The notes under the pieces are model-generated. The model had not been told where the DNA came from. It did no database searches and saw nothing but the letters and a program-made list of their open reading frames with translations. A DNA stretch of 64,000 bases from Ectothiorhodospiraceae bacterium (GTDB taxonomy: Bacteria; Pseudomonadota; Gammaproteobacteria; Nitrococcales; Halorhodospiraceae), in contig PUNM01000131.1 in the NCBI GenBank assembly GCA_003552625.1, positions 1-64,000 of the forward strand, written 5' to 3'. This document shows, one piece after another, positions 1 through 64,000 of this stretch (within the stretch, counting starts at the first letter, position 1; every line of letters starts with the position of its first letter). The position numbers and the translations under genes are program-made.

Positions 1-482
1 GGCAGCCAGTAGAACTCCACGCCGCTGATCGTCTCGTTGGGAGTGAAGTGGACGTAGGCGGCGTCGTCGGAAAGCTGCCACTGCGACTGCGGCGGGATGT
101 GCATCATGTCCGGCTCGCCGGAGGCGGCGACGTTAACGTCGCAGAACTTCTTCGCCTCGGCGATGGCCTTCTTGGACCACTGCCCGGTGTAGATGTAGTC
201 GGCGCGCTGCCCGCCACGGAGCAGGTTCATCGGAATGGCCGAGAACTGGCCAGTAGCACCGCCCTGGAGAAAGAGCACCTTATAGTTGTCCGGGATCTGC
301 AGCAGTTCCCGCAGGTCGGCCTCGGCCTTCTCGGCGATGGAGACGTACGCCTTGCCACGGTGGCTCATCTCCATGACCGACATGCCGGTGCCGTGCCAGT
401 CGAGCATCTCGTCGGCGGCCTGGCGCATCACCGCCTCGGGGAGCATGGCCGGACCGGCGCTGAAGTTGAAGACTCTACTCAT
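1..482 (-). CDS. serC: Phosphoserine aminotransferase (3' part cut by window edge)
   Basis: PLP-dependent aminotransferase that makes 3-phosphoserine from 3-phosphohydroxypyruvate (serine synthesis) and acts in pyridoxal phosphate synthesis. Reading leftwards from the ATG at 482-480, the protein begins [18 protein letters not shown], the family's signature N-terminus, and continues with [14 protein letters not shown] and [11 protein letters not shown], both typical of SerC. About 160 residues are visible; the rest, including the PLP lysine, lies outside the window. It is directly downstream of gyrA on the same strand, separated by a GC-rich hairpin. The gyrA-serC order is common in gammaproteobacteria. 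Confidence 0.95.
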
Positions 483-516
483 GCGGTGATCCTCGGTTGC
501 GAAACACGAATTCCCG

Positions 517-549
517 GGGCCGCCGGGCGGCGCTGCCGCCCGGCGGCCC
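517..549 (-). terminator. GC-rich hairpin between gyrA and serC
   Basis: A perfect 15-bp stem with a 3-base loop (GCT) fills the 75-base gap between the gyrA stop and the serC start. No T-run follows on the minus strand, so it is a weak candidate for intrinsic termination. It may attenuate or stabilise the gyrA mRNA instead. Confidence 0.5.
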
Positions 550-557
550 GCGACTCC

Positions 558-3119
<2,562 letters not shown>

Positions 3120-3197
3120 GCGCTCTTCTCAAGACTCTCCGAGGGAAAGGGGCAATGGTACCATACCGCTGCCTCGGCGGGAGCGGACGGAGTCCTC

Positions 3198-4925
3198 TTG
3201 GAGTTAACCAACCAGCTGATCTTCTTTGGGGCGGCCCTGCTGCTGGTCAGCATTCTTGCGAGCATCCTCTCCGACCGCCTCGGCGCTCCAATGCTGCTGC
3301 TCTTCCTCGCGATCGGGATGGTCCTGGGCGAGGAAGGCATCTTCGGCATCGCCTTCGATGACATCCAGGCCGCCCACCTGATCGGTAGCCTCGCCCTGGC
3401 CGTCATTCTCTTCGACGGCGGCCTGCGCACACACGCCTCGACCTTCCGGGTCGCCCTCAAGCCGGCCGTGACCCTGGCCACCCTCGGCGTGGTGATCACC
3501 GCGGCGATCACCGGCGGTGTGCTTGCATGGGCCTTCGAACTCGATTGGAAACAAGGATTGCTGCTCGGCGCCATTGTCGGCTCCACCGACGCGGCAGCGG
3601 TTTTCGGGCTGCTCCACTCCCGGGGGCTTGAGCTCAAGCAGCGTGTCGCCGCCACCCTGGAGATCGAGTCCGGCTCCAACGATCCGATGGCGATCTTCCT
3701 GACCATCATGCTGGTGGAGATCCTCATCCAGGAACCGGACCTGCTCGCTGCGGCCGCCGCCCTGGAGTTCGCCCAACAGCTCGGCATCGGCGCCGTTCTC
3801 GGCGTTGCCGGCGGATGGGTGCTCACTCGCCTGATCAACGCCGTCAACCTGACGCCGGGGCTCTATCCCCTGCTCGCCCTCGGCGGCGGCCTGGCGGTTT
3901 TCGGCAGCGCAGCGGTGCTCGGCGGCAGCGGCTTTCTCGCCGTCTACCTGGCCGGGCTCATCATTGGCAACCGCCGACTTCAGGCTTCGCAGAACATTCG
4001 CCGCTTCCACGACGGCTTCGCCTGGCTCGCGCAGATCACCATGTTCGTAGTCCTCGGCCTGCTGGTGACCCCTTCGGAGCTGGTGCCCGTCGCTCTGCAG
4101 GGATTGCTCGCCGCCAGCGTGCTGATCCTGGTCGCCCGGCCCATTGCCGTGGTCACCTGCCTGGCGCCGTTCCGCTTTCCGTGGCGGGAACAGCTGTTCA
4201 TCGCCTGGGTCGGCCTGCGCGGCGCGGTCCCGATCATTCTTGGCCTTTTCCCCTTGCTCGCCGGGATCGAGCAGGCCGAGCTTTTCTTCAACGTCGCTTT
4301 CTTTATCGTGCTGGTCTCCCTGGTCGTTCAGGGCTGGACCATCGCCCCCGCCGCCCGGCTCCTGAACCTCGAAGTACCGCCGGACAGCGGCGCCGCCCAG
4401 CGCCAGGAGATCGACGTCCCGCACCAGACCGATTACGAATTCGTGGTCTACCGCATCACGGATACCGCCCCGGCGCTCTACAAGCCGGTGGAACAGCTGA
4501 CGCTGCCTGAGTCGGCCCAGGTCGTCGCTCTCTTTCGCAGCGGTGACGCCCTGAGCAAACCGCACCGCGAGGTGCTGCGCCCCGGCGATTACCTATACCT
4601 TCTCGCCTTGCCGCGGGACGTGGCTCTCTTGGACCGACTCTTCGTGGCGCCGTCCGGCCCCGCCTACCTTGAGGAGCAGCGATTCTTCGGCGAGTTCACG
4701 CTCGACGGCGCCGCGCGGCTCAGCGACGTCGCCATGGCTTACGGCGTCTCGATTCCCAGCGGCGCGCGCCCGGAGCAGTCGCTCAGCGACTACCTCCTGT
4801 GGATCTTCAACAATCGGGCCGTCGTCGGCGACCGCGTCCGCATCGACAACCTGCAGTTCACGGTACGGGAAATGGAAGCCGGCAGGATTACCAAGGTGGG
4901 CATGCGGGTCCGTCGGCCGGAGTAA
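3198..4925 (+). CDS. cvrA: CvrA/NhaP2-type K+(Na+)/H+ antiporter
   Basis: Inner-membrane CPA1 family cation/proton antiporter, expected to export K+ or Na+ in exchange for protons and so help with volume and ion balance. With a TTG start at 3198 (preceded by GGAG about five bases upstream) it is 575 residues, close to E. coli CvrA. Residues 1-390 form about 12 hydrophobic segments with the exchanger motifs FDGGLRTH and SGSNDPMA. A cytoplasmic TrkA-C-like domain (about 410-480) and a CorC/HlyC-like C-terminal domain (about 490-572) follow. No ATG lies near the homology start. It is divergent from gyrA. K+/H+ exchange would suit a halophile, but ion preference cannot be read from sequence. Confidence 0.9.
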   Translation: MELTNQLIFFGAALLLVSILASILSDRLGAPMLLLFLAIGMVLGEEGIFGIAFDDIQAAHLIGSLALAVILFDGGLRTHASTFRVALKPAVTLATLGVVITAAITGGVLAWAFELDWKQGLLLGAIVGSTDAAAVFGLLHSRGLELKQRVAATLEIESGSNDPMAIFLTIMLVEILIQEPDLLAAAAALEFAQQLGIGAVLGVAGGWVLTRLINAVNLTPGLYPLLALGGGLAVFGSAAVLGGSGFLAVYLAGLIIGNRRLQASQNIRRFHDGFAWLAQITMFVVLGLLVTPSELVPVALQGLLAASVLILVARPIAVVTCLAPFRFPWREQLFIAWVGLRGAVPIILGLFPLLAGIEQAELFFNVAFFIVLVSLVVQGWTIAPAARLLNLEVPPDSGAAQRQEIDVPHQTDYEFVVYRITDTAPALYKPVEQLTLPESAQVVALFRSGDALSKPHREVLRPGDYLYLLALPRDVALLDRLFVAPSGPAYLEEQRFFGEFTLDGAARLSDVAMAYGVSIPSGARPEQSLSDYLLWIFNNRAVVGDRVRIDNLQFTVREMEAGRITKVGMRVRRPE

Positions 4926-4973
4926 GCCGCCACACCCGCCCACCCAGAGAGGAAAGGCGGCCCGCGCCGGCCG

Positions 4974-6041
4974 CTACGCGGGATCGCTGCCCATCAGGCG
5001 AGCCATGCCGGCACGATCCGGCTGATGGACCACGCCCCGCTCCGTGACGATGACGTCGATCAGCTCCGCCGGCGTAACATCGAAGACCGGATTCCAGGCA
5101 CTCACCCCGTGGGCTTCAGGAGCGATGCGCTGGCCACCGGCGTAGAGGACCTCGGCACTCTCCCGCGTCTCGATGGGAATCTGCTCGCCGCTATCGGTCT
5201 CCAGATCCACCGTGGAGGTCGGAGCCACGACCATGACCCGCACACCGTGCTCCCGGGCGGCCAGGGCAACGGCGTACGTGCCGATCTTGTTGGCAACATC
5301 GCCGTTGGCGGCAACGCGATCGGCGCCAACAATAGCCCACTGCACCTGCCCGCTGCGCATCAAGGCCGCAGCGGCCCCGTCAGCAAGCAACGCTACAGGG
5401 ATCCTGTCCGCCGACAGCTCCCACGCGGTCAGCCGCGACCCCTGCAGCCACGGCCGGGTTTCGTCGGCAAAGACGCGCTCGATCCGGCCGTCGGCCCAGG
5501 CGGTGCGAATCACCCCCAGCGCCGTCCCCAGCCCCCCAGTGGCCAGAGAGCCGGTATTGCAGTGGGTCAGAACCCCGCTACCCGGCTGAATGAGCCCGGC
5601 GCCGGACCGGCCCATCCGCTGATTGGCCTCGATATCCTCCGCGTGAACACGGTCCGCCTCGGCGAACAGGGCGTCCGACGGGTCGGCATCCGCAGGCAGT
5701 CCCGCGGCCACACGCTCCATCCGTGCCAGCGCCCAGGCCAGGTTCACAGCCGTCGGCCGGGAGGCGCGCAGGCGTTCGAGATCAGCGCGCACCCCCTCCT
5801 GCCACCCCGAGCCATCGCGCTGCCAGGCCGCCTGTGCCGCCAGAGCTGCGCCGTAGGCGGCGGTGATTCCGATCGCCGGGGCACCGCGGACGACCATGTT
5901 GGTAATGGCGTCGGCCACCGCGGCAGCATCGGGGCACCGCAGCCAGATAACCTCGTGGGGTAGGCGTCGCTGGTCGAGCAGATGCAGCCCATCCTCATGC
6001 CACTGAAGGGCTCGCACGGTGTCGTGGGAGGCGCTAGTCAA
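4974..6041 (-). CDS. mtnA: Methylthioribose-1-phosphate isomerase
   Basis: Converts 5-methylthioribose-1-phosphate to methylthioribulose-1-phosphate in the methionine salvage pathway. The protein is 355 residues from a TTG start at 6041, chosen because GGAGGG sits nine bases upstream and the family homology begins there; an ATG further upstream (6143) would add an unrelated stretch. Family motifs are [10 protein letters not shown], the catalytic-Cys region [12 protein letters not shown] and the [16 protein letters not shown] segment with the catalytic Asp. It is divergent from the methylthioadenosine deaminase gene, so a shared regulatory region and pathway are likely. It converges on cvrA. 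Confidence 0.95.
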
Positions 6042-6126
6042 GACGTGATACCCTCCGATCAATGGGAAACAAGCCGCCCTGGCGGCGGGATCGCGCCAAG
6101 GCAACGGTTCGGTAACGGAGCGCATT

Positions 6127-7455
6127 ATGGAACGTGTCGACACCCTGATCCATGCCCGCTGGGTTATCCCCGTCGAGCCCGCCGATACGATCCTCGAGGA
6201 TCATGCGGTGGCCATCCGCAACGGCAGCATCGTCGAACTCGGCCCGAGTGCCGAACTCAAGGCACGCTACAGCGCGGATGAGCAGCGTAATCTGGGCGAT
6301 CACGTGCTCATTCCCGGGCTAATCAACGCCCACACCCATACGTCGATGACGCTGCTGCGCGGGATGGCTGACGACCTGCCGCTGATGACCTGGCTGACCC
6401 AGCATATTTGGCCGGCCGAGCAGCGCTGGGTCAGTGAAGCCTTCGTCCGCGACGGCAGCACCCTGGCCATGGGCGAGATGCTGCGCGGCGGAGTCACCTG
6501 CTTCAACGACATGTACTTCTTCCCCGAGATCACCGGGCAGGTCGCGCAGGAGATCGGCATGCGCGCGGTGCTCGGGATGATCATTATCGGCGTCCCCAGC
6601 GCCTATGCCGACGATCTCGAGACCTATCTGAGCAAGGGGCTCGCCCTCCACGACACCTACAAGAACAACCCCCTGATCCGCACCATTTTCGCGCCGCACT
6701 CGCCCTACGCCGTGGATGAAGCATTCCTCGAGCGGGTGCGCACCTGCGCCGAGGAACTGGATATCCCGGTCCACATCCACCTTCATGAGACCGCCGACGA
6801 GGTGGAGCAGAGCCTGCGCGAGACCGGGAAGCGGCCTTTCGAACGCCTGGACGAGCTCGGGCTTGTCTCGCCGCGGCTGCTTGCGGTCCACGCCACGCAA
6901 CTGGAGGCATCCGAGATTCAGCGGCTCGCCGAGGCTGGTGCCCACGTCCTCCACTGCCCGGAAGCCAACCTCAAGCTCGCCAGCGGATTCTGCCCTGTCG
7001 CCGCGTTGCGCGAAGCCGGCGTCAATGTCGCCCTGGGCACGGACGGTGTCGCAAGTAACAACGACCTCGACCTGATCGGCGAGATGCGCACCGCAGCCCT
7101 GCTCGCCAAGGCCGTTTCCGGCGATGCCGCCGCCCTGCCCGCCGGCGAGGCGCTGGCGATGGCAACGATCAACGCCGCTCGGGCGCTGGGCATCGACGAG
7201 AGTGTCGGCTCCATTGTGCCGGGCAAATACGCCGACCTGACCGCTGTATCCCTGGCGGAACTCGACCTCCACCCGGTTTATAATCCTCTTTCACAGCTCG
7301 TCTACGCCGCGACCCGACACCACGTGACCGATGTCTGGGTCGCCGGTGAGTCCCGGGTCCAACAGGGCGAACTGACCACGCTCGATACCGCTTCGGTCAT
7401 CGAGCGTGCCGAACAGTGGCGGGAGCGCATTGTCGCTGCCCGGGACGCGTCGTAG
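6127..7455 (+). CDS. mtaD: 5-methylthioadenosine/S-adenosylhomocysteine deaminase
   Basis: Zinc-dependent amidohydrolase of the TRZ/ATZ family (442 residues) predicted to deaminate methylthioadenosine and/or S-adenosylhomocysteine. Metal ligands are visible in [18 protein letters not shown], the following HAT and [10 protein letters not shown]. The ATG at 6127 has GGAG eight bases upstream. It lies divergent from mtnA and 34 bases ahead of ubiG, a methyltransferase that generates SAH. In Pseudomonas the equivalent gene, in the same position, deaminates MTA, which fits salvage via methylthioinosine. MTA is therefore the more likely substrate, by context. Confidence 0.88.
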
Positions 7456-7489
7456 CGAATCGCTCGCACCCAATCGAGAGCCCAGCACC

Positions 7490-8227
7490 ATGGCAAGCAA
7501 CGATCACCAGACCCCGCCGCGCAATGAAGATGCCCGGGAGACCGCACAGTTCGACGCCACCTCGGACTGGTGGGATACCGAGGGGAGCCTGAAGGCGCTC
7601 CACGACATCAATCCGGTGCGTCTCGACTGGATCGAGCAACGCCTGGGCGGGCTCAGCGGCAAGCGCATTGTCGACGTAGGCGCCGGAGGCGGCATCCTCG
7701 CTGAGGCGATGGCTCTGCGTGGAGCTCAGGTGCTGGGCATCGACACTGCCCGCCAGGCCCTGCAGGCGGCCAAGCTGCATGCCCTGGAGTCGGAAATCAC
7801 CAACGTCGACTACCGCGCTTGCACGGTGGAGGAGCTTGCCGCCGAAGTCTCTGACGGCAGCCAGCAGCCCTTCGACGCCGTCACCTGTATGGAGATGCTC
7901 GAGCACACGCCGCAGCCGAACTCCGTAGTGACAGCGTGCGCGTCACTCCTGCGCTCCGGCGGAGGCGCGTGTTTTTCGACGCTCAATCGCACGGTTACCT
8001 CCTACGCGCTGGCCATCGTCGGCGCCGAGTACATCCTCGGGCTGTTGCCGCGGGGCACGCACCAGCACAACCGCTTCATCCGGCCGGCCGAACTGGCGCG
8101 CTGGGCCCGGGATGCCGGACTGGAACTCGGCGAAGTCACCGGCCTCGGGTACAACCCTTTCACCCGCGCTGCCTGGCTCAAGCGCGACACGTCCGTCAAC
8201 TATTTTGCTCATTTCCGGAAACCATGA
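7490..8227 (+). CDS. ubiG: Ubiquinone biosynthesis O-methyltransferase
   Basis: SAM-dependent methyltransferase that performs both O-methylations in ubiquinone synthesis. The protein is 245 residues. The SAM-binding motif I is VDVGAGGGILAEAM, and FDAVTCMEMLEHTP and RGTHQHNRFIRPAEL are characteristic UbiG segments. The ATG at 7490 matches the family start; in-frame upstream codons overlap mtaD and were not used. Its stop overlaps the start of the phosphatase gene by four bases (ATGA), implying translational coupling. Confidence 0.95.
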   Translation: MASNDHQTPPRNEDARETAQFDATSDWWDTEGSLKALHDINPVRLDWIEQRLGGLSGKRIVDVGAGGGILAEAMALRGAQVLGIDTARQALQAAKLHALESEITNVDYRACTVEELAAEVSDGSQQPFDAVTCMEMLEHTPQPNSVVTACASLLRSGGGACFSTLNRTVTSYALAIVGAEYILGLLPRGTHQHNRFIRPAELARWARDAGLELGEVTGLGYNPFTRAAWLKRDTSVNYFAHFRKP

Positions 8228-8916
8228 GCGGCCCCGGCGTCCTCTTCGACCTGGACGGCACACTGGTCGATACCGCGCCCGATCTTCTCGCCTGCGTTGA
8301 TGAGATGCTGGCCGATCGTGGCCGCGTCTCGATGCCCACCGGCGCACTGCAGTCCACCGTCTCCCACGGCGCGCGGGTACTCGCCTGTCACGCCTTTTCC
8401 TTGCCCCTGGAGGCGCCGGCTGCACGGGAGCTCGAAGCGGAACTCGTGGCCCGTTACCGCCAGCGTATCGCTGCGCAGAGCCGCCCCTTCCCGGGTATGG
8501 AGCGCGTTCTCGATGCACTCGAGGAGGCCGGGATCCCTTGGGGCATCGTCACCAACAAGCCGACTGCCCTCACGGAGCCACTGCTCGAGGCCCTCGAGCT
8601 GCACCACCGCGCCAGCGTCGTGGTCAGCGGCGACACCCTTGAGCACGCCAAGCCACACCCGTTGCCGGTGCGCCACGCCGCACGAGCCCTGAACCGGGCG
8701 CCGGAAGCCTGCTGGAGCATCGGCGACGCCCGGCGCGACATCGACGCCGCCCTCGCCGCCGGCACGCGGGGCTTGGTTGCGCTCTTCGGCTATCTGCACG
8801 CCGGCGACCGTCCCCACCGCTGGGGCGCCCACGGCCTGATCCGCGAGCCGGAAGAGATCCTGCACTGGCTCCAGCTCCAACCAGCCCCTTCGCGCCAGCG
8901 GCACAGCGAGGGGTAG
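8224..8916 (+). CDS. mupP: HAD phosphatase, MupP/Gph type
   Basis: HAD-superfamily phosphatase of 230 residues. Motif I FDLDGTLVDTAPD holds the nucleophilic Asp, a Lys sits in HAKPHP, and motif IV is SIGDARRDIDAA. Sequence alone fits phosphoglycolate phosphatase (Gph). However, the position directly after ubiG, and before an SDR gene, is that of Pseudomonas MupP, which removes phosphate from N-acetylmuramic acid 6-phosphate in the AmgK/MurU wall-recycling route. The MupP call therefore rests on context; Gph remains possible. It overlaps ubiG by four bases and is six bases from the next gene. Confidence 0.75.
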   Translation: MSGPGVLFDLDGTLVDTAPDLLACVDEMLADRGRVSMPTGALQSTVSHGARVLACHAFSLPLEAPAARELEAELVARYRQRIAAQSRPFPGMERVLDALEEAGIPWGIVTNKPTALTEPLLEALELHHRASVVVSGDTLEHAKPHPLPVRHAARALNRAPEACWSIGDARRDIDAALAAGTRGLVALFGYLHAGDRPHRWGAHGLIREPEEILHWLQLQPAPSRQRHSEG

Positions 8917-8922
8917 AAGCCG

Positions 8923-9813
8923 ATGGCGGCGACACCCCCTCCGGATCGCGACACCCTCGAGCAGGCGGCGCCACCCGGGTCGAGCCTCGACTTTGTGCTG
9001 CGCCGGGTACCGGCTGGCCGGCGCAACGATGTGGCAGCGGTCGCCGCGTTCACCGGAGCAGTCCGCAGAATCCCGGCTCAAACCCAGGAGACGGCGGTGG
9101 CCCGCGCCAAGCTTCACTGGTGGCGCAGTGAGCTGGTGCGGATACTTGATGGCACGGGCGAGCACCCACTCGCTCCCGCACTGCAGCATGCAGTGACCAC
9201 CTACGCCCTTCCCGCTGCCGACCTCCGGGCTCCGCTCGACGAGACGGATCGCCGACTCGACGGTGAACTCCGCGCAGACCCCCACGAACTCACCGAGTGG
9301 GCGCGCCACTTCGGCGGCGCACCGCTGCGACTGGCCGCGCGCGTGCTGGGCGCCACCGAGACGAGCGAGCCCTACGTCACCTCGCTGGGCGCCGCCATTC
9401 TGCTGACGCGCCAACTCCGGCTCCAGGGGCTGGCGGCAAGGCGCGGGCACTCCGACCTGCCCTTGGCCACCCTCGAGTCGGCTGGGCTCTCACCAGATCA
9501 ACCCTTGCTCGGTGCCGACGGACTCCCCGCCGACGCCCTGATCACGGCCCTGAAGCAACAGACCGCGGACGTGGCAGCGCTCTTCCGGCAAGCCATCACT
9601 GAGGCACCTCGTGCCGCTTCCGAGCGGCAACGGCTGCGGCCACTGACGGCTTATGCCGCGATCCACGTCGCGCTTCTCCGGGAGATCCACCGCCGGGGCC
9701 CTGCCGAGCTTGTGCGTGGACGAATCTCGCTCCCCCCTCTGCGCAAGGCGTGGCTGGCCTGGCGGGCACGACTGTCCGATACCGAGCTTGCCTCGCTGCA
9801 GCACGGTTCGTAG
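8923..9813 (+). CDS. Squalene/phytoene-synthase-like protein lacking catalytic Asp motifs
   Basis: A 296-residue protein with the overall fold signature of the trans-isoprenyl diphosphate synthase family: an ARAKLHWWRSEL segment and the LGAAILLTRQLR helix. Where true squalene or phytoene synthases have two Asp-rich Mg-diphosphate sites, this protein has GAVRRIPAQTQ and RLQGLAARRG, with no Asp pair. It therefore looks like a non-catalytic member comparable to the NDUFAF6 complex I assembly factor group. It sits between mupP and the SDR, which are neighbours in Pseudomonas, and a perfect hairpin overlaps its stop codon. The function is unknown; a chaperone or lipid-binding role is only a guess. 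Confidence 0.7.
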   Translation: MAATPPPDRDTLEQAAPPGSSLDFVLRRVPAGRRNDVAAVAAFTGAVRRIPAQTQETAVARAKLHWWRSELVRILDGTGEHPLAPALQHAVTTYALPAADLRAPLDETDRRLDGELRADPHELTEWARHFGGAPLRLAARVLGATETSEPYVTSLGAAILLTRQLRLQGLAARRGHSDLPLATLESAGLSPDQPLLGADGLPADALITALKQQTADVAALFRQAITEAPRAASERQRLRPLTAYAAIHVALLREIHRRGPAELVRGRISLPPLRKAWLAWRARLSDTELASLQHGS

Positions 9814-9845
9814 GCTAGTCGTTTGCCCATTGACTAGCCTACGAA
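9807..9845. repeat. Perfect 14-bp inverted repeat overlapping a stop codon
   Basis: The arms TTCGTAGGCTAGTC (9807-9820) and GACTAGCCTACGAA (9832-9845) are exactly complementary around an 11-base loop. The left arm contains the TAG stop of the preceding gene. The right arm runs into the ribosome-binding region of the SDR that starts at 9858. No T-run follows, so it is not a standard terminator. It could fold over the downstream ribosome-binding site or be a protein-binding palindrome. Confidence 0.75.
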
Positions 9846-9857
9846 GGACGAGAAGCC

Positions 9858-10631
9858 GTGGCCGAGGAAACCGTGATCCGCGCCGATTACCAGCCGACTG
9901 CAGGCAGCCTGGAGGGGCGAGTGGTCCTGGTAACCGGGGCAACCGGAGCCATCGGGGAGCAGGTCTGTCGCCAGGCCGCCGCCGCCGGTGCCACTGTCGT
10001 TCTCCTGGACAAGGAGATCAAAACGCTGGAGACGCTCTACGACCGGATCGTCGGGGATCACCAGCCGGAGCCGGCCATCTACCCAATGAACCTGGAAGGG
10101 GCGACCTTCGACCACTTCCCAGAGGTGGCCCAGCGAGTCCGCGAAGGACTGGGCCGGCTCGACGGACTCGTCCACTGCGCGGCGCGCGTCGGACAAGTCG
10201 CGCCACTCGAGCTTTACGACATGGAAGCCTGGTACCGGACCCTCCAGGTGAACCTCAACGCGGCCTTCATGCTGACCCAGGCCTGCTTACCGCTGCTGCG
10301 CCAGTCGGATCAGGCATCGATCATCTTCACAACGGACGTCAGCGGGCGCAGCGGCAAGCCGTACGGGGGCGCATACACCGTCGCCAACGCCGCGCTGGAG
10401 GGGCTTATGCGGGTCCTCGCCCAGGAGACCGCCGATAACACCAGCGTGCGCATCAATACGCTGGACCCGGGCATTGTTGCCAGCAGCTTGCGCGCCGAGG
10501 AGTACCCCTGGGAGAACCCCCTGGAGCTGACCCAGCCCCAGCAAGTGGTCGGGGCCTACCTGCGCCTGCTTGGCCCAGAGGGCCGGGGCTACCACGGCCA
10601 GCAGCTCACGGTGGAGCCGGCACCCCGGTGA
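9858..10631 (+). CDS. YciK-like short-chain dehydrogenase with altered active site
   Basis: Classical-length SDR (257 residues) starting at GTG 9858, preceded by AGGACGAG. The nucleotide-binding glycine motif is intact (TGATGAIG), and the active-site serine region IIFTTDVSG is present. The catalytic YxxxK motif instead reads YTVAN: the codon at the Lys position is AAC (Asn). YciK-family proteins in this position in Pseudomonas have YGVSK as I recall it, so normal oxidoreductase activity is doubtful. The TGA stop overlaps the GTG start of the Nth-like gene. The substrate is unknown in any case. Confidence 0.82.
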   Translation: MAEETVIRADYQPTAGSLEGRVVLVTGATGAIGEQVCRQAAAAGATVVLLDKEIKTLETLYDRIVGDHQPEPAIYPMNLEGATFDHFPEVAQRVREGLGRLDGLVHCAARVGQVAPLELYDMEAWYRTLQVNLNAAFMLTQACLPLLRQSDQASIIFTTDVSGRSGKPYGGAYTVANAALEGLMRVLAQETADNTSVRINTLDPGIVASSLRAEEYPWENPLELTQPQQVVGAYLRLLGPEGRGYHGQQLTVEPAPR

Positions 10632-11329
10632 CAAACCGCGCAGACACTGCGCGCCGCCCGCTGGGGCTTACGACGGCGCGTCTCCAGGGGCTGCTCGATG
10701 AGCTCCGCCAGGCGCACGGACCGCTGAACTGGTGGCCTGCAGAGACCGCCTTCGAGGTCCTGGTCGGCGCTGTATTGACCCAGAACACCGCCTGGTCGAA
10801 CGTTGAGCAGGCGATCGATCGCCTTCGTGAGGCCGGACTGCTGGATCCGGTCGCGCTCATCGAGGCCGATCCGGAAGTGGTCGCCGAGGCGATCCGCCCG
10901 GCTGGCTATTTCAACGTCAAGACGCGCCGGCTGCGGAACCTGTGCATCACCTACCTTCAGGAAGGGTGCCTCGAGGGGATGCAGCTCCAGGAAACCGGCG
11001 TGCTTCGCGAAAAGCTGCTGGCTGTCAACGGCGTCGGGCGCGAAACCGCGGACGACATTCTCCTCTACGCCTTCCATCGCCCCGTATTCGTCATCGACGC
11101 CTACACCCGGCGGATCCTCCAGCGCCTCGGCTGGATCCAGGGAGACGAATCCTACGAGCGTTTGCGCAGCGCCGTGGAGCAAGCGCTGGGTCCGGATACC
11201 GCCGCCTTCAATGAACTCCACGCGCAGATCGTCATGCTCGGCAAGGACACGTGCCGGCCACGTCCGCGCTGTGCGCAGTGCCCACTCAGCGCTGTTTGCG
11301 CTTTCGCGAGCGCGGACGCTTCGGGCTAG
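10628..11329 (+). CDS. Endonuclease III-like DNA glycosylase (HhH-GPD)
   Basis: Base-excision-repair type protein of 233 residues from a GTG start overlapping the SDR stop. It has the helix-hairpin-helix and Gly/Pro segment (LLAVNGVGRETADDILLYA) followed by the catalytic-Asp region VIDAYTRRIL. Four C-terminal cysteines spaced C-x5-C-x2-C-x5-C match the Fe-S loop of this family. The spacing differs by one from classical Nth (C-x6), and the subfamily is the Nth-like group COG2231 rather than E. coli Nth. The last 44 bases overlap the 3' end of rluB on the opposite strand. Confidence 0.88.
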   Translation: MTNRADTARRPLGLTTARLQGLLDELRQAHGPLNWWPAETAFEVLVGAVLTQNTAWSNVEQAIDRLREAGLLDPVALIEADPEVVAEAIRPAGYFNVKTRRLRNLCITYLQEGCLEGMQLQETGVLREKLLAVNGVGRETADDILLYAFHRPVFVIDAYTRRILQRLGWIQGDESYERLRSAVEQALGPDTAAFNELHAQIVMLGKDTCRPRPRCAQCPLSAVCAFASADASG

Positions 11330-12122
11330 GCGCCCTGGACGGCTCGGGCGGGGCCAACCCCACGTGCTCATAGAGCTCACGGCAGGACGCCTCGTCGAGC
11401 TCACGCAGCTGCCCCTGCCGCAGGTCCCGCGGCATGATTACCGGCCCGTAGCGCACCCGGATCAACCGACTCACCGTCACCCCCTGGGATTCCCAGAGCC
11501 GCCGTACCTCACGCCGGCGCCCCTCGGTGACGATGACGTGGAACCACGCATTGCTGCCCTCTTGCGGATCATCGAGCGGCATGGCGGACTCCACGACCTC
11601 GAAGTGGGCCAGGCCATCCTCGAGTTCCACCCCCGCCACAAGCCGATCGACCATGTCGTCGGTGACCAGGCCGCGGATCCGGCAAGCGTATTCGCGCTCG
11701 ACACCCTGCGACGGGTGCATCAGCGCATTGGCCAGCTCACCGTCATTGGTGAACAGCAACAGCCCCTGACTATTGAGATCGAGCCGCCCCACCGCAATCC
11801 AGCGCCCCCGCGTCCGCGGCAACCGCCGAAAAACCGTAGGCCTACCCTCCGGATCAGAGCGCGTCGTGACCTCGCCCTCGGGCTTGTTGTAGAGCAACAC
11901 CCGCCGCGGCGGCTCGCGGTGGATACGCTGCACGGTGCGACCGTCGAAGGCGACGTGATCCCGGGGGCCGACCCGATCGCCGAGGGTTGCCAAACGTCCC
12001 TCAACCTCGACACGACCAGCCTGAATCGCCGCCTCCATCTCCCGGCGCGAACCCAGCCCGGCTCGGGCGAGCACCTTCTGCAGCTTTTCGCCCCGCGGGG
12101 CCTGACCACCCTTACTCGTCAC
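11286..12122 (-). CDS. rluB: 23S rRNA pseudouridine synthase (RluB type)
   Basis: Makes the pseudouridine at 23S rRNA position 2605 (E. coli numbering) during large-subunit maturation. It has 278 residues from a GTG at 12122 with GGGGAG six bases upstream. An N-terminal S4 RNA-binding domain (KLQKVLARAGLGSRREME) is followed by the RsuA-family catalytic motif GRLDLNSQGLLLFTNDGEL with the essential Asp. The C-terminus is a basic tail rich in Arg and Lys. It overlaps scpB by 11 bases as the last gene of a trpS-scpA-scpB-rluB series, and overlaps the convergent glycosylase gene. RluB rather than RluE/RsuA is favoured by the scpB linkage. Confidence 0.92.
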   Translation of the reverse strand: MTSKGGQAPRGEKLQKVLARAGLGSRREMEAAIQAGRVEVEGRLATLGDRVGPRDHVAFDGRTVQRIHREPPRRVLLYNKPEGEVTTRSDPEGRPTVFRRLPRTRGRWIAVGRLDLNSQGLLLFTNDGELANALMHPSQGVEREYACRIRGLVTDDMVDRLVAGVELEDGLAHFEVVESAMPLDDPQEGSNAWFHVIVTEGRRREVRRLWESQGVTVSRLIRVRYGPVIMPRDLRQGQLRELDEASCRELYEHVGLAPPEPSRAPSPKRPRSRKRKQR

Positions 12123-12735
12123 GCTGCTCCCCTTGTTGGTTCGTGGCGTCCTCAGCCTCGGTCCCGGTCTCATCGGGAAGGCGCAGATCCAGCTCCAGAT
12201 GCGCCTGATCCGGATCCTGCAACGCAGCAAGATCCGGCAGATCGCGCAGACTACGCAGATTGAAGTGTTCAAGAAAGGCTCGGGTCGTGGCGTACATCGC
12301 CGGACGGCCGGGAACATCACGCCGCCCAACCACCCGGATCCAGCCCCGCTCCTCGAGGGTGCGGACGATCGAGGTGCTCACCGTGACCCCGCGGACCTGC
12401 TCGATCTCACCACGGGTAATGGGCTGACGGTAGGCAATGAGCGCCAGCGTCTCGAGTAGCGCCCGCGAGTAGCGCGCCGGCTTTTCCTCCCACAGACGGG
12501 AGACCCAGGGTGCCATCTCGGCCCGTACCTGAATCCGGTAGCCGCCGGCAACCTCGACGATTTCGATACCGCGCTCACTGTAATCGGCGCTGAGCTCCGT
12601 GATCGCCCGCCGGATCTCGTCGCGCGTCGGCGCGGCTGCGGCGTCGAACAGCCCCTGAATGCGCTCGTGAGTCAGCGTCTCGCCGGCAGCGAGGAGCGCC
12701 GCCTCCAGGATCTGTTTAAGCGCTGGCTGTTTCAT
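12112..12735 (-). CDS. scpB: Segregation and condensation protein B
   Basis: Winged-helix partner of ScpA and SMC in the bacterial condensin complex. The 207-residue protein starts LKQILEAALLAAGETLTHERI, the usual ScpB opening, and contains TLALIAYRQPITRGEIEQVRGV, the most conserved stretch of the family. The start overlaps the scpA stop by four bases, so the two subunits are translationally coupled. The Glu-rich C-terminal tail is unremarkable. Confidence 0.96.
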   Translation of the reverse strand: MKQPALKQILEAALLAAGETLTHERIQGLFDAAAAPTRDEIRRAITELSADYSERGIEIVEVAGGYRIQVRAEMAPWVSRLWEEKPARYSRALLETLALIAYRQPITRGEIEQVRGVTVSTSIVRTLEERGWIRVVGRRDVPGRPAMYATTRAFLEHFNLRSLRDLPDLAALQDPDQAHLELDLRLPDETGTEAEDATNQQGEQRDE

Positions 12736-13550
12736 CGGGCCCGGACGTAGATCGGTTCAAAGGGGTCGGCCTGGTTCAGCTCCACCAGGGACTCGCGGAC
12801 GAGCTCGAGCAGTGCCAGAAAAGTGACGACGACACCGGTACGCCCCTCTTCGGCACGGAAGAGTTCGGTAAAGGGCGTATGCCGTTCGCTGGATAGGCCG
12901 GCGAGTGTCTCGCTCATCCGCTCCCGGATACTGATCGCCTCCCGCTCGACGGTGTGGTGCTCGTTGAGGCGCGCCCGCCGCATGACCTCGGACAGCGCCA
13001 GCAGGAGTTCCCGCAGGCTGACCTCCGGTGGTCGCGACTGCGGCTGGCAGTCCGGCGCCTCAGCCCCGGCGGGAAAGAGATCCCGCCCCACACGAGGCAG
13101 CTCATCGATTTGCTCGGCCGCCCGTTTGAATTGCTCGTACTCCTGGAGCCGTCGGATCAGCTCGGCCCTCGGGTCGGCCTCCTCGTCCTCGTCTTCAGCG
13201 GCCGCAGGCCGGGGAAGCAGGACTCGGGATTTGATCTCGGCGAGTACCGCCGCCATCACCAGATACTCGGCCGCCAGCTCAAGCTGGAGTTCGCGCATCA
13301 GCTCCACGTACTCCATGTACTGCCGGGTGATCTCGGCGATCGGGATATTGCGGATATCCAGGTTCTGACGCCGGATCAGGTAGAGCAGCAGGTCCAGAGG
13401 CCCCTCGAAGGTCTCCAGGAAAACCTCAAGGGCGTCCGGCGGGATATAGAGGTCGTCGGGCAAGCGCCGGACCGGCTCATCGCCGACCCGCGCCACCGCC
13501 TCTTCCGGCGCCGGTTCAGCAGCCGCCGACTCGCCCGTCGCCTCACTCAC
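12732..13550 (-). CDS. scpA: Segregation and condensation protein A
   Basis: Kleisin subunit that bridges SMC heads; acts with ScpB in chromosome segregation. The 272-residue protein has the family core FEGPLDLLLYLIRRQNLDIRNIPI (about residues 48-71), the AAEYLVMAA helix and an acidic central linker (AAAEDEDEEADPRAE). A 28-residue Ala/Glu-rich N-terminal extension precedes the core. It overlaps trpS upstream and scpB downstream by four bases each, so all three genes are probably cotranscribed. Confidence 0.96.
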   Translation of the reverse strand: MSEATGESAAAEPAPEEAVARVGDEPVRRLPDDLYIPPDALEVFLETFEGPLDLLLYLIRRQNLDIRNIPIAEITRQYMEYVELMRELQLELAAEYLVMAAVLAEIKSRVLLPRPAAAEDEDEEADPRAELIRRLQEYEQFKRAAEQIDELPRVGRDLFPAGAEAPDCQPQSRPPEVSLRELLLALSEVMRRARLNEHHTVEREAISIRERMSETLAGLSSERHTPFTELFRAEEGRTGVVVTFLALLELVRESLVELNQADPFEPIYVRAR

Positions 13551-14764
13551 CGATACTCCAGCCCCATGGCGTTGCGCACTTCGGAGAGTGTCTCGCGCGC
13601 CTCCTCACGGGCGTGCTCACAGCCGTCCACAACGATCGAGCGAACGTGCTCCGGATCCGCTTCATACTCCTTCGCGCGCTCCCGGATGGGGGCCAGCTCC
13701 GCCTCCACCGCGTCGATAATGCAGCGCTTGCACTCCAGGCAACCGATCCCCGCCGTCGTGCATCCCTCGTAGACCCACTCGCGCGTGGCCTCGTCACTGT
13801 ACACCCGGTGAAAGTCCCAGACCGGGCACTTCTGCGGATCGCCGGGATCGTTGCGCCGAACCCGCGCCGGATCGGTAGGCATCGTGCGCAACTTGCGCTC
13901 CACCTCCTGCGGGGCCTCGCGCAGGCCGATCGTGTTCTCGTAGGACTTCGACATCTTCCGGCCGTCGAGACCGGGCATCTTGGCGGTCGGAGTCAGCAGG
14001 ACCTCCGGCTCGGGCAGAAGCTCCCGCGTGGTGCCATCCAGGTACCCGAAGAGCCGCTCCCGGTCGGCCACGGTAATGTTCGGCTGGCCATCGAGCAGGG
14101 CGTGCGCGACCTCAAGCGCTTCCCGGTCTCCATCCTGCTGATAGCGGCGGCGCAACTCATGGTAGAGGCGGGCGTTCTTCTTGCCCATTTTGCGAGCCGC
14201 CTCCTGCGCCTTCTCCTCGAAATCGGGCTCCACACCGTAGAGGTGATTAAAGCGCCGGGCGACTTCGCGGGTCAGTTCCAGGTGGGCCACCTGATCCTCG
14301 CCCACCGGCACTTCCGTGGCCTTGTAAATCAGCACGTCGGCGGACTGCAGCAGCGGATACCCCAGGAAACCGTAGGTGGACAGGTCCCGATCCCGCAGGT
14401 GCTCCTGCTGATCGCGGAACGTCGGTACCCGCTCCAGCCAACCCAGGGGGGTCATCATCGACAGCAGCAGATGCAACTCCGCGTGCTCGGGCACACGCGA
14501 CTGAATGAACAGGCGCGCCAGCTTCGGGTTGATCCCGCAGGCCAGCCAGTCGATGACCATGTCCCAGACGTTGTCGCCGACGACCCACGGGGTCTCGTAG
14601 TGGGTCGTCAGGGCATGCCAATCGGCGACGAAGAAGAAGCACTCATACTCGCTCTGCAGCCGGACCCAGTTCTTGAGCACACCGTGGTAGTGCCCCAAAT
14701 GCAGGCGTCCTGTCGGGCGCATGCCCGACAGGACGCGACTGGGTCGAGAAGTGACGTTTGCCAA
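13547..14764 (-). CDS. trpS: Tryptophanyl-tRNA synthetase, long form with cysteine cluster
   Basis: Class I synthetase charging tRNA-Trp; 405 residues from a TTG at 14764, chosen because AAGGAG lies eight bases upstream and the homology begins there. The HIGH-type motif is PTGRLHLGHY and the KMSKS motif is intact (GRKMSKS). It is longer than the E. coli enzyme because of an insertion of about 60 residues before KMSKS. A C-x21-C-x6-C-x2-C array follows KMSKS, closely resembling the 4Fe-4S cluster site described in Thermotoga TrpRS. It leads the scpAB-rluB operon. Confidence 0.95.
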   Translation of the reverse strand: MANVTSRPSRVLSGMRPTGRLHLGHYHGVLKNWVRLQSEYECFFFVADWHALTTHYETPWVVGDNVWDMVIDWLACGINPKLARLFIQSRVPEHAELHLLLSMMTPLGWLERVPTFRDQQEHLRDRDLSTYGFLGYPLLQSADVLIYKATEVPVGEDQVAHLELTREVARRFNHLYGVEPDFEEKAQEAARKMGKKNARLYHELRRRYQQDGDREALEVAHALLDGQPNITVADRERLFGYLDGTTRELLPEPEVLLTPTAKMPGLDGRKMSKSYENTIGLREAPQEVERKLRTMPTDPARVRRNDPGDPQKCPVWDFHRVYSDEATREWVYEGCTTAGIGCLECKRCIIDAVEAELAPIRERAKEYEADPEHVRSIVVDGCEHAREEARETLSEVRNAMGLEYR

Positions 14765-14801
14765 GCAACTCTCCTTGATGGTTCGGTTTGCCCTGCCGAC
14801 C

Positions 14802-15428
14802 CTACGCCATCTGGAAGACGCGGGTATCCCCCACCCCTTCACGCACCACGTGGGCCGCCTCTCCGGTCAGATCGACGACGGTACTCGCTCCGCCGCCGGT
14901 GGGTCCGCCGGCGATGATACCGTCAATCAGCTTACCGATCCGATCATTGATCACCTCGGGATCGAACATCGCTTCGTCGTCTCCCGGCATCTGCAGGGTT
15001 ACGCTCATCAGCGGCTCGCCGAGTGCCGTGAGCAGCGACCGGCAGACGGGGTGATCCGGCACACGAATGCCAATGGTCTTGCGTTTCGGATGCTGCAGAC
15101 GACGGGGCACTTCCCCGGTCGCCCGCAGAATGAAGGTGTAGGGTCCCGGCGTATGGGACTTGAGCAGCCGGTAGGCGTAGTTCTCCATCTTCGCGTACGT
15201 GCCAATGTCCTTGAGATCCTGGCAGGCGAGCGTGAAGTTGTGGCTATCGTCGAGGCGTCGGATCTCGCGGATCCGGTCAACCGCCGCCTTGTCGCCCATC
15301 CGGCAGCCGAGGGCATAGCTCGAATCCGTCGGATAGGCGATAACACCGCCGTTGTTAAGGATCTCCACGGCTTGCTGAATCAGCCTTTTCTGCGGTGTCT
15401 CCGGATGGACCTCGAAGTACTGCGCCAT
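14802..15428 (-). CDS. yciO: YciO/YrdC-family protein (threonylcarbamoyl-AMP synthase fold)
   Basis: Member of the SUA5/YrdC/YciO family (208 residues from ATG 15428, GAGAGGAAATC upstream). Residues such as GGVIAYPTDSSYALGCRMGD, TPGPYTFIL and RKTIGIRVPDHP match YciO rather than TsaC. YrdC/TsaC makes threonylcarbamoyl-AMP for t6A tRNA modification; YciO has the same fold, but its physiological role is less certain. It lies 37 bases upstream of trpS on the same strand. Confidence 0.9.
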   Translation of the reverse strand: MAQYFEVHPETPQKRLIQQAVEILNNGGVIAYPTDSSYALGCRMGDKAAVDRIREIRRLDDSHNFTLACQDLKDIGTYAKMENYAYRLLKSHTPGPYTFILRATGEVPRRLQHPKRKTIGIRVPDHPVCRSLLTALGEPLMSVTLQMPGDDEAMFDPEVINDRIGKLIDGIIAGGPTGGGASTVVDLTGEAAHVVREGVGDTRVFQMA

Positions 15429-15515
15429 GATTTCCTCTCCCATGGACACGCCCCGGCCGCTCCGGGGCACACTGGTCATTGTACCGGAGCCCTACTGGAG
15501 CGATAAGATAACGCC

Positions 15516-15815
15516 ATGTATTACGCCATCATCAGCCACGACGTCGATGAAAGCCTTCCTCTCCGTCAGCAGGCGCGTCCGGAGCATTTGGCACGGCTTG
15601 AGCAACTTCGTGACCAGGGACGCCTGCTGCTCGCCGGCCCTTTCCCCGGCGCCGATACGGAAAACCCGGGCGATGCCGGTTTCCGCGGCAGCCTGATCGT
15701 TGCCGAGTTCGATTCGCTGGAGGACGCCCGGGCCTGGGCAGACGCAGACCCCTACGTAGCGGCGGGGGTCTATAAGGACGTCGAAGTTCAGCCGTTTAAA
15801 CGAGTACTGCCGTGA
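15516..15815 (+). CDS. yciI: YciI-family protein
   Basis: Small dimeric alpha-beta barrel protein (99 residues). It shows the YciI hallmarks: N-terminal MYYAIISHD, the conserved His in [18 protein letters not shown], and the Asp-Pro-Tyr motif ([12 protein letters not shown]). The biochemical role of the family is unsettled. It overlaps bolA by four bases (ATGA) and diverges from yciO, a grouping seen in other gammaproteobacteria. Confidence 0.93.
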
Positions 15816-16087
15816 AACGAACCGAACTGATCCGACAGAGGCTCCGTGCCGCCCTCGATGTACGCCATACCGAGATCGAGGACGAAACCCACAAGCACGC
15901 CGGGCACGCTGGCGCCGCCGCGGGCGGTGGACACTTCAGCCTGGTGGTAGTCAGTCCCTGCTTCGCGGGCCGCGGCCGCCTGACTCGGCACCGAATGGTC
16001 TACGCGGCCATCGGCGACGCCATGCGCGCCGACACCATCCATGCCCTGTCGATCCAGGCGCTGACTCCTGAAGAACACCGCAGCTGA
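15812..16087 (+). CDS. bolA: BolA-family protein
   Basis: 91-residue BolA-type protein. Members bind glutaredoxin and a 2Fe-2S cluster and influence iron handling and morphology; some bind DNA. The family core is [33 protein letters not shown], with the RHR..VY signature and conserved His residues. An Ala/Gly/His-rich stretch precedes the core. It is translationally coupled to yciI and followed by a strong palindrome. Confidence 0.93.
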
Positions 16088-16106
16088 CCGCTCGCCGCGG
16101 CCATCG

Positions 16107-16140
16107 GGGTGGGGGATGGGCGTACGCCCATCCCCCACCC
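16107..16140. terminator. Bidirectional terminator-like palindrome between bolA and tspO
   Basis: The 34-base segment is a perfect palindrome: 15-base arms beginning GGGTGGGGGATGGGC around GTAC. It sits between the convergent bolA and tspO genes. No T-run is present, but symmetry and position fit a shared transcription stop. Confidence 0.7.
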
Positions 16141-16152
16141 TGGCGCCGGGCT

Positions 16153-16644
16153 CTAGTTTCCGCCCGCGGCGGCTGCGCCCTCGGCCTCGGAGCCGTTGCG
16201 CTTCCAGATGTCGTAATTCAGCGCACCGGCATAGCTGACCCAGATCAGATAGGGCACGAAGAGCAGGCCAGCCAGCCAGTCGGCCGCCCAGAACGCGGCA
16301 GTCGTCAGGAGTACTGCCCCCCAAAGCGCACCCAGCACCACCAGACCGCCGAAGATCCGCTGAAGGCCGAAGAAGACCGGCGTCCACAGGGTATTGAGAC
16401 TGATCTGCAGAGCCCAAAGGGCGAGTGCCAGCGCGGTGACTTCGGCCCCGGAGACCGCCACCCGCCAGGCCGCGTAGGCGATCGCCAGGTAGAGCACCGT
16501 CCAGGCGAGCGGAAAGAGCCAGTTCGGCGGTGTCCACGCCGGCTTGTCGAGACGGTCGTACCAAGGGCCGGGAGAGAACATGGCCCCGGTGGAGGCCGCT
16601 GCCATGCATGCGCCCAGGAATACGATAAAAATAAAGAGACTCAC
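16153..16644 (-). CDS. tspO: TspO/MBR family membrane protein
   Basis: Five-helix outer- or inner-membrane protein of the TspO/peripheral benzodiazepine receptor family (163 residues) that binds porphyrins. In photosynthetic bacteria it links oxygen or light to tetrapyrrole metabolism. Hallmarks are the PAWTPPNWLFP loop and SLNTLWTPVFFGL. The GTG at 16644 was chosen because GAGGAG lies eight bases upstream and it forms a GTGA overlap with the thioredoxin-like gene. A Gly/Ala-rich C-terminal tail follows the last helix. Coupling to a redox protein supports a redox-sensing role (inference). Confidence 0.93.
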   Translation of the reverse strand: MSLFIFIVFLGACMAAASTGAMFSPGPWYDRLDKPAWTPPNWLFPLAWTVLYLAIAYAAWRVAVSGAEVTALALALWALQISLNTLWTPVFFGLQRIFGGLVVLGALWGAVLLTTAAFWAADWLAGLLFVPYLIWVSYAGALNYDIWKRNGSEAEGAAAAGGN

Positions 16645-16874
16645 TGCAGCCACTCCTCGATCTGCTCGCGATCGGGCACCGATCCCGTGTGAACAACTTG
16701 ATCATCGACCACCACAGCGGGGGTCGACATGACACTGTAGTGGACCAGGGCCTCGGGCCCGGTCTCCTTGTGCACCTGCACCTCAACACCGAGCTCGCCA
16801 GCCGTCTCCGCGATGAGATCGGCCGTGTTGTTGCACTTTGCACAACCGCTGCCCAGGACTTTAATGTCTTTCAT
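16641..16874 (-). CDS. Small thioredoxin-like redox-active disulfide protein
   Basis: 77-residue minimal thioredoxin-fold protein (MTH895/TM0996 type). It opens MKDIKVLGSGCAKCNNTADL, with the CAKC redox motif at residues 11-14, and contains the cis-Pro region MSTPAVVVDD. The ATG at 16874 has AGGAGGTG seven bases upstream. It is 49 bases downstream of the permease gene and overlaps tspO by four bases. Such proteins are often paired with COG0701 permeases, so it probably keeps the permease's or TspO's partner in a given thiol state (inference). Confidence 0.88.
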   Translation of the reverse strand: MKDIKVLGSGCAKCNNTADLIAETAGELGVEVQVHKETGPEALVHYSVMSTPAVVVDDQVVHTGSVPDREQIEEWLQ

Positions 16875-16923
16875 GCAGGCACCTCCTCCAGTTGTCGGGC
16901 CATGATAACAAGCACGGCACCCC

Positions 16924-17922
16924 TCACGACGGGGCGAAAAGTAGCGGTTCCACCGCATTCAGGATCCAGCCGGCCAGGGTGAAGGCAACAAGCAGCACGC
17001 CGAAGAGGATCGCCAGCAGCCGCCACTGCATCACCTGCTTGAGCAGGACGAACTCCGGAAAGCTCGCCGCGACGGTACTCATGCAGAAGGCAAGCGTGGT
17101 CCCGATGGGCAGTCCCTGCAGAATCAGGCTCTCCATGACCGGAACCACTCCGGTAATGTTCGTATACAGCGGGATGGCAACGACCACTGCCGCCGGCACC
17201 TGCCACCAGGCCCCATCGCCCAGGTTTTGCTCGATCCAGCCCTCGGGCACGAAACCGTAGAGCGCCGCGCCGAGCCCCACACCGATCAACACCCATTTCC
17301 AGACCCGGCGGAAGATCTCTTGTACTTCCTGCGCCGCGAAGGTATGCCGCTCGCGCAACGACAGCCGGCGAGCCTCAGCGCCGCCCGCAGCCGCGGCGCT
17401 GCCCTGTGCGTAAGCCTTGGCCAAGAAGGGCTGCAGGTACCGCTCGGCTCGTATTGCATCCAGAAAGGCACCGCCAGCCATGCCGACCACAAAGCCGACG
17501 GCGATGTAAATGAGCGTCAGCTCCCAACCCAGCAGCCCCCAGAGCAGGACCACGGCGACCTCATTGATCATGGGTGAGGTAATCAGGAAGGCTGTCGTCA
17601 CCCCCACCGGGATTCGCGCCGAGGTAAAGCCGATGAAGACCGGGACACTGGAGCAGGAGCAAAACGGGGTCACGGCTCCGAATGTGGACCCGAGGAAATA
17701 CCCGAAAATACGGTTGCGCCCGGCCAGAAAGGCACGGACACGCTCCACGTTCAGCGATGCCCGCGCCAGCGCGATGACATAGATCAGCACCAGCAGCAGG
17801 GCGAAGATCTTCGCCGTGCTCTCGACAAAGAAATGCGCAGCCTCACCCAGCGGTGTATCGGGCGCCAGGCCCAGCGCGTCGTAGACGACCAGGGTCGCCA
17901 AGTAAGCGAAGACTTCCAGCAT
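16924..17922 (-). CDS. COG0701/ArsP-like permease
   Basis: Integral membrane protein (332 residues, about 8-10 hydrophobic segments) of the DUF318/COG0701 permease family. The conserved cysteine motif TPFCSCSSVPVF and a second half starting around residue 190 after a charged loop are typical. Relatives include ArsP, which exports trivalent organoarsenicals, but substrates of most members are unknown and the two-Cys pattern alone does not settle it. GGAG lies seven bases before the ATG at 17922; a GTG three bases upstream is an alternative. It heads a three-gene operon with the thioredoxin-like gene and tspO. Its upstream region (17923-18069) is shared with the divergent PP2C gene and includes an AT-rich patch around 17945-17975. 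Confidence 0.85.
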   Translation of the reverse strand: MLEVFAYLATLVVYDALGLAPDTPLGEAAHFFVESTAKIFALLLVLIYVIALARASLNVERVRAFLAGRNRIFGYFLGSTFGAVTPFCSCSSVPVFIGFTSARIPVGVTTAFLITSPMINEVAVVLLWGLLGWELTLIYIAVGFVVGMAGGAFLDAIRAERYLQPFLAKAYAQGSAAAAGGAEARRLSLRERHTFAAQEVQEIFRRVWKWVLIGVGLGAALYGFVPEGWIEQNLGDGAWWQVPAAVVVAIPLYTNITGVVPVMESLILQGLPIGTTLAFCMSTVAASFPEFVLLKQVMQWRLLAILFGVLLVAFTLAGWILNAVEPLLFAPS

Positions 17923-18069
17923 CACACGCTCCGATTCCAGTTCGGGCTATGGTCGTATACGCATTTCCATATATCAACCCCGCCCCGGTTCCCGGGTCCA
18001 GCGCTAACGACTAGGATGGAAAGTTGCCGCAAAAATGACAGATAACCACAACCAGGAGGAGGAAGGCGC

Positions 18070-18801
18070 ATGCGGATCGCCGGACAGACCCACACGGGGC
18101 ACGTACGAACGCGCAACGAGGACCGCATCGACTGGGACGAGCAAGCCGGCGTCGTGGTCCTGGCGGACGGCATGGGGGGACTGCCGTTCGGGCAAGAAGC
18201 ATCCCGACTGGCCGTCGAGGCAGTCATCGGCATCGCCCGCACCCACCACGGCGCCGACCACACCTGGCTTGAGTCCGGCGGCGAGCCCGCCGATCTCGTG
18301 CATCTGGCTAACCGCGCGGTGCTTTCCTACACGGAACGCGATCGTCGCTACGAGGGCATGGGCACCACCCTGGCACTGCTGTGCACGGCCCCCGATGAGA
18401 TCGCCATCGCCCACGTGGGCGACTCCCGCATCTACCGGCTTTCCGCCGACGGCGAGCTCGAGCGTCTGACCCGGGACCACACCCCCGTGCAACAGGCCCT
18501 GGAGCAAGGCCGAATCTCCGAATATGAAGCCCGCCACTCCCCCGAGCGCAACGTGCTGGACCGCGCGCTGGGCGCGATCACCCAGGCCGATCCGGACGTC
18601 ACCCGACTCCCCCGCCGGAACGGAGAGCTTTTCCTGCTGTGCTCCGACGGGCTAACCGGCCCCCTGGATGACGAGGCGATCGCGGCGATTCTCCGCGACA
18701 ACAACCAATCCGTCGATGCACGCGCACAGGCACTGGTCGAGGCCGCGCTGGCGCAGGGCGGCGACGACAACGTCTCCGTGATCCTCGTGGATACTGCCTG
18801 A
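18070..18801 (+). CDS. PP2C-family serine/threonine protein phosphatase
   Basis: 243-residue single-domain PPM phosphatase, Mn/Mg-dependent and cytosolic. Metal-binding Asp motifs are all visible: RTRNEDR, VVLADGMGG, AHVGDSRIY, LLCSDGLTG and GGDDNVSVILV. AGGAGGAGG precedes the ATG. No kinase gene is adjacent in this window, so its substrate is unknown. It converges on der. It is related to the Stp/PrpC group. Confidence 0.94.
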   Translation: MRIAGQTHTGHVRTRNEDRIDWDEQAGVVVLADGMGGLPFGQEASRLAVEAVIGIARTHHGADHTWLESGGEPADLVHLANRAVLSYTERDRRYEGMGTTLALLCTAPDEIAIAHVGDSRIYRLSADGELERLTRDHTPVQQALEQGRISEYEARHSPERNVLDRALGAITQADPDVTRLPRRNGELFLLCSDGLTGPLDDEAIAAILRDNNQSVDARAQALVEAALAQGGDDNVSVILVDTA

Positions 18802-18852
18802 GCAGCATCGCGCCCGTGCGCCCATGCTCCACGCCCGCGCACGGCGGGCGGC

Positions 18853-20265
18853 TCAGCGTCGGCGCTTGCGCTTCTTATCGCGCTTCTTGGCGTGGTGAAT
18901 CACGCGCTGGCGACGTCGCCGCTGGCGCTCCGTCAAAGGGTTGGGCTTGTCGGCGAACGGGTTTTCCGTCGTGCGGAGTTCGATCCGCACTGGAGTCCCG
19001 TAAAGGTCGAAGCGGTCCCGGAAGAAGTTCTCCAGATAGCGGACGTAGGCCCGCTGCAGCCTCTGCGCCTGATTCCCGTGGATGACAATCACCGGCGGGT
19101 TGTGTCCGCCCTGGTGGGCGTAACGCAGTTTGATGCGACGCCCACGCGAAAGCGGCGGCTGATGGTTGGCGACGGCCTCGTGCAGGGCTTCGTTCAGCGC
19201 TGGAGTAGGCAGATCCCGGTGCGCGGCATCGTGCGCCTGATCCACGGAGTCCAGCAACAGGCCCACGCCACTGCCGTGGCGCGCTGATACGAAGTGATGC
19301 CGAGCAAACCCCAGAAAGGCGAAGCGCAGATCCAGATCGCGGCGAATCTTCCGCCGCTGATCCGCATCCAGGCCGTCCCACTTGTTGATGACCAGCACCA
19401 GAGCCCGTCCAGCCTCGAGGACCTCGCCGGCCAGATGCGCATCCTGATCGGTAATTCCCTCTTGCGCATCGGTGACAAGCATCACCACGGAGGCCCGCTG
19501 TATCGCCTCCAAGGCCTTAACGACGCTGAACTTCTCCACCGTCTCCCGAACCCGGGCCCGGCGGCGAACGCCGGCCGTGTCAATAAGGGTGTAGCGACGC
19601 CCGTCACGCTCAAACGGGGTGGCGATGGCATCCCGGGTTGTCCCCGGAGCATCGAAAACCACCACCCGTTGCTCGCCGAGCAAGCGGTTGGTCAGGGTGG
19701 ACTTGCCGACGTTGGGCCGACCGATAATCGCCACCGGCACCCCGTCACCTTCGTTCTCCGCCGGCGCGGGCGCCTCGGGCAAGGCAGCGAAGAGGGCATC
19801 AAGCAACTCACCGACACCCCGTCCACGGGTAGCCGTCATCGGGAAGATCCGGCCCAGCCCCAGCTTGTGGAACTCCCCGCTGACCAAACCCGGCTCCCCG
19901 TCGTCCACCTTATTCACTGCCAGGAAGACCGGGACCTGGGCGCGTCGCAATTCCCGGGCGATCTCCGCATCGCCCGCGGTGAGCCCAGCCTGGCCATCCA
20001 CAAGCAGGACGACCGCATCAGACTCGGCGATCGCCAAGCGGGCCTGGTCGTGCATGGAGTCGCCGACGCCGTCAAACTCCTCTCCCATACCTCCGGTGTC
20101 GACCGCCACAGCCGACTGCCCCTGGTGGTGCACGACACCGTACTGGCGATCCCGGGTTAGACCCGGGTGGTCGGCGACGAGGGCGTTGCGGGTCCGGGTG
20201 AGGCGATTGAAAAGCGTCGATTTGCCGACGTTGGGACGCCCGACCAGGGCGATGACCGCGGACAT
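18853..20265 (-). CDS. der: Double-domain GTPase Der (EngA)
   Basis: Essential GTPase in 50S subunit assembly; 470 residues. Two tandem G domains have P-loops [14 protein letters not shown] (about residue 8) and [14 protein letters not shown] (about residue 183). Each is followed by DTGG or DTAG and NKxD motifs (NKVD, NKWD). A KH-like C-terminal domain and a very basic tail ([11 protein letters not shown]) contact rRNA. It stands alone here: the hisS-bamB neighbours common elsewhere are absent from this window. Confidence 0.97.
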
Positions 20266-20382
20266 GGAGACTCCCTGCTGGCCTAGAGCGCTGCCGTCAG
20301 GCAGCGACTCGCAGCGCGATTATACCCTTTCCGCCTTGGCCTCTTCAGCCGTGGACGGGCAGGCAACCGCAGGAGTCTGAGC

Positions 20383-20403
20383 AAAAAGGGGGCGACCACC
20401 CCC
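20383..20403 (-). terminator. Intrinsic terminator of the acidic small-protein gene
   Basis: On the minus strand a GGGGG/CCCCC stem with a 6-base loop is followed directly by TTTTT. It lies 42 bases after the stop of the gene at 20445-20747, upstream of der. Confidence 0.65.
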
Positions 20404-20444
20404 AGTGGCCACCCCCATCACGGCGCTGCACTCCGGAGAGTCCA

Positions 20445-20747
20445 TCAGACCATGGCGTCGATTTCACCGCCAGCATCCATATCATCAACACCGCCGTCGG
20501 CGTCATAGCTGGCCGCGCCTGCATCGTCCGCGAAGGACTCGGTGCTGGTCCCAGCCTCATCACCGCCAACCGCGGCAGAGAGATCCACGGTATCCGCTCC
20601 GCCGCCGCCGGCTTCGCCGCCGAACTCGGAGCCACCCACGCTCTCCATCTCTTCGCCCTCGAACGGGTCGTCTCCACCCGAGCCAGCGGACGGCGGCGGC
20701 ATGTTCGGGGCCCCGGCCCCACCGCCAATTCCTCCAACTGCAGACAT
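20445..20747 (-). CDS. Acidic Gly-rich small protein, no Lys/Arg
   Basis: 100-residue low-complexity protein of unknown function. By my count it has about 26 Gly and 22 Asp+Glu, with no Lys, Arg, His, Cys, Trp or Gln. AGGAGG lies four bases before the ATG, one of the strongest ribosome-binding sites in the window, and a hairpin-plus-T terminator follows, so it is probably an independently expressed real gene. There is no signal peptide or membrane segment. It could be an intrinsically disordered, halophile-type acidic protein. The start MSAVGGIGGGAG is not one I recognise. Confidence 0.7.
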   Translation of the reverse strand: MSAVGGIGGGAGAPNMPPPSAGSGGDDPFEGEEMESVGGSEFGGEAGGGGADTVDLSAAVGGDEAGTSTESFADDAGAASYDADGGVDDMDAGGEIDAMV

Positions 20748-20846
20748 ACTACCTCCTGCGCTTCAACCTATGTGGCCGGGCTCTCTCTTTACCGATCCGG
20801 CTCATCCTTGCCGGTGGCGGCAAACCTTCGCCGCGGGACCACCGGT

Positions 20847-20874
20847 GCGCGACCGCGTCGCGCCGCGGTCGCGC
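20847..20874. terminator. 11-bp perfect inverted repeat, possible terminator
   Basis: Arms GCGCGACCGCG and CGCGGTCGCGC flank a 6-base loop in the 235-base gap between the membrane-protein stop (20983) and the acidic-protein start (20747). It is GC-rich without a T-run, so termination is plausible but unproven. The rest of this gap shows only the ribosome-binding site of the downstream gene. Confidence 0.45.
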
Positions 20875-20982
20875 CCAGAGACACCCGGGCTTACAGACTA
20901 GAGATGCAACCGCCGTGCCGGCTTGTTGCCGATCTCTTGCCCTTTCCCCGGTTATCGTCATGCTCGCACTGGACTGAACCCT

Positions 20983-22212
20983 CTACATCGACGATTTTGC
21001 CACTGATTGCCCACTGGCGGCATCCGCAAGCGCACGGAAGTGCTTCTGATTGAGTCGTACCGCCAGCCACAGGGTTGCGAATTGCACGATCAGCGCCACC
21101 GCTGTGATCACCCAGTAGGCCGGGCCGTAGGCCTCGACCACACCGTGCTGGACCAGCCCGACGTTGACAAAGAAATGGAGCATCACGGCCAGAGCGACCC
21201 CAGGGCAGACCAGCGTATAGGAGCCCGGGGACCGCTCTTGACCGAAGACGAAACGGCGGAAGTAGCCAAAGCGCCGCAGAACCACATACCCGAGTAGCAG
21301 GAAGGCAACCTGCGCGGCGAGAAAGTACGTCAGCACGCCCAGGGCCTGGACGCCACCGGCTTCTGCGCCGAAATGCGCCTCGATGCCGTGCGTCTGCCGT
21401 ACCAGGGTGATACCGATGATGGTAAGAATCGGTACCACAATCCACAGACTGGGCGCGCTTACCGGATTGGCCTGCTGCTCAAGCATCGCCCGGACACCGA
21501 GGACCAGCATGACCCCGCCGGTAACCATGGCAGCCACCAGAAAGAAGCTTGACAGAACAAGACTGAAGCCGACGGTGGCCGGCTCCTCACTCATGCTCGC
21601 CGGGGCAGCAAGCCCCACGGCCACCATCGACAACGCAAATGCTGGAAGCATTTGAGCGAGGCTATTATCGGAAGCGCAGTCACAGGCCGTCTCGGTAAGC
21701 GCCCGCCCCCAGAAATCCCCGAGCATGCGCAGCGCCCAACCGCCGACCAGGACAAAGGCCACCATGGCGACCGGGAAGAGCCACTCGACGACCGACCAAA
21801 GCCCCGGCATGAATACCATGCCCAGCACAAAACCGACGTTGATGCTCATTGCGACGGTCAATGGCGCGGCCAGGCGCTGGACCTCGGTCTTGGTCCCCCG
21901 CATGTTCTGCAAGTAAGCATCGGTCCCCAGGAACCGGCGGTACTCGCGGATGTTCCAGAACAACAGGCGCAGATGCAGAACAGCCATGGCCAGGATACCG
22001 GCCCAAGCTCCGATAATGGCGACCTGAAGCGGCCACGCCCCCTGCCCGAAGGCGGCAACGATGTCCTCGAAGACCGGGACGGGACCGTCGGTGGGCACCC
22101 AGAACATCAGCCACATGAAAAACGAGACCGTCAGCCCACCGGCGCCAAGAGCCGCCAGCCAATAGAGCGGAGAGTAGTTATTACCCAGATCCCGCGGCAT
22201 CCGATGAAACAT
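20983..22212 (-). CDS. Ten-span membrane protein of unknown function (SLAC1/TDT-like layout)
   Basis: 409-residue inner-membrane protein with about ten hydrophobic helices. The ATG at 22212 was chosen for GGGAGG seven bases upstream; an in-frame ATG at 22242 lacks a good site. The N-terminus NNYSPLYWLAALGAGG and its layout recall tellurite-resistance/SLAC1 anion channels and a family labelled TsoY in databases, but I cannot confirm either. Cysteines occur in TACDCASDN between helices 4 and 5. The upstream 22240-22275 region is AT-rich compared with its surroundings and probably holds its promoter, divergent from fabI. Confidence 0.75.
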   Translation of the reverse strand: MFHRMPRDLGNNYSPLYWLAALGAGGLTVSFFMWLMFWVPTDGPVPVFEDIVAAFGQGAWPLQVAIIGAWAGILAMAVLHLRLLFWNIREYRRFLGTDAYLQNMRGTKTEVQRLAAPLTVAMSINVGFVLGMVFMPGLWSVVEWLFPVAMVAFVLVGGWALRMLGDFWGRALTETACDCASDNSLAQMLPAFALSMVAVGLAAPASMSEEPATVGFSLVLSSFFLVAAMVTGGVMLVLGVRAMLEQQANPVSAPSLWIVVPILTIIGITLVRQTHGIEAHFGAEAGGVQALGVLTYFLAAQVAFLLLGYVVLRRFGYFRRFVFGQERSPGSYTLVCPGVALAVMLHFFVNVGLVQHGVVEAYGPAYWVITAVALIVQFATLWLAVRLNQKHFRALADAASGQSVAKSSM

Positions 22213-22358
22213 GGCAAACCTCCCTTCTGCGATACCAATCACATTATTTGCATGTAATTGTATTCATAGAAGGGAATCCGTAGTCAAACGAGGGAGCAGT
22301 CGCCTGCTACTAAACCAACGACCTCAAACCACCCAGCAGCGGCTGCCCCCGCCCGGCG

Positions 22359-22367
22359 TGTTATGAT
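22359..22367 (+). promoter_or_regulatory. Extended -10 promoter of fabI
   Basis: TGTTATGAT contains the TGn extension and a good -10 box (TATGAT, 22362-22367). The -35 region is poor (GCGGCT at about 17-18 bases), as expected for extended -10 promoters. Transcription would start near 22374, giving a leader of about 80 bases. Confidence 0.5.
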
Positions 22368-22454
22368 TCGGCCGTTTTCTGCCAGCCGCGCTTCGCGGCA
22401 TCGCTTTCAACCCAACGCCGAGCAAGCGTCCACAATCGTCGCCGGAGAGCAGCT

Positions 22455-23246
22455 ATGGGATTTTTGAAAGACAAGCGCATCCTTATCGTTGGCGTTGCCA
22501 GCGACCGCTCCATTGCCTGGGGCCTCGCCGAGGCGATGCACAAGCAGGGTGCCGAGCTCGCCTTCACCTACCAGAACGACAAGCTAAAGGATCGCGTCAC
22601 CAAGCTGGCGCAGTCGGTGGGCAGTGACCTGGTCTACCCCTGTGACGTCAGCTCCGATGCGGAGATCGAATCGGTCTTCAAGGAGCTTGGCAAGCACTGG
22701 AGCGATGGGATCGACGGCATAGTTCACGCAGTCGCTTTCGCACCGCGCGAGGAACTGGCCGGGTCGTTCGTGGACAACACCACGCGGGAGGGCTTCCGGA
22801 CCGCCCACGAGATCTCCGCTTACAGTTTCGTCGCACTGGCCCATTACGGCCGCGAGATGCTGCGCAGCCGCCAGGGCGCCCTGCTCACGCTAACCTACCT
22901 CGGCGGCGAGCGGGCCCTGCCCAACTACAACGTCATGGGGGCTGCCAAGGCGAGCCTGGAGTCCACCACCCGCTACATGGCCGCCGATCTGGGCCCGGAG
23001 GGGATTCGGGTCAACGCCATCTCCGCCGGCCCGATCCGCACCCTGGCTGCCGCCGGAATCGGCAGCTTCAAGCAGATGATGAGCTTCAACGAGAAGGCCT
23101 CACCGCTGCGCAAGAACGTCTCCATCGAGGAGGTGGGCAACGCCGGCGCGTTCCTGTGCTCGGACCTGGCCTCCGGGATCAGCGGAGAGATCCTTCACGT
23201 GGATGCCGGATTCCACTGCGTGGCGCTCTCCGGGGCCGAGCTCTAG
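22455..23246 (+). CDS. fabI: Enoyl-ACP reductase (NADH)
   Basis: Last reductive step of each fatty-acid elongation cycle; 263 residues. The FabI-type nucleotide motif [21 protein letters not shown], the YxxxxxxK active site in [13 protein letters not shown] and the [14 protein letters not shown] substrate-loop segment are all present. The start is [16 protein letters not shown], typical of the family. It is monocistronic: divergent from a membrane protein and convergent with lldP across a strong hairpin. FabI is the triclosan target. Confidence 0.98.
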
Positions 23247-23261
23247 CGCTCGACCCCGGAG

Positions 23262-23295
23262 CGCAGGCTCACCCGATCAGCCGGGTGAGCCTGCG
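23262..23295. terminator. Hairpin terminating fabI and lldP
   Basis: Perfect 14-bp stem (arms CGCAGGCTCACCCG and CGGGTGAGCCTGCG) around a 6-base loop. Its right half overlaps the last codons and stop of the convergent lldP gene. No T-run follows in either direction, so efficiency is uncertain. Confidence 0.6.
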
Positions 23296-25130
23296 TCACC
23301 CTGCCGGCCCTTGCGCCCGCGGTTGAAGTACATAAAGGTCAGGAATAGCACTGCCCAACCGATAGCCGCCAGATACCACGGATTCGCCCCACCGGCGATG
23401 ATCGCCATCCCCAGAAGGCCCGCGCCGACGACGTAGTAAGTCATCGGGATCAAAGTCTTGCGGATGATATCGCCCTCACGGCCGAGAAGCCCCACAGTGG
23501 CCGAGGCAGCAACCACGTTGTGCACGGTGATCATGTTGCCGCCGGCGCCACCCACGGCCTGCAGCGCGACCACCATCGACGCCCCGAAGGAGCCCAGACC
23601 AATCTGCTCGGCGGTGGAGATCTGGAAGAAGGCGAACATCATGTTGCTCACCGTGTTACTCCCCGCCAGGAAGGCACCGAGGGCGCCGATCAGCGGCGCG
23701 AAGAGCGGCCACAAGCCGCCGGCCACGGTCGCCATGCCCTGGGCCAGCACTTCCGGCATGCTCGCCACGGAGGCGACACCGCCGATGGAGACCCCCTCGG
23801 CCAGCCGCTCTTGGATCGCGACCACGTCATCGAGCCCACCAGGTGCCGAATTGATGAAGACCTGAACCATCGGCACCGCGAAGATCAGGGCCACACTCGC
23901 TGCAAGGATGGTCTTTCCGGACGTTTTCCACGCCTGGAGGTAGTTACCACTCTCCCACATGCGGTGAAGGAAGTAGGTGATCACCGAGGTGACCAGCAGC
24001 ACGAAACCGGGCAGATAGAGCGGCTGGGACGAAGTGTCGATCCCCGAGCCAAAGATGTCCGTCCAGCTCAGCGTCACCGACTGCAGGGCATCGACCACCG
24101 GATCAACGGTCCGGGTAAGCACCAGCAGCAGCGCTACGACGACATAAGGCGCCCAAGCCTGCATCTGGGCAAGCTTCACACCGCCGCTGCGCTCTGGCTC
24201 CACGGCATCCTGCAGGCGGCTGATCCACTCCGGCTCCCAGTCACGCCGTGGTTCGAACTCAAACGTGTCCTTGGGCAGCAGGAAGCCACGACGCGCCGCC
24301 GGGACAACGATGGCAAGCCCGATCAGGCCGCCCACCAACGCCGGGAACTCGGGCCCCAACAGAGCGGCGACGGCAAAGTACGGAACCACGAAGGCAACGC
24401 CGGCGAACAGCGCAAAGGGCCAGGCCCGCATTCCCTCGCGGAACGACCGATTCGCGCCAAAGAAGCGGGTGAGCATGCCGACCATGATCAGCGGCACAAG
24501 CAGGCCGAGGATAGCGTGGACCATGGCCGTGTACATGCCGATGTCGTGCAGGTACTCCGCATAGGTGACACCGGCTGCCTCCACCATTCGGTTGGTGACG
24601 CTCTGATCGGCTATGCCGGCATCGACACCGACGATGATCGGCGTCCCCACGGCCCCGAAAGAGACCGGAGTCGATTGAATGATCAGCGCCGTCACCACCG
24701 CCGCCATGGCCGGGAAACCGAGGGCTACCAGCAGCGGGGCAGCGATCGCGGCGGGCGTCCCGAAGCCGGAGGCGCCCTCAATGAGACAGCCGAAGAGCCA
24801 GGCAATAATGATCGCCTGAACCCGGCGATCCGGAGAGATCCCACTGAATCCCTCGCGGATCGTCGCGATCGCCCCGCTCTCGCGCAGCGTATAGAGCAGC
24901 AGGATCGCTCCGAAGACGATGAAGAGGATATTCAGCGCGGTCACAATGCCATGTACCGAGGCACCGGCAACCACGTTGAAATCGGTTCCCCAGAAGCCGA
25001 GGGCCACCACGACAGCCACCGCGTAGGCCAGCGGCATGGCCCACTTGGCGGGCCAGCGGAGCACCACCAGGAACACAAACACTGTCACCAGCGGCAACAG
25101 CGCGAGCAGGAACAGCAAGGCCAGGTTCAT
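23277..25130 (-). CDS. lldP: L-lactate permease family transporter
   Basis: LctP-family proton/lactate symporter, 617 residues, with about 12-14 membrane helices. Family features include [36 protein letters not shown] and [25 protein letters not shown]. It lies 84 bases downstream of lutC on the same strand, so it probably forms one operon with lutABC for uptake and oxidation of lactate. Glycolate uptake is an alternative substrate in this family. Confidence 0.92.
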
Positions 25131-25214
25131 CGCGTCTCCTCCCGATTTTTGTTGTATCGCGTTCGCCTGCGGACCTTCTGGTCGTTATCGTCTCTCTCTT
25201 GTTATATCTACCGC

Positions 25215-25766
25215 TTACGCGTCTGCCTTCTCCGTATCGAGTCCGTTACCGCCAATGAGTAGCACATGCACAGCGCGAGGTCCGTGCGCCCCCAGCTGCA
25301 GGGTCTGCTCAACATCCGCCGTTCGCGAAGGGCCAGTGATCCAGTTCACCGCCCGTGGAAGAGGGCCAGCAGCGAGCATGCGCTCCCATGCCGCCTCCGG
25401 GGTCGGGACCAGGCGGGCCACCTCAAGCAGCACCACGTGGTGTTCCGGCAGGAAATTCAGTGTGACGGGATGATCGGCTCCTGAGCGCAACACCAGGGTC
25501 CCGGTCTCCGCGATGGCTGAATCAGCTTCACTGACCCCGACCCGCTCGGCACCACTACTGCCGCCAAAGCGGTACGCCGTCGCTGCCTCACCCCAGGGTA
25601 GGTCGGCGAGTGCCGGCGCCACGGCCACCGTGGCACCGCCAAGCGAAGCGCAGTACGCCTCGACGGCTTCCGGCACACGTCCCCGGGATTCGACGCACTG
25701 CCACGAACCGGCTACCGCCTCCCACCGTGCAAGAAATGCCGTGACTGTGGCCTGCGCCGGGTTCAC
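25215..25766 (-). CDS. lutC: Lactate utilization protein C
   Basis: DUF162/LUD-domain protein, 183 residues, third component of the LutABC L-lactate oxidation complex. It starts at GTG 25766, forming a GTGA overlap with the lutB stop, with GGGGAG upstream. Family signature: ADSAIAETGTLVLRSGADHPVTLNFLPEHHVVLL and TGPSRTADVEQTLQLGAHGPR. In-frame codons further upstream overlap lutB and were rejected. Confidence 0.93.
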   Translation of the reverse strand: MNPAQATVTAFLARWEAVAGSWQCVESRGRVPEAVEAYCASLGGATVAVAPALADLPWGEAATAYRFGGSSGAERVGVSEADSAIAETGTLVLRSGADHPVTLNFLPEHHVVLLEVARLVPTPEAAWERMLAAGPLPRAVNWITGPSRTADVEQTLQLGAHGPRAVHVLLIGGNGLDTEKADA

Positions 25767-27190
25767 GGCCGCTCCCCACGCTGCCAGCGGGCGATGAAGG
25801 TTCCACCGCGCGTGGGGGTTGGCAGATCCCGCGCCGCGACCCAGCCTCCGGCCCCCGGTAAGCGGCGTACACGTCCCCGGGTCCCTCCAGCCCACCCAAG
25901 TAGGCGAGCACCGAGCGAGGAAAGCGGGCGATAAAGCCACGGACGCCGGGCCACGGCCCCCCAAAGGCGGGTTCCCCAACGGTAGCGCGCGCTGACGACG
26001 CCCCCCTCGTACTGGCGCTCACGCAGACGCCGCAAGAGATCCGGAAGCGGAATCTGAACCGGGCAGACGGAACCACAGCGGCCATTCAGTGTGCACGCAC
26101 GCGGCAGATCGGGCGCCTGGTCGAGCCCGAGCATCAGGGGCGTGAGCACCGAACCCATGGGGCCCGGGTAGACCCACCCGTAGGCGTGGCCCCCGACGGT
26201 GGCGTAGACCGGACAGTGGTTCATGCACGCCCCGCAGCGGATGCAGCGCAGCATGGGGCGGAACTCCGAGTCCCGAATCGCCCGCCGACCGTTATCGACG
26301 AGGATGACGTGATACTCGGTCGGCCCCTCCCCGTCCGCCTCGGCCGCCGGCCCGGTGAAGAAGGATGTGTAGGAGGTCAGCTCCTGCCCCGTCGCACTAC
26401 GCGCGAGAACCCGCAGAAGGGTGCAGGTCTCCCGGAAGGTCGGCACCACTTTGTCGATGCCCGCGATGACTACATGAACCTTGGGCAGGCTGGCGGTCAG
26501 GTCGCCATTGCCCTCGTTGGTCACGAGCACGGTCGTACCCGTCTCGGCGACCAGGAAGTTGGCGCCGGTGATGCCCACGTCCGCCTGCAAATAGCGCTCC
26601 CGCAGCACGCTCCGGGCCTCATTGACCAGCTCCGCCACTTCGCCGCGCGGGGGGGTACCGTGATGCTGGGCGAAAAGGGCGCTGATCTGCTCGCGGGTCT
26701 TGTGGACCGCCGGCGCGATAATGTGGCTTGGCGCCTCCCCGGCCAGTTGGATGATGTACTCGCCGAGGTCGGTCTCGGTCACCTCAAGCCCGGCACCCTC
26801 GAGCGCCTGATTAAGGCCGACTTCCTCGCCGACCATCGACTTGCCTTTGGTCACCCGGCGGGCCTCCCGGCTGCGACAGATCTCTAGGACCGCCTGCCGG
26901 GCAGCCTGAGCATCCACAGCGTGGTGGACGTACCCCCCCCGGGCGGTTACATGGCTCTCGAAACGCTGGAGGTGATCCTCCATGCGCTCCAGGGCGCCGT
27001 CCTTAATCTGCGCGGCCGCCGCGGTCAAAGCCTCGAAGTCGGGACGTCCCGCGACGGCGTGTGCCCGCTTGGCGACGAACCCGTCCCGTGCCCGATCCAG
27101 CGCCTGGCGCAGATGCTCATCCTGCAACGCCTCACGGGCCTGAAGCCGGAAACGACGGGGGTGGGCGGCTGTGGCGTTCGGCGCCGTCAA
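25763..27190 (-). CDS. lutB: Lactate utilization iron-sulfur protein B
   Basis: 475-residue protein with an N-terminal LUD domain and a C-terminal ferredoxin-like part, acting with LutA and LutC in NAD-independent lactate oxidation. The first 4Fe-4S site is complete (CIRCGACMNHCP). The second reads CTLNGRCGSVCP: where many relatives have LCGAC there is LNGRC, so one usual ligand is Asn while another Cys lies two residues before. It overlaps lutA and lutC by four bases each. The C-terminus is Arg/Gly rich. Confidence 0.93.
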   Translation of the reverse strand: MTAPNATAAHPRRFRLQAREALQDEHLRQALDRARDGFVAKRAHAVAGRPDFEALTAAAAQIKDGALERMEDHLQRFESHVTARGGYVHHAVDAQAARQAVLEICRSREARRVTKGKSMVGEEVGLNQALEGAGLEVTETDLGEYIIQLAGEAPSHIIAPAVHKTREQISALFAQHHGTPPRGEVAELVNEARSVLRERYLQADVGITGANFLVAETGTTVLVTNEGNGDLTASLPKVHVVIAGIDKVVPTFRETCTLLRVLARSATGQELTSYTSFFTGPAAEADGEGPTEYHVILVDNGRRAIRDSEFRPMLRCIRCGACMNHCPVYATVGGHAYGWVYPGPMGSVLTPLMLGLDQAPDLPRACTLNGRCGSVCPVQIPLPDLLRRLRERQYEGGVVSARYRWGTRLWGAVARRPWLYRPLSSLGARLLGWAGGTRGRVRRLPGAGGWVAARDLPTPTRGGTFIARWQRGERP

Positions 27191-27966
27191 ACCGCGGTCT
27201 CCTCCAGCGCACCGGCGAGTCCGACACCTTGCGCACGTCCGGCCAACACCTCCGCGACGTGAAAGACCCGCAGCGGCTCACCTCGCCGGCGAAGCCGACC
27301 GGCAATATTCATCAGGCAACCGAGATCTCCGCCAAGCACGGTATCCGCACCGGTGGCGAGAATACTCGCCACCTTGTCATCCACCATACGCGCTGAAATC
27401 TCGGGATAGCTGACGCAGAAGGTTCCGCCAAACCCGCAGCAGACATCACGCGCTTCCATGTCGCGCAACTCCAGCCCCTGTACCTGGCCAAGCAGCCGAC
27501 GGGGTTGTTCGCGGATACCGAGTTCCCGAAGACCGGAGCAGCTGTCGTGATAGGTGGCGATTCCTGGATAGGCGGGGTTGAGGCCCTCAGGAGGGGCCAC
27601 TTCATCCAGGAAACGGGTCAATTCCCAGGTCCGTCGGGCCAATGAGCGCGCCCGCTCCCACCACTCCGGATCGTCGCTCAGCAGCAGCGGGTAGTGCCGG
27701 GCTAGGATTGAAAGACACGATCCGGAGGGTCCGACGACGTAATCGAAAGACTCGAAGCTGCGAATCACCTCCCGGGCCACAGCGGCGGCCTGTTGCCGGT
27801 CGCCGGCGCTGCTCGCAGGCTGTCCACAGCAGGTTTGATGCGCAGGCACCTCGACCCGGCACCCAGCAGCCTCGAGAAGCTGCACCGTCGCGAAGCCGAC
27901 CTCCGGCCGGATTACGTCGACAAGGCAGGTTACAAAAAGCCCGACCTGCGGCTTCGTCGATACCAT
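27187..27966 (-). CDS. lutA: Lactate utilization protein A (CCG-domain)
   Basis: First gene of lutABC-lldP; 259 residues. Two CCG cysteine-rich modules are visible: the N-terminal half with QTCCGQPASSAG and the C-terminal half with HDSCSGLRELG and DVCCGFGGTFCV. These bind Fe-S clusters and probably pass electrons to quinone, as in heterodisulfide reductase and GlpC. It overlaps lutB by four bases. No GntR-type regulator (LldR/LutR) is adjacent in the window. Confidence 0.94.
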   Translation of the reverse strand: MVSTKPQVGLFVTCLVDVIRPEVGFATVQLLEAAGCRVEVPAHQTCCGQPASSAGDRQQAAAVAREVIRSFESFDYVVGPSGSCLSILARHYPLLLSDDPEWWERARSLARRTWELTRFLDEVAPPEGLNPAYPGIATYHDSCSGLRELGIREQPRRLLGQVQGLELRDMEARDVCCGFGGTFCVSYPEISARMVDDKVASILATGADTVLGGDLGCLMNIAGRLRRRGEPLRVFHVAEVLAGRAQGVGLAGALEETAV

Positions 27967-28059
27967 TCCGGGCCCTCCCGTCGCTCTCGCCGGCCACCAC
28001 GCCCGGTCGTCTCCACGGTAGCGGCCGCGCCTCGGGGAGCAGTATGGCAGAAAGTCGCG

Positions 28060-29634
28060 CTAGAGCCGATCCCTGGCGATCTCGATATCCGCGTCGGCGC
28101 GCAGGGCCCGGATCAGGCTCCGCAGTTCCGTCTCGCCGGCCATCCCTCGCAGCTGTTGAAGCAGTTGCTGGCGCTCTTGGGCTGAGAGGCCATCCGGATC
28201 ACCCGTCTGAACCTGGTCCAGGCGCAACAGGGCCACGGCGCCGTCGTCCAGTTCCGCCACCGCGTAATCGCCCTCATCGCTCAGCCCGAAGGCGCTGCGC
28301 AACACCGCTACAGGATGACCTCGATCATCCCGCTGGATCCCGGAGACCTCCCGAAGCTCCACGTCCAGGTCCTCGGCGACCTCCTCGAGGGAACGCTCGT
28401 CCCGCAACGCAGCGAGAAGCTCGTCCGCGCGCTCCCGGGCTAACTCCCCGGCGCGCTGAATGCGCAGTTCCTCACGGATCGAGTCAGCAACTTCCTCCAG
28501 CGGCTTCGGCTGCGCCTCGCGGTGCTCGGCCAGTCGAACCACGAGGTAGCGGTCGTCGTCCGGTTCGATCAAGTCGCTGTTGTAGCCGTATTCGAAGACA
28601 TCCTCGCTGAAAGCTGCCTCGACCACCTCCGGATGCTCACCGATCCCGGGACCACCGTCGCGGTCGATCCAGTCACTGGTCTGTACTTGCAGCCCGAAAT
28701 GGTCGGCAGCAGGCTGCAGGCTATCCGGCTGCTCGAAGGCTATATTGCCCAGGTCGTTCCCCCACTCGATGAACTGCTCGCCGGCCTCCTCGCGAAGCAG
28801 CGCAACCTTCAGGTCGTCACGGACCTCCTCGAACGCCGGCGCATCGTCGTCATCACCGTACTCCGAGTCATAGCGACTCTGCAGATCGTCTTCGGAAACC
28901 TCGAACTCCTCCGCCAGGTCACGCAGATGGAGCTCGACATAGTCAAGACGGACTGCCTCCGGTGCCATGTAGTCGTCGGTGTTCTCCTCGTAATGGGCTT
29001 CCACGTCAGCTTCGGAGACCTCGACCTCGTCCAGGAAGCGATCAGCCGGGATTTCCAGGTAAGCAAAGGAGCGCGTCTCATCCTGAAGCCGAACGATCCG
29101 GGCAAGCTGAGAGGGAGTCGCAGCGCTGCTGGCGAAAACCGCTTCCTGCAGCTGCTCGACCATCAAATCGCGGCGCACGAGGCGCTCATAGTCCTCCGGC
29201 GTCAGCCGGTTCCGCTGAAGCAGGGTCTGATAACGCTCCCTGGAGAAGCTACCCCCCTCCTGGAAAATCTCCTGGTTGCGAATGGTTCGAGCCACTTGGT
29301 CGTCCCCGACGCGGAGCCCTTTACGGTCCACGTACGCATAGAGGAGCGTCTCATCGATCAGCTGCTCCACTGCTTCGCGGCGCAATGCTGCCGCATCAAA
29401 GCCATCCGGCACCTCGCCGCCGAACATCTCCCGCAACCGGGCACGTTGGCGCTCCACCTGCTGCTCGACCTGAGCCCGCGGGATCTCCTCGCCGTTGACG
29501 CGGGCGACAACGGCGTCATCCGCGCCACCGCCGAAGTACTCATAACCACCCATGAAAACGAACGGAAGGGCGATGAAGCCAACGATGACCCACGCTATCC
29601 AGCCTTTGATGCCGTCGCGAATCGCTTGAAGCAT
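28060..29634 (-). CDS. ppiD: PpiD-like periplasmic folding factor lacking the parvulin domain
   Basis: Membrane-anchored SurA/PpiD-type chaperone facing the periplasm at the Sec translocon; 524 residues. It has the PpiD N-terminus (MLQAIRDGIKGWIAWVIVG, anchor helix about 13-32), the SurA-like N-domain (about 35-190) and C-terminal helical regions. E. coli PpiD is about 100 residues longer. Here the sequence runs from the segment ending LQSRYDSEYGD straight into FEEVRDDLKVALLREEAGEQF, which in E. coli follows the parvulin domain. The isomerase domain is therefore absent. The protein is strongly acidic. It is preceded by a terminator, so it has its own transcription start. Confidence 0.88.
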   Translation of the reverse strand: MLQAIRDGIKGWIAWVIVGFIALPFVFMGGYEYFGGGADDAVVARVNGEEIPRAQVEQQVERQRARLREMFGGEVPDGFDAAALRREAVEQLIDETLLYAYVDRKGLRVGDDQVARTIRNQEIFQEGGSFSRERYQTLLQRNRLTPEDYERLVRRDLMVEQLQEAVFASSAATPSQLARIVRLQDETRSFAYLEIPADRFLDEVEVSEADVEAHYEENTDDYMAPEAVRLDYVELHLRDLAEEFEVSEDDLQSRYDSEYGDDDDAPAFEEVRDDLKVALLREEAGEQFIEWGNDLGNIAFEQPDSLQPAADHFGLQVQTSDWIDRDGGPGIGEHPEVVEAAFSEDVFEYGYNSDLIEPDDDRYLVVRLAEHREAQPKPLEEVADSIREELRIQRAGELARERADELLAALRDERSLEEVAEDLDVELREVSGIQRDDRGHPVAVLRSAFGLSDEGDYAVAELDDGAVALLRLDQVQTGDPDGLSAQERQQLLQQLRGMAGETELRSLIRALRADADIEIARDRL

Positions 29635-29677
29635 GCTTGAACTCTATACGCCGAGTACCCGTGGAGGGACAGGATAC

Positions 29678-29707
29678 AAAAAAGGCGCCTCTTTGGGCGC
29701 CTTTTTT
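29678..29707. terminator. Intrinsic terminator between tRNA-Asp and ppiD
   Basis: A 12-bp stem of A6-GGCGCC and GGCGCC-T6 with loop TCTTTG gives T-runs on both strands. On the minus strand it ends the hupB-tRNA-Val-tRNA-Asp transcript. Confidence 0.88.
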
Positions 29708-29731
29708 ACAGCCTCGTGGCTGTCTTCGATT

Positions 29732-29808
29732 TGGCGGAGCGGACGGGACTCGAACCCGCGACCTCCGGCGTGACAGGCCGGCATTCTAACCAACTGAACT
29801 ACCGCTCC
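29732..29808 (-). tRNA. tRNA-Asp (GTC)
   Basis: 77 bases with encoded CCA. Acceptor stem GGAGCGG/CCGCTCC, D-arm TAGTTCAGTTGGTTAGA, anticodon loop CTGTCAC with anticodon GTC, and T-loop GGTTCGAGTCC all fold normally. Confidence 0.97.
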
Positions 29809-29856
29809 GACTTGAGAAACCGTATTTTAACTACTTTGTTGCCTTTGTCCAACCCT

Positions 29857-29932
29857 TGGTGGGTGGTGAGGGATTCGAACCCCCGACATTCGCCTTGTAA
29901 GGGCGACGCTCTCCCAACTGAGCTAACCACCC
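29857..29932 (-). tRNA. tRNA-Val (TAC)
   Basis: 76 bases with encoded CCA. Acceptor GGGTGGT/ACCACCC, anticodon loop CTTACAA with anticodon TAC, T-arm GGGGGTTCGAATCCC. It lies 16 bases after hupB, so it is probably processed from the hupB transcript. Confidence 0.97.
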
Positions 29933-29948
29933 CGCATCGAAAGGCCGC

Positions 29949-30221
29949 TCAGTTTATCGCATCCTTCAGGGCTTTGCCAGGCTTGAAGCCGGGAACCTTC
30001 GACGCCGGGATGTTGATCGCCTCTCCGGTGCGCGGGTTCCGACCGGTGCGTGCAGCCCGCTCGCGAACCGTAAACGTGCCGAAACCGACCAGCGTCACCT
30101 GATCGCCCTCCCGCAGCGCATCGGTCACGGAATCGACCATGGCATCCACCGCACGCGCAGCGGCAGCCTTGGAAAGATCCGCGGACTCGGCGACCGCCTC
30201 GATGAGCTCACTCTTGTTCAT
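29949..30221 (-). CDS. hupB: DNA-binding protein HU
   Basis: 90-residue nucleoid protein. It has [12 protein letters not shown] at the start, the [26 protein letters not shown] beta-arm region with the Arg-Asn-Pro DNA-intercalating tip, and the C-terminal [12 protein letters not shown]. It follows lon, as in many gammaproteobacteria, and has its own sigma70-type promoter about 225 bases upstream. HU-beta is favoured by position. Confidence 0.97.
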
Positions 30222-30445
30222 CCCCGTGTCCTCTTGGTCTTTTTTGCTTGGGTCGCGTGGCTTGCTTGCCGGTGCCAGGGCTCTGCCACCTCACGCCAGG
30301 GTTGGCTATCCGCCAAACAGCGACCCTGGCGCACTCCTTGTACAGTGAAACCCCCACCCTGCTCCGGACGAATGGTGCTGCGGCTTCAAGCCGACGCCTA
30401 GCGTCCAGCGCGGCGGCGTGAGGCCACCCGTCCCCGGTTGGCCGC

Positions 30446-30475
30446 TTTATAGCAGCGGCTTTTTCGGCGTGTCAA
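30446..30475 (-). promoter_or_regulatory. Sigma70-type promoter for hupB
   Basis: On the minus strand a consensus -35 (TTGACA, 30475-30470) and -10 (TATAAA, 30451-30446) are separated by 18 bases. It lies just after the lon stop. Transcription would start near 30438, leaving a leader of roughly 215 bases before hupB. That leader holds an 8-bp inverted repeat (GCCAGGGT/ACCCTGGC, near 30296-30330) and nothing else I recognise. Confidence 0.72.
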
Positions 30476-30486
30476 CTCGGCCACCC

Positions 30487-32940
30487 TTAATGCGGCCGGG
30501 CCGCATCGGTCTCCGAGTCCCCGACCGCAACACGCGGAGTGCTCTCATCGCTGCTCGGCTCCCCTTCAGGGAGCGGCTCCGGCTTGCGCGCCAGGGCTAC
30601 ATCGAGGACCTGATCGATCCACCGTACAGGCCGGATATCGAGCTTCGCCTTGACGTCCTTGGGTACATCGGCCAGGTCCTTCTCGTTCTCCTCGGGGATG
30701 AGCACCGTCTCGATGCCACCACGCAACGCCGCCAGGAGCTTCTCCTTGAGCCCGCCGACAGGCAGAACCTCGCCACGGAGCGTGATCTCCCCGGTCATGC
30801 CGACCCCCGCGCGTACCGGTATCCCGGTCAGCGCAGAGACCAGCGCCACGCACATCCCCGTGCCTGCAGAGGGCCCATCCTTCGGTATCGCCCCCTCCGG
30901 CACGTGAATGTGGTAATCGTGCCGGGCATAAAATTCCGGCTCCAGTCCCAAAGCACGGGCCCGGCTGCGGACCACGGTGGTCGCCGCGTCGATGGACTCC
31001 TTCATGACCTCACCGAGCTGCCCGGTCTGCGTCGCCCGTCCCTTGCCCGGGACGACGGCCACCTCGATGGTCAGCAGCTCACCGCCGACCTCGGTCCAGG
31101 CCAAGCCGGTCGCCTGGCCGACGCGATCCTCCTTCTCGGCCACACCGTACCGATACCGCCGGACGCCCAGGTATTTGTCGATATTCCGACGAGTCACCTG
31201 GACACGGCTGCGACTGCGCCCTTTACTCTCGCTTTCAACCAGGCCCTTGACCACCTTTCGACAGACGGTCGCCAGCTCCCGCTCCAGATTGCGAACACCT
31301 GCCTCTCGGGTGTAATGGCGAATCGCATCGCGAATAGCCGACTCTTTAACCTCCAGCTCGCCCTTGCGCAGCCCATTGGCCTTCATCTGCTTCGGCAGCA
31401 GATAGCGCTGAGCGATGGCCACTTTCTCCTCTTCCGTATAGCCAGGCAGGCGGATGACCTCCATCCGGTCGAGCAGCGGGGCCGGTATGTTCATCGTGTT
31501 CGCCGTACAGACGAACATGACATCGGAAAGGTCGAAGTCCACCTCGAGATAGTGATCGTTGAACGTGCTGTTCTGCTCGGGATCGAGGACTTCCAGCAGC
31601 GCCGACGACGGATCGCCACGGAAATCCATCGCCATCTTGTCCACCTCATCGAGCAAAAAGAGCGGGTTGCGCTTCCCGGCCTTGCTCAGGTTCTGCACGA
31701 TCTTGCCCGGCAACGAGCCGATATAGGTTCGCCGGTGCCCGCGAATCTCCGCCTCGTCACGCACACCGCCGAGGGACATGCGCGTGAACCGCCGGTTGGT
31801 CGCCCGAGCAATCGACTGGCCGAGCGACGTCTTGCCCACACCGGGCGGCCCCACCAGGCAGAGTATGGGCCCCTTGAGCTTGCGCACCCGCCGCTGGACG
31901 GCCAGGTACTCGAGGATCCGCTCCTTGACCTTCTCGAGTCCATAGTGGTCTTCGTCGAGAACCTTGGCGGCGTACTTGAGGTCATGGCGCACGCGCGTCT
32001 TGCCTTTCCACGGCAAGCTGACGAGCCAGTCCAGGTAGTTGCGGACGACCGTCGCCTCAGCGGACATCGGCGACATCATTCGCAGCTTGTTGAGCTCCTG
32101 CTTGGCCTTGTCCATGGCCTGCTGCGGCATGCCGGATTCATCGATCTTGCGCTCTAGGTCCTCGACCTCGTTCGGCACGTCTTCCAGCTCACCCAGTTCC
32201 TTCTGGATGGCCTTCATCTGCTCGTTGAGGTAGTACTCCCGCTGGGACTTTTCCATCTGTTGCTTGACACGCCCGCGGATCCGCTTCTCGATCTGCAGGA
32301 TGTCAATCTCGCCCTCGATCAACCCCATCAGGTGCTCGAGGCGCTCGCGCGGCCCCTCCATTTCGAGGATGTTCTGTTTCTCCTCGACCTTGAGCGCCAT
32401 GTGGGCGGCGATGGTGTCGGCCAGCCGCCCCGGCTCCTCGATACCGGCGAGCGACGAGAGAATCTCCGGCGGGATCTTCTTGTTTAGCTTGACGTACTGC
32501 TCGAAGACGTTGGTGGCCGAGCGGGCCACGACGTCGATCTCCCGGTCGCCGGGATCGGGCTGCGGCTCAGGCACCGTCACCAGGCGCGCCGAGAGGTACT
32601 CACCGCCATCGACCAGTTCGACCAGCTTGGCGCGCTCGCTGCCTTCGACAAGCACCTTCACGGTACCGTCGGGAAGCTTGAGCATCTGCAGGATGGAAGC
32701 GACGGTGCCGTACTCGTAGAGGTCGTCCGCGGCCGGGTCATCAACCTCGGCACTACGCTGCGCGATGAGGAAGATCCGCTTGTCGTGCTCCATCGCCGAC
32801 TCGAGGGCGTGGATGGAGCGCTCCCGGCCTACAAAAAGCGGGATCACCATATGCGGATAGACGACCACATCCCGCAGCGGCAGGACCGGCGCCTGCATCA
32901 CGGTCTGGCTGGATTCGGGATTCTGAGCGGTTGGCTCCAT
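30487..32940 (-). CDS. lon: ATP-dependent protease Lon
   Basis: Cytosolic AAA+ serine protease of 817 residues that degrades misfolded and regulatory proteins. It has an N-terminal substrate-binding domain, the Walker A motif GPPGVGKTS (about residue 365) and the C-terminal protease domain with catalytic Ser in [11 protein letters not shown] and the Lys downstream. The C-terminus is extended and acidic ([16 protein letters not shown]). It follows clpX by 121 bases that contain a heat-shock-type promoter. Confidence 0.98.
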
Positions 32941-33017
32941 GCGTCTTGGACCTCAATGGCAAACGAATAGGGGCGCAGCGGGGCGGATACCCCGTGCGCC
33001 CTGCCCCTGACTGGCGG

Positions 33018-33045
33018 AATGGGGGCGAATACGGCGGGTTTCAAG
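33018..33045 (-). promoter_or_regulatory. Sigma32-like heat-shock promoter of lon
   Basis: On the minus strand CTTGAAA (33045-33039) and a C-rich -10 region ending CCCCATT are spaced 13 or so bases apart, matching the sigma32 pattern (CTTGAA, then CCCCAT-T). It lies between clpX and lon, where E. coli lon also has a heat-shock promoter. Confidence 0.7.
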
Positions 33046-33061
33046 GCAGTTGGGCGACGGG

Positions 33062-34342
<1,281 letters not shown>

Positions 34343-34423
34343 GCCACGGCCTCGGATTGCGCCTTAAAAGCGTTCTTTCTCAACGATGCACCCTTTTCAG
34401 TGGGCGTGCAAGCGCCCGGCTGA

Positions 34424-35065
34424 TCACTCCGACTGCGCGTTACGGCTGCTCAGGACACGGTCCACAAGACCGTATTCCGCCGCCGCTTCCGCGGTCATGA
34501 AGTTGTCGCGATCGGTATCCTGCCGGATCCGCTCAATATCCTGCCCGGTATGGTGGGCGAGGATGCGGTTGAGCCGATCGCGCATGTTCAGGATCTCGCG
34601 GGCGTGAATGTCGATATCCGTCGCCTGCCCCTGGAATCCACCCAGTGGCTGGTGGATCATCATCCGGGAGTTGGGCAACGCGTACCGCTTGCCCTCGGCG
34701 CCGGCTGCCAGCAGCAACGCCCCCATGCTTGCCGCTTGGCCAACGCACAGGGTGGCCACGTCCGGCTTGATGAACTGCATGGTGTCGTAGATCGCCAGCC
34801 CGGCGGTAACCGACCCCCCCGGCGAGTTGATGTACAGGTGCACATCCTTATCCGGGTTCTCGGATTCCAGAAAGAGCAGCTGCGCCACCAGCAGGTTCGC
34901 CTGGTAGTCCTCCACCGGCCCCACCAGGAAGATCACCCGCTCCTTGAGCAGGCGCGAGAAGATGTCGTAGGCGCGCTCCCCGCGCGCCGACTGCTCGACG
35001 ACCATCGGCACAAGGCCGGTGTTGAGGACGTCCGGGGCGCTGCCCGTCTGCTGCGAATCACTCAT
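34424..35065 (-). CDS. clpP: ClpP proteolytic subunit
   Basis: 213-residue serine protease of the tetradecameric ClpP ring. Catalytic Ser is in [14 protein letters not shown], His in [15 protein letters not shown], and Asp further on near [17 protein letters not shown]. An N-terminal leader (about 20 residues before [16 protein letters not shown]) would be removed by autoprocessing, as in E. coli. It lies 28 bases after tig. Confidence 0.98.
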
Positions 35066-35093
35066 GGTGATGGCTCCTGGATGGTGCCGTAGT

Positions 35094-36398
35094 TCAGGAC
35101 GCGGTGTCCTCGTCTTCCGGATTCATGAGCTCGTCGAAGCTCAGCGGCTTGTCCTCGGTCTGCACCTGCTCGAGCAGCCAGTCGACGACCTGCTCCTCGA
35201 TCACCGACGCCTCAACGCTCTGCATCATCTCGCGATTCTGCGCGATCTGCTGCAGGGCCTGGCTCGGATCCTGCCCGGAGTTCGCAGCCATCTCCTGGAT
35301 CTGGCGCATCATCCGCTCGCGGTCAAGCTGGATACCCTGGCTACGGACCAGTTCGTTGACCAGAAGACCGAGCTTGACGCGACGGCGGGCCTGCTCTTCA
35401 TAGGCCGAACGCTCCGACTCGGGCAACTCGCCCTGGCCGCCACCGGACTGCTGACGCAGCGCCTGGATCTCGCCGTCGATCAAGCTTGACGGCAGCTCAA
35501 GTTCGTTGAGATCCGCCAGCTGCTCGAGCACCTGGCGCTTCAGGCGCTGACGAACGGCCTGGTCGCGCTCACGCTCCAGATTGCCGCGTACCGCATCGCG
35601 AAGGGCCTCGACACCGCCCTCCTCCATGCCCAGACGAGCAGCGAAGGCGTCGTCGAGTTCCGGAAGTCGCGGCTCTTCCACCCGCTTAACAGTGACCTGG
35701 AAAGTCGCGCTCTTTCCGGCCAGGGAGGGCTCGGCCAACTCGCCCGGGAAGGTATGCTCCACAGTCCGCTCCTCACCGGCGCGGGCACCCTTGAGGCCTT
35801 CCTCGAAGGCTTCGGGCAGCTGCCCGGCGCCGATCACCAACGGCGCATCCTCAGCGGAGTTGCCCGGGAAGTCCTCCCCGTCAATGGTTCCGTGGAAATC
35901 GACGACGACGCGGTCTTCCTCCTGTGCAGGGCGATCGACTTCATCGTATTCCGCGTGCTGCTTGCGCAGCCGCTCGAGCACGTTGTCCAGGTCCGCATCC
36001 GTGATCTCGACCTGAGGCCGCTCGACGCGGATCTGATCGATGCCGGCCACCTCGATCTCCGGAAGGATATCGAAGGTCGCCTCGTACTCAAGGCTCTCGC
36101 CAGCCTCGGTGCGCTTCGGCTCAATGTGCGGATTCCCCGCCGGACGCAGGGACTCCTGCTCAAGCGCTTCGGAGTAGGTCTGCTGCACGACCTCGCTGAG
36201 CACTTCGCTACGCACCTGCGCCCCATACTGTTTGCGGACAACTTTCATCGGCACCTTGCCGGGGCGAAAGCCATCCATCTTCACGCGCCCGCACAGATCG
36301 CGCAGGCGGCGATCGACCTCATTCTCGACCCGCTCAGCGGGGACCTGGACCTTCATGCGGCGGCCCAGGCCTTCAGTCGTCTCCACGGAAACTTGCAT
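35094..36398 (-). CDS. tig: Trigger factor
   Basis: Ribosome-associated chaperone and peptidyl-prolyl isomerase; 434 residues from the ATG at 36398. The N-terminal ribosome-binding domain contains the signature GFRPGKVP (about residues 44-51). The FKBP-like PPIase domain starts around [19 protein letters not shown] (about 160), and a long helical C-terminal domain follows. It heads the tig-clpP-clpX group, 83 bases after a tRNA-Leu. In-frame upstream codons run through the tRNA and are not part of the gene. Confidence 0.97.
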
Positions 36399-36481
36399 CG
36401 GGAAGTCCTTGGGATCCAATCGTCTGGTGATTGCGTTCAAAGGAGCAACCCTGCGACGCTCGCCACAGGGTTGGAGTTCGC

Positions 36482-36569
36482 TGGTGCGAAAGGAGAGACT
36501 CGAACTCTCACGGGGGATCACCCCACCGGGACCTAAACCCGGCGCGTCTACCAATTCCGCCACTTTCGC
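36482..36569 (-). tRNA. tRNA-Leu (TAG)
   Basis: 88-base class II tRNA with encoded CCA. Acceptor GCGAAAG/CTTTCGC, anticodon loop with TAG, long variable arm GGTGGGGTGATCCCCC, T-arm GAGTTCGAGTCTC. It lies upstream of tig on the same strand. A possible -10 box (TATACC, 36595-36590) would start transcription about 14 bases before it. Confidence 0.97.
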
Positions 36570-36729
36570 ACGTAATGAGGCGCTTGGGCGGTATACCGGC
36601 GCCTTTCGCCGGACAAGTATAACAGCGGTAGGCCTTTGGACCGCAATGGAACGTCGCCCACCCGGCCCACCAACCGCACTGACGATGCGCTAGCATGGGC
36701 ACGAACCCAAAGGGGCCGGACACCGCGAC

Positions 36730-37545
36730 ATGATCGTCATCGCCATCTCGCTGCTGGTTGTACTACTTGCCCTGCGCGAGGTCAGCACCAACCGCATTCA
36801 CCGGGCCCGTGGCAATAGCCAGGCGTTACGCCGCTGGCGTGCCGCCCGTCGCTGGCTGAACCTGGCCCTGCTGCTCACTCTGCTCGCCTTCCTGCCGGCG
36901 CTGATCGACGCCCCGCAAGTTCCGATCATTGCCGAGGCGCACACGATGCTGCGCCTGGCAGGACCGTTGATCCTCGGGGCCGCCGGCTTCGCCCTGGCCT
37001 TGGCGGTCCGGACCGCGACACCGGAAGTCCAGCGCGAGGTCCAAACCCGTCGCACAGCGCGGCAACGACGAGAGCGGGCCCACCACGGGCACAATCCGGA
37101 GCGGACCTCGACCCAGCTTCAGGAGTGGCTCCAGCACTACGGCCCGCGCCACCGCTACCGTTTCGATCAACCGACTCGGGCCGGCGTGGCGAACATTGTC
37201 ATCCACACCCAGGAGACGCGGTACGCGGTCTACCTGCTGCCCCCCGAGCACGCGGAGCACGGCATGCAGACCGCCATCACGCGCTGCGAGGCGATCGCCG
37301 GCGAATTGCAGGCCCACGGCCTGGTCTGGGTCCCGCAAGAGACGCCCACGGAGCCGCAACACGCCCGCGGGCGCCCTGTCTACGTGGTACGCGGCTCAAT
37401 CAATGAAGCCCTGAAGCTGATCGAGCGCAACGACAACCAGCAGAGGCGGCGACGCGAGCGCCGCCAGCAGAGCCAGAGGCGGGCGGCGCGTGACGGTCAA
37501 CAAGAGAGTGCCCAGCGCTCCGACGCTCACCAGCAATGGAACTGA
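36730..37545 (+). CDS. Hypothetical membrane protein with Arg-rich cytosolic tail
   Basis: 271 residues, family not recognised. Three hydrophobic segments (about residues 2-18, 43-61 and 70-95) are followed by a soluble domain of about 120 residues. That domain contains strand-rich ANIVIHTQETRYAVYLLPPEHAEHG and RGRPVYVVRGSINEALKLI. The C-terminal 45 residues are Arg/Gln rich, unusual in this otherwise acidic proteome. The soluble domain could be a nucleic-acid-related or restriction-endonuclease-like fold, but no catalytic motif is convincing. It precedes the FliL-like gene by 55 bases on the same strand. Confidence 0.65.
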   Translation: MIVIAISLLVVLLALREVSTNRIHRARGNSQALRRWRAARRWLNLALLLTLLAFLPALIDAPQVPIIAEAHTMLRLAGPLILGAAGFALALAVRTATPEVQREVQTRRTARQRRERAHHGHNPERTSTQLQEWLQHYGPRHRYRFDQPTRAGVANIVIHTQETRYAVYLLPPEHAEHGMQTAITRCEAIAGELQAHGLVWVPQETPTEPQHARGRPVYVVRGSINEALKLIERNDNQQRRRRERRQQSQRRAARDGQQESAQRSDAHQQWN

Positions 37546-37600
37546 TCCGGTGCGTTACCATGCGCCTGAGACCCCCCAAAACCGCGCGAGGAATGACGGA

Positions 37601-38080
37601 ATGCCCAACAAAGGCCTACTGACCCTGCTCGCCACCATGACCGTGCTGATGATGATCACCCTGGGCGTGGTCATCGCCATGGCCACGGGCGTATTCACCC
37701 CCCCGGGAATGCACCAGGCTGAGCCTGCGGAGGAGACGAGTCCCGAGCAGGCGGATCTGGCTGACGCCGATTACTACGAGCTTGAGCCATCCCTCACCGT
37801 TAACCTCGCCGACGACGAGCCTGCGCGCTACCTGGAAGCGGAGATCGAGATCGCCACCACCGACAGCGAAGTCCGGGAGGCCTTGGAGCGCCATGAGGCA
37901 GCGATCCGCGACGAGCTCATGCTGATGCTCGCCGAGCAGACATTCTCCGACCTGAGCGATGCCGAGCAGCGCGAGATGGTCCGTGAGGAAGCGCTCCGCC
38001 TGATCAATGGGATCCTCGACGAACACGGCGTCAGCGGTGAAGCCGCCGGAATCTACTTCACCCGCTTCGTAATGCAATAG
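37601..38080 (+). CDS. FliL-family membrane-anchored protein
   Basis: 159 residues: a short cytosolic N-terminus, one membrane helix (about 6-29) and a periplasmic domain. The periplasmic domain carries the FliL pattern: YYELEPSLTVNL, RYLEAEIEIATTD, the conserved IRDELMLMLAEQT and the terminal FTRFVMQ. True FliL stabilises the flagellar stator. No flagellar gene is nearby, so this may be a stand-alone paralogue. The start at 37601 is tentative because the ribosome-binding site is weak. Confidence 0.82.
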   Translation: MPNKGLLTLLATMTVLMMITLGVVIAMATGVFTPPGMHQAEPAEETSPEQADLADADYYELEPSLTVNLADDEPARYLEAEIEIATTDSEVREALERHEAAIRDELMLMLAEQTFSDLSDAEQREMVREEALRLINGILDEHGVSGEAAGIYFTRFVMQ

Positions 38081-38088
38081 TCACTGCC

Positions 38089-38111
38089 GGAGGGGGCATT
38101 CAGCCCCCTCC
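38089..38111. terminator. Hairpin between fliL-like gene and AGCS symporter
   Basis: An 8-bp stem GGAGGGGG/CCCCCTCC with a 7-base loop lies between convergent genes and overlaps the last codons of the symporter. There is no T-run. Confidence 0.5.
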
Positions 38112-39470
38112 CTCCCGCTGCTCACTGCCACCACCCGGCGCGAAGTACGTCCGCGTAACGGCAAAGACCGTCCCCGACAGCGCGAGCAGGGCGATCAGGT
38201 TGGGAATCGCCATCAGCGCGTTGAGGATGTCGGCAACGATCCAGACCACGCCAAGATCCGCAATGGCGCCGACAAAGAGCAGGACCACCCAAAGGTAGCG
38301 ATAGGGCAGAATCACGCGCACCCCGAAGAGGAAAGCCGCGCACCGCTCCCCGTAGTAACTCCACGCCACAATGGTCGTGAAGGCGAAGAGGATCATCCCC
38401 AGAGTTACGATCCAATTCCCCGCGGGAATCCCTTCACCGAAGGCCATGGAAGTGAGCGACGCCCCCGTCTCGCCCGTGGTCCAAACACCGGTGAGCACGA
38501 TGGCCAGGGCGGTGATGGTGCAGACGATGATCGTATCGATGAACGTCCCGAGCATCGCCACCGTTCCCTGGCGCACCGGGTTGTTCGTCCGGGCGGCCGC
38601 GTGGGCAATCGGCGCCGATCCCAGGCCCGCCTCGTTGGAGAAGATACCGCGGGCGACACCGAACCGGATCGCAGCCCAGACGGCAGCCCCGGCAAACCCC
38701 CCGGTCGCCGCGGTACCAGTGAATGCGTCGGTCACGATCTGACCGAGAGCAGCGGGAACTTCGGTGATGTTCCAGCCGATGATCAATAGCCCACCGACGA
38801 CGTAGATAACCGCCATGGCCGGAACGAGGCGCTCCGCCACCCGGGCGATGCGCCGAATCCCGCCGATAATGACCAGAAAGACCAGGACGGCCAGGATCAG
38901 CCCGGTCAGCCACACCGGCACGGCGAGGTTCGACTCCACTACGTCGGCCACGGAGTTGGCCTGAACCGTGTTACCGATGCCGAAGGCGGCCACCATGGCG
39001 AAGATCGCGAAGAGGGTGCCAAGCCACGCCCAGCGGGGGCCGAGCCCGTTCTTGATGTAGTACATGGGTCCGCCAACATAGCGCCCCTCGGCATCCGTCT
39101 CCCGGTACTTCACGGCCAGGACTGCCTCGGAGTATTTGGTGGCCATGCCGACCAGCGCCGTCACCCACATCCAAAAAACGGCTCCCGGGCCACCGAGCGT
39201 GATCGCGGTCGCCACGCCGGCGATGTTACCCGTGCCGATGGTCGCCGAAAGAGCCGTGGTCAGCGCCTGGAACGGCGTGATCTCGCCGGGATCCTCCTCG
39301 ACTTCCCGACGACCGCCCCACATCCGGCGAAAGCCGTAGCCGAGGCGGCGAATCGGCATCCCCTTGAGCCCGATCGAGAGGTAGAGGCCGGTGCCGAGCA
39401 GGAGGACCAGCATGGCCGGCCCCCACACAACGTCGCTGACACTCTCAAGGAACGCGGTAATCGTTTCCAT
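38100..39470 (-). CDS. Sodium:alanine/glycine symporter (AGCS family)
   Basis: 456-residue inner-membrane Na+-coupled amino-acid carrier with about 11 helices. The family signatures PFQALTTALSATIGTGNIAGVATAI, GGPMYYIKNGLG and FSNEAGLGSAPIAHAAA are present. The ATG at 39470 matches the AGCS start; in-frame codons upstream are not homologous. Na+-coupled uptake suits a halophile. The 271 bases upstream (39471-39741) hold no recognisable gene, and presumably contain the promoter. Confidence 0.93.
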   Translation of the reverse strand: METITAFLESVSDVVWGPAMLVLLLGTGLYLSIGLKGMPIRRLGYGFRRMWGGRREVEEDPGEITPFQALTTALSATIGTGNIAGVATAITLGGPGAVFWMWVTALVGMATKYSEAVLAVKYRETDAEGRYVGGPMYYIKNGLGPRWAWLGTLFAIFAMVAAFGIGNTVQANSVADVVESNLAVPVWLTGLILAVLVFLVIIGGIRRIARVAERLVPAMAVIYVVGGLLIIGWNITEVPAALGQIVTDAFTGTAATGGFAGAAVWAAIRFGVARGIFSNEAGLGSAPIAHAAARTNNPVRQGTVAMLGTFIDTIIVCTITALAIVLTGVWTTGETGASLTSMAFGEGIPAGNWIVTLGMILFAFTTIVAWSYYGERCAAFLFGVRVILPYRYLWVVLLFVGAIADLGVVWIVADILNALMAIPNLIALLALSGTVFAVTRTYFAPGGGSEQREGGG

Positions 39471-39741
39471 GCTTCCCCCGGATTGCTTGTCGCGCTGACC
39501 ACGTCCCGGCGCGGCTTGCCCGCTAGATGACGGCAGGGGCCGGGCTGCGCGCCGGCCGAGCACGAGACGGAGAAGCAAAGCTGATGCCACCCGCCGCTGT
39601 GACGGCCGAACGCAGCCTGCAGGCCTTCATCGTCAACCCGGCGCTCAAAAATGGCGCACCACCACGCACCGATTGCCCTGGAACGATGCACAGGACACCG
39701 AAATGGGCCGAGCTACGATGGCGCCGGCGAGGAGACCCCGG

Positions 39742-39957
39742 CTACCCACTCCCGTCCAGGGTAAAACCGACCTTGATGGTGACTTGCCAATGGGTGACCT
39801 GACCGCCCTCGATATGGCCCCGAGTATCGACAACCTGGAACCACCGCAGATGGCGCAGCGTCTCGCCGGCGCGAGCGATGGCATTATTGACCGCCTCCTC
39901 CATTCCAACCTTTGAGGAGCCGGTCAGCTCGACGATTTTATAGACATGCTCACTCAT
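39742..39957 (-). CDS. Dodecin flavin-binding protein
   Basis: 71-residue protein that assembles as a hollow dodecamer storing flavin. It has the family start [26 protein letters not shown], and the flavin-stacking Trp in [13 protein letters not shown]. It closes with [12 protein letters not shown]. Dodecins were first studied in halophiles. It appears monocistronic. Confidence 0.95.
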
Positions 39958-40069
39958 GAAAACGCTCCCGGCGCTTGAGGGTCCGTGGAGCCGTCAAGTC
40001 TCCCGCCAAGCAGCGCTATGGCGCAACATCCCCCATACCAATCGGCGCACCCCACGGTAGGGATGGACC

Positions 40070-40091
40070 ACCCCGCGCTGAACGGCGGGGT
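40070..40091. repeat. GC hairpin in a gene-poor gap, possible IS200/IS605-type relic
   Basis: A 7-bp stem (ACCCCGC/GCGGGGT) with an 8-base loop is followed by TTT on the plus strand. It sits in a 256-base stretch (39958-40213) with no gene between dodecin and tRNA-Lys. Similar CCCCGC hairpins occur at the ends of IS200/IS605-type elements, but no transposase or TnpB fragment is visible. A simple terminator is equally likely. Confidence 0.35.
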
Positions 40092-40213
40092 TTGCGCCAG
40101 CCGAATGAGTCAGGCTTTTCGGAGCCCGCGACACGGGGGGATCAAGAAGGATAGGCCTTTGCTTACCACCTACTCTGGAATACTAGTAGCTAGCTGCCAG
40201 CGGTGGCTGAATC

Positions 40214-40289
<76 letters not shown>

Positions 40290-40402
40290 GTAGGCGACTA
40301 ATTATAAGCTGCTCACCGGGGTACCACGCAAGCCTCTGCCTCTGCCCCACACGCTCCGCCGTCCGCTGGGGCCAGAAAAGCACCAACTGGAGAGGGCACC
40401 CG

Positions 40403-41458
40403 ATGACGACAATGGCAACACTGCTCCGCCAGGCGGAACGTGGCGCCCTGCCCGACCCCCTCGTTCGATGGGGGATCCGGCGGCTACTCGCACAGCGCCT
40501 CCAGCAGGAGCACCGCGGCGGTGTGGAGGCCCAGGCGGAGCGCTACCGCAGCCTGCTTGCCGAAATGGATGCCGCACCGATTGCCCCCCGCGCCGAGATT
40601 GCCAACGAACAGCACTACGAGGTGCCCCCCGAGCTTTTCCACGCCGTCCTCGGGCCTCGCCTGAAGTACAGCGGGTGCCTGTGGCGGCACGGCACCGACG
40701 ATCTGGCCGACGCCGAAGCAGCCATGCTGGAGCTCACCTGCCGGCGCGCCGATCTTCAGGACGGCCAGCGAATCCTGGAGCTGGGCTGCGGCTGGGGATC
40801 GCTCTCCCTGTGGATGGCGGAGCACTTCCCTAACGCCCGGATCGAGGCCGTATCCAACTCCCAGGCGCAGCGGCGTTTTATCGAGTCACGCAGAGATGCG
40901 GCCGGCGCCACGAACCTCACCGTCCGGACCGCCGACATCAATACGTTCGTACCGGAAAGCGCTCCCTTCGACCGGGTCGTCTCCGTGGAGATGTTCGAGC
41001 ACATGCGAAACTGGCGCGAGCTCATGCGCCGGATTCACGAATGGCTGCAACCCGGCGGCCGCTTTTTCGCCCATGTCTTCTGTCACGCCCGGCTACCGTA
41101 TCGCTTCATCGCCACCGACGAGACGGACTGGATGGCGCGCCATTTCTTTACCGAGGGGCTGATGCCTGCCGATGACCTATTCCTGTGGTTCCAGGACCAT
41201 CTGCAGATCGAGGAGCGCTGGCGCGTCAACGGGCGGCACTACGCCCGCACGCAGGACGCCTGGCTGGCCCGGCTCGATGCGTCCCGGGAGGCATTGCTGC
41301 CGCTGCTCAGACAGACCTACGGCGACGGCGAAGAGGAGCGCTGGTACCAGCGTTGGCGCCTATTCTTTCTGGCGTGCTCCGAGCTTTTCGGATACCGCGG
41401 AGGGAACGAATGGTACGTGGGCCACTTCCGAATGTCGCGGCCAGGCCGGGCTGCCTGA
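40403..41458 (+). CDS. Cyclopropane-fatty-acid-synthase-related methyltransferase
   Basis: 351-residue SAM-dependent methyltransferase of the CFA synthase family (COG2230). The N-terminal helical part leads to NEQHYEVPPELFHAVLGPRLKYSGCLW, the family hallmark. The SAM motif ILELGCGWGSLSLWMAEHFP and SVEMFEHMRNW follow. It ends by EWYVGHFRMSRP. It resembles the subgroup often annotated next to coclaurine N-methyltransferase-like proteins, so the acceptor may be a lipid or a small amine. GGAGAGG lies before the ATG. It is monocistronic between tRNA genes. Confidence 0.88.
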   Translation: MTTMATLLRQAERGALPDPLVRWGIRRLLAQRLQQEHRGGVEAQAERYRSLLAEMDAAPIAPRAEIANEQHYEVPPELFHAVLGPRLKYSGCLWRHGTDDLADAEAAMLELTCRRADLQDGQRILELGCGWGSLSLWMAEHFPNARIEAVSNSQAQRRFIESRRDAAGATNLTVRTADINTFVPESAPFDRVVSVEMFEHMRNWRELMRRIHEWLQPGGRFFAHVFCHARLPYRFIATDETDWMARHFFTEGLMPADDLFLWFQDHLQIEERWRVNGRHYARTQDAWLARLDASREALLPLLRQTYGDGEEERWYQRWRLFFLACSELFGYRGGNEWYVGHFRMSRPGRAA

Positions 41459-41550
41459 CCCGCCCCGGTCTCAATCTGTCTAATTTCTGTGTAACAAACG
41501 AGGTGCGCAGGGGTCTTGGGGGATCACGACGGCTGTAAGCCGTTGAAAAA

Positions 41551-41626
41551 TGGGGTGAGCGATGGGACTCGAACCCACGACCACCGGAGCCACAATCCGG
41601 GGCTCTACCAACTGAGCTACGCTCAC
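41551..41626 (-). tRNA. tRNA-His (GTG)
   Basis: 76 bases with encoded CCA, plus a G at position -1 (complement of C41627), characteristic of tRNA-His. Acceptor GTGAGCG/CGCTCAC, discriminator C, anticodon loop TTGTGGC with anticodon GTG. Confidence 0.97.
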
Positions 41627-41665
41627 CACTGAAACCTGTTGTCCTCCTGCCGCGCGCCATACAGG

Positions 41666-41742
41666 TGGCGCGCCCGGCAGGACTCGAACCTGCAACCGTC
41701 GGCTTAGAAGGCCGATGCTCTATCCGATTGAGCTACGGGCGC
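41666..41742 (-). tRNA. tRNA-Arg (TCT)
   Basis: 77 bases with encoded CCA. Acceptor GCGCCCG/CGGGCGC, anticodon loop CTTCTAA with anticodon TCT, T-arm GCAGGTTCGAGTCCTGC. Middle member of a Pro-Arg-His tRNA cluster read leftwards. Confidence 0.97.
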
Positions 41743-41774
41743 AGTGCTCCGAAAACCTGCTGGCACCGCTTAGG

Positions 41775-41851
<77 letters not shown>

Positions 41852-42014
41852 TCGGGCCACCGCAGCCACCAGTCCGGATGACATCCGCGGTTCAGATTCG
41901 AAATGGTAGCGACCGGACCCCGCCCCGTCAAACACCGCGTGCCGCGCGCGTTGCCGGGGCCACCCCGGCGTGAGAAAATCCGCTTTTAACAATGACTTTT
42001 CTGTAAGGAGCACA

Positions 42015-42887
42015 ATGACTGCGCAACTGCTCGATGGCAAAGCAATCGCGGCGAAGCGCCGCGGTCTGGTCGCCGACGCGGTGGATGAGCGACTACGAAG
42101 GGGTCTTCGCCGCCCGGGATTAGCAGTCATCCTGGTTGGCTCGAATCCGGCCTCGTCCGTCTACGTTCGCAATAAGCGGCGCGCATGCGAAGAGGCCGGA
42201 ATCCTCTCCCGAGCCTACGACCTGCCCGCCGACACTGCGGAGGGTGAGCTCCTCGAGCGCATCGAGCGCCTCAACGCGGATCCGGAGATCGACGGCATCC
42301 TAGTGCAGCTGCCGCTGCCACCGCATATCGACGAACAGACGGTCATCGAGCACATCGACCCCATCAAGGATGTGGATGGTTTCCACCCGGAGAACATGGG
42401 CCGACTCGCCCTGCGCCTGCCCGGGCTTCGCCCCTGCACACCTCGGGGCGTCATGACCCTCCTCCATCACACCGATATCGAGCTCGAGGGCCGGGACGCT
42501 GTCATTCTGGGCCAGTCCAACATCGTCGGCCGCCCGATGACGCTGGAGCTTCTTAACGCGCGCTGCACCGTCACCGTCTGCCATAGCCGCACCCGCGACG
42601 TCGCCAAGCGCGTGCGCAGTGCGGACCTGGTGGTCGCCTCCGTGGGCAAACCCGGCCTTGTGCGCGGGGACTGGATCGGAGAAGGCGCGGTGGTCATCGA
42701 TGTCGGCATCAACCGTTTGGACAGCGGCAAGCTGACGGGGGACGTCGCCTTCGACGAAGCCCGCGAGCGCGCCTCTTGGATTACACCGGTACCGGGAGGC
42801 GTTGGGCCGATGACCGTCGCCACCCTTCTGGAAAACACCGTCGATGCGGCCCACAACCGGGACGAGCTTGCTGCCGCAGCATGCTAA
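42015..42887 (+). CDS. folD: Bifunctional methylenetetrahydrofolate dehydrogenase/cyclohydrolase
   Basis: Interconverts methylene-, methenyl- and formyl-tetrahydrofolate using NADP. It has 290 residues from ATG 42015, preceded by TAAGGAG. The active-site region is [17 protein letters not shown] with the catalytic Lys. [31 protein letters not shown] and the nucleotide-binding [10 protein letters not shown] are all present. It lies downstream of the tRNA cluster on the opposite strand and is 39 bases ahead of the PilZ gene. Confidence 0.97.
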
Positions 42888-42926
42888 GCTGAGTCCAGGT
42901 ATTCGGCGCAGCGACAAGGCAGTCCC

Positions 42927-43325
42927 ATGGGTACGAAAGAGAGGCGGCGGTTCAGCCGGGTGGCGTTTCACGCACCGGCCCGGCTGCTCCACAAGGATGG
43001 CGCAGAGTGCGAGGTGGAAATCCTCGATCTATCCATGCGAGGGGCGCTGGTGAGCGTGCCGCAGGGAACGCGTGCCTCTGAACTCCTCAATCGCAGTGAC
43101 GGCCAATGGAGGCTGGAACTCCCGCTCAGTGAATTCGATACGATCCATATGGAGGTACAGCCGGCTCACTGGCACGGGGCAGAGGTCGGCCTGCGCTGCC
43201 TGCGCATCGACCTGGAGAGCATGACACACCTGCGTAGCCTGCTGGAGGCCAACCTCGGGGACACCGAGCAGGTCAACCGGGAACTCATGCACCTCGTCGA
43301 CGACCAGCCCGACCCCCGGGGCTGA
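42927..43325 (+). CDS. PilZ-domain protein (probable c-di-GMP binder)
   Basis: 132-residue single PilZ domain. The c-di-GMP motifs are present: RRRFSR near the N-terminus and DLSMRGALV (D/N-x-S-x-x-G) about 30 residues later. The C-terminal helix ends in an acidic tail. No output domain is attached, so it may act as a small adaptor or receptor. It follows folD by 39 bases and meets radA end to end, three bases apart. Confidence 0.88.
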   Translation: MGTKERRRFSRVAFHAPARLLHKDGAECEVEILDLSMRGALVSVPQGTRASELLNRSDGQWRLELPLSEFDTIHMEVQPAHWHGAEVGLRCLRIDLESMTHLRSLLEANLGDTEQVNRELMHLVDDQPDPRG

Positions 43326-43328
43326 CGG

Positions 43329-44684
43329 TCAGACGAAGAGTGCCTCCAGGGCCTCATCCAGGCGCTGCACCGGGTGGATGGTCATACCCGGCACGCCCTC
43401 TCTCGGGACATTTTTCTTCGGGACCACGGCGCGCACGAACCCGTGCTTGACTGCCTCGGAGAGCCGCTCTTCACCCCCTGGCACCGGCCGAACCTCACCG
43501 GCCAGACCCAACTCGCCGAAGATCACACAGTCCCGCGCTAAGGGGCGATTGCGCAGGCTCGACAGGACAGCCGCCAGGGCGGGCAGGTCGCCGGCAGTCT
43601 CCTGTACCCGCACCCCGCCGACAACATTAATGAAGACGTCCTCGCCCGCCGTGCTGATTCCGCCGTGTCGCTGCAGAACCGCCAGCAGCAGCGCCAGCCG
43701 GCTGCCATCGAGTCCGACGGCCACCCGGCGCGGCTGCCCCCCTGCCGAGTCGGCCACCAGTGCCTGAACCTCAAGCAGCAGCGGCCGACTACCTTCACGC
43801 GTAACGAATACCGCGCTGCCCGGCACATCCTGATCGTGCCGGGAGAGAAAGATCGAAGAGGGATTGCGGACTTGCCGCAACCCGTCCTCCGCCATGGCGA
43901 AGACCCCTAGCTCGTTGGCGGCACCGAACCGGTTCTTGACCGCCCGTACCACGCGATAGCGACTCCCCTGGTCGCTTTCGAAGTACAGTACCGTATCGAC
44001 CATATGCTCGAGCACACGCGGGCCGGCCAGCGCGCCTTCCTTCGTCACGTGGCCAACCAGGATCACCGCTGTGCCGCTGGCCTTGGCCAGGCGCACCAGC
44101 TGCGCAGCGCTCTCCCGCACTTGCGCCACCGAGCCCGGAGCCGAGCCAAGCGTTGCCGTGTGAAAGGTCTGCACGGAATCGAGTACCAGGGCGCGGGGCC
44201 GCAGCCGCTCGGCGGCAGCGACCACCTCCTCCACCGCGGTCTCGGCCATCAGGTGCAGCGCATCGTCGACCACCCCCAAACGCTGCCCGCGTAACGCGAC
44301 CTGCTGAAGTGACTCCTCGCCGGTGGCGTATAAGGCGCCGTGGCTGCGCGACAGAGCTGCGAGGGTCTGCAGGAGCAGTGTTGACTTGCCGATTCCCGGC
44401 TCACCGCCAATGAGCACCACGGAACCGGGGACCAGACCACCACCGAGCACACGATCCAGCTCCGCGACCCCGGTGGTGATCCGAGGCTGCGGCGCCGTAG
44501 ACACCTCGGCGAGCGTGGTCACTTCCGCGGCTGCCCGGCGTGCCGCCCCCGACGCGACCTCGCCGGCGACGTGCACTTCCTCCAGGGTGTTCCAGGAGCC
44601 ACACTCCGGGCACTGCCCGGTCCACTGCGGCTGCTGACCACCACACTCGGAGCAGGCGTAGCGGCGCTTGGCACGCGGCGCCAT
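43329..44684 (-). CDS. radA: DNA repair protein RadA
   Basis: RecA-like branch-migration protein acting in recombinational repair; 451 residues. It has the N-terminal C4 zinc finger (YACSECGG ... GQCPECGSW), Walker A GGEPGIGKSTLLLQ, the RadA-specific KNRFG motif and a C-terminal Lon-protease-like domain. The start overlaps the alr stop by one base, extending the dnaB-alr-radA series. Confidence 0.97.
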   Translation of the reverse strand: MAPRAKRRYACSECGGQQPQWTGQCPECGSWNTLEEVHVAGEVASGAARRAAAEVTTLAEVSTAPQPRITTGVAELDRVLGGGLVPGSVVLIGGEPGIGKSTLLLQTLAALSRSHGALYATGEESLQQVALRGQRLGVVDDALHLMAETAVEEVVAAAERLRPRALVLDSVQTFHTATLGSAPGSVAQVRESAAQLVRLAKASGTAVILVGHVTKEGALAGPRVLEHMVDTVLYFESDQGSRYRVVRAVKNRFGAANELGVFAMAEDGLRQVRNPSSIFLSRHDQDVPGSAVFVTREGSRPLLLEVQALVADSAGGQPRRVAVGLDGSRLALLLAVLQRHGGISTAGEDVFINVVGGVRVQETAGDLPALAAVLSSLRNRPLARDCVIFGELGLAGEVRPVPGGEERLSEAVKHGFVRAVVPKKNVPREGVPGMTIHPVQRLDEALEALFV

Positions 44685-45778
44685 CAGCCTCCTCCGGGCT
44701 CGACGTAGCGGCGCTGCGGCCTCGGCGGGGTTCGGCAGAACAGCTCATAGGCGATGGTGCCGGCCGCTTTGGCTACCTCTTCAGGCCGCACCTTCCCACC
44801 CCAAGCAACGGCTTGGTCCCCTTCCCGCACCGATACTGACAACCCGCGCAGATCCACGGCCAACATATCCATCGAGATTCGCCCGACCAGAGGAACCCGC
44901 ACTTCGGCCACCTCAACCGGCGTACCGCTTGGAGCGTGGCGCGGGTAGCCGTCGCCATAGCCGAGGGAGACAATGCCCACCGGCATGTCCACCGGGCAAC
45001 GCCAGGTGGCGCCGTACCCGACGGGATCGCCGGCACGAAGGTGGCGCACCGCCACGACGCGCCCTTCAAGAGCCATAGCCGGCTGCAGGTCCGGACCTGC
45101 ATGTCCATCCACAAATGGTGAGGCCCCGTAGAGCATGACCCCGGGGCGGACCCATTCGTAATGGCTCGCCGGCCAACCGAGGACACCGGCGGAGTTTGCC
45201 GCCGACCGGGGCCCGGGGAGCCCGCCGCACGCGGCCTCGAAAACCTCGAGTTGACGGCGCGTCGCCGAATCATCACGGTCATCGGCACACGCCAGGTGGG
45301 TCAGGAAGCCGATGTCCGCACGGACCGAGGAGGTCTCCGTCAACTGGCGCCAGACCGACTGCACCGACTCCGGCTCAAACCCAAGCCGGTGCATTCCGGA
45401 GTCCACCTTGATCCAGACCGTAACCGGCGAAGGGAGCCGGTTCTCTACCAGGGCGGCCACCTGCCACTGGCTGTGGATCACCAGCTCCAGGTTGCCTGCC
45501 GCCGCACGGTGAAGATCCTCCACCGTATAAGGCCCCTGAAGCAGGACGATGCGATGACGCAGCCCTGCCGCGCGAAGGGCCTCAGCCTCGGAAAAGTCGG
45601 TCACCGCGAAAGCGTCAGCGGATTCGGCAAGCGCCCCGGCCACCGGAACCAGCCCATGGCCATACCCATCCGATTTCACCACCGCCATCACCCGGCTCCG
45701 CGGCGCGGCAGCACGAGCCGCCGACAGGTTGGCCCGCAAGGCCCCAAGGTCGATACGCGCCTCGGCTCCGCGGCTCAT
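44684..45778 (-). CDS. alr: Alanine racemase
   Basis: PLP enzyme giving D-alanine for peptidoglycan; 364 residues. The PLP lysine is K35 in VVKSDGYGHG, the catalytic tyrosine is in DPVGYGATW, and GRISMDMLAVDL is the C-terminal domain signature. It overlaps dnaB by four bases and radA by one, matching the conserved dnaB-alr linkage. Confidence 0.97.
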   Translation of the reverse strand: MSRGAEARIDLGALRANLSAARAAAPRSRVMAVVKSDGYGHGLVPVAGALAESADAFAVTDFSEAEALRAAGLRHRIVLLQGPYTVEDLHRAAAGNLELVIHSQWQVAALVENRLPSPVTVWIKVDSGMHRLGFEPESVQSVWRQLTETSSVRADIGFLTHLACADDRDDSATRRQLEVFEAACGGLPGPRSAANSAGVLGWPASHYEWVRPGVMLYGASPFVDGHAGPDLQPAMALEGRVVAVRHLRAGDPVGYGATWRCPVDMPVGIVSLGYGDGYPRHAPSGTPVEVAEVRVPLVGRISMDMLAVDLRGLSVSVREGDQAVAWGGKVRPEEVAKAAGTIAYELFCRTPPRPQRRYVEPGGG

Positions 45779-47589
45779 CCCGGAATCCCTCCGCCGTAGA
45801 TGTCCTCGACGTAGTTTTCGAACCGCGTGTACTCGCCGAGGAAGGTGAGCTTAACAGTACCGATGGGGCCCTGCCGCTGCTTGGCGATGATCAGCTCGGC
45901 CGTACCCTTGTCAGGGCTGTCCTCGTTATAGACCTCATCGCGGTAGATAAAGGCGATCAGGTCCGCATCCTGTTCGATCGCGCCGGAGTTGTGGCTGACG
46001 ATACTGCCCGCCACCCAGGATGCCGGCCCGGGCACGGTCAAATCGTAGACATCCTCTTCGCCATCCAGCTCGACGGCGACCAGGGAATCCCAGAACAGAT
46101 CGCTCGCCTCGTGCTCTTGCGGCTCGAGCGCGGTCCTGGCAACCGCGATGCGGTCATCGGCGCTTAGCTCATCAACCCGTTGCCAACCCGAAGCCGTCAG
46201 TAAACGGTGCCGTCCTGTAGCCCGCAGCACCCGTCCGCTCGCCAGCTGAACGCGGTAAACCAGACGCCGACCAACGCACCAAACCTTCTCCGCCCTCGCG
46301 CGCACCAACCGATGGCGCTCGTTGACGGCAATGACCTCTGGCTCCTCTCCAACGAGTTCTGAGATGGGTGTGCGCCGCCCATCGGCGAGGAGCACCGGGG
46401 TATCACCGGTCACGCATTCCCGGAGATCGGACATGATCGGCCGCTTGTTCGGCCGCTGCTCCAGCGAGCGGTTGAGCTGCGACAGGGCGATGACCGGCGT
46501 ATTGAGCTCCTTGGCCAGTGCCTTGAGGGCGCGGGAAATCTCTGAGAGCTCCCCGGCCCGATTCTCCTTGAAGCCGGGGATTTGCATCAGCTGCAGATAG
46601 TCCACCGCAATCAGGCCGAGGCCATCATGCTCGCGCTGCAGCCGTCGCGCCCGCGCACGAATCTCTGTCGGCGTTAGCCCCGGCGAGTCGTCGATGAACA
46701 ACGGCGTCTCCGTCAGCAGGCTCATCGTGGACGTCAGACGGGGCCAGTCATCGTCCTTGAGATCTCCCGAGCGCACCCTCTGCAGAGGTACGCGGCCGAG
46801 CGAAGCCAACATCCGCATGCCCAGCGCATCCGCCGGCATCTCCATGGAGAAGACAGCCACCGGGAGTTTCTTGTGCATGGCGACGTGCTCAACCATGTTC
46901 ATCGCCACGGTCGTCTTTCCCATGGACGGCCGGCCGGCAATGATAATCAGGTCGCCGTTCTGAAGCCCGGAAGTGAGCTTGTCGAGATCGTCGAATCCGG
47001 TCGGCAGCCCCGTGATGGGTTCCTGGGTGCGGTAGAGCGTATCGATGCGATCGATCACGTGCGGCATGAGCTGCCGCATGCCCACAAACCCCTGGCGATT
47101 GCGGCCGGTCTGCTCGGCGATCTGGAAGATGGTCTGCTCGGCGTGATCGAGCAGCTCCGCGCTGGTCCGACCCTCCGGATGGAAGGCCGCCTCCGCCACA
47201 TCCGACCCGGCGCGAATGAGCTGGCGAAGAACGGAGCGCTCGCGGACGATATCCGCATAGGCGCGTATGTTGGCGGCCGACGGCGTCTCCCGGGCAATCG
47301 CGCCCAGGTAGTTCAGTCCGCCAGCCTCCTCGAGCTTGCCCTGCTGGCGCAGCCACCCGGAGAGAGTGACCACGTCCAGCGGGTGGTTGCCGTCGGCGAG
47401 CTCCGCCATGCTGCGCCAGATCAGGCGGTGCTCGCGACGGTAGAAGTCGTCTTCGTGAAGGCGGTCGGCGATCTGGTCCCAGGCGGCATTGTCGAGCATC
47501 AGCCCGCCAAGCACCGCCTGCTCCGCCTCCAGATCGTGGGGCGGTACCTTTAGCGCCTCCGAGCCCGAGGCAGGGCCATCAAGCTGCAC
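45775..47589 (-). CDS. dnaB: Replicative DNA helicase DnaB, intein-containing precursor
   Basis: Hexameric 5'-3' helicase of the replication fork. The precursor is 604 residues and contains a 143-residue intein (residues 392-534), so the spliced helicase is 461 residues, close to the usual length. The N-terminal domain starts KVPPHDLEAEQAVLGGLMLD. The RecA-like domain has Walker A GRPSMGKTT, and the conserved SLEQRPNKRPIMSDLRE ends at the splice site. The C-extein resumes SGAIEQDADLIAFIYR. It overlaps alr by four bases. Confidence 0.98.
   Translation of the reverse strand: MQLDGPASGSEALKVPPHDLEAEQAVLGGLMLDNAAWDQIADRLHEDDFYRREHRLIWRSMAELADGNHPLDVVTLSGWLRQQGKLEEAGGLNYLGAIARETPSAANIRAYADIVRERSVLRQLIRAGSDVAEAAFHPEGRTSAELLDHAEQTIFQIAEQTGRNRQGFVGMRQLMPHVIDRIDTLYRTQEPITGLPTGFDDLDKLTSGLQNGDLIIIAGRPSMGKTTVAMNMVEHVAMHKKLPVAVFSMEMPADALGMRMLASLGRVPLQRVRSGDLKDDDWPRLTSTMSLLTETPLFIDDSPGLTPTEIRARARRLQREHDGLGLIAVDYLQLMQIPGFKENRAGELSEISRALKALAKELNTPVIALSQLNRSLEQRPNKRPIMSDLRECVTGDTPVLLADGRRTPISELVGEEPEVIAVNERHRLVRARAEKVWCVGRRLVYRVQLASGRVLRATGRHRLLTASGWQRVDELSADDRIAVARTALEPQEHEASDLFWDSLVAVELDGEEDVYDLTVPGPASWVAGSIVSHNSGAIEQDADLIAFIYRDEVYNEDSPDKGTAELIIAKQRQGPIGTVKLTFLGEYTRFENYVEDIYGGGIPG
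45988..46416 (-). other. DnaB mini-intein (143 aa)
   Basis: In-frame protein-splicing element. It begins with Cys (block A CVTGDTPVLLADG), has block B with the Thr/His pair (RATGRHRLLTASGW) and ends with block F/G (DVYDLTVPGPASWVAGSIVSHN). The C-terminal His-Asn is followed by Ser as the +1 nucleophile. Joining the flanks restores LRE-SGAIEQDAD, the normal DnaB sequence. At 143 residues it has no room for a homing endonuclease, so it is a natural mini-intein at the known DnaB Walker-B-proximal site. Confidence 0.96.
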
Positions 47590-47625
47590 ATCGGCCTCCC
47601 GCCGGGCATGACCCGACGCTCCCGA

Positions 47626-48078
47626 TCAGGACTCCTGACCCTCGACGACCACCTTCACTTCCCCGGTGACATCGGTATGTAGCTGCACGGCGACGTCGTA
47701 TTCACCGGCGACACGAATTGGCCCTTCCGGCATCCGGACCTCGCGACGGGCGAGTTCCACACCGGCCGCGGCCGCAGCGCCGGCCACGTCCGCCGGACCA
47801 ACGGAGCCGAACAGCTTGCCCTGCTCGCCGGCCTTCGCCGTGACCTTGAGGGTCACACCCTGGAGTTGCTCAAGGCGGGCTTCCGCAGCCTGCTGAGCCT
47901 CGCGGGCGGCCCGCTCCAGCTCTGCCCGGCGCTCCTCGAAGTAGCGGATGTTCTCCTCAGTCGCCATCTTCGCCTTGCCGTACGGCAGCAGATAGTTACG
48001 GCCATAACCGGCGCGTACCCGTACCCGGTCACCCAGGTCACCCAGGTTCGATACTTTTTCAAGAAGGATCAGTTCCAT
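47626..48078 (-). CDS. rplI: 50S ribosomal protein L9
   Basis: 150-residue two-domain L9. The N-terminal domain [36 protein letters not shown] is invariant in style. The long connecting helix is rich in Glu/Ala/Arg ([18 protein letters not shown]), and a C-terminal rRNA-binding domain follows. It lies 36 bases ahead of dnaB. Confidence 0.98.
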
Positions 48079-48118
48079 GCCTCAACACCTCGGTCTTTCG
48101 TAAACGGTTGCGCCGGCG

Positions 48119-49003
48119 TCACTCGGCGGGTGGTTGCCCGCCCGTAAGCCGCCGGCGCCATTGGAATAACGCATCTCCGATGCCTACGAGCGCCATCGGG
48201 CGGAAGAGCAACGGCGCTGCGACATAGACCAGCACCAGCCACGCCCCGCTCCAACCACGGGCCGCGGCTACCGCGTGCGCGAAGGCGATCGCCTGGACCA
48301 CGAAGGCCGCGCCAGTGATCAATGCCAAATCGGCCACCCAACCGGGCCCGGCCAACAACCCGCCAACCCACAAGGCCAGGGCGACCACGCCGGCCTCGCG
48401 CCCCAGGTCGAGGCCGTGGAACTCGGCCCGTAATCCTCCCGGATTGTACAACAAAGCCTGCAGCGCCCGGCCGATGAGCAGACCGGCGAGCACGATCAGC
48501 ATCAGGTTCGCCGCCCAGAGCCCGGTCATCAGCGGCAGCAGGTCCTCCTGCAGCAGCGCCTCGGCCTCGCCACCCAGGCCGGGTTCCGCACCGGCAGCGG
48601 CGAGGAAGGCCTCCACCACCTGCTCCCAATGCGCCGCGGGATCGGGAATCACCAGATGGAAGCCGACCACCGCCAACGCGCCCAGTCCGAGCCAGAGCAG
48701 CAGGGTGCTGGACAGGGAGACCGTCCGGCGCAGCCACTCGGCCAGCACGAGAACGGGAAGCCACTGCTCGAGCACCAGCCGTAGCGCTGGCTCTCCGGTC
48801 CCCGCCGCGGCAAAGAGCAGAGCAAAGAGGATGGCGCCGGCAATCGCCGCCACCATGGCCCCCTGCTGTAGCCCCTGGCGCAGCGTCACCAGCGCCAGAG
48901 CCCCCGCTGCAAAGATCGACAGCAGCGGCAGCAGGCTGGCCGCGACCATCACCGTGGCGGCCTGGAAAGGCCCACGGAGGATGAAGGCGGCGAACGCCTT
49001 CAC
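48119..49003 (-). CDS. DUF2232 membrane protein
   Basis: 294-residue inner-membrane protein with about eight hydrophobic segments and little polar loop. Position between rpsR and rplI, and the general layout, match the YybS-like DUF2232 proteins found at this locus in Pseudomonas. The function is unknown; an ECF-transporter S-component-like role has been suggested for relatives, but no ATPase partner is nearby. An in-frame Pro/Ala/Glu end closes the protein. Confidence 0.8.
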   Translation of the reverse strand: MKAFAAFILRGPFQAATVMVAASLLPLLSIFAAGALALVTLRQGLQQGAMVAAIAGAILFALLFAAAGTGEPALRLVLEQWLPVLVLAEWLRRTVSLSSTLLLWLGLGALAVVGFHLVIPDPAAHWEQVVEAFLAAAGAEPGLGGEAEALLQEDLLPLMTGLWAANLMLIVLAGLLIGRALQALLYNPGGLRAEFHGLDLGREAGVVALALWVGGLLAGPGWVADLALITGAAFVVQAIAFAHAVAAARGWSGAWLVLVYVAAPLLFRPMALVGIGDALFQWRRRLTGGQPPAE

Positions 49004-49013
49004 GCTACACCTC

Positions 49014-49238
49014 TCAGTGGCGGTCGGTGTACGGCAGCAGCGCCAGGTAGCGAGCGCGCTTGATCGCGCGTGCCAGCTGGCGCTGGTAGCGTGCGCTGGT
49101 GCCGGTGATCCGGCTCGGCACGATCTTGCCGGTATCGGTAATGTAGTTTTTGAGGGTGTTGAGATCCTTGTAGTCGATCTCCTTCACCCCCTCGGCGGTG
49201 AACTTGCAGTACTTACGGCGCCGAAAAAAACGTCCCAT
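49014..49238 (-). CDS. rpsR: 30S ribosomal protein S18
   Basis: 74 residues from the ATG at 49238 ([14 protein letters not shown]), with AGGAG seven bases upstream. A TTG six bases earlier is an unlikely alternative. The conserved core [34 protein letters not shown] is complete. It binds S6 and 16S rRNA in the platform, and lies 48 bases after rpsF. Confidence 0.98.
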
Positions 49239-49286
49239 GGTCAAGCTCCTGGTTGATCGTCGATGTCGATGGCCGCGCGGCGCGGA

Positions 49287-49646
49287 TTACTCCGCGTCCT
49301 CGGACTCCTTACGGTCCTCGCGCTTCTCGTTCCCCTTGGCCAGCGGCGAAGGCTCGGTAACCGGCTCGTCGCGGCTCAGGACCATGTTGCGGATCACCGC
49401 GTCATTGAACCGGAAGGCGGAGGTGAGCTCATCCAGCTCCTCCTTGCCGCACTCCACGTTCATCAGGACATAGTGCGCCTTGATCAGCTTGTTGATCGGG
49501 TAGGCCAGCTGGCGACGCCCCCAGTCCTCCAGGCGGTGCACGGTGCCACCGTTGGACTCGACGATACTGCGGTAACGCTCGACCATGGCCGGGACCTGGT
49601 CGCTCTGGTCCGGGTGGACCATGAAAACGATCTCGTAATGTCGCAT
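49287..49646 (-). CDS. rpsF: 30S ribosomal protein S6
   Basis: 119-residue S6: [18 protein letters not shown] start, [21 protein letters not shown] core and an acidic C-terminal tail ([13 protein letters not shown]), as in proteobacteria modified by RimK. It starts the rpsF-rpsR-DUF2232-rplI-dnaB-alr-radA run. priB, found between rpsF and rpsR in enterobacteria, is absent. Confidence 0.98.
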
Positions 49647-49687
49647 TGATGACTCCTTGTGGTTATTCGAGCCACGGGCTCAAACAG

Positions 49688-49710
49688 CCTCCACCCCCAC
49701 CGGTGTGAGG
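49688..49710 (-). promoter_or_regulatory. Possible S6:S18-binding leader hairpin of rpsF
   Basis: In the 131-base leader before rpsF the minus strand can fold CCTCACACC with GGTGGGGGTGGAGG, leaving an ACCGG loop segment that contains CCG. A CCG next to such a stem is the recognition feature of the known S6:S18 autoregulatory leader. The match is by eye only. Confidence 0.3.
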
Positions 49711-49777
49711 CAAGGTGCTGCTTCGGTGAAGCCGGCAAGTGTACCCGACCTGGACGCCACGGGGGAACCGCGGCGCA

Positions 49778-50605
49778 TCAAAAGCCGGTCGCCGCCCGGC
49801 GCTGGCGCAGTGCCTCGAAGAGCAACACACCCGTCGCGACGGAGACGTTGAGGCTCTCCACTCGCCCGGGCATGGGGATTGTCACCAGCACGTCGCAACG
49901 CTCTCGCGTCAATCGCCGCAGCCCCTCCCCTTCACCGCCGAGGACCAGCGCCAGCGGGCCACGCAAATCAACATCGTAGCAAGCCTGCGCGGCTTCCCCG
50001 GCGGCACCGACGACGAAGACACCTGCGTCGGCAACCCGCTCCAGCGTCCGCGCCAGATTGGTGACTTGAAAGAAGGGAATGTGCTGTACGGCACCGGCGG
50101 CTGTCTTGTGCACGGTTGGCGTCAGCGCCGCGGCCCGATCCCGGGGGGCGATGACGCCTTGAGCTCCGGCGGCAGCGGCCGTACGAAGACAGGCACCCAG
50201 ATTATGCGGATCCTGGACCTGATCCAGAACCAGGAAAAGCGGCTCGGACTCTGCGGCAAGAAAGCCATCCAGCTCCGCCTCACCCTGGGCGGCGATGCCT
50301 CGATAGCGCAGCAGAATCCCTTGGTGGTTGGCACCCTCCGTCCAGTAGTCGAGCTCCTGGCGGCCGACGCGATGGATAGGCACGCCCTGGCGTCGGAGCC
50401 GGTCGAGCATACGCTCGGTGCGACCGTCCCGCCGGCAGTGCTCCACCCATACCCCTACGACCCCGGCGGGGTGGTAGGCGGCCACCTCGCGCGCCGCATG
50501 CTGACCGTACACCCACTCATCCCCGGCCACGCGCTCTGGCCGGGCCTCGCGACCCGCGTCGCCGCGCTGCCGGGACCGGCGCCGCCCCCCCTTGCCGCTT
50601 GCCAT
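49778..50605 (-). CDS. rlmB: 23S rRNA 2'-O-methyltransferase RlmB
   Basis: SPOUT (knotted) methyltransferase that methylates G2251 in the 23S peptidyl-transferase region. It has 275 residues: a basic 25-residue leader, a substrate-binding domain from VYGQHAAREV, and the SpoU motifs DQVQDPHNLGACLRTAAAAGA, LVLGGEGEGLRRL and IPMPGRVESLNVSVATGVLLFE. It lies 11 bases downstream of rnr. Confidence 0.96.
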   Translation of the reverse strand: MASGKGGRRRSRQRGDAGREARPERVAGDEWVYGQHAAREVAAYHPAGVVGVWVEHCRRDGRTERMLDRLRRQGVPIHRVGRQELDYWTEGANHQGILLRYRGIAAQGEAELDGFLAAESEPLFLVLDQVQDPHNLGACLRTAAAAGAQGVIAPRDRAAALTPTVHKTAAGAVQHIPFFQVTNLARTLERVADAGVFVVGAAGEAAQACYDVDLRGPLALVLGGEGEGLRRLTRERCDVLVTIPMPGRVESLNVSVATGVLLFEALRQRRAATGF

Positions 50606-50616
50606 GATCGCCCCCG

Positions 50617-52944
50617 CTACTCGTTACGGCGACCGCTGCGGCGGCGACCGGAGCGCCGTGATTTGCCGTCCTGCTCCCGGGCCGCCGACTTGCGCGCGGT
50701 CTTCCCTTTGCGCCGCCGCCCACCCTTTCCGTCGATGGGCTCGCCATCGGCGTCCACCGGGTGGGCAAGAATCTCCAGGTCGATCTTGCGATCGTCCTTG
50801 TCGACGCGCACCACTCGCACCCGGACCCGGTCACTAAGCCGATACTCCTTGCCGGTTCGATCCCCGACCAGCCGGTGGCCCACATCGTCGTAGTGGAAGA
50901 AGTCGCTCTCCAGGTTCGTGATATGCACCAGGCCGTCGACGTAGACCCCCTCCAGGTTGATGAAGAGGCCAAAGGACGTCACCGCAGCGATGACCCCGGT
51001 GAACTCCCCGCCGAGATGCTCGGCCAGGTACTCACACTTGAGAGTCATCTCAGCGTCGCGGGTCGCTTCATCGGCGCGGCGCTCCGTCATCGAGCAGTGC
51101 TCGCCGAGCGTGATCAGATCGTTGTGGGTCATGCCGAAGCTTGGCCCGCGGTGGCCGTCGATGACGTGGCCGATGCCGCGATGGACCACCAGATCCGGGT
51201 AGCGCCGAATCGGCGAGGTGAAGTGCGTGTAGGCTTCCAGGGCAAGCCCGAAGTGGCCGGCGTTATCCGGGCGGTACTCGGCCGCCTGCATCGAGCGCAG
51301 CATGACGGTCTCGATCAAGTGACGGTCGGGGCGCTCCCGCGCCGCCTCCATGACCCGCGCGTAGTCGAGCCCTGTCGGCGCATCGCCACCGCCGAGTTCC
51401 AGGCCGATCTGGGCGAGAAAACCACGCAACTGCTCCAGCTTCTCTTCGCCCGGGCGCTCGTGGACGCGGTAGAGCGAGGGCACCTTGTGCCGGCCGAGAT
51501 ACTTCGCCGCACAGACGTTGGCGGCGATCATGCACTCCTCGACAGTCTTGTGGAAGTCGTTGCGTTCCACCGGATCGACGGAGACCACGCGCCCGGCTTC
51601 ATCGAACTGCATGGCGGTCTCGGTGGTGTCGAAATCGATGGCCCCGCGCCGATCCCGGGCCTTGCGCAGCGTCTTATAAAGCCCGTGCAGATTCTCCAAG
51701 TGCCGAACCACCTCGTCACCGAGGGACTTGCGGGTCTTCCGGTCCCCCTCCACGACAGCTGCATTGGCCTGTTCGTACGTGAGCCGGGCCTTGGAGCGCA
51801 TGACGGCGCGATAAAACCGGGAGCGCAGGATTCGGCCGTTCTCCTGGAGGAGCATGTCGGAGACCATGCAGAGGCGATCCACATCCGGATTGAGGGAGCA
51901 GAGCCCGTTGGATAGCGCCTCGGGCAGCATCGGTACGACGGTTCGCGGGAAGTAGACGGAATTACCGCGCAACCGCGCCTCCTGATCGAGCGCCGTTCCC
52001 GGACGGACGTAGTGCGAGACGTCTGCGATCGCGACTACGAGGCGCCATCCCTTCGCCGTGGGCTCGCAATAGAGCGCATCATCGAAATCCTTGGCGTCGG
52101 CACCGTCGATGGTGACCAGCGGCAGTCGCCGCAGGTCAGTGCGTCCTTCCTTGTCGGCCTCGGCGACTTCATCGCCGAAGGCAGCCACCTCCCGCTCCAC
52201 CTCCGCCGGCCACTCCAGCGGTATGCCGTGTATACGGGCAGCTACCTGATCTTCCTCGCCGACGTGAATACTCCGGCCGAGAACCTGGATGATCCGGCCG
52301 ATGGGCTGGCGCCGCTCCGTCGGTTGGGCGAGCAGCTCAGCGACGGCCAGTTCACCATCCTCGGCACCGCCCCGACCATCCGCAGAGAGCAGCACGTCCT
52401 GATGGAGCCGTTTGTTCTCCGGGACCAGGAAGCCCACCCCGTGCTCCTCGAAGAAACGACCGGTAATCTGGCGATTGCCCCGCTCCAGGATCTCCACCAG
52501 CTCACCTTGGGGGGTTCCGTGTTCATCCCGGCCGGTGATGCGAACAATGGCCCGATCGGAGTGAAGCAGGCAGCGCATCTGCCGTGGCGAGAGCGCAATG
52601 CGATCACGCGTCCCGTCAGGCACGAGGTACCCGGCCCCATCGGGGCGGCCGAGCACACGACCACGGACGAGCTCGCGGTGATCGACGATCAGGTACCCGC
52701 GGCGGCGGTTGCGTACCAGCTGTCCATCGCGCTCCATGGCGCGGAGCCGCCGGCGAAGCGCCTCTTGCTGCTCGGGCGACTCAAGCCCCAACGCCTCGGC
52801 GATCTCTCGGCGCCCGAGCGGACGCCGGTGCGCGGCCAAAAGCTCCAGCAGGTACTCGCGACTGGGGATGGGGTTGTCGTACTTGGCCTGCTCGCGCTCC
52901 TGATAAGGGTCGCGCTTCGGTGGTTTCTTGCTTCGTTTCGTCAT
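50617..52944 (-). CDS. rnr: Ribonuclease R
   Basis: Processive 3'-5' exoribonuclease of 775 residues that degrades structured RNA. It has an N-terminal winged helix, two cold-shock domains, the RNB catalytic domain with DGADAKDFDDALYC (metal-binding Asp cluster) and an S1 domain near the C-terminus. A Lys/Arg-rich tail ends the protein. The ATG at 52944 is preceded by AAGGAAG, better than the ATG seven codons upstream. Confidence 0.97.
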   Translation of the reverse strand: MTKRSKKPPKRDPYQEREQAKYDNPIPSREYLLELLAAHRRPLGRREIAEALGLESPEQQEALRRRLRAMERDGQLVRNRRRGYLIVDHRELVRGRVLGRPDGAGYLVPDGTRDRIALSPRQMRCLLHSDRAIVRITGRDEHGTPQGELVEILERGNRQITGRFFEEHGVGFLVPENKRLHQDVLLSADGRGGAEDGELAVAELLAQPTERRQPIGRIIQVLGRSIHVGEEDQVAARIHGIPLEWPAEVEREVAAFGDEVAEADKEGRTDLRRLPLVTIDGADAKDFDDALYCEPTAKGWRLVVAIADVSHYVRPGTALDQEARLRGNSVYFPRTVVPMLPEALSNGLCSLNPDVDRLCMVSDMLLQENGRILRSRFYRAVMRSKARLTYEQANAAVVEGDRKTRKSLGDEVVRHLENLHGLYKTLRKARDRRGAIDFDTTETAMQFDEAGRVVSVDPVERNDFHKTVEECMIAANVCAAKYLGRHKVPSLYRVHERPGEEKLEQLRGFLAQIGLELGGGDAPTGLDYARVMEAARERPDRHLIETVMLRSMQAAEYRPDNAGHFGLALEAYTHFTSPIRRYPDLVVHRGIGHVIDGHRGPSFGMTHNDLITLGEHCSMTERRADEATRDAEMTLKCEYLAEHLGGEFTGVIAAVTSFGLFINLEGVYVDGLVHITNLESDFFHYDDVGHRLVGDRTGKEYRLSDRVRVRVVRVDKDDRKIDLEILAHPVDADGEPIDGKGGRRRKGKTARKSAAREQDGKSRRSGRRRSGRRNE

Positions 52945-53114
52945 TATTACTTCCTTGGGTGTCAACCTTCAGGATACGCGACGCGACAACCCGCCTAAAG
53001 GAAAAGCCGCCGCAACCGGGACCAAAACCCGATTTCGCTGACGGCGCACCGACACCGTTGACACAACCCCGGCCCAATGGCTAAAGTTTCGCGCACTCGC
53101 TGACAGGCGGGTAT

Positions 53115-53201
53115 GCCGAGGTGGCGAAATTGGTAGACGCGCTAGCTTCAGGTGCTAGTGGGGGAAACCCCGTGGAGGTTCGAGTCCTCTCCTCGGCACC
53201 A
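53115..53201 (+). tRNA. tRNA-Leu (CAG)
   Basis: 87-base class II tRNA with encoded CCA. Acceptor GCCGAGG/CCTCGGC, anticodon loop TTCAGGT with anticodon CAG, variable arm TGGGGGAAACCCCG, T-arm GAGGTTCGAGTCCTC. It lies between rnr and purA, facing away from both, as in Pseudomonas from memory. Confidence 0.97.
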
Positions 53202-53204
53202 GAT

Positions 53205-53241
53205 AAAAAAAGGCCGGCCCCTGAAGGGTCGGCCTTTTTTT
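53205..53241. terminator. Strong bidirectional intrinsic terminator after tRNA-Leu
   Basis: A GGCCGGCCC/GGGTCGGCC stem (one G-U pair) is flanked by A7 and T7 runs, so it terminates tRNA-Leu on the plus strand and purA on the minus strand. Confidence 0.9.
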
Positions 53242-53305
53242 ATGCTCACAATACCTATCCGCACCCCTGCGCGCCGAGGCCGGCACGCAGGGAGGCAGCG
53301 CCCCA

Positions 53306-55784
<2,479 letters not shown>

Positions 55785-55785
<1 letters not shown>

Positions 55786-55976
55786 CAGCCACGCACCCAG
55801 TAGAGAAGCAGAACGCCGAGCCCCATGGAGATGAGCCCGGCGGTGCGAAGACTCCGGTCGTCCATCTCGGCGGCCTGCAGAAACACCCGGCGCAGACCGC
55901 CGGGGCTGGCCGCCGGGAGGATACCCTCGATCACCAGCAGGAGGGCGATCGCAGTGAGCAGGTCACCCATGTCCAC
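55785..55976 (-). CDS. DUF2065 (YjeT-like) small membrane protein
   Basis: 63 residues with two predicted helices (about 5-25 and 43-60). It has the family pattern LLVIEGILPAASPGGLRRVF. This family is regularly encoded next to hflC in proteobacteria; its function is unknown. It lies 18 bases after hflC and overlaps hisZ by one base. Confidence 0.9.
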
Positions 55977-55994
55977 AGCGCGCGCCCTCTCCGG

Positions 55995-56903
55995 TCAGTC
56001 CTGCTCGGGGGACTCGGCCTCGCCGTTGAGCCCCGGCAGCTGGTCGCCGCCGTCGAAGAAGCGGAAGAACTGTGAGCGCGGGGAGAGCACGAACAGATCA
56101 TCCTCGCCCTGGAACGACTCGCGATACGCCCTCAAACTGCGCTGGAAGGCGAAGAACTCCGGCTCCTGGCCGTAGGCACCCGCGAAGATCTCCGCCGCGC
56201 GGGCGTCACCCTCACCACGCAGGGCCTCGCCGTCGCGGTAGGCCTGGGCCAGCAGCACGGTGCGCTGACGGTCGGCATCGGCGCGGATGCGCTCGCCGGC
56301 CTCTTCACCACGCGCGCGGATCTCGCGTGCGACCCGCTCGCGATCGGCGACCATGCGCTCGAAGATGGAGTCGGTAACATCCTCCGGCAGGTCGATCCGC
56401 TTCAGGCGAACGTCGAGCACTTCCAGTCCAAGGCTATCTGCCGCCTCCGCAGTGGTCGTGCGGAGGATGTCCATGATCTGCACCCGCTCGCCGGAGATGA
56501 TGTCCTGCACAGTGCGCTTACCGAACTCGGCCCGCAGGCCGTCCCGGATAATCTCCCGCAGACGCTGGTTCGCCCGCTCCGGCTCGCCCCGTACCGTGGT
56601 GTAGTAGCGCTCCGCATCCGCGACTCGCCACTTCACGAAGGAGTCGACGATCAGGTTCTTCTTCTCCACCGTCAGGAACCGCTCCGGGTCCTCGTCCAGG
56701 TTCTGCACCCGGGCGTCGAACTTCCGCACGTTGTTCACGAACGGCATCTTGAAGTGGAGCCCCGGGTCAAAGTCCGCCTCGATGATCTCGCCGAGGCGGA
56801 ACTTCAGCGCGACCTCTTTCTCCGAGACGGTGAAGACCGAGAAGTAGCCGAGGATTGCGGCTACGACCACGAGGGGTAGCACGATATTCTTCAAGACTCG
56901 CAT
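55995..56903 (-). CDS. hflC: FtsH protease modulator HflC
   Basis: 302-residue SPFH-domain protein with an N-terminal membrane anchor (about 5-25). It forms the periplasmic HflKC cage around FtsH. LKFRLGEIIEADFDPGLHFKMPFVNNVRKFD and the REIIRDGLRAEFGKRTVQDIISGERV segment identify HflC. It overlaps hflK by one base (TGATG). Confidence 0.96.
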   Translation of the reverse strand: MRVLKNIVLPLVVVAAILGYFSVFTVSEKEVALKFRLGEIIEADFDPGLHFKMPFVNNVRKFDARVQNLDEDPERFLTVEKKNLIVDSFVKWRVADAERYYTTVRGEPERANQRLREIIRDGLRAEFGKRTVQDIISGERVQIMDILRTTTAEAADSLGLEVLDVRLKRIDLPEDVTDSIFERMVADRERVAREIRARGEEAGERIRADADRQRTVLLAQAYRDGEALRGEGDARAAEIFAGAYGQEPEFFAFQRSLRAYRESFQGEDDLFVLSPRSQFFRFFDGGDQLPGLNGEAESPEQD

Positions 56904-58087
56904 CAGCGCGTCCCCCTATCACGGAGCGCCTGCCGGGCCCGCTGCGTCGGCGAGATGGCGTCCCGCTCCTGCGGTACATCGATGTTGGGCTCGGAGAAGC
57001 CGGTGGTACTGCCGCGGCGATCCATGAGCTTGTCCAACGGCAGATACATCAGCGACTGGCTGGAATCCGAGTCGAGCATCACCTTGGGCACACGGCCGAG
57101 GATCTCCTCCATCGTCTCGAGGTAGATACGCTGACGCATCAGCTCGGGATCCGCCTGATACTCCGGCACCAGCGCCTCGAAGCGGGAGGCATCACCCTCG
57201 GCCTGGGCGATGACCTGCTCGCGATAGCCGTCGGCCTCCTCGAGGATGCGGGCGGCCTGACCCTGAGCCCGCGGAATCAACTCATTGGCATAGGCCTGTG
57301 CCCGGTTGATGGTGCGCTGCTCGTCCTCGCGGGCGCGAATGGCGTCCTCAAAGGCCGGCTGCACTTCCTCAGGGGGCTGGATATCCTGCACCGCTACCTG
57401 CACCACCGACAGCCCCGTCTGATACTCCTCCATGACCTCCTGGAGCAGGCGCTGGGTCTCCTGCGCCACCTCTGTACGCCCCTCGGTGAGCACATAGTGC
57501 AGCTCGCGCTTGCCGATAATCTCGCGGATCGCGCTTTCCGTGACCTGCTTGAGCGTTTCCTCCGGCATGCGGAAATTGAACAGGTAGAGGAACGGGTCGG
57601 AGACGCGGTATTGCGCCGCGATGCGCACGTCGACGATGTTCTCGTCGCGGGTGATCATCAGCGCCTCGGTCGGCACCGGCCGAGCACGATTCTGCATCGA
57701 CTCGTAGCCGACCTCCGCGATACGCCGCTGCTCCACGTTCACGCGTTCCACCTGACCGATCGGGCGCGGCCAGTGCCAGTGCGGCCCAGGTTCCGTGGTG
57801 CCGGCGTGACGCCCGAAGGTCAGTTCTACACCGCGCCAGCCCTGATCAACGATGTAGATCCCAGAGAGCATCCAGACGACAAAGGCCGCCAGGGCCAGCA
57901 GGCTGATCCCGACGCCGCCGGGTCCGCGTGACGGCCCGCTCGGCATCTGCCCGCCGAACATGCCCTTGATTTGATCGCGCAGCTTGCGAAAAACCTCATC
58001 GAGATCAGGCGGCCCTCCACTGCCGCCGCCTTTGGGGCCTCCGCCCCAGGGGTCGCGGCTTCCGCCGCCGGGCTCATTCCACGCCAT
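56903..58087 (-). CDS. hflK: FtsH protease modulator HflK
   Basis: 394 residues from ATG 58087. The Gly/Pro-rich cytosolic N-terminus (MAWNEPGGGSRDPWGGGPKG) is the HflK hallmark. A membrane helix (about 58-80) and an SPFH domain follow, with RRIAEVGYESMQNRARPVPTEALMITRDENIVDVRIAAQYRV. Partner of HflC. GGAG lies before the chosen ATG; longer in-frame starts are not homologous. Confidence 0.96.
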   Translation of the reverse strand: MAWNEPGGGSRDPWGGGPKGGGSGGPPDLDEVFRKLRDQIKGMFGGQMPSGPSRGPGGVGISLLALAAFVVWMLSGIYIVDQGWRGVELTFGRHAGTTEPGPHWHWPRPIGQVERVNVEQRRIAEVGYESMQNRARPVPTEALMITRDENIVDVRIAAQYRVSDPFLYLFNFRMPEETLKQVTESAIREIIGKRELHYVLTEGRTEVAQETQRLLQEVMEEYQTGLSVVQVAVQDIQPPEEVQPAFEDAIRAREDEQRTINRAQAYANELIPRAQGQAARILEEADGYREQVIAQAEGDASRFEALVPEYQADPELMRQRIYLETMEEILGRVPKVMLDSDSSQSLMYLPLDKLMDRRGSTTGFSEPNIDVPQERDAISPTQRARQALRDRGTR

Positions 58088-58170
58088 TCGGGACTCCGTA
58101 GTAAGAAGACGGACCGCCGTCGATCGAACCAAGGGATTTTATGAGGCTGCCGGAAAACCCGCAACCGAAC

Positions 58171-59523
58171 TTACGCATGGGCAACCTCGTCACGCGGTAG
58201 CCCTTCGCGAACGTGCAGGCGCTCCAGTTCATGCTCAGGGAGCTCAACCTCGAGCTCCAGGTCTCCGGCCTCCGAGTAGCGCTCCTCCAGAACCTGGCCG
58301 AGCCGGAAGAACTCCGAGCGCAGGCGCCCTTGTTCCGGCCTGAGGAAGACACGCCGCCGAATCCGTTGCGGACCGAGATACTCGCCGATGACCGGGATCA
58401 GGTCGTCGATGCCGACCCCGGTCGCCGCGGAGAGCCGCACCCCTTCGACCACGCCTTCATCGTCGTGGACCCGCCCGGGGGCCAGGGTGCAGGTATCGAT
58501 CTTATTGTAGACGCGCAGAGTCGGCACACGCTCGGCGCCAATCTCGGCAAGTACCGCTTCTACCTGCTCGACCTGGTGCTCGCGCTCCTCGGCGCCGGCA
58601 TCAATGACGTGTAGAAGCAGGTCCGCATCGGAGACCTCCTCCAGTGTGGAGCGGAAGGCCGCCACGAGATCGTGCGGCAATCGACTGATAAACCCCACCG
58701 TATCCGAGAGGACCGCCGCTGAACCGCGCTGGAGTTCGATGCGCCGCCAGGAGGGGTCGAGTGTTGCGAAGAGGCGGTCCTCGGCCTGACGATCGGACCC
58801 GGTCAGCCGGTTGAACAGGGTCGACTTGCCGGCATTGGTGTAACCGACCAGAGAGACCACCGGCAGTTCGCGCTTGCGCCGGGCCTTGCGCCCCTGCTCA
58901 CGCGTTCGCCGGACCTTGGCCAGGCGTCGTTCGATCTGCTGAATGCGCCCGCCGATCAGCCGGCGGTCCATCTCCAGCTGCTTCTCGCCAGGTCCGCGCA
59001 GACCGATTCCGCCCTTCTGCCGCTCCAGGTGCGACCAGCCGCGGACCAGGCGGCTGGCCACGTGCTTGAGCTGGGCGAGTTCCACTTGCAACCGCCCCTC
59101 AAAGGTCCGAGCACGCTGGGCGAAGATATCGAGGATCAGCCCGGTTCGATCCAGCACGCGGCAACCGAGATCCGCTTCGAGATTGCGCTCCTGCGCGGCC
59201 GATAGCGGCTGATCGACCAGCACCAGCGCAGCATCGAGCACCCGAACCTGCTCGGCGAGTTCCTGCACCTTGCCGCGACCGATGAAGGTTCGCGGATCAG
59301 GGGCATCCCGCCGGTGGCGGAAACGGCCTACCACCTCGGCACCGGCCGAATCGCCCAGTGCCTCGAACTCCTCGGCCGCATCCAGCGCATCCCCGGGGAG
59401 GCGCACATGAAGAACGACGGCCCGCTCGCCGCCAGCCGGACGGTCGAACAGGTCTGCCGGACCGCTGCCTGGGATCTGCTCAGCTATTATTCGCCTCCTG
59501 GCCGATGACTTCGTCGGCCGCAT
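58171..59523 (-). CDS. hflX: GTPase HflX
   Basis: Ribosome-splitting and rescue GTPase; up to 450 residues. The GTPase domain has P-loop GYTNAGKST (about 227-235), DTVGF and NKID. The N-terminal HflX domain contains [15 protein letters not shown] and [15 protein letters not shown]. Family homology begins at [12 protein letters not shown], where no ATG, GTG or TTG exists. The interval as given uses the ATG at 59523, which overlaps the hfq end by 44 bases. A CTG at 59451 is the alternative start matching E. coli HflX length. Confidence 0.93.
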
Positions 59524-59752
59524 GCTCCTCGCCCTGCTGCGGAATACGGACCCGCCGGGCGGGGACGATGGTCGAGATCGCGTGCTTGTAGACCATCTGG
59601 TTCACGTTGTTGCGCAACAGGACCACGAACTGGTCGAACGATTCGATCTGGCCCTGGAGCTTGATGCCGTTGACCAGGTAGATCGACACCGGCACCTTCT
59701 CCTTGCGCAGCGCATTGAGAAACGGCTCCTGCAACGACTGCCCCTTCGCCAT
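59480..59752 (-). CDS. hfq: RNA chaperone Hfq
   Basis: 90-residue Sm-like hexamer protein that pairs small RNAs with mRNAs. The core [43 protein letters not shown] and [10 protein letters not shown] is nearly identical to other gammaproteobacteria, with a short acidic C-terminal tail. The ATG at 59752 gives the normal start MAKGQSLQ. It lies in the conserved mutL-miaA-hfq-hflX order. Confidence 0.98.
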
Positions 59753-59840
59753 TTTTGGCACTGCCCCCAAGCGTGTTGTTGTTATCGGTGAGTGTGCGCC
59801 TCGGGCCTGGAAAACCGCTACCCCTTGATTCTCAAGTCTA

Positions 59841-60770
59841 TCACAGCCGTCCCAGACGCTCCGTGATGGTTCTGTGAACGGCCTCGGTAACACCCTCCCG
59901 CACTGGCAGCCGGATGCTCGGATCCTGGCGGCGCAACCAGGTCATTTGGCGCTTGGCGTACTGACGAGTGGCCCGGAGGGCCTGAGCCACCATGGTGGCG
60001 TGATCGCAGTCACCCTCCAGATAGAGCCATGTCTGTCTATATCCGACCGCGCGCATAGACGGTAGTTCCAGGCTCAAATCCTTGCGCCGGCGCAACATGG
60101 CCACCTCACCCACCAGCCCGCGGGCGTACATCCGGCGCAGTCGCCGCTCGATCCGCTCGTGGAGCCAGCGGCGCTCCTGCGGCTCGAGGATCACCTTCAC
60201 CGGCGGCACAGTAAGCCCCGGCACACCGGGACGCCGCTGGACAGCACTGAGTGGCTCTCCGGTCAGCTCATAGACCTCCAGGGCCCGCTGAATCCGCTGG
60301 CTGTCGTTCGGATGCAGACGTGCCGCCGCCTCCGGGTCGATCGCCTGTAACCGCTCGTGCAGCCCGGAGCTGCCCCATTCCGCTTCCAACGCCTCGAGCC
60401 GCGCCCGCACGGCCCGGTCCGCACTGGGCATCGGCGAGAGGCCCTGCTCGAGGGCCTGGAAGTAGAGCCCCGTGCCGCCGACGAGGATCGGCACCCGGTG
60501 GCGCGCCTCGACCGCGGCGATGGCTCGCTGCGCATCGGTCACGAACTCCGCCGCTGAATACGGCTGCGCCGGGTCGCGGATATCCAACAGATGATGGGGA
60601 ACCTGGGCGCGTACCTCCGCCGATGGCTTGGCGGTACCGATATCGAGCCCTCGATAGATCTGCGCCGAGTCGACATTGATCAGCTCACCGCCAATCCGCT
60701 GTGCGATCTCCAGAGCGACGGCACTCTTGCCCACGGCCGTGGGGCCCATGATGAAGATCACCGGCTGCAC
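59841..60770 (-). CDS. miaA: tRNA dimethylallyltransferase
   Basis: Adds the isopentenyl group to A37 of tRNAs reading UNN codons; 309 residues from GTG 60770, with GGGGG about eight bases upstream. The P-loop [15 protein letters not shown], the [20 protein letters not shown] segment and [11 protein letters not shown] are the family signature. It starts two bases after mutL. In-frame codons upstream overlap mutL and are not homologous. Confidence 0.96.
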
Positions 60771-60772
60771 CG

Positions 60773-62671
60773 CTAGCGCCCCCGCATGAAAAGTCGGGCC
60801 AGGGCCTCGTCGTCGAGCAGCGTGTAGGTCGGGCGCCCGTGGTTGCACTGCGCCGCTCGTGGCGTGCGCTCGATATCCCGCAGCAGGGCATCCATCTCGG
60901 CCCGCTCCAGGCGGCGTCCGGCACGCACGGAGCCGTGGCAAGCCACCTTCGCCAACAGCGCCAGAACCGCCTCCTCAACCCCGCCGCGTGCGCCCTCCAG
61001 AGCAGCGAGAGCGTCGCGCAGCAACCGCTCCGGATCGGCCTGGCCAAGCAGTGCCGGCAATCGATGCACCCGGGCAGTCTCGGGCCCGCTGCGATCGACA
61101 TCCAGCCCGGCACCCTGGAGCGTCTCGGCGTGAAGCTCAACCCGTTCCGCCTCCGCCGGGGTCAGCGCCACCGAGGCCGGGACCAGCAACCCCTGGGTCG
61201 CGATCCCGTCGGCCAGCCACTGCGCCTTGAGCCGCTCGTAGACGACCCGCTCATGGGCCGCGTGCATATCCACGACCACCAGGCCCTCGGCCGACTCCGC
61301 GAGGATGTAGGCGTCGCGGATCTGCCCCACGGCATACCCAAGCGGGGGCCCGGTGCCTTCATCGCCCGCGTCAGTCCGGCCGTGGTCGCTTACCGGGCGC
61401 GCGGCCGTAGCGGCGCCCGCCGCCAGGCCGCCCGGCCCCCTCTCCTCCCCGGGGGCCGGGCCATAGAGGCTGCGCGCCTCCTCCAGCGGCAGGGCGTAGG
61501 AACCGGTCGCACGACCACCGGCGGAGGGCGAGACCGACACGCCGCGGGGCGCTTCTCCGCCCGCACCACGATCGCGCGGCGAGGCGCCAGCAGAGACCGT
61601 CTGCCCGGGCCCGGCGTCGGCTGCAGATCCGCCCCCCGGCGCCGACGGAGGTGCTACACCGGCCGGTCGTGCGCTAGCCAACGCATCGGCGATCCGGCGC
61701 GCCAGAAAATCGTGCACCGTCCGCCCATCGCGGAAACGGACCTCATGCTTCATTGGGTGGACGTTGACGTCCACCCGTGCCGGATCGAGGGAGAGGTAGA
61801 GCACGTAGGCCGGGTACCGATCCCGATAAAGGACATCGGCGTAGGCCTGGCGGATCCCGTGGGCAGCGGTACGATCCCGCACCAGCCGCCCGTTGACGAA
61901 CAGGTACTGCAGATCCCCCTGGCGCCGCGCAGCGGTCGGCAGCCCCAGCCACCCCGCCAGATGCAGCCCAGCGCCCTCCAGCTCCACTTCCAGCGCATTA
62001 TCGGCGAACTCTTGCCCGAGCAGGGCCACCAGCCGTTTGTACCGCTCACCGGGAGTTGCGGCCGGGGCCACCGACCAGAGCCCGCGCCCCTGGTGGGCCA
62101 GGGAGAACCCTACGTCGAAACGACTCAGGGCGAGCCGGCGCAGCGCCTCCTGAACATGGTAGAGCTCGGTGCGCTCGGTGCGCAGAAACTTGCGCCGCCC
62201 CGGCATGTTGTAGAAAAGGTCATCCACGGTCAGGGTTGTCCCCTGGGGCTGGGCGCTTGGCTCCGGCTCGCCGAGCCCTCCCCCTTCGCAGACAACCCGA
62301 TAGCCGAGTTCTGCCCCCGCTGCACGGGAGTCGAGCGTCAGCCGGGAGACGGCGGCAATACTCGGCAGGGCCTCCCCCCGAAAACCGAGGCTCGCTACCC
62401 GCTCGAGATCATCCAGCGCACCGATCTTGCTCGTCGCATGGCGACGCAACGCCAGGGCGAGGGCATCAGCCGGGATACCGACCCCGTCATCGGCAACTCG
62501 GATCCGCTGCTTGCCCCCACGCTCCACTTGTACATCGATCCGCTCGGCACCGGCGTCGAGGCTGTTCTCCACGGCCTCCTTGAGCACGGATGCCGGTCGC
62601 TCGACTACTTCGCCGGCGGCGATCTGGTCGATCAGGGTATCGGGCAGGGGACGGATGATCGGCGCACTCAT
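60773..62671 (-). CDS. mutL: DNA mismatch repair protein MutL (endonuclease type)
   Basis: 632-residue mismatch-repair ATPase. The N-terminal GHKL domain has ENSLDAGA, DDGVGI and GFRGEALPSI. A long Gly/Ala/Pro-rich linker (about 345-460) separates the dimerisation domain. In that domain DMHAAHERVVYE fits the DxHAx2Ex4E metal motif and QCNHGRPT fits CxHGRP, so the protein is of the latent-endonuclease class found in organisms without MutH. The ATG at 62671 matches the start of homology. Confidence 0.97.
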   Translation of the reverse strand: MSAPIIRPLPDTLIDQIAAGEVVERPASVLKEAVENSLDAGAERIDVQVERGGKQRIRVADDGVGIPADALALALRRHATSKIGALDDLERVASLGFRGEALPSIAAVSRLTLDSRAAGAELGYRVVCEGGGLGEPEPSAQPQGTTLTVDDLFYNMPGRRKFLRTERTELYHVQEALRRLALSRFDVGFSLAHQGRGLWSVAPAATPGERYKRLVALLGQEFADNALEVELEGAGLHLAGWLGLPTAARRQGDLQYLFVNGRLVRDRTAAHGIRQAYADVLYRDRYPAYVLYLSLDPARVDVNVHPMKHEVRFRDGRTVHDFLARRIADALASARPAGVAPPSAPGGGSAADAGPGQTVSAGASPRDRGAGGEAPRGVSVSPSAGGRATGSYALPLEEARSLYGPAPGEERGPGGLAAGAATAARPVSDHGRTDAGDEGTGPPLGYAVGQIRDAYILAESAEGLVVVDMHAAHERVVYERLKAQWLADGIATQGLLVPASVALTPAEAERVELHAETLQGAGLDVDRSGPETARVHRLPALLGQADPERLLRDALAALEGARGGVEEAVLALLAKVACHGSVRAGRRLERAEMDALLRDIERTPRAAQCNHGRPTYTLLDDEALARLFMRGR

Positions 62672-62681
62672 CCGCGCGATT

Positions 62682-64000
62682 TTACGGAATGACGAGCGTG
62701 CTGCCAGCGTGAATGCGATCGGAGCCGAGATCGTTGGCAGCGCGGATCGCCTCGGCACTGACCCCGTAGCGCTGGGCGATGACCGAGAGGCTCTCGCCCT
62801 GCTGCACAGTATGCTCCTGCTGGCCGTTGCGCCCTCCGCCGCCCTCGGCAATACGCAGCTCGGGCAGGATACTGCGCTGCGCATAACCCCGCACTCCCTC
62901 GGCGATACCTTCAGCCAGGCTTTGCTGATAAGCCGGATCGTTAAGCCGTCGCTCCTCCTCCGGATTGGTCATGAAGCCGAGCTCAACGAGCAGTGACGGC
63001 ATATCCAGCGACTTGAGCACGGCGAATCCGGCCTGCTCGACCCGAGCGCGGAGCAGATCGGCGTGCGTATCGAGCTTCGGCAACAACTCCTCGCCAAGCT
63101 CCAGGCTCGCCTCGATGGTATGCCCCCGCGAGAGATCGACGAGGACCGAGGCGACCGTATCGTCCTTATCCTGTAGAGAAATTCCGCCGATACCGACGAA
63201 GTCGGCCGCATTCTCCCGCTGGGCGAGCACTCGCGCCTGCTCGGAAGTCGCGCCGTCCACGGAGAGCGCATACACCGTCGCCCCCTTGACGTTCGGGTTC
63301 TCTGCACCGTCGGCGTGGAGGGAAAGGAAGACGTCGGCATTGCCCTCCCGCGCCTTACGGGTGCGATCGCGCAGCCCGAGGTAGTAGTCGCCCTCACGGA
63401 TCATCAGCGGCTGAAAACCCTCCATCTCCTCCAGGAGTGCCTCCAGCTTGCGGGCAACATCCAGCGCCACGTCCTTCTCAAACGTCCCGTCGGGGCCCAC
63501 CGCACCGGGATCGACGCCGCCGTGCCCGGCATCAATGGCGACGATCACATCCCGCGGTTGCTGCTCCGACGCCGAGCGGACCGGCTCACGCCGGCGCTCC
63601 GTGCGCTGCTGCTGATCAGCGGCTTCACCCCGTTCGCCGCTCTCACCGCTGAGGTCCACGACCAATCGATGACCTCCGGACTCCCCGCCGATGAAGAAGC
63701 TGCGCGCCTGCACAGCCTCGCCGACATCGAAGACCACCCGGAGCGTACCGCCATCCTGTTGCCCGGTACGCACGCTCTGCAGCAGACCACCGGTGGGCAA
63801 ATCGTCGGTGCGCAGCTCGGTCCCTTCCAGATCGACCACCACACGATGAGGGTCCGGCAGGGTAAAGACGCGGTGCTCCGGAACGGCGTCAAGATCGAAG
63901 ACAACCCGGGTCCGCTCCTGATCCTCAGAGACACGCACACTATCGATGCCCGCTGCCTGTGCGCTGCCGAGCACCGCGAGCACCAGGATCACGAACGCAA
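62682..64000 (-). CDS. amiC: N-acetylmuramoyl-L-alanine amidase (AmiC/AmiB type), 5' end outside window
   Basis: Periplasmic zinc amidase that cleaves septal peptidoglycan. A hydrophobic export signal (ILVLAVLGSAQA) is visible at the window edge. An AMIN targeting domain (about residues 15-115), a charged linker and the amidase_3 domain follow, with zinc ligands in DAGHGGVDPGAVGPDGTFEKD and SLHADG and catalytic Glu in VELGFMTNPEEE. A C-terminal LysM repeat ends it. A GTG at 63992 is a possible start, but the frame stays open to the edge. The mutL gene lies ten bases downstream. Confidence 0.95.
   Translation of the reverse strand, partial: AFVILVLAVLGSAQAAGIDSVRVSEDQERTRVVFDLDAVPEHRVFTLPDPHRVVVDLEGTELRTDDLPTGGLLQSVRTGQQDGGTLRVVFDVGEAVQARSFFIGGESGGHRLVVDLSGESGERGEAADQQQRTERRREPVRSASEQQPRDVIVAIDAGHGGVDPGAVGPDGTFEKDVALDVARKLEALLEEMEGFQPLMIREGDYYLGLRDRTRKAREGNADVFLSLHADGAENPNVKGATVYALSVDGATSEQARVLAQRENAADFVGIGGISLQDKDDTVASVLVDLSRGHTIEASLELGEELLPKLDTHADLLRARVEQAGFAVLKSLDMPSLLVELGFMTNPEEERRLNDPAYQQSLAEGIAEGVRGYAQRSILPELRIAEGGGGRNGQQEHTVQQGESLSVIAQRYGVSAEAIRAANDLGSDRIHAGSTLVIP

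Follow-up and report, generated by a model that had tools for sequence, protein, structure and literature searches.

We identified in the 64,000-nt window (the whole stretch of DNA analysed here) a PpiD ortholog that has very probably been cut down to its chaperone frame, leaving a holdase at the Sec exit from which the innermost, dispensable enzyme module has been excised. The module is the parvulin, an enzyme-type domain that flips proline bonds. The ppiD reading frame (28060–29634, minus strand; ORF listing) is intact, begins with ATG and encodes 524 aa. It is the single ppiD copy of the source genome, in which a second one was not found, and the five other short-form members of the genus share 62–71% identity with the window PpiD across its full length.

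Several features tie this protein to PpiD. Local gene order on the minus strand is clpX-lon-hupB-tRNA-tRNA-ppiD, comprising clpX (33062–34342) and hupB (29949–30221), both named from sequence and position, lon (30487–32940), confirmed by search, and tRNA-Asp (29732–29808) and tRNA-Val (29857–29932), placed between ppiD and hupB by ARAGORN. The order clpX-lon-hupB-ppiD is the same in E. coli. A PpiD-type C-terminal region is present (C-region HMM, E about 1e-88), with residues 261–524 sharing 48–52% identity with full-length relatives, and in the phylogenetic tree the window PpiD clusters with the full-length PpiDs of its own family. The NCBIfam PpiD equivalog model NF008054 matched with 265 bits in two stretches, under its curated cut-off of 493 bits, a shortfall that we attribute to the missing parvulin together with divergence. 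Judged from its sequence, the window protein is a PpiD ortholog by descent and not a parvulin isomerase. Immediately downstream, and likewise on the minus strand, ppiD is followed by a lactate-use cluster (23277–27966; Pfam) encoding an L-lactate permease, a LutA-like protein with a CCG domain and two LUD-domain proteins, one of them LutC-like and the other LutB/LldF-like with Fe-S motifs.

Alignment to E. coli PpiD, with domain limits taken from its published model (PMC9643414), resolved the layout of the protein (all coordinates on the minus strand). A short cytoplasmic end and the membrane anchor occupy residues 1–38 (29521–29634); the anchor, WIAWVIVGFIALPFVFMGG (residues 12–30), has a Kyte-Doolittle 19-residue mean of 2.06 and is the sole such segment, so that the protein is predicted to carry a single N-terminal membrane anchor, at the position it has in E. 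coli PpiD. The SurA-like N-terminal chaperone module (SurA_N_3, PF13624, E 4.3e-50; residues 1–163, 29146–29634) forms the N-terminal part of the NC domain, which is completed by a C-terminal helix (residues 483–523, 28066–28188; E. coli 580–622), the helix that contacts YfgM in E. coli PpiD (PMC9643414). Between them lie the two halves of the second domain, residues 184–220 (28975–29085; E. coli Q187–F223) and 377–478 (28201–28506; E. coli 477–578), and inside these the two halves of the third domain, residues 225–260 (28855–28962; E. coli Q228–F261; strand 227–236 and helix 248–259 in the AF2 model) and 264–370 (28525–28845; overlapping the Pfam Rotamase_2 match). PpiD has a nested build, in which the SurA-like NC module encloses the second domain and the second domain encloses a degenerate third one.

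At the centre of this nest, alignment and AF2 model place an excision scar, GDDDDAPA (residues 260–267, 28834–28857), where E. coli has its parvulin. In an alignment with more than 100 PpiDs, the missing part corresponds to E. coli PpiD residues 262–359, or 98 residues. The third domain of the E. coli model consists of Q228–F261 and K360–K470 with the parvulin in between (PMC9643414), and because the gap equals the interval between these halves, the excision is exact at both ends. Measured against the nearest full-length relatives, the absent piece is about 108–110 aa (524 versus 632–634 aa). The first-pass annotation, made from the DNA alone, had proposed a loss of about 100 residues matching the rotamase domain between LQSRYDSEYGD and FEEVRDDLKV; the size and identity of the piece agree with our alignment, and its end points are off by a few residues at most.

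Domain searches returned the same picture. A Pfam scan of the window PpiD gave no Rotamase (PF00639) or Rotamase_3 (PF13616) match. Searched against whole genomes, PF00639 found no parvulin at ppiD in the source genome or the other short-form species and recovered the two parvulin domains of SurA, which served as an internal positive control; at the ppiD locus it matched the congener G003, the sister-genus species G009 and G011, and the outgroups G034 and G038, with E values of 1e-26 to 1e-31. Positions 263–372 of a profile of full-length PpiDs match 2kgj, the solved structure of the parvulin from E. coli PpiD, and the window PpiD as query retrieved no parvulin chain at a significant score. 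An assembly artefact or frameshift was ruled out by the occurrence of the same cut in six species, including the gap-free genome G006. A second gap-free genome, G008, has a different and deeper cut at the parvulin site.

The retained third domain is itself parvulin-like. Rotamase_2 matches residues 268–384 of the window PpiD (E 5e-11), and the same model also matches, weakly, the corresponding third-domain stretch in two PpiDs that have a true parvulin as well, those of E. coli and the full-length congener. AF2 models were built from two sequences; the whole-protein model was poor (mean pLDDT 58.7), and that of residues 196–405 reached a mean pLDDT of 82.8. In the latter, the scar forms a loop between helices 248–259 and 268–301, and residues ~226–374 adopt a parvulin-like arrangement (VIA-align Z 8.5–8.8, rmsd 2.8–3.3 over 87–103 residues against PrsA/PpiC-type domains; unrelated folds stay below Z 3.4). 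The closest structural match was PpiD-YfgM 8zht (Z 9.8), a value that speaks to the fold only. By inspection, neither an HIL nor a G-x-H-I/L motif occurs in the candidate strands VRLDYVELHL and RYLVVRLAEH. As modelled, residues ~226–374 are PpiD's ordinary third domain, a degenerate, non-catalytic parvulin-like fold. A hidden parvulin at residues 226–384 was accordingly considered and rejected, the segment being the third domain that E. coli and the full-length congener also possess. A parvulin match or fold at residues 190–330, which the first-pass annotation had treated as incompatible with its proposal, is therefore formally present (Rotamase_2, AF2) but belongs to the third domain. Its claim of a lost rotamase domain is correct, but to call the protein free of any parvulin fold would be a mistake.

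The shortened gene is maintained by selection. An open frame without a stop occurs at ppiD in 12/12 genomes of the family (G000–G011, with G000 the source genome). Rough Nei-Gojobori estimates among the closest species, G004, G006 and G007, gave dN/dS of 0.08–0.12 for the gene and 0.07–0.15 across the scar region; for distant pairs, whose synonymous sites are partly saturated, the whole-gene value rose to about 0.43. What remains of PpiD is thus under purifying selection, and the loss was clean, as had first been proposed from the intact frame and as the shared cut, the open frames and the dN/dS of 0.08–0.12 bear out. Equally, the anchor, the SurA-like domain and the C-terminal region, earlier noted to align with E. 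coli PpiD, are intact and constrained by Pfam, alignment and dN/dS. The deletion might instead mark a stage in the disappearance of ppiD from a lineage that has ceased to need it, a view to which the small size of some related genomes and the forms in G002, G008 and G010, shorter by a further ~40 residues around the site, lend some colour. Against it stand the open frames in all 12 genomes, a dN/dS of about 0.1 and the conservation of neighbourhood, anchor and C-terminal helix; decay is largely refuted already, and we regard it as extremely improbable.

Parvulin-less PpiD is present in 9/12 family genomes and takes two forms. A ~524 aa form occurs in G000, G001, G004, G005, G006 and G007, and a ~481–484 aa form, from which ~40 further residues around the parvulin site are gone, in G002, G008 and G010, the last belonging to another genus; genus g1 comprises G000–G008. 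The parvulin is kept in G003, a member of the source genome's own genus, and in G009 and G011. Phylogenetic analysis of Lon placed G003 next to the 524-aa clade (support 96/94; SH-aLRT 88 in the PpiD tree) and united G002 with G008 outside that clade (98/97), a grouping that the PpiD tree shares. The branching outward therefore runs from the 524-aa group through G003 (with the domain), G002 and G008, and G009/G011 (with the domain) to G010 (without it). Since PpiD and Lon trees agree in topology, this distribution points to three separate parvulin losses within the family.

A single ancient loss, followed by regain of the parvulin or transfer of a full-length ppiD in G003, G009 and G011, would produce the same present-day pattern. 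The parvulin is a compact insertion that could in principle be re-inserted, and the position of G003 as sister of the six short forms is only moderately supported in the PpiD tree (SH-aLRT 88). However, with the parvulin columns removed, the trees put full-length PpiDs where Lon puts the species, so no whole-gene transfer is seen; moreover, the insertion residue of the parvulin is identical in E. coli, the order and the class, and the family's two short forms differ in the size of the cut. We consider regain very unlikely and retain three losses.

Beyond the family, we surveyed 377 gammaproteobacterial genomes with a profile of full-length PpiDs and rechecked low scorers by SurA_N_3 match and locus. 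This confirmed 39 short forms in 15 families, with 30/39 outside the window's family; the number is a lower bound, as any genome with a score better than about 1e-110 was counted as full length. Family f44 was excluded from the count, its C-terminal part being too divergent to classify. The PpiD-like proteins of f44 (L122–L126, 477–576 aa) have a recognisable N-terminal module, with both C-terminal part and insert too divergent. A 3210-codon frame at the PpiD of G099 was dismissed as an artefact of an N stretch. Parsimony on a class tree built without the parvulin region required 16 changes, of which well-supported branches alone force at least 10. We read these changes as losses because the site of the domain is shared by E. 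coli and most of the class, and the parvulin appears to have been lost at least ten times in the class. A survey of Ectothiorhodospiraceae PpiDs had been suggested earlier as a way to date the loss; the result is not one event in that group but three in the family and at least ten in the class.

Short-form PpiDs of the 15 families (~481–548 aa) share the loss site of the window protein, with SurA_N_3 running directly into the PpiD C-terminal region, and differ by two cut classes. In the window type, about 43–62 residues remain between the N and C regions; in the other, 17–35 residues remain and the third-domain helices are trimmed too. One pairing of forms with and without the domain falls inside one genus, g102, where G220 has the parvulin and G125 and G409 lack it. 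In the literature searched, which was confined to openly licensed papers, we found no report of a natural parvulin-less PpiD.

To what extent the discarded domain was an enzyme can be approached through the parvulins that remain. Both active-site histidines are kept in 51/75 retained PpiD parvulin segments, and the parvulin of the full-length congener G003 equals PpiC at 9/9 key positions. Because most PpiD parvulins, including that of this closest full-length congener, keep the canonical site, the window lineage has probably lost an active-type domain. A canonical site is no proof that the lost domain was active, since P1 of E. coli SurA is inactive (PMC9797188) with both active-site histidines present. 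The E. coli PpiD parvulin has neither histidine; E. coli, the sole species whose PpiD has been studied in depth, proves in this comparison to have an unusual parvulin. The remark in the first-pass annotation that the PpiD isomerase domain is inactive in any case is hence specific to E. coli. Degenerate parvulins are clade-wide in families f77, f27, f126 and their neighbours, where decay probably preceded deletion, an order of events that apparently does not apply to the window's family.

The parvulin might have been lost for a reason other than catalysis, for example as a docking arm that became useless along with its partner or pathway. DsbA is a candidate partner, since in an AF2Complex prediction it is gripped by the parvulin of E. 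coli PpiD (PMC9797188). With DsbB as the sole marker of the Dsb pathway, no relation to parvulin loss was seen: DsbB is present in 12/12 family genomes, losers and keepers, and in families f77, f91 and f108 both losers and keepers lack it. Loss of a docking arm together with its partner is improbable on this distribution, and we continue to favour the excision of a dispensable enzyme module.

Nor does the isomerase function seem to have shifted to another protein of the same cells, a transfer of labour that we hold to be quite improbable. The canonical active site in P2 of the losers' SurA is compatible with such a shift, but SurA is in an identical state in keepers and losers, with canonical P1 and P2 and with both parvulins kept in the genomes checked. 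By genome search with PF00639, parvulin losers gained no extra parvulin, and they have no extra FKBP except one in G002, leaving no new periplasmic isomerase apart from that FKBP. Cyclophilin (PF00160) was found in 0/9 genomes of genus g1, two of them gap-free, and occurs once each in sister genera and outgroups. The source genome's only other parvulin is a NifM-type domain fused behind NifZ, expected to be cytoplasmic. Two FKBP-type matches in the source genome and G006 putatively represent, from position and size, trigger factor and a small SlyD/FkpB-like protein, and SurA appears to be the only recognisable periplasmic isomerase in both genomes. The additional FKBP-type domain of G002 (G002:C17:58605-58871) is a strong match (E 6.6e-37) with no counterpart in the rest of the genus; G002 is also one of the species without the PpiD parvulin.

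We therefore return to the excision of the innermost module. The true parvulin is an insertion in the third domain between two antiparallel helices, and its in-frame removal would leave a short acidic loop that closes the helical hairpin, so that the rest of PpiD could keep folding. The product would stay anchored, together with YfgM, at the Sec exit; the YfgM gene occurs in the source genome (TPR_21, E 8.8e-46; 222 aa open frame, G000:C7) and in 11/12 family genomes, the exception being an 81% complete genome. At the Sec exit the product may act as an ATP-independent holdase for emerging polypeptides. The holdase reading draws on the purifying selection, on the presence of YfgM and on the function of PpiD-deltaParv in E. 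coli, which kept chaperone activity in vivo and in vitro and was the better holdase in vitro (PMC2956729). Prolyl isomerase activity would be missing from the product, its domain being absent and the third domain presumably non-catalytic.

Known systems resemble the window protein in part. E. coli PpiD (b0441, 623 aa) shares its neighbourhood, anchor, SurA-like module, nested second and third domains and C-terminal helix, but keeps a parvulin (262–359), though one without both active-site histidines, where the window protein has none. The engineered PpiD-deltaParv (Matern 2010, PMC2956729) likewise has the parvulin removed and anchor and chaperone parts kept; it is, however, laboratory-made and less stable in the cell, whereas the window protein is natural, long-maintained and has a short loop instead. 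The laboratory deletion SurA N-Ct shares a chaperone core without isomerase domains and differs in being soluble and in its other C-terminal build.

In the assays applied to E. coli PpiD, the parvulin proved inactive and could be dispensed with, yet prediction has assigned it a docking role. Repeated loss across Gammaproteobacteria therefore offers a ready natural test of the parvulin's purpose, with natural short forms and their full-length sisters in the same genus or family as matched pairs. A broader reading, which we put forward tentatively as plausible rather than probable, is that the PpiD parvulin is a removable module, canonical in most Gammaproteobacteria and discarded by many lineages, so that PpiD never needed it for its central task at the Sec exit; in genus g1 its loss would belong to a wider shedding of isomerases, as if the periplasm there could almost do without catalysed proline isomerisation.

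The NifZ-NifM fusion was observed at L185 (G000:C85:1000-3000) and L187 (G006:C1:313800-315800) as a single frame of about 320 aa. It carries a NifZ domain (E 4.5e-33), and the NCBIfam NifM model matches it from position 89, the N-terminal half of NifM being absent; G003 has an ordinary NifM. A parvulin has moved onto NifZ in the very genus in which another was lost from PpiD.
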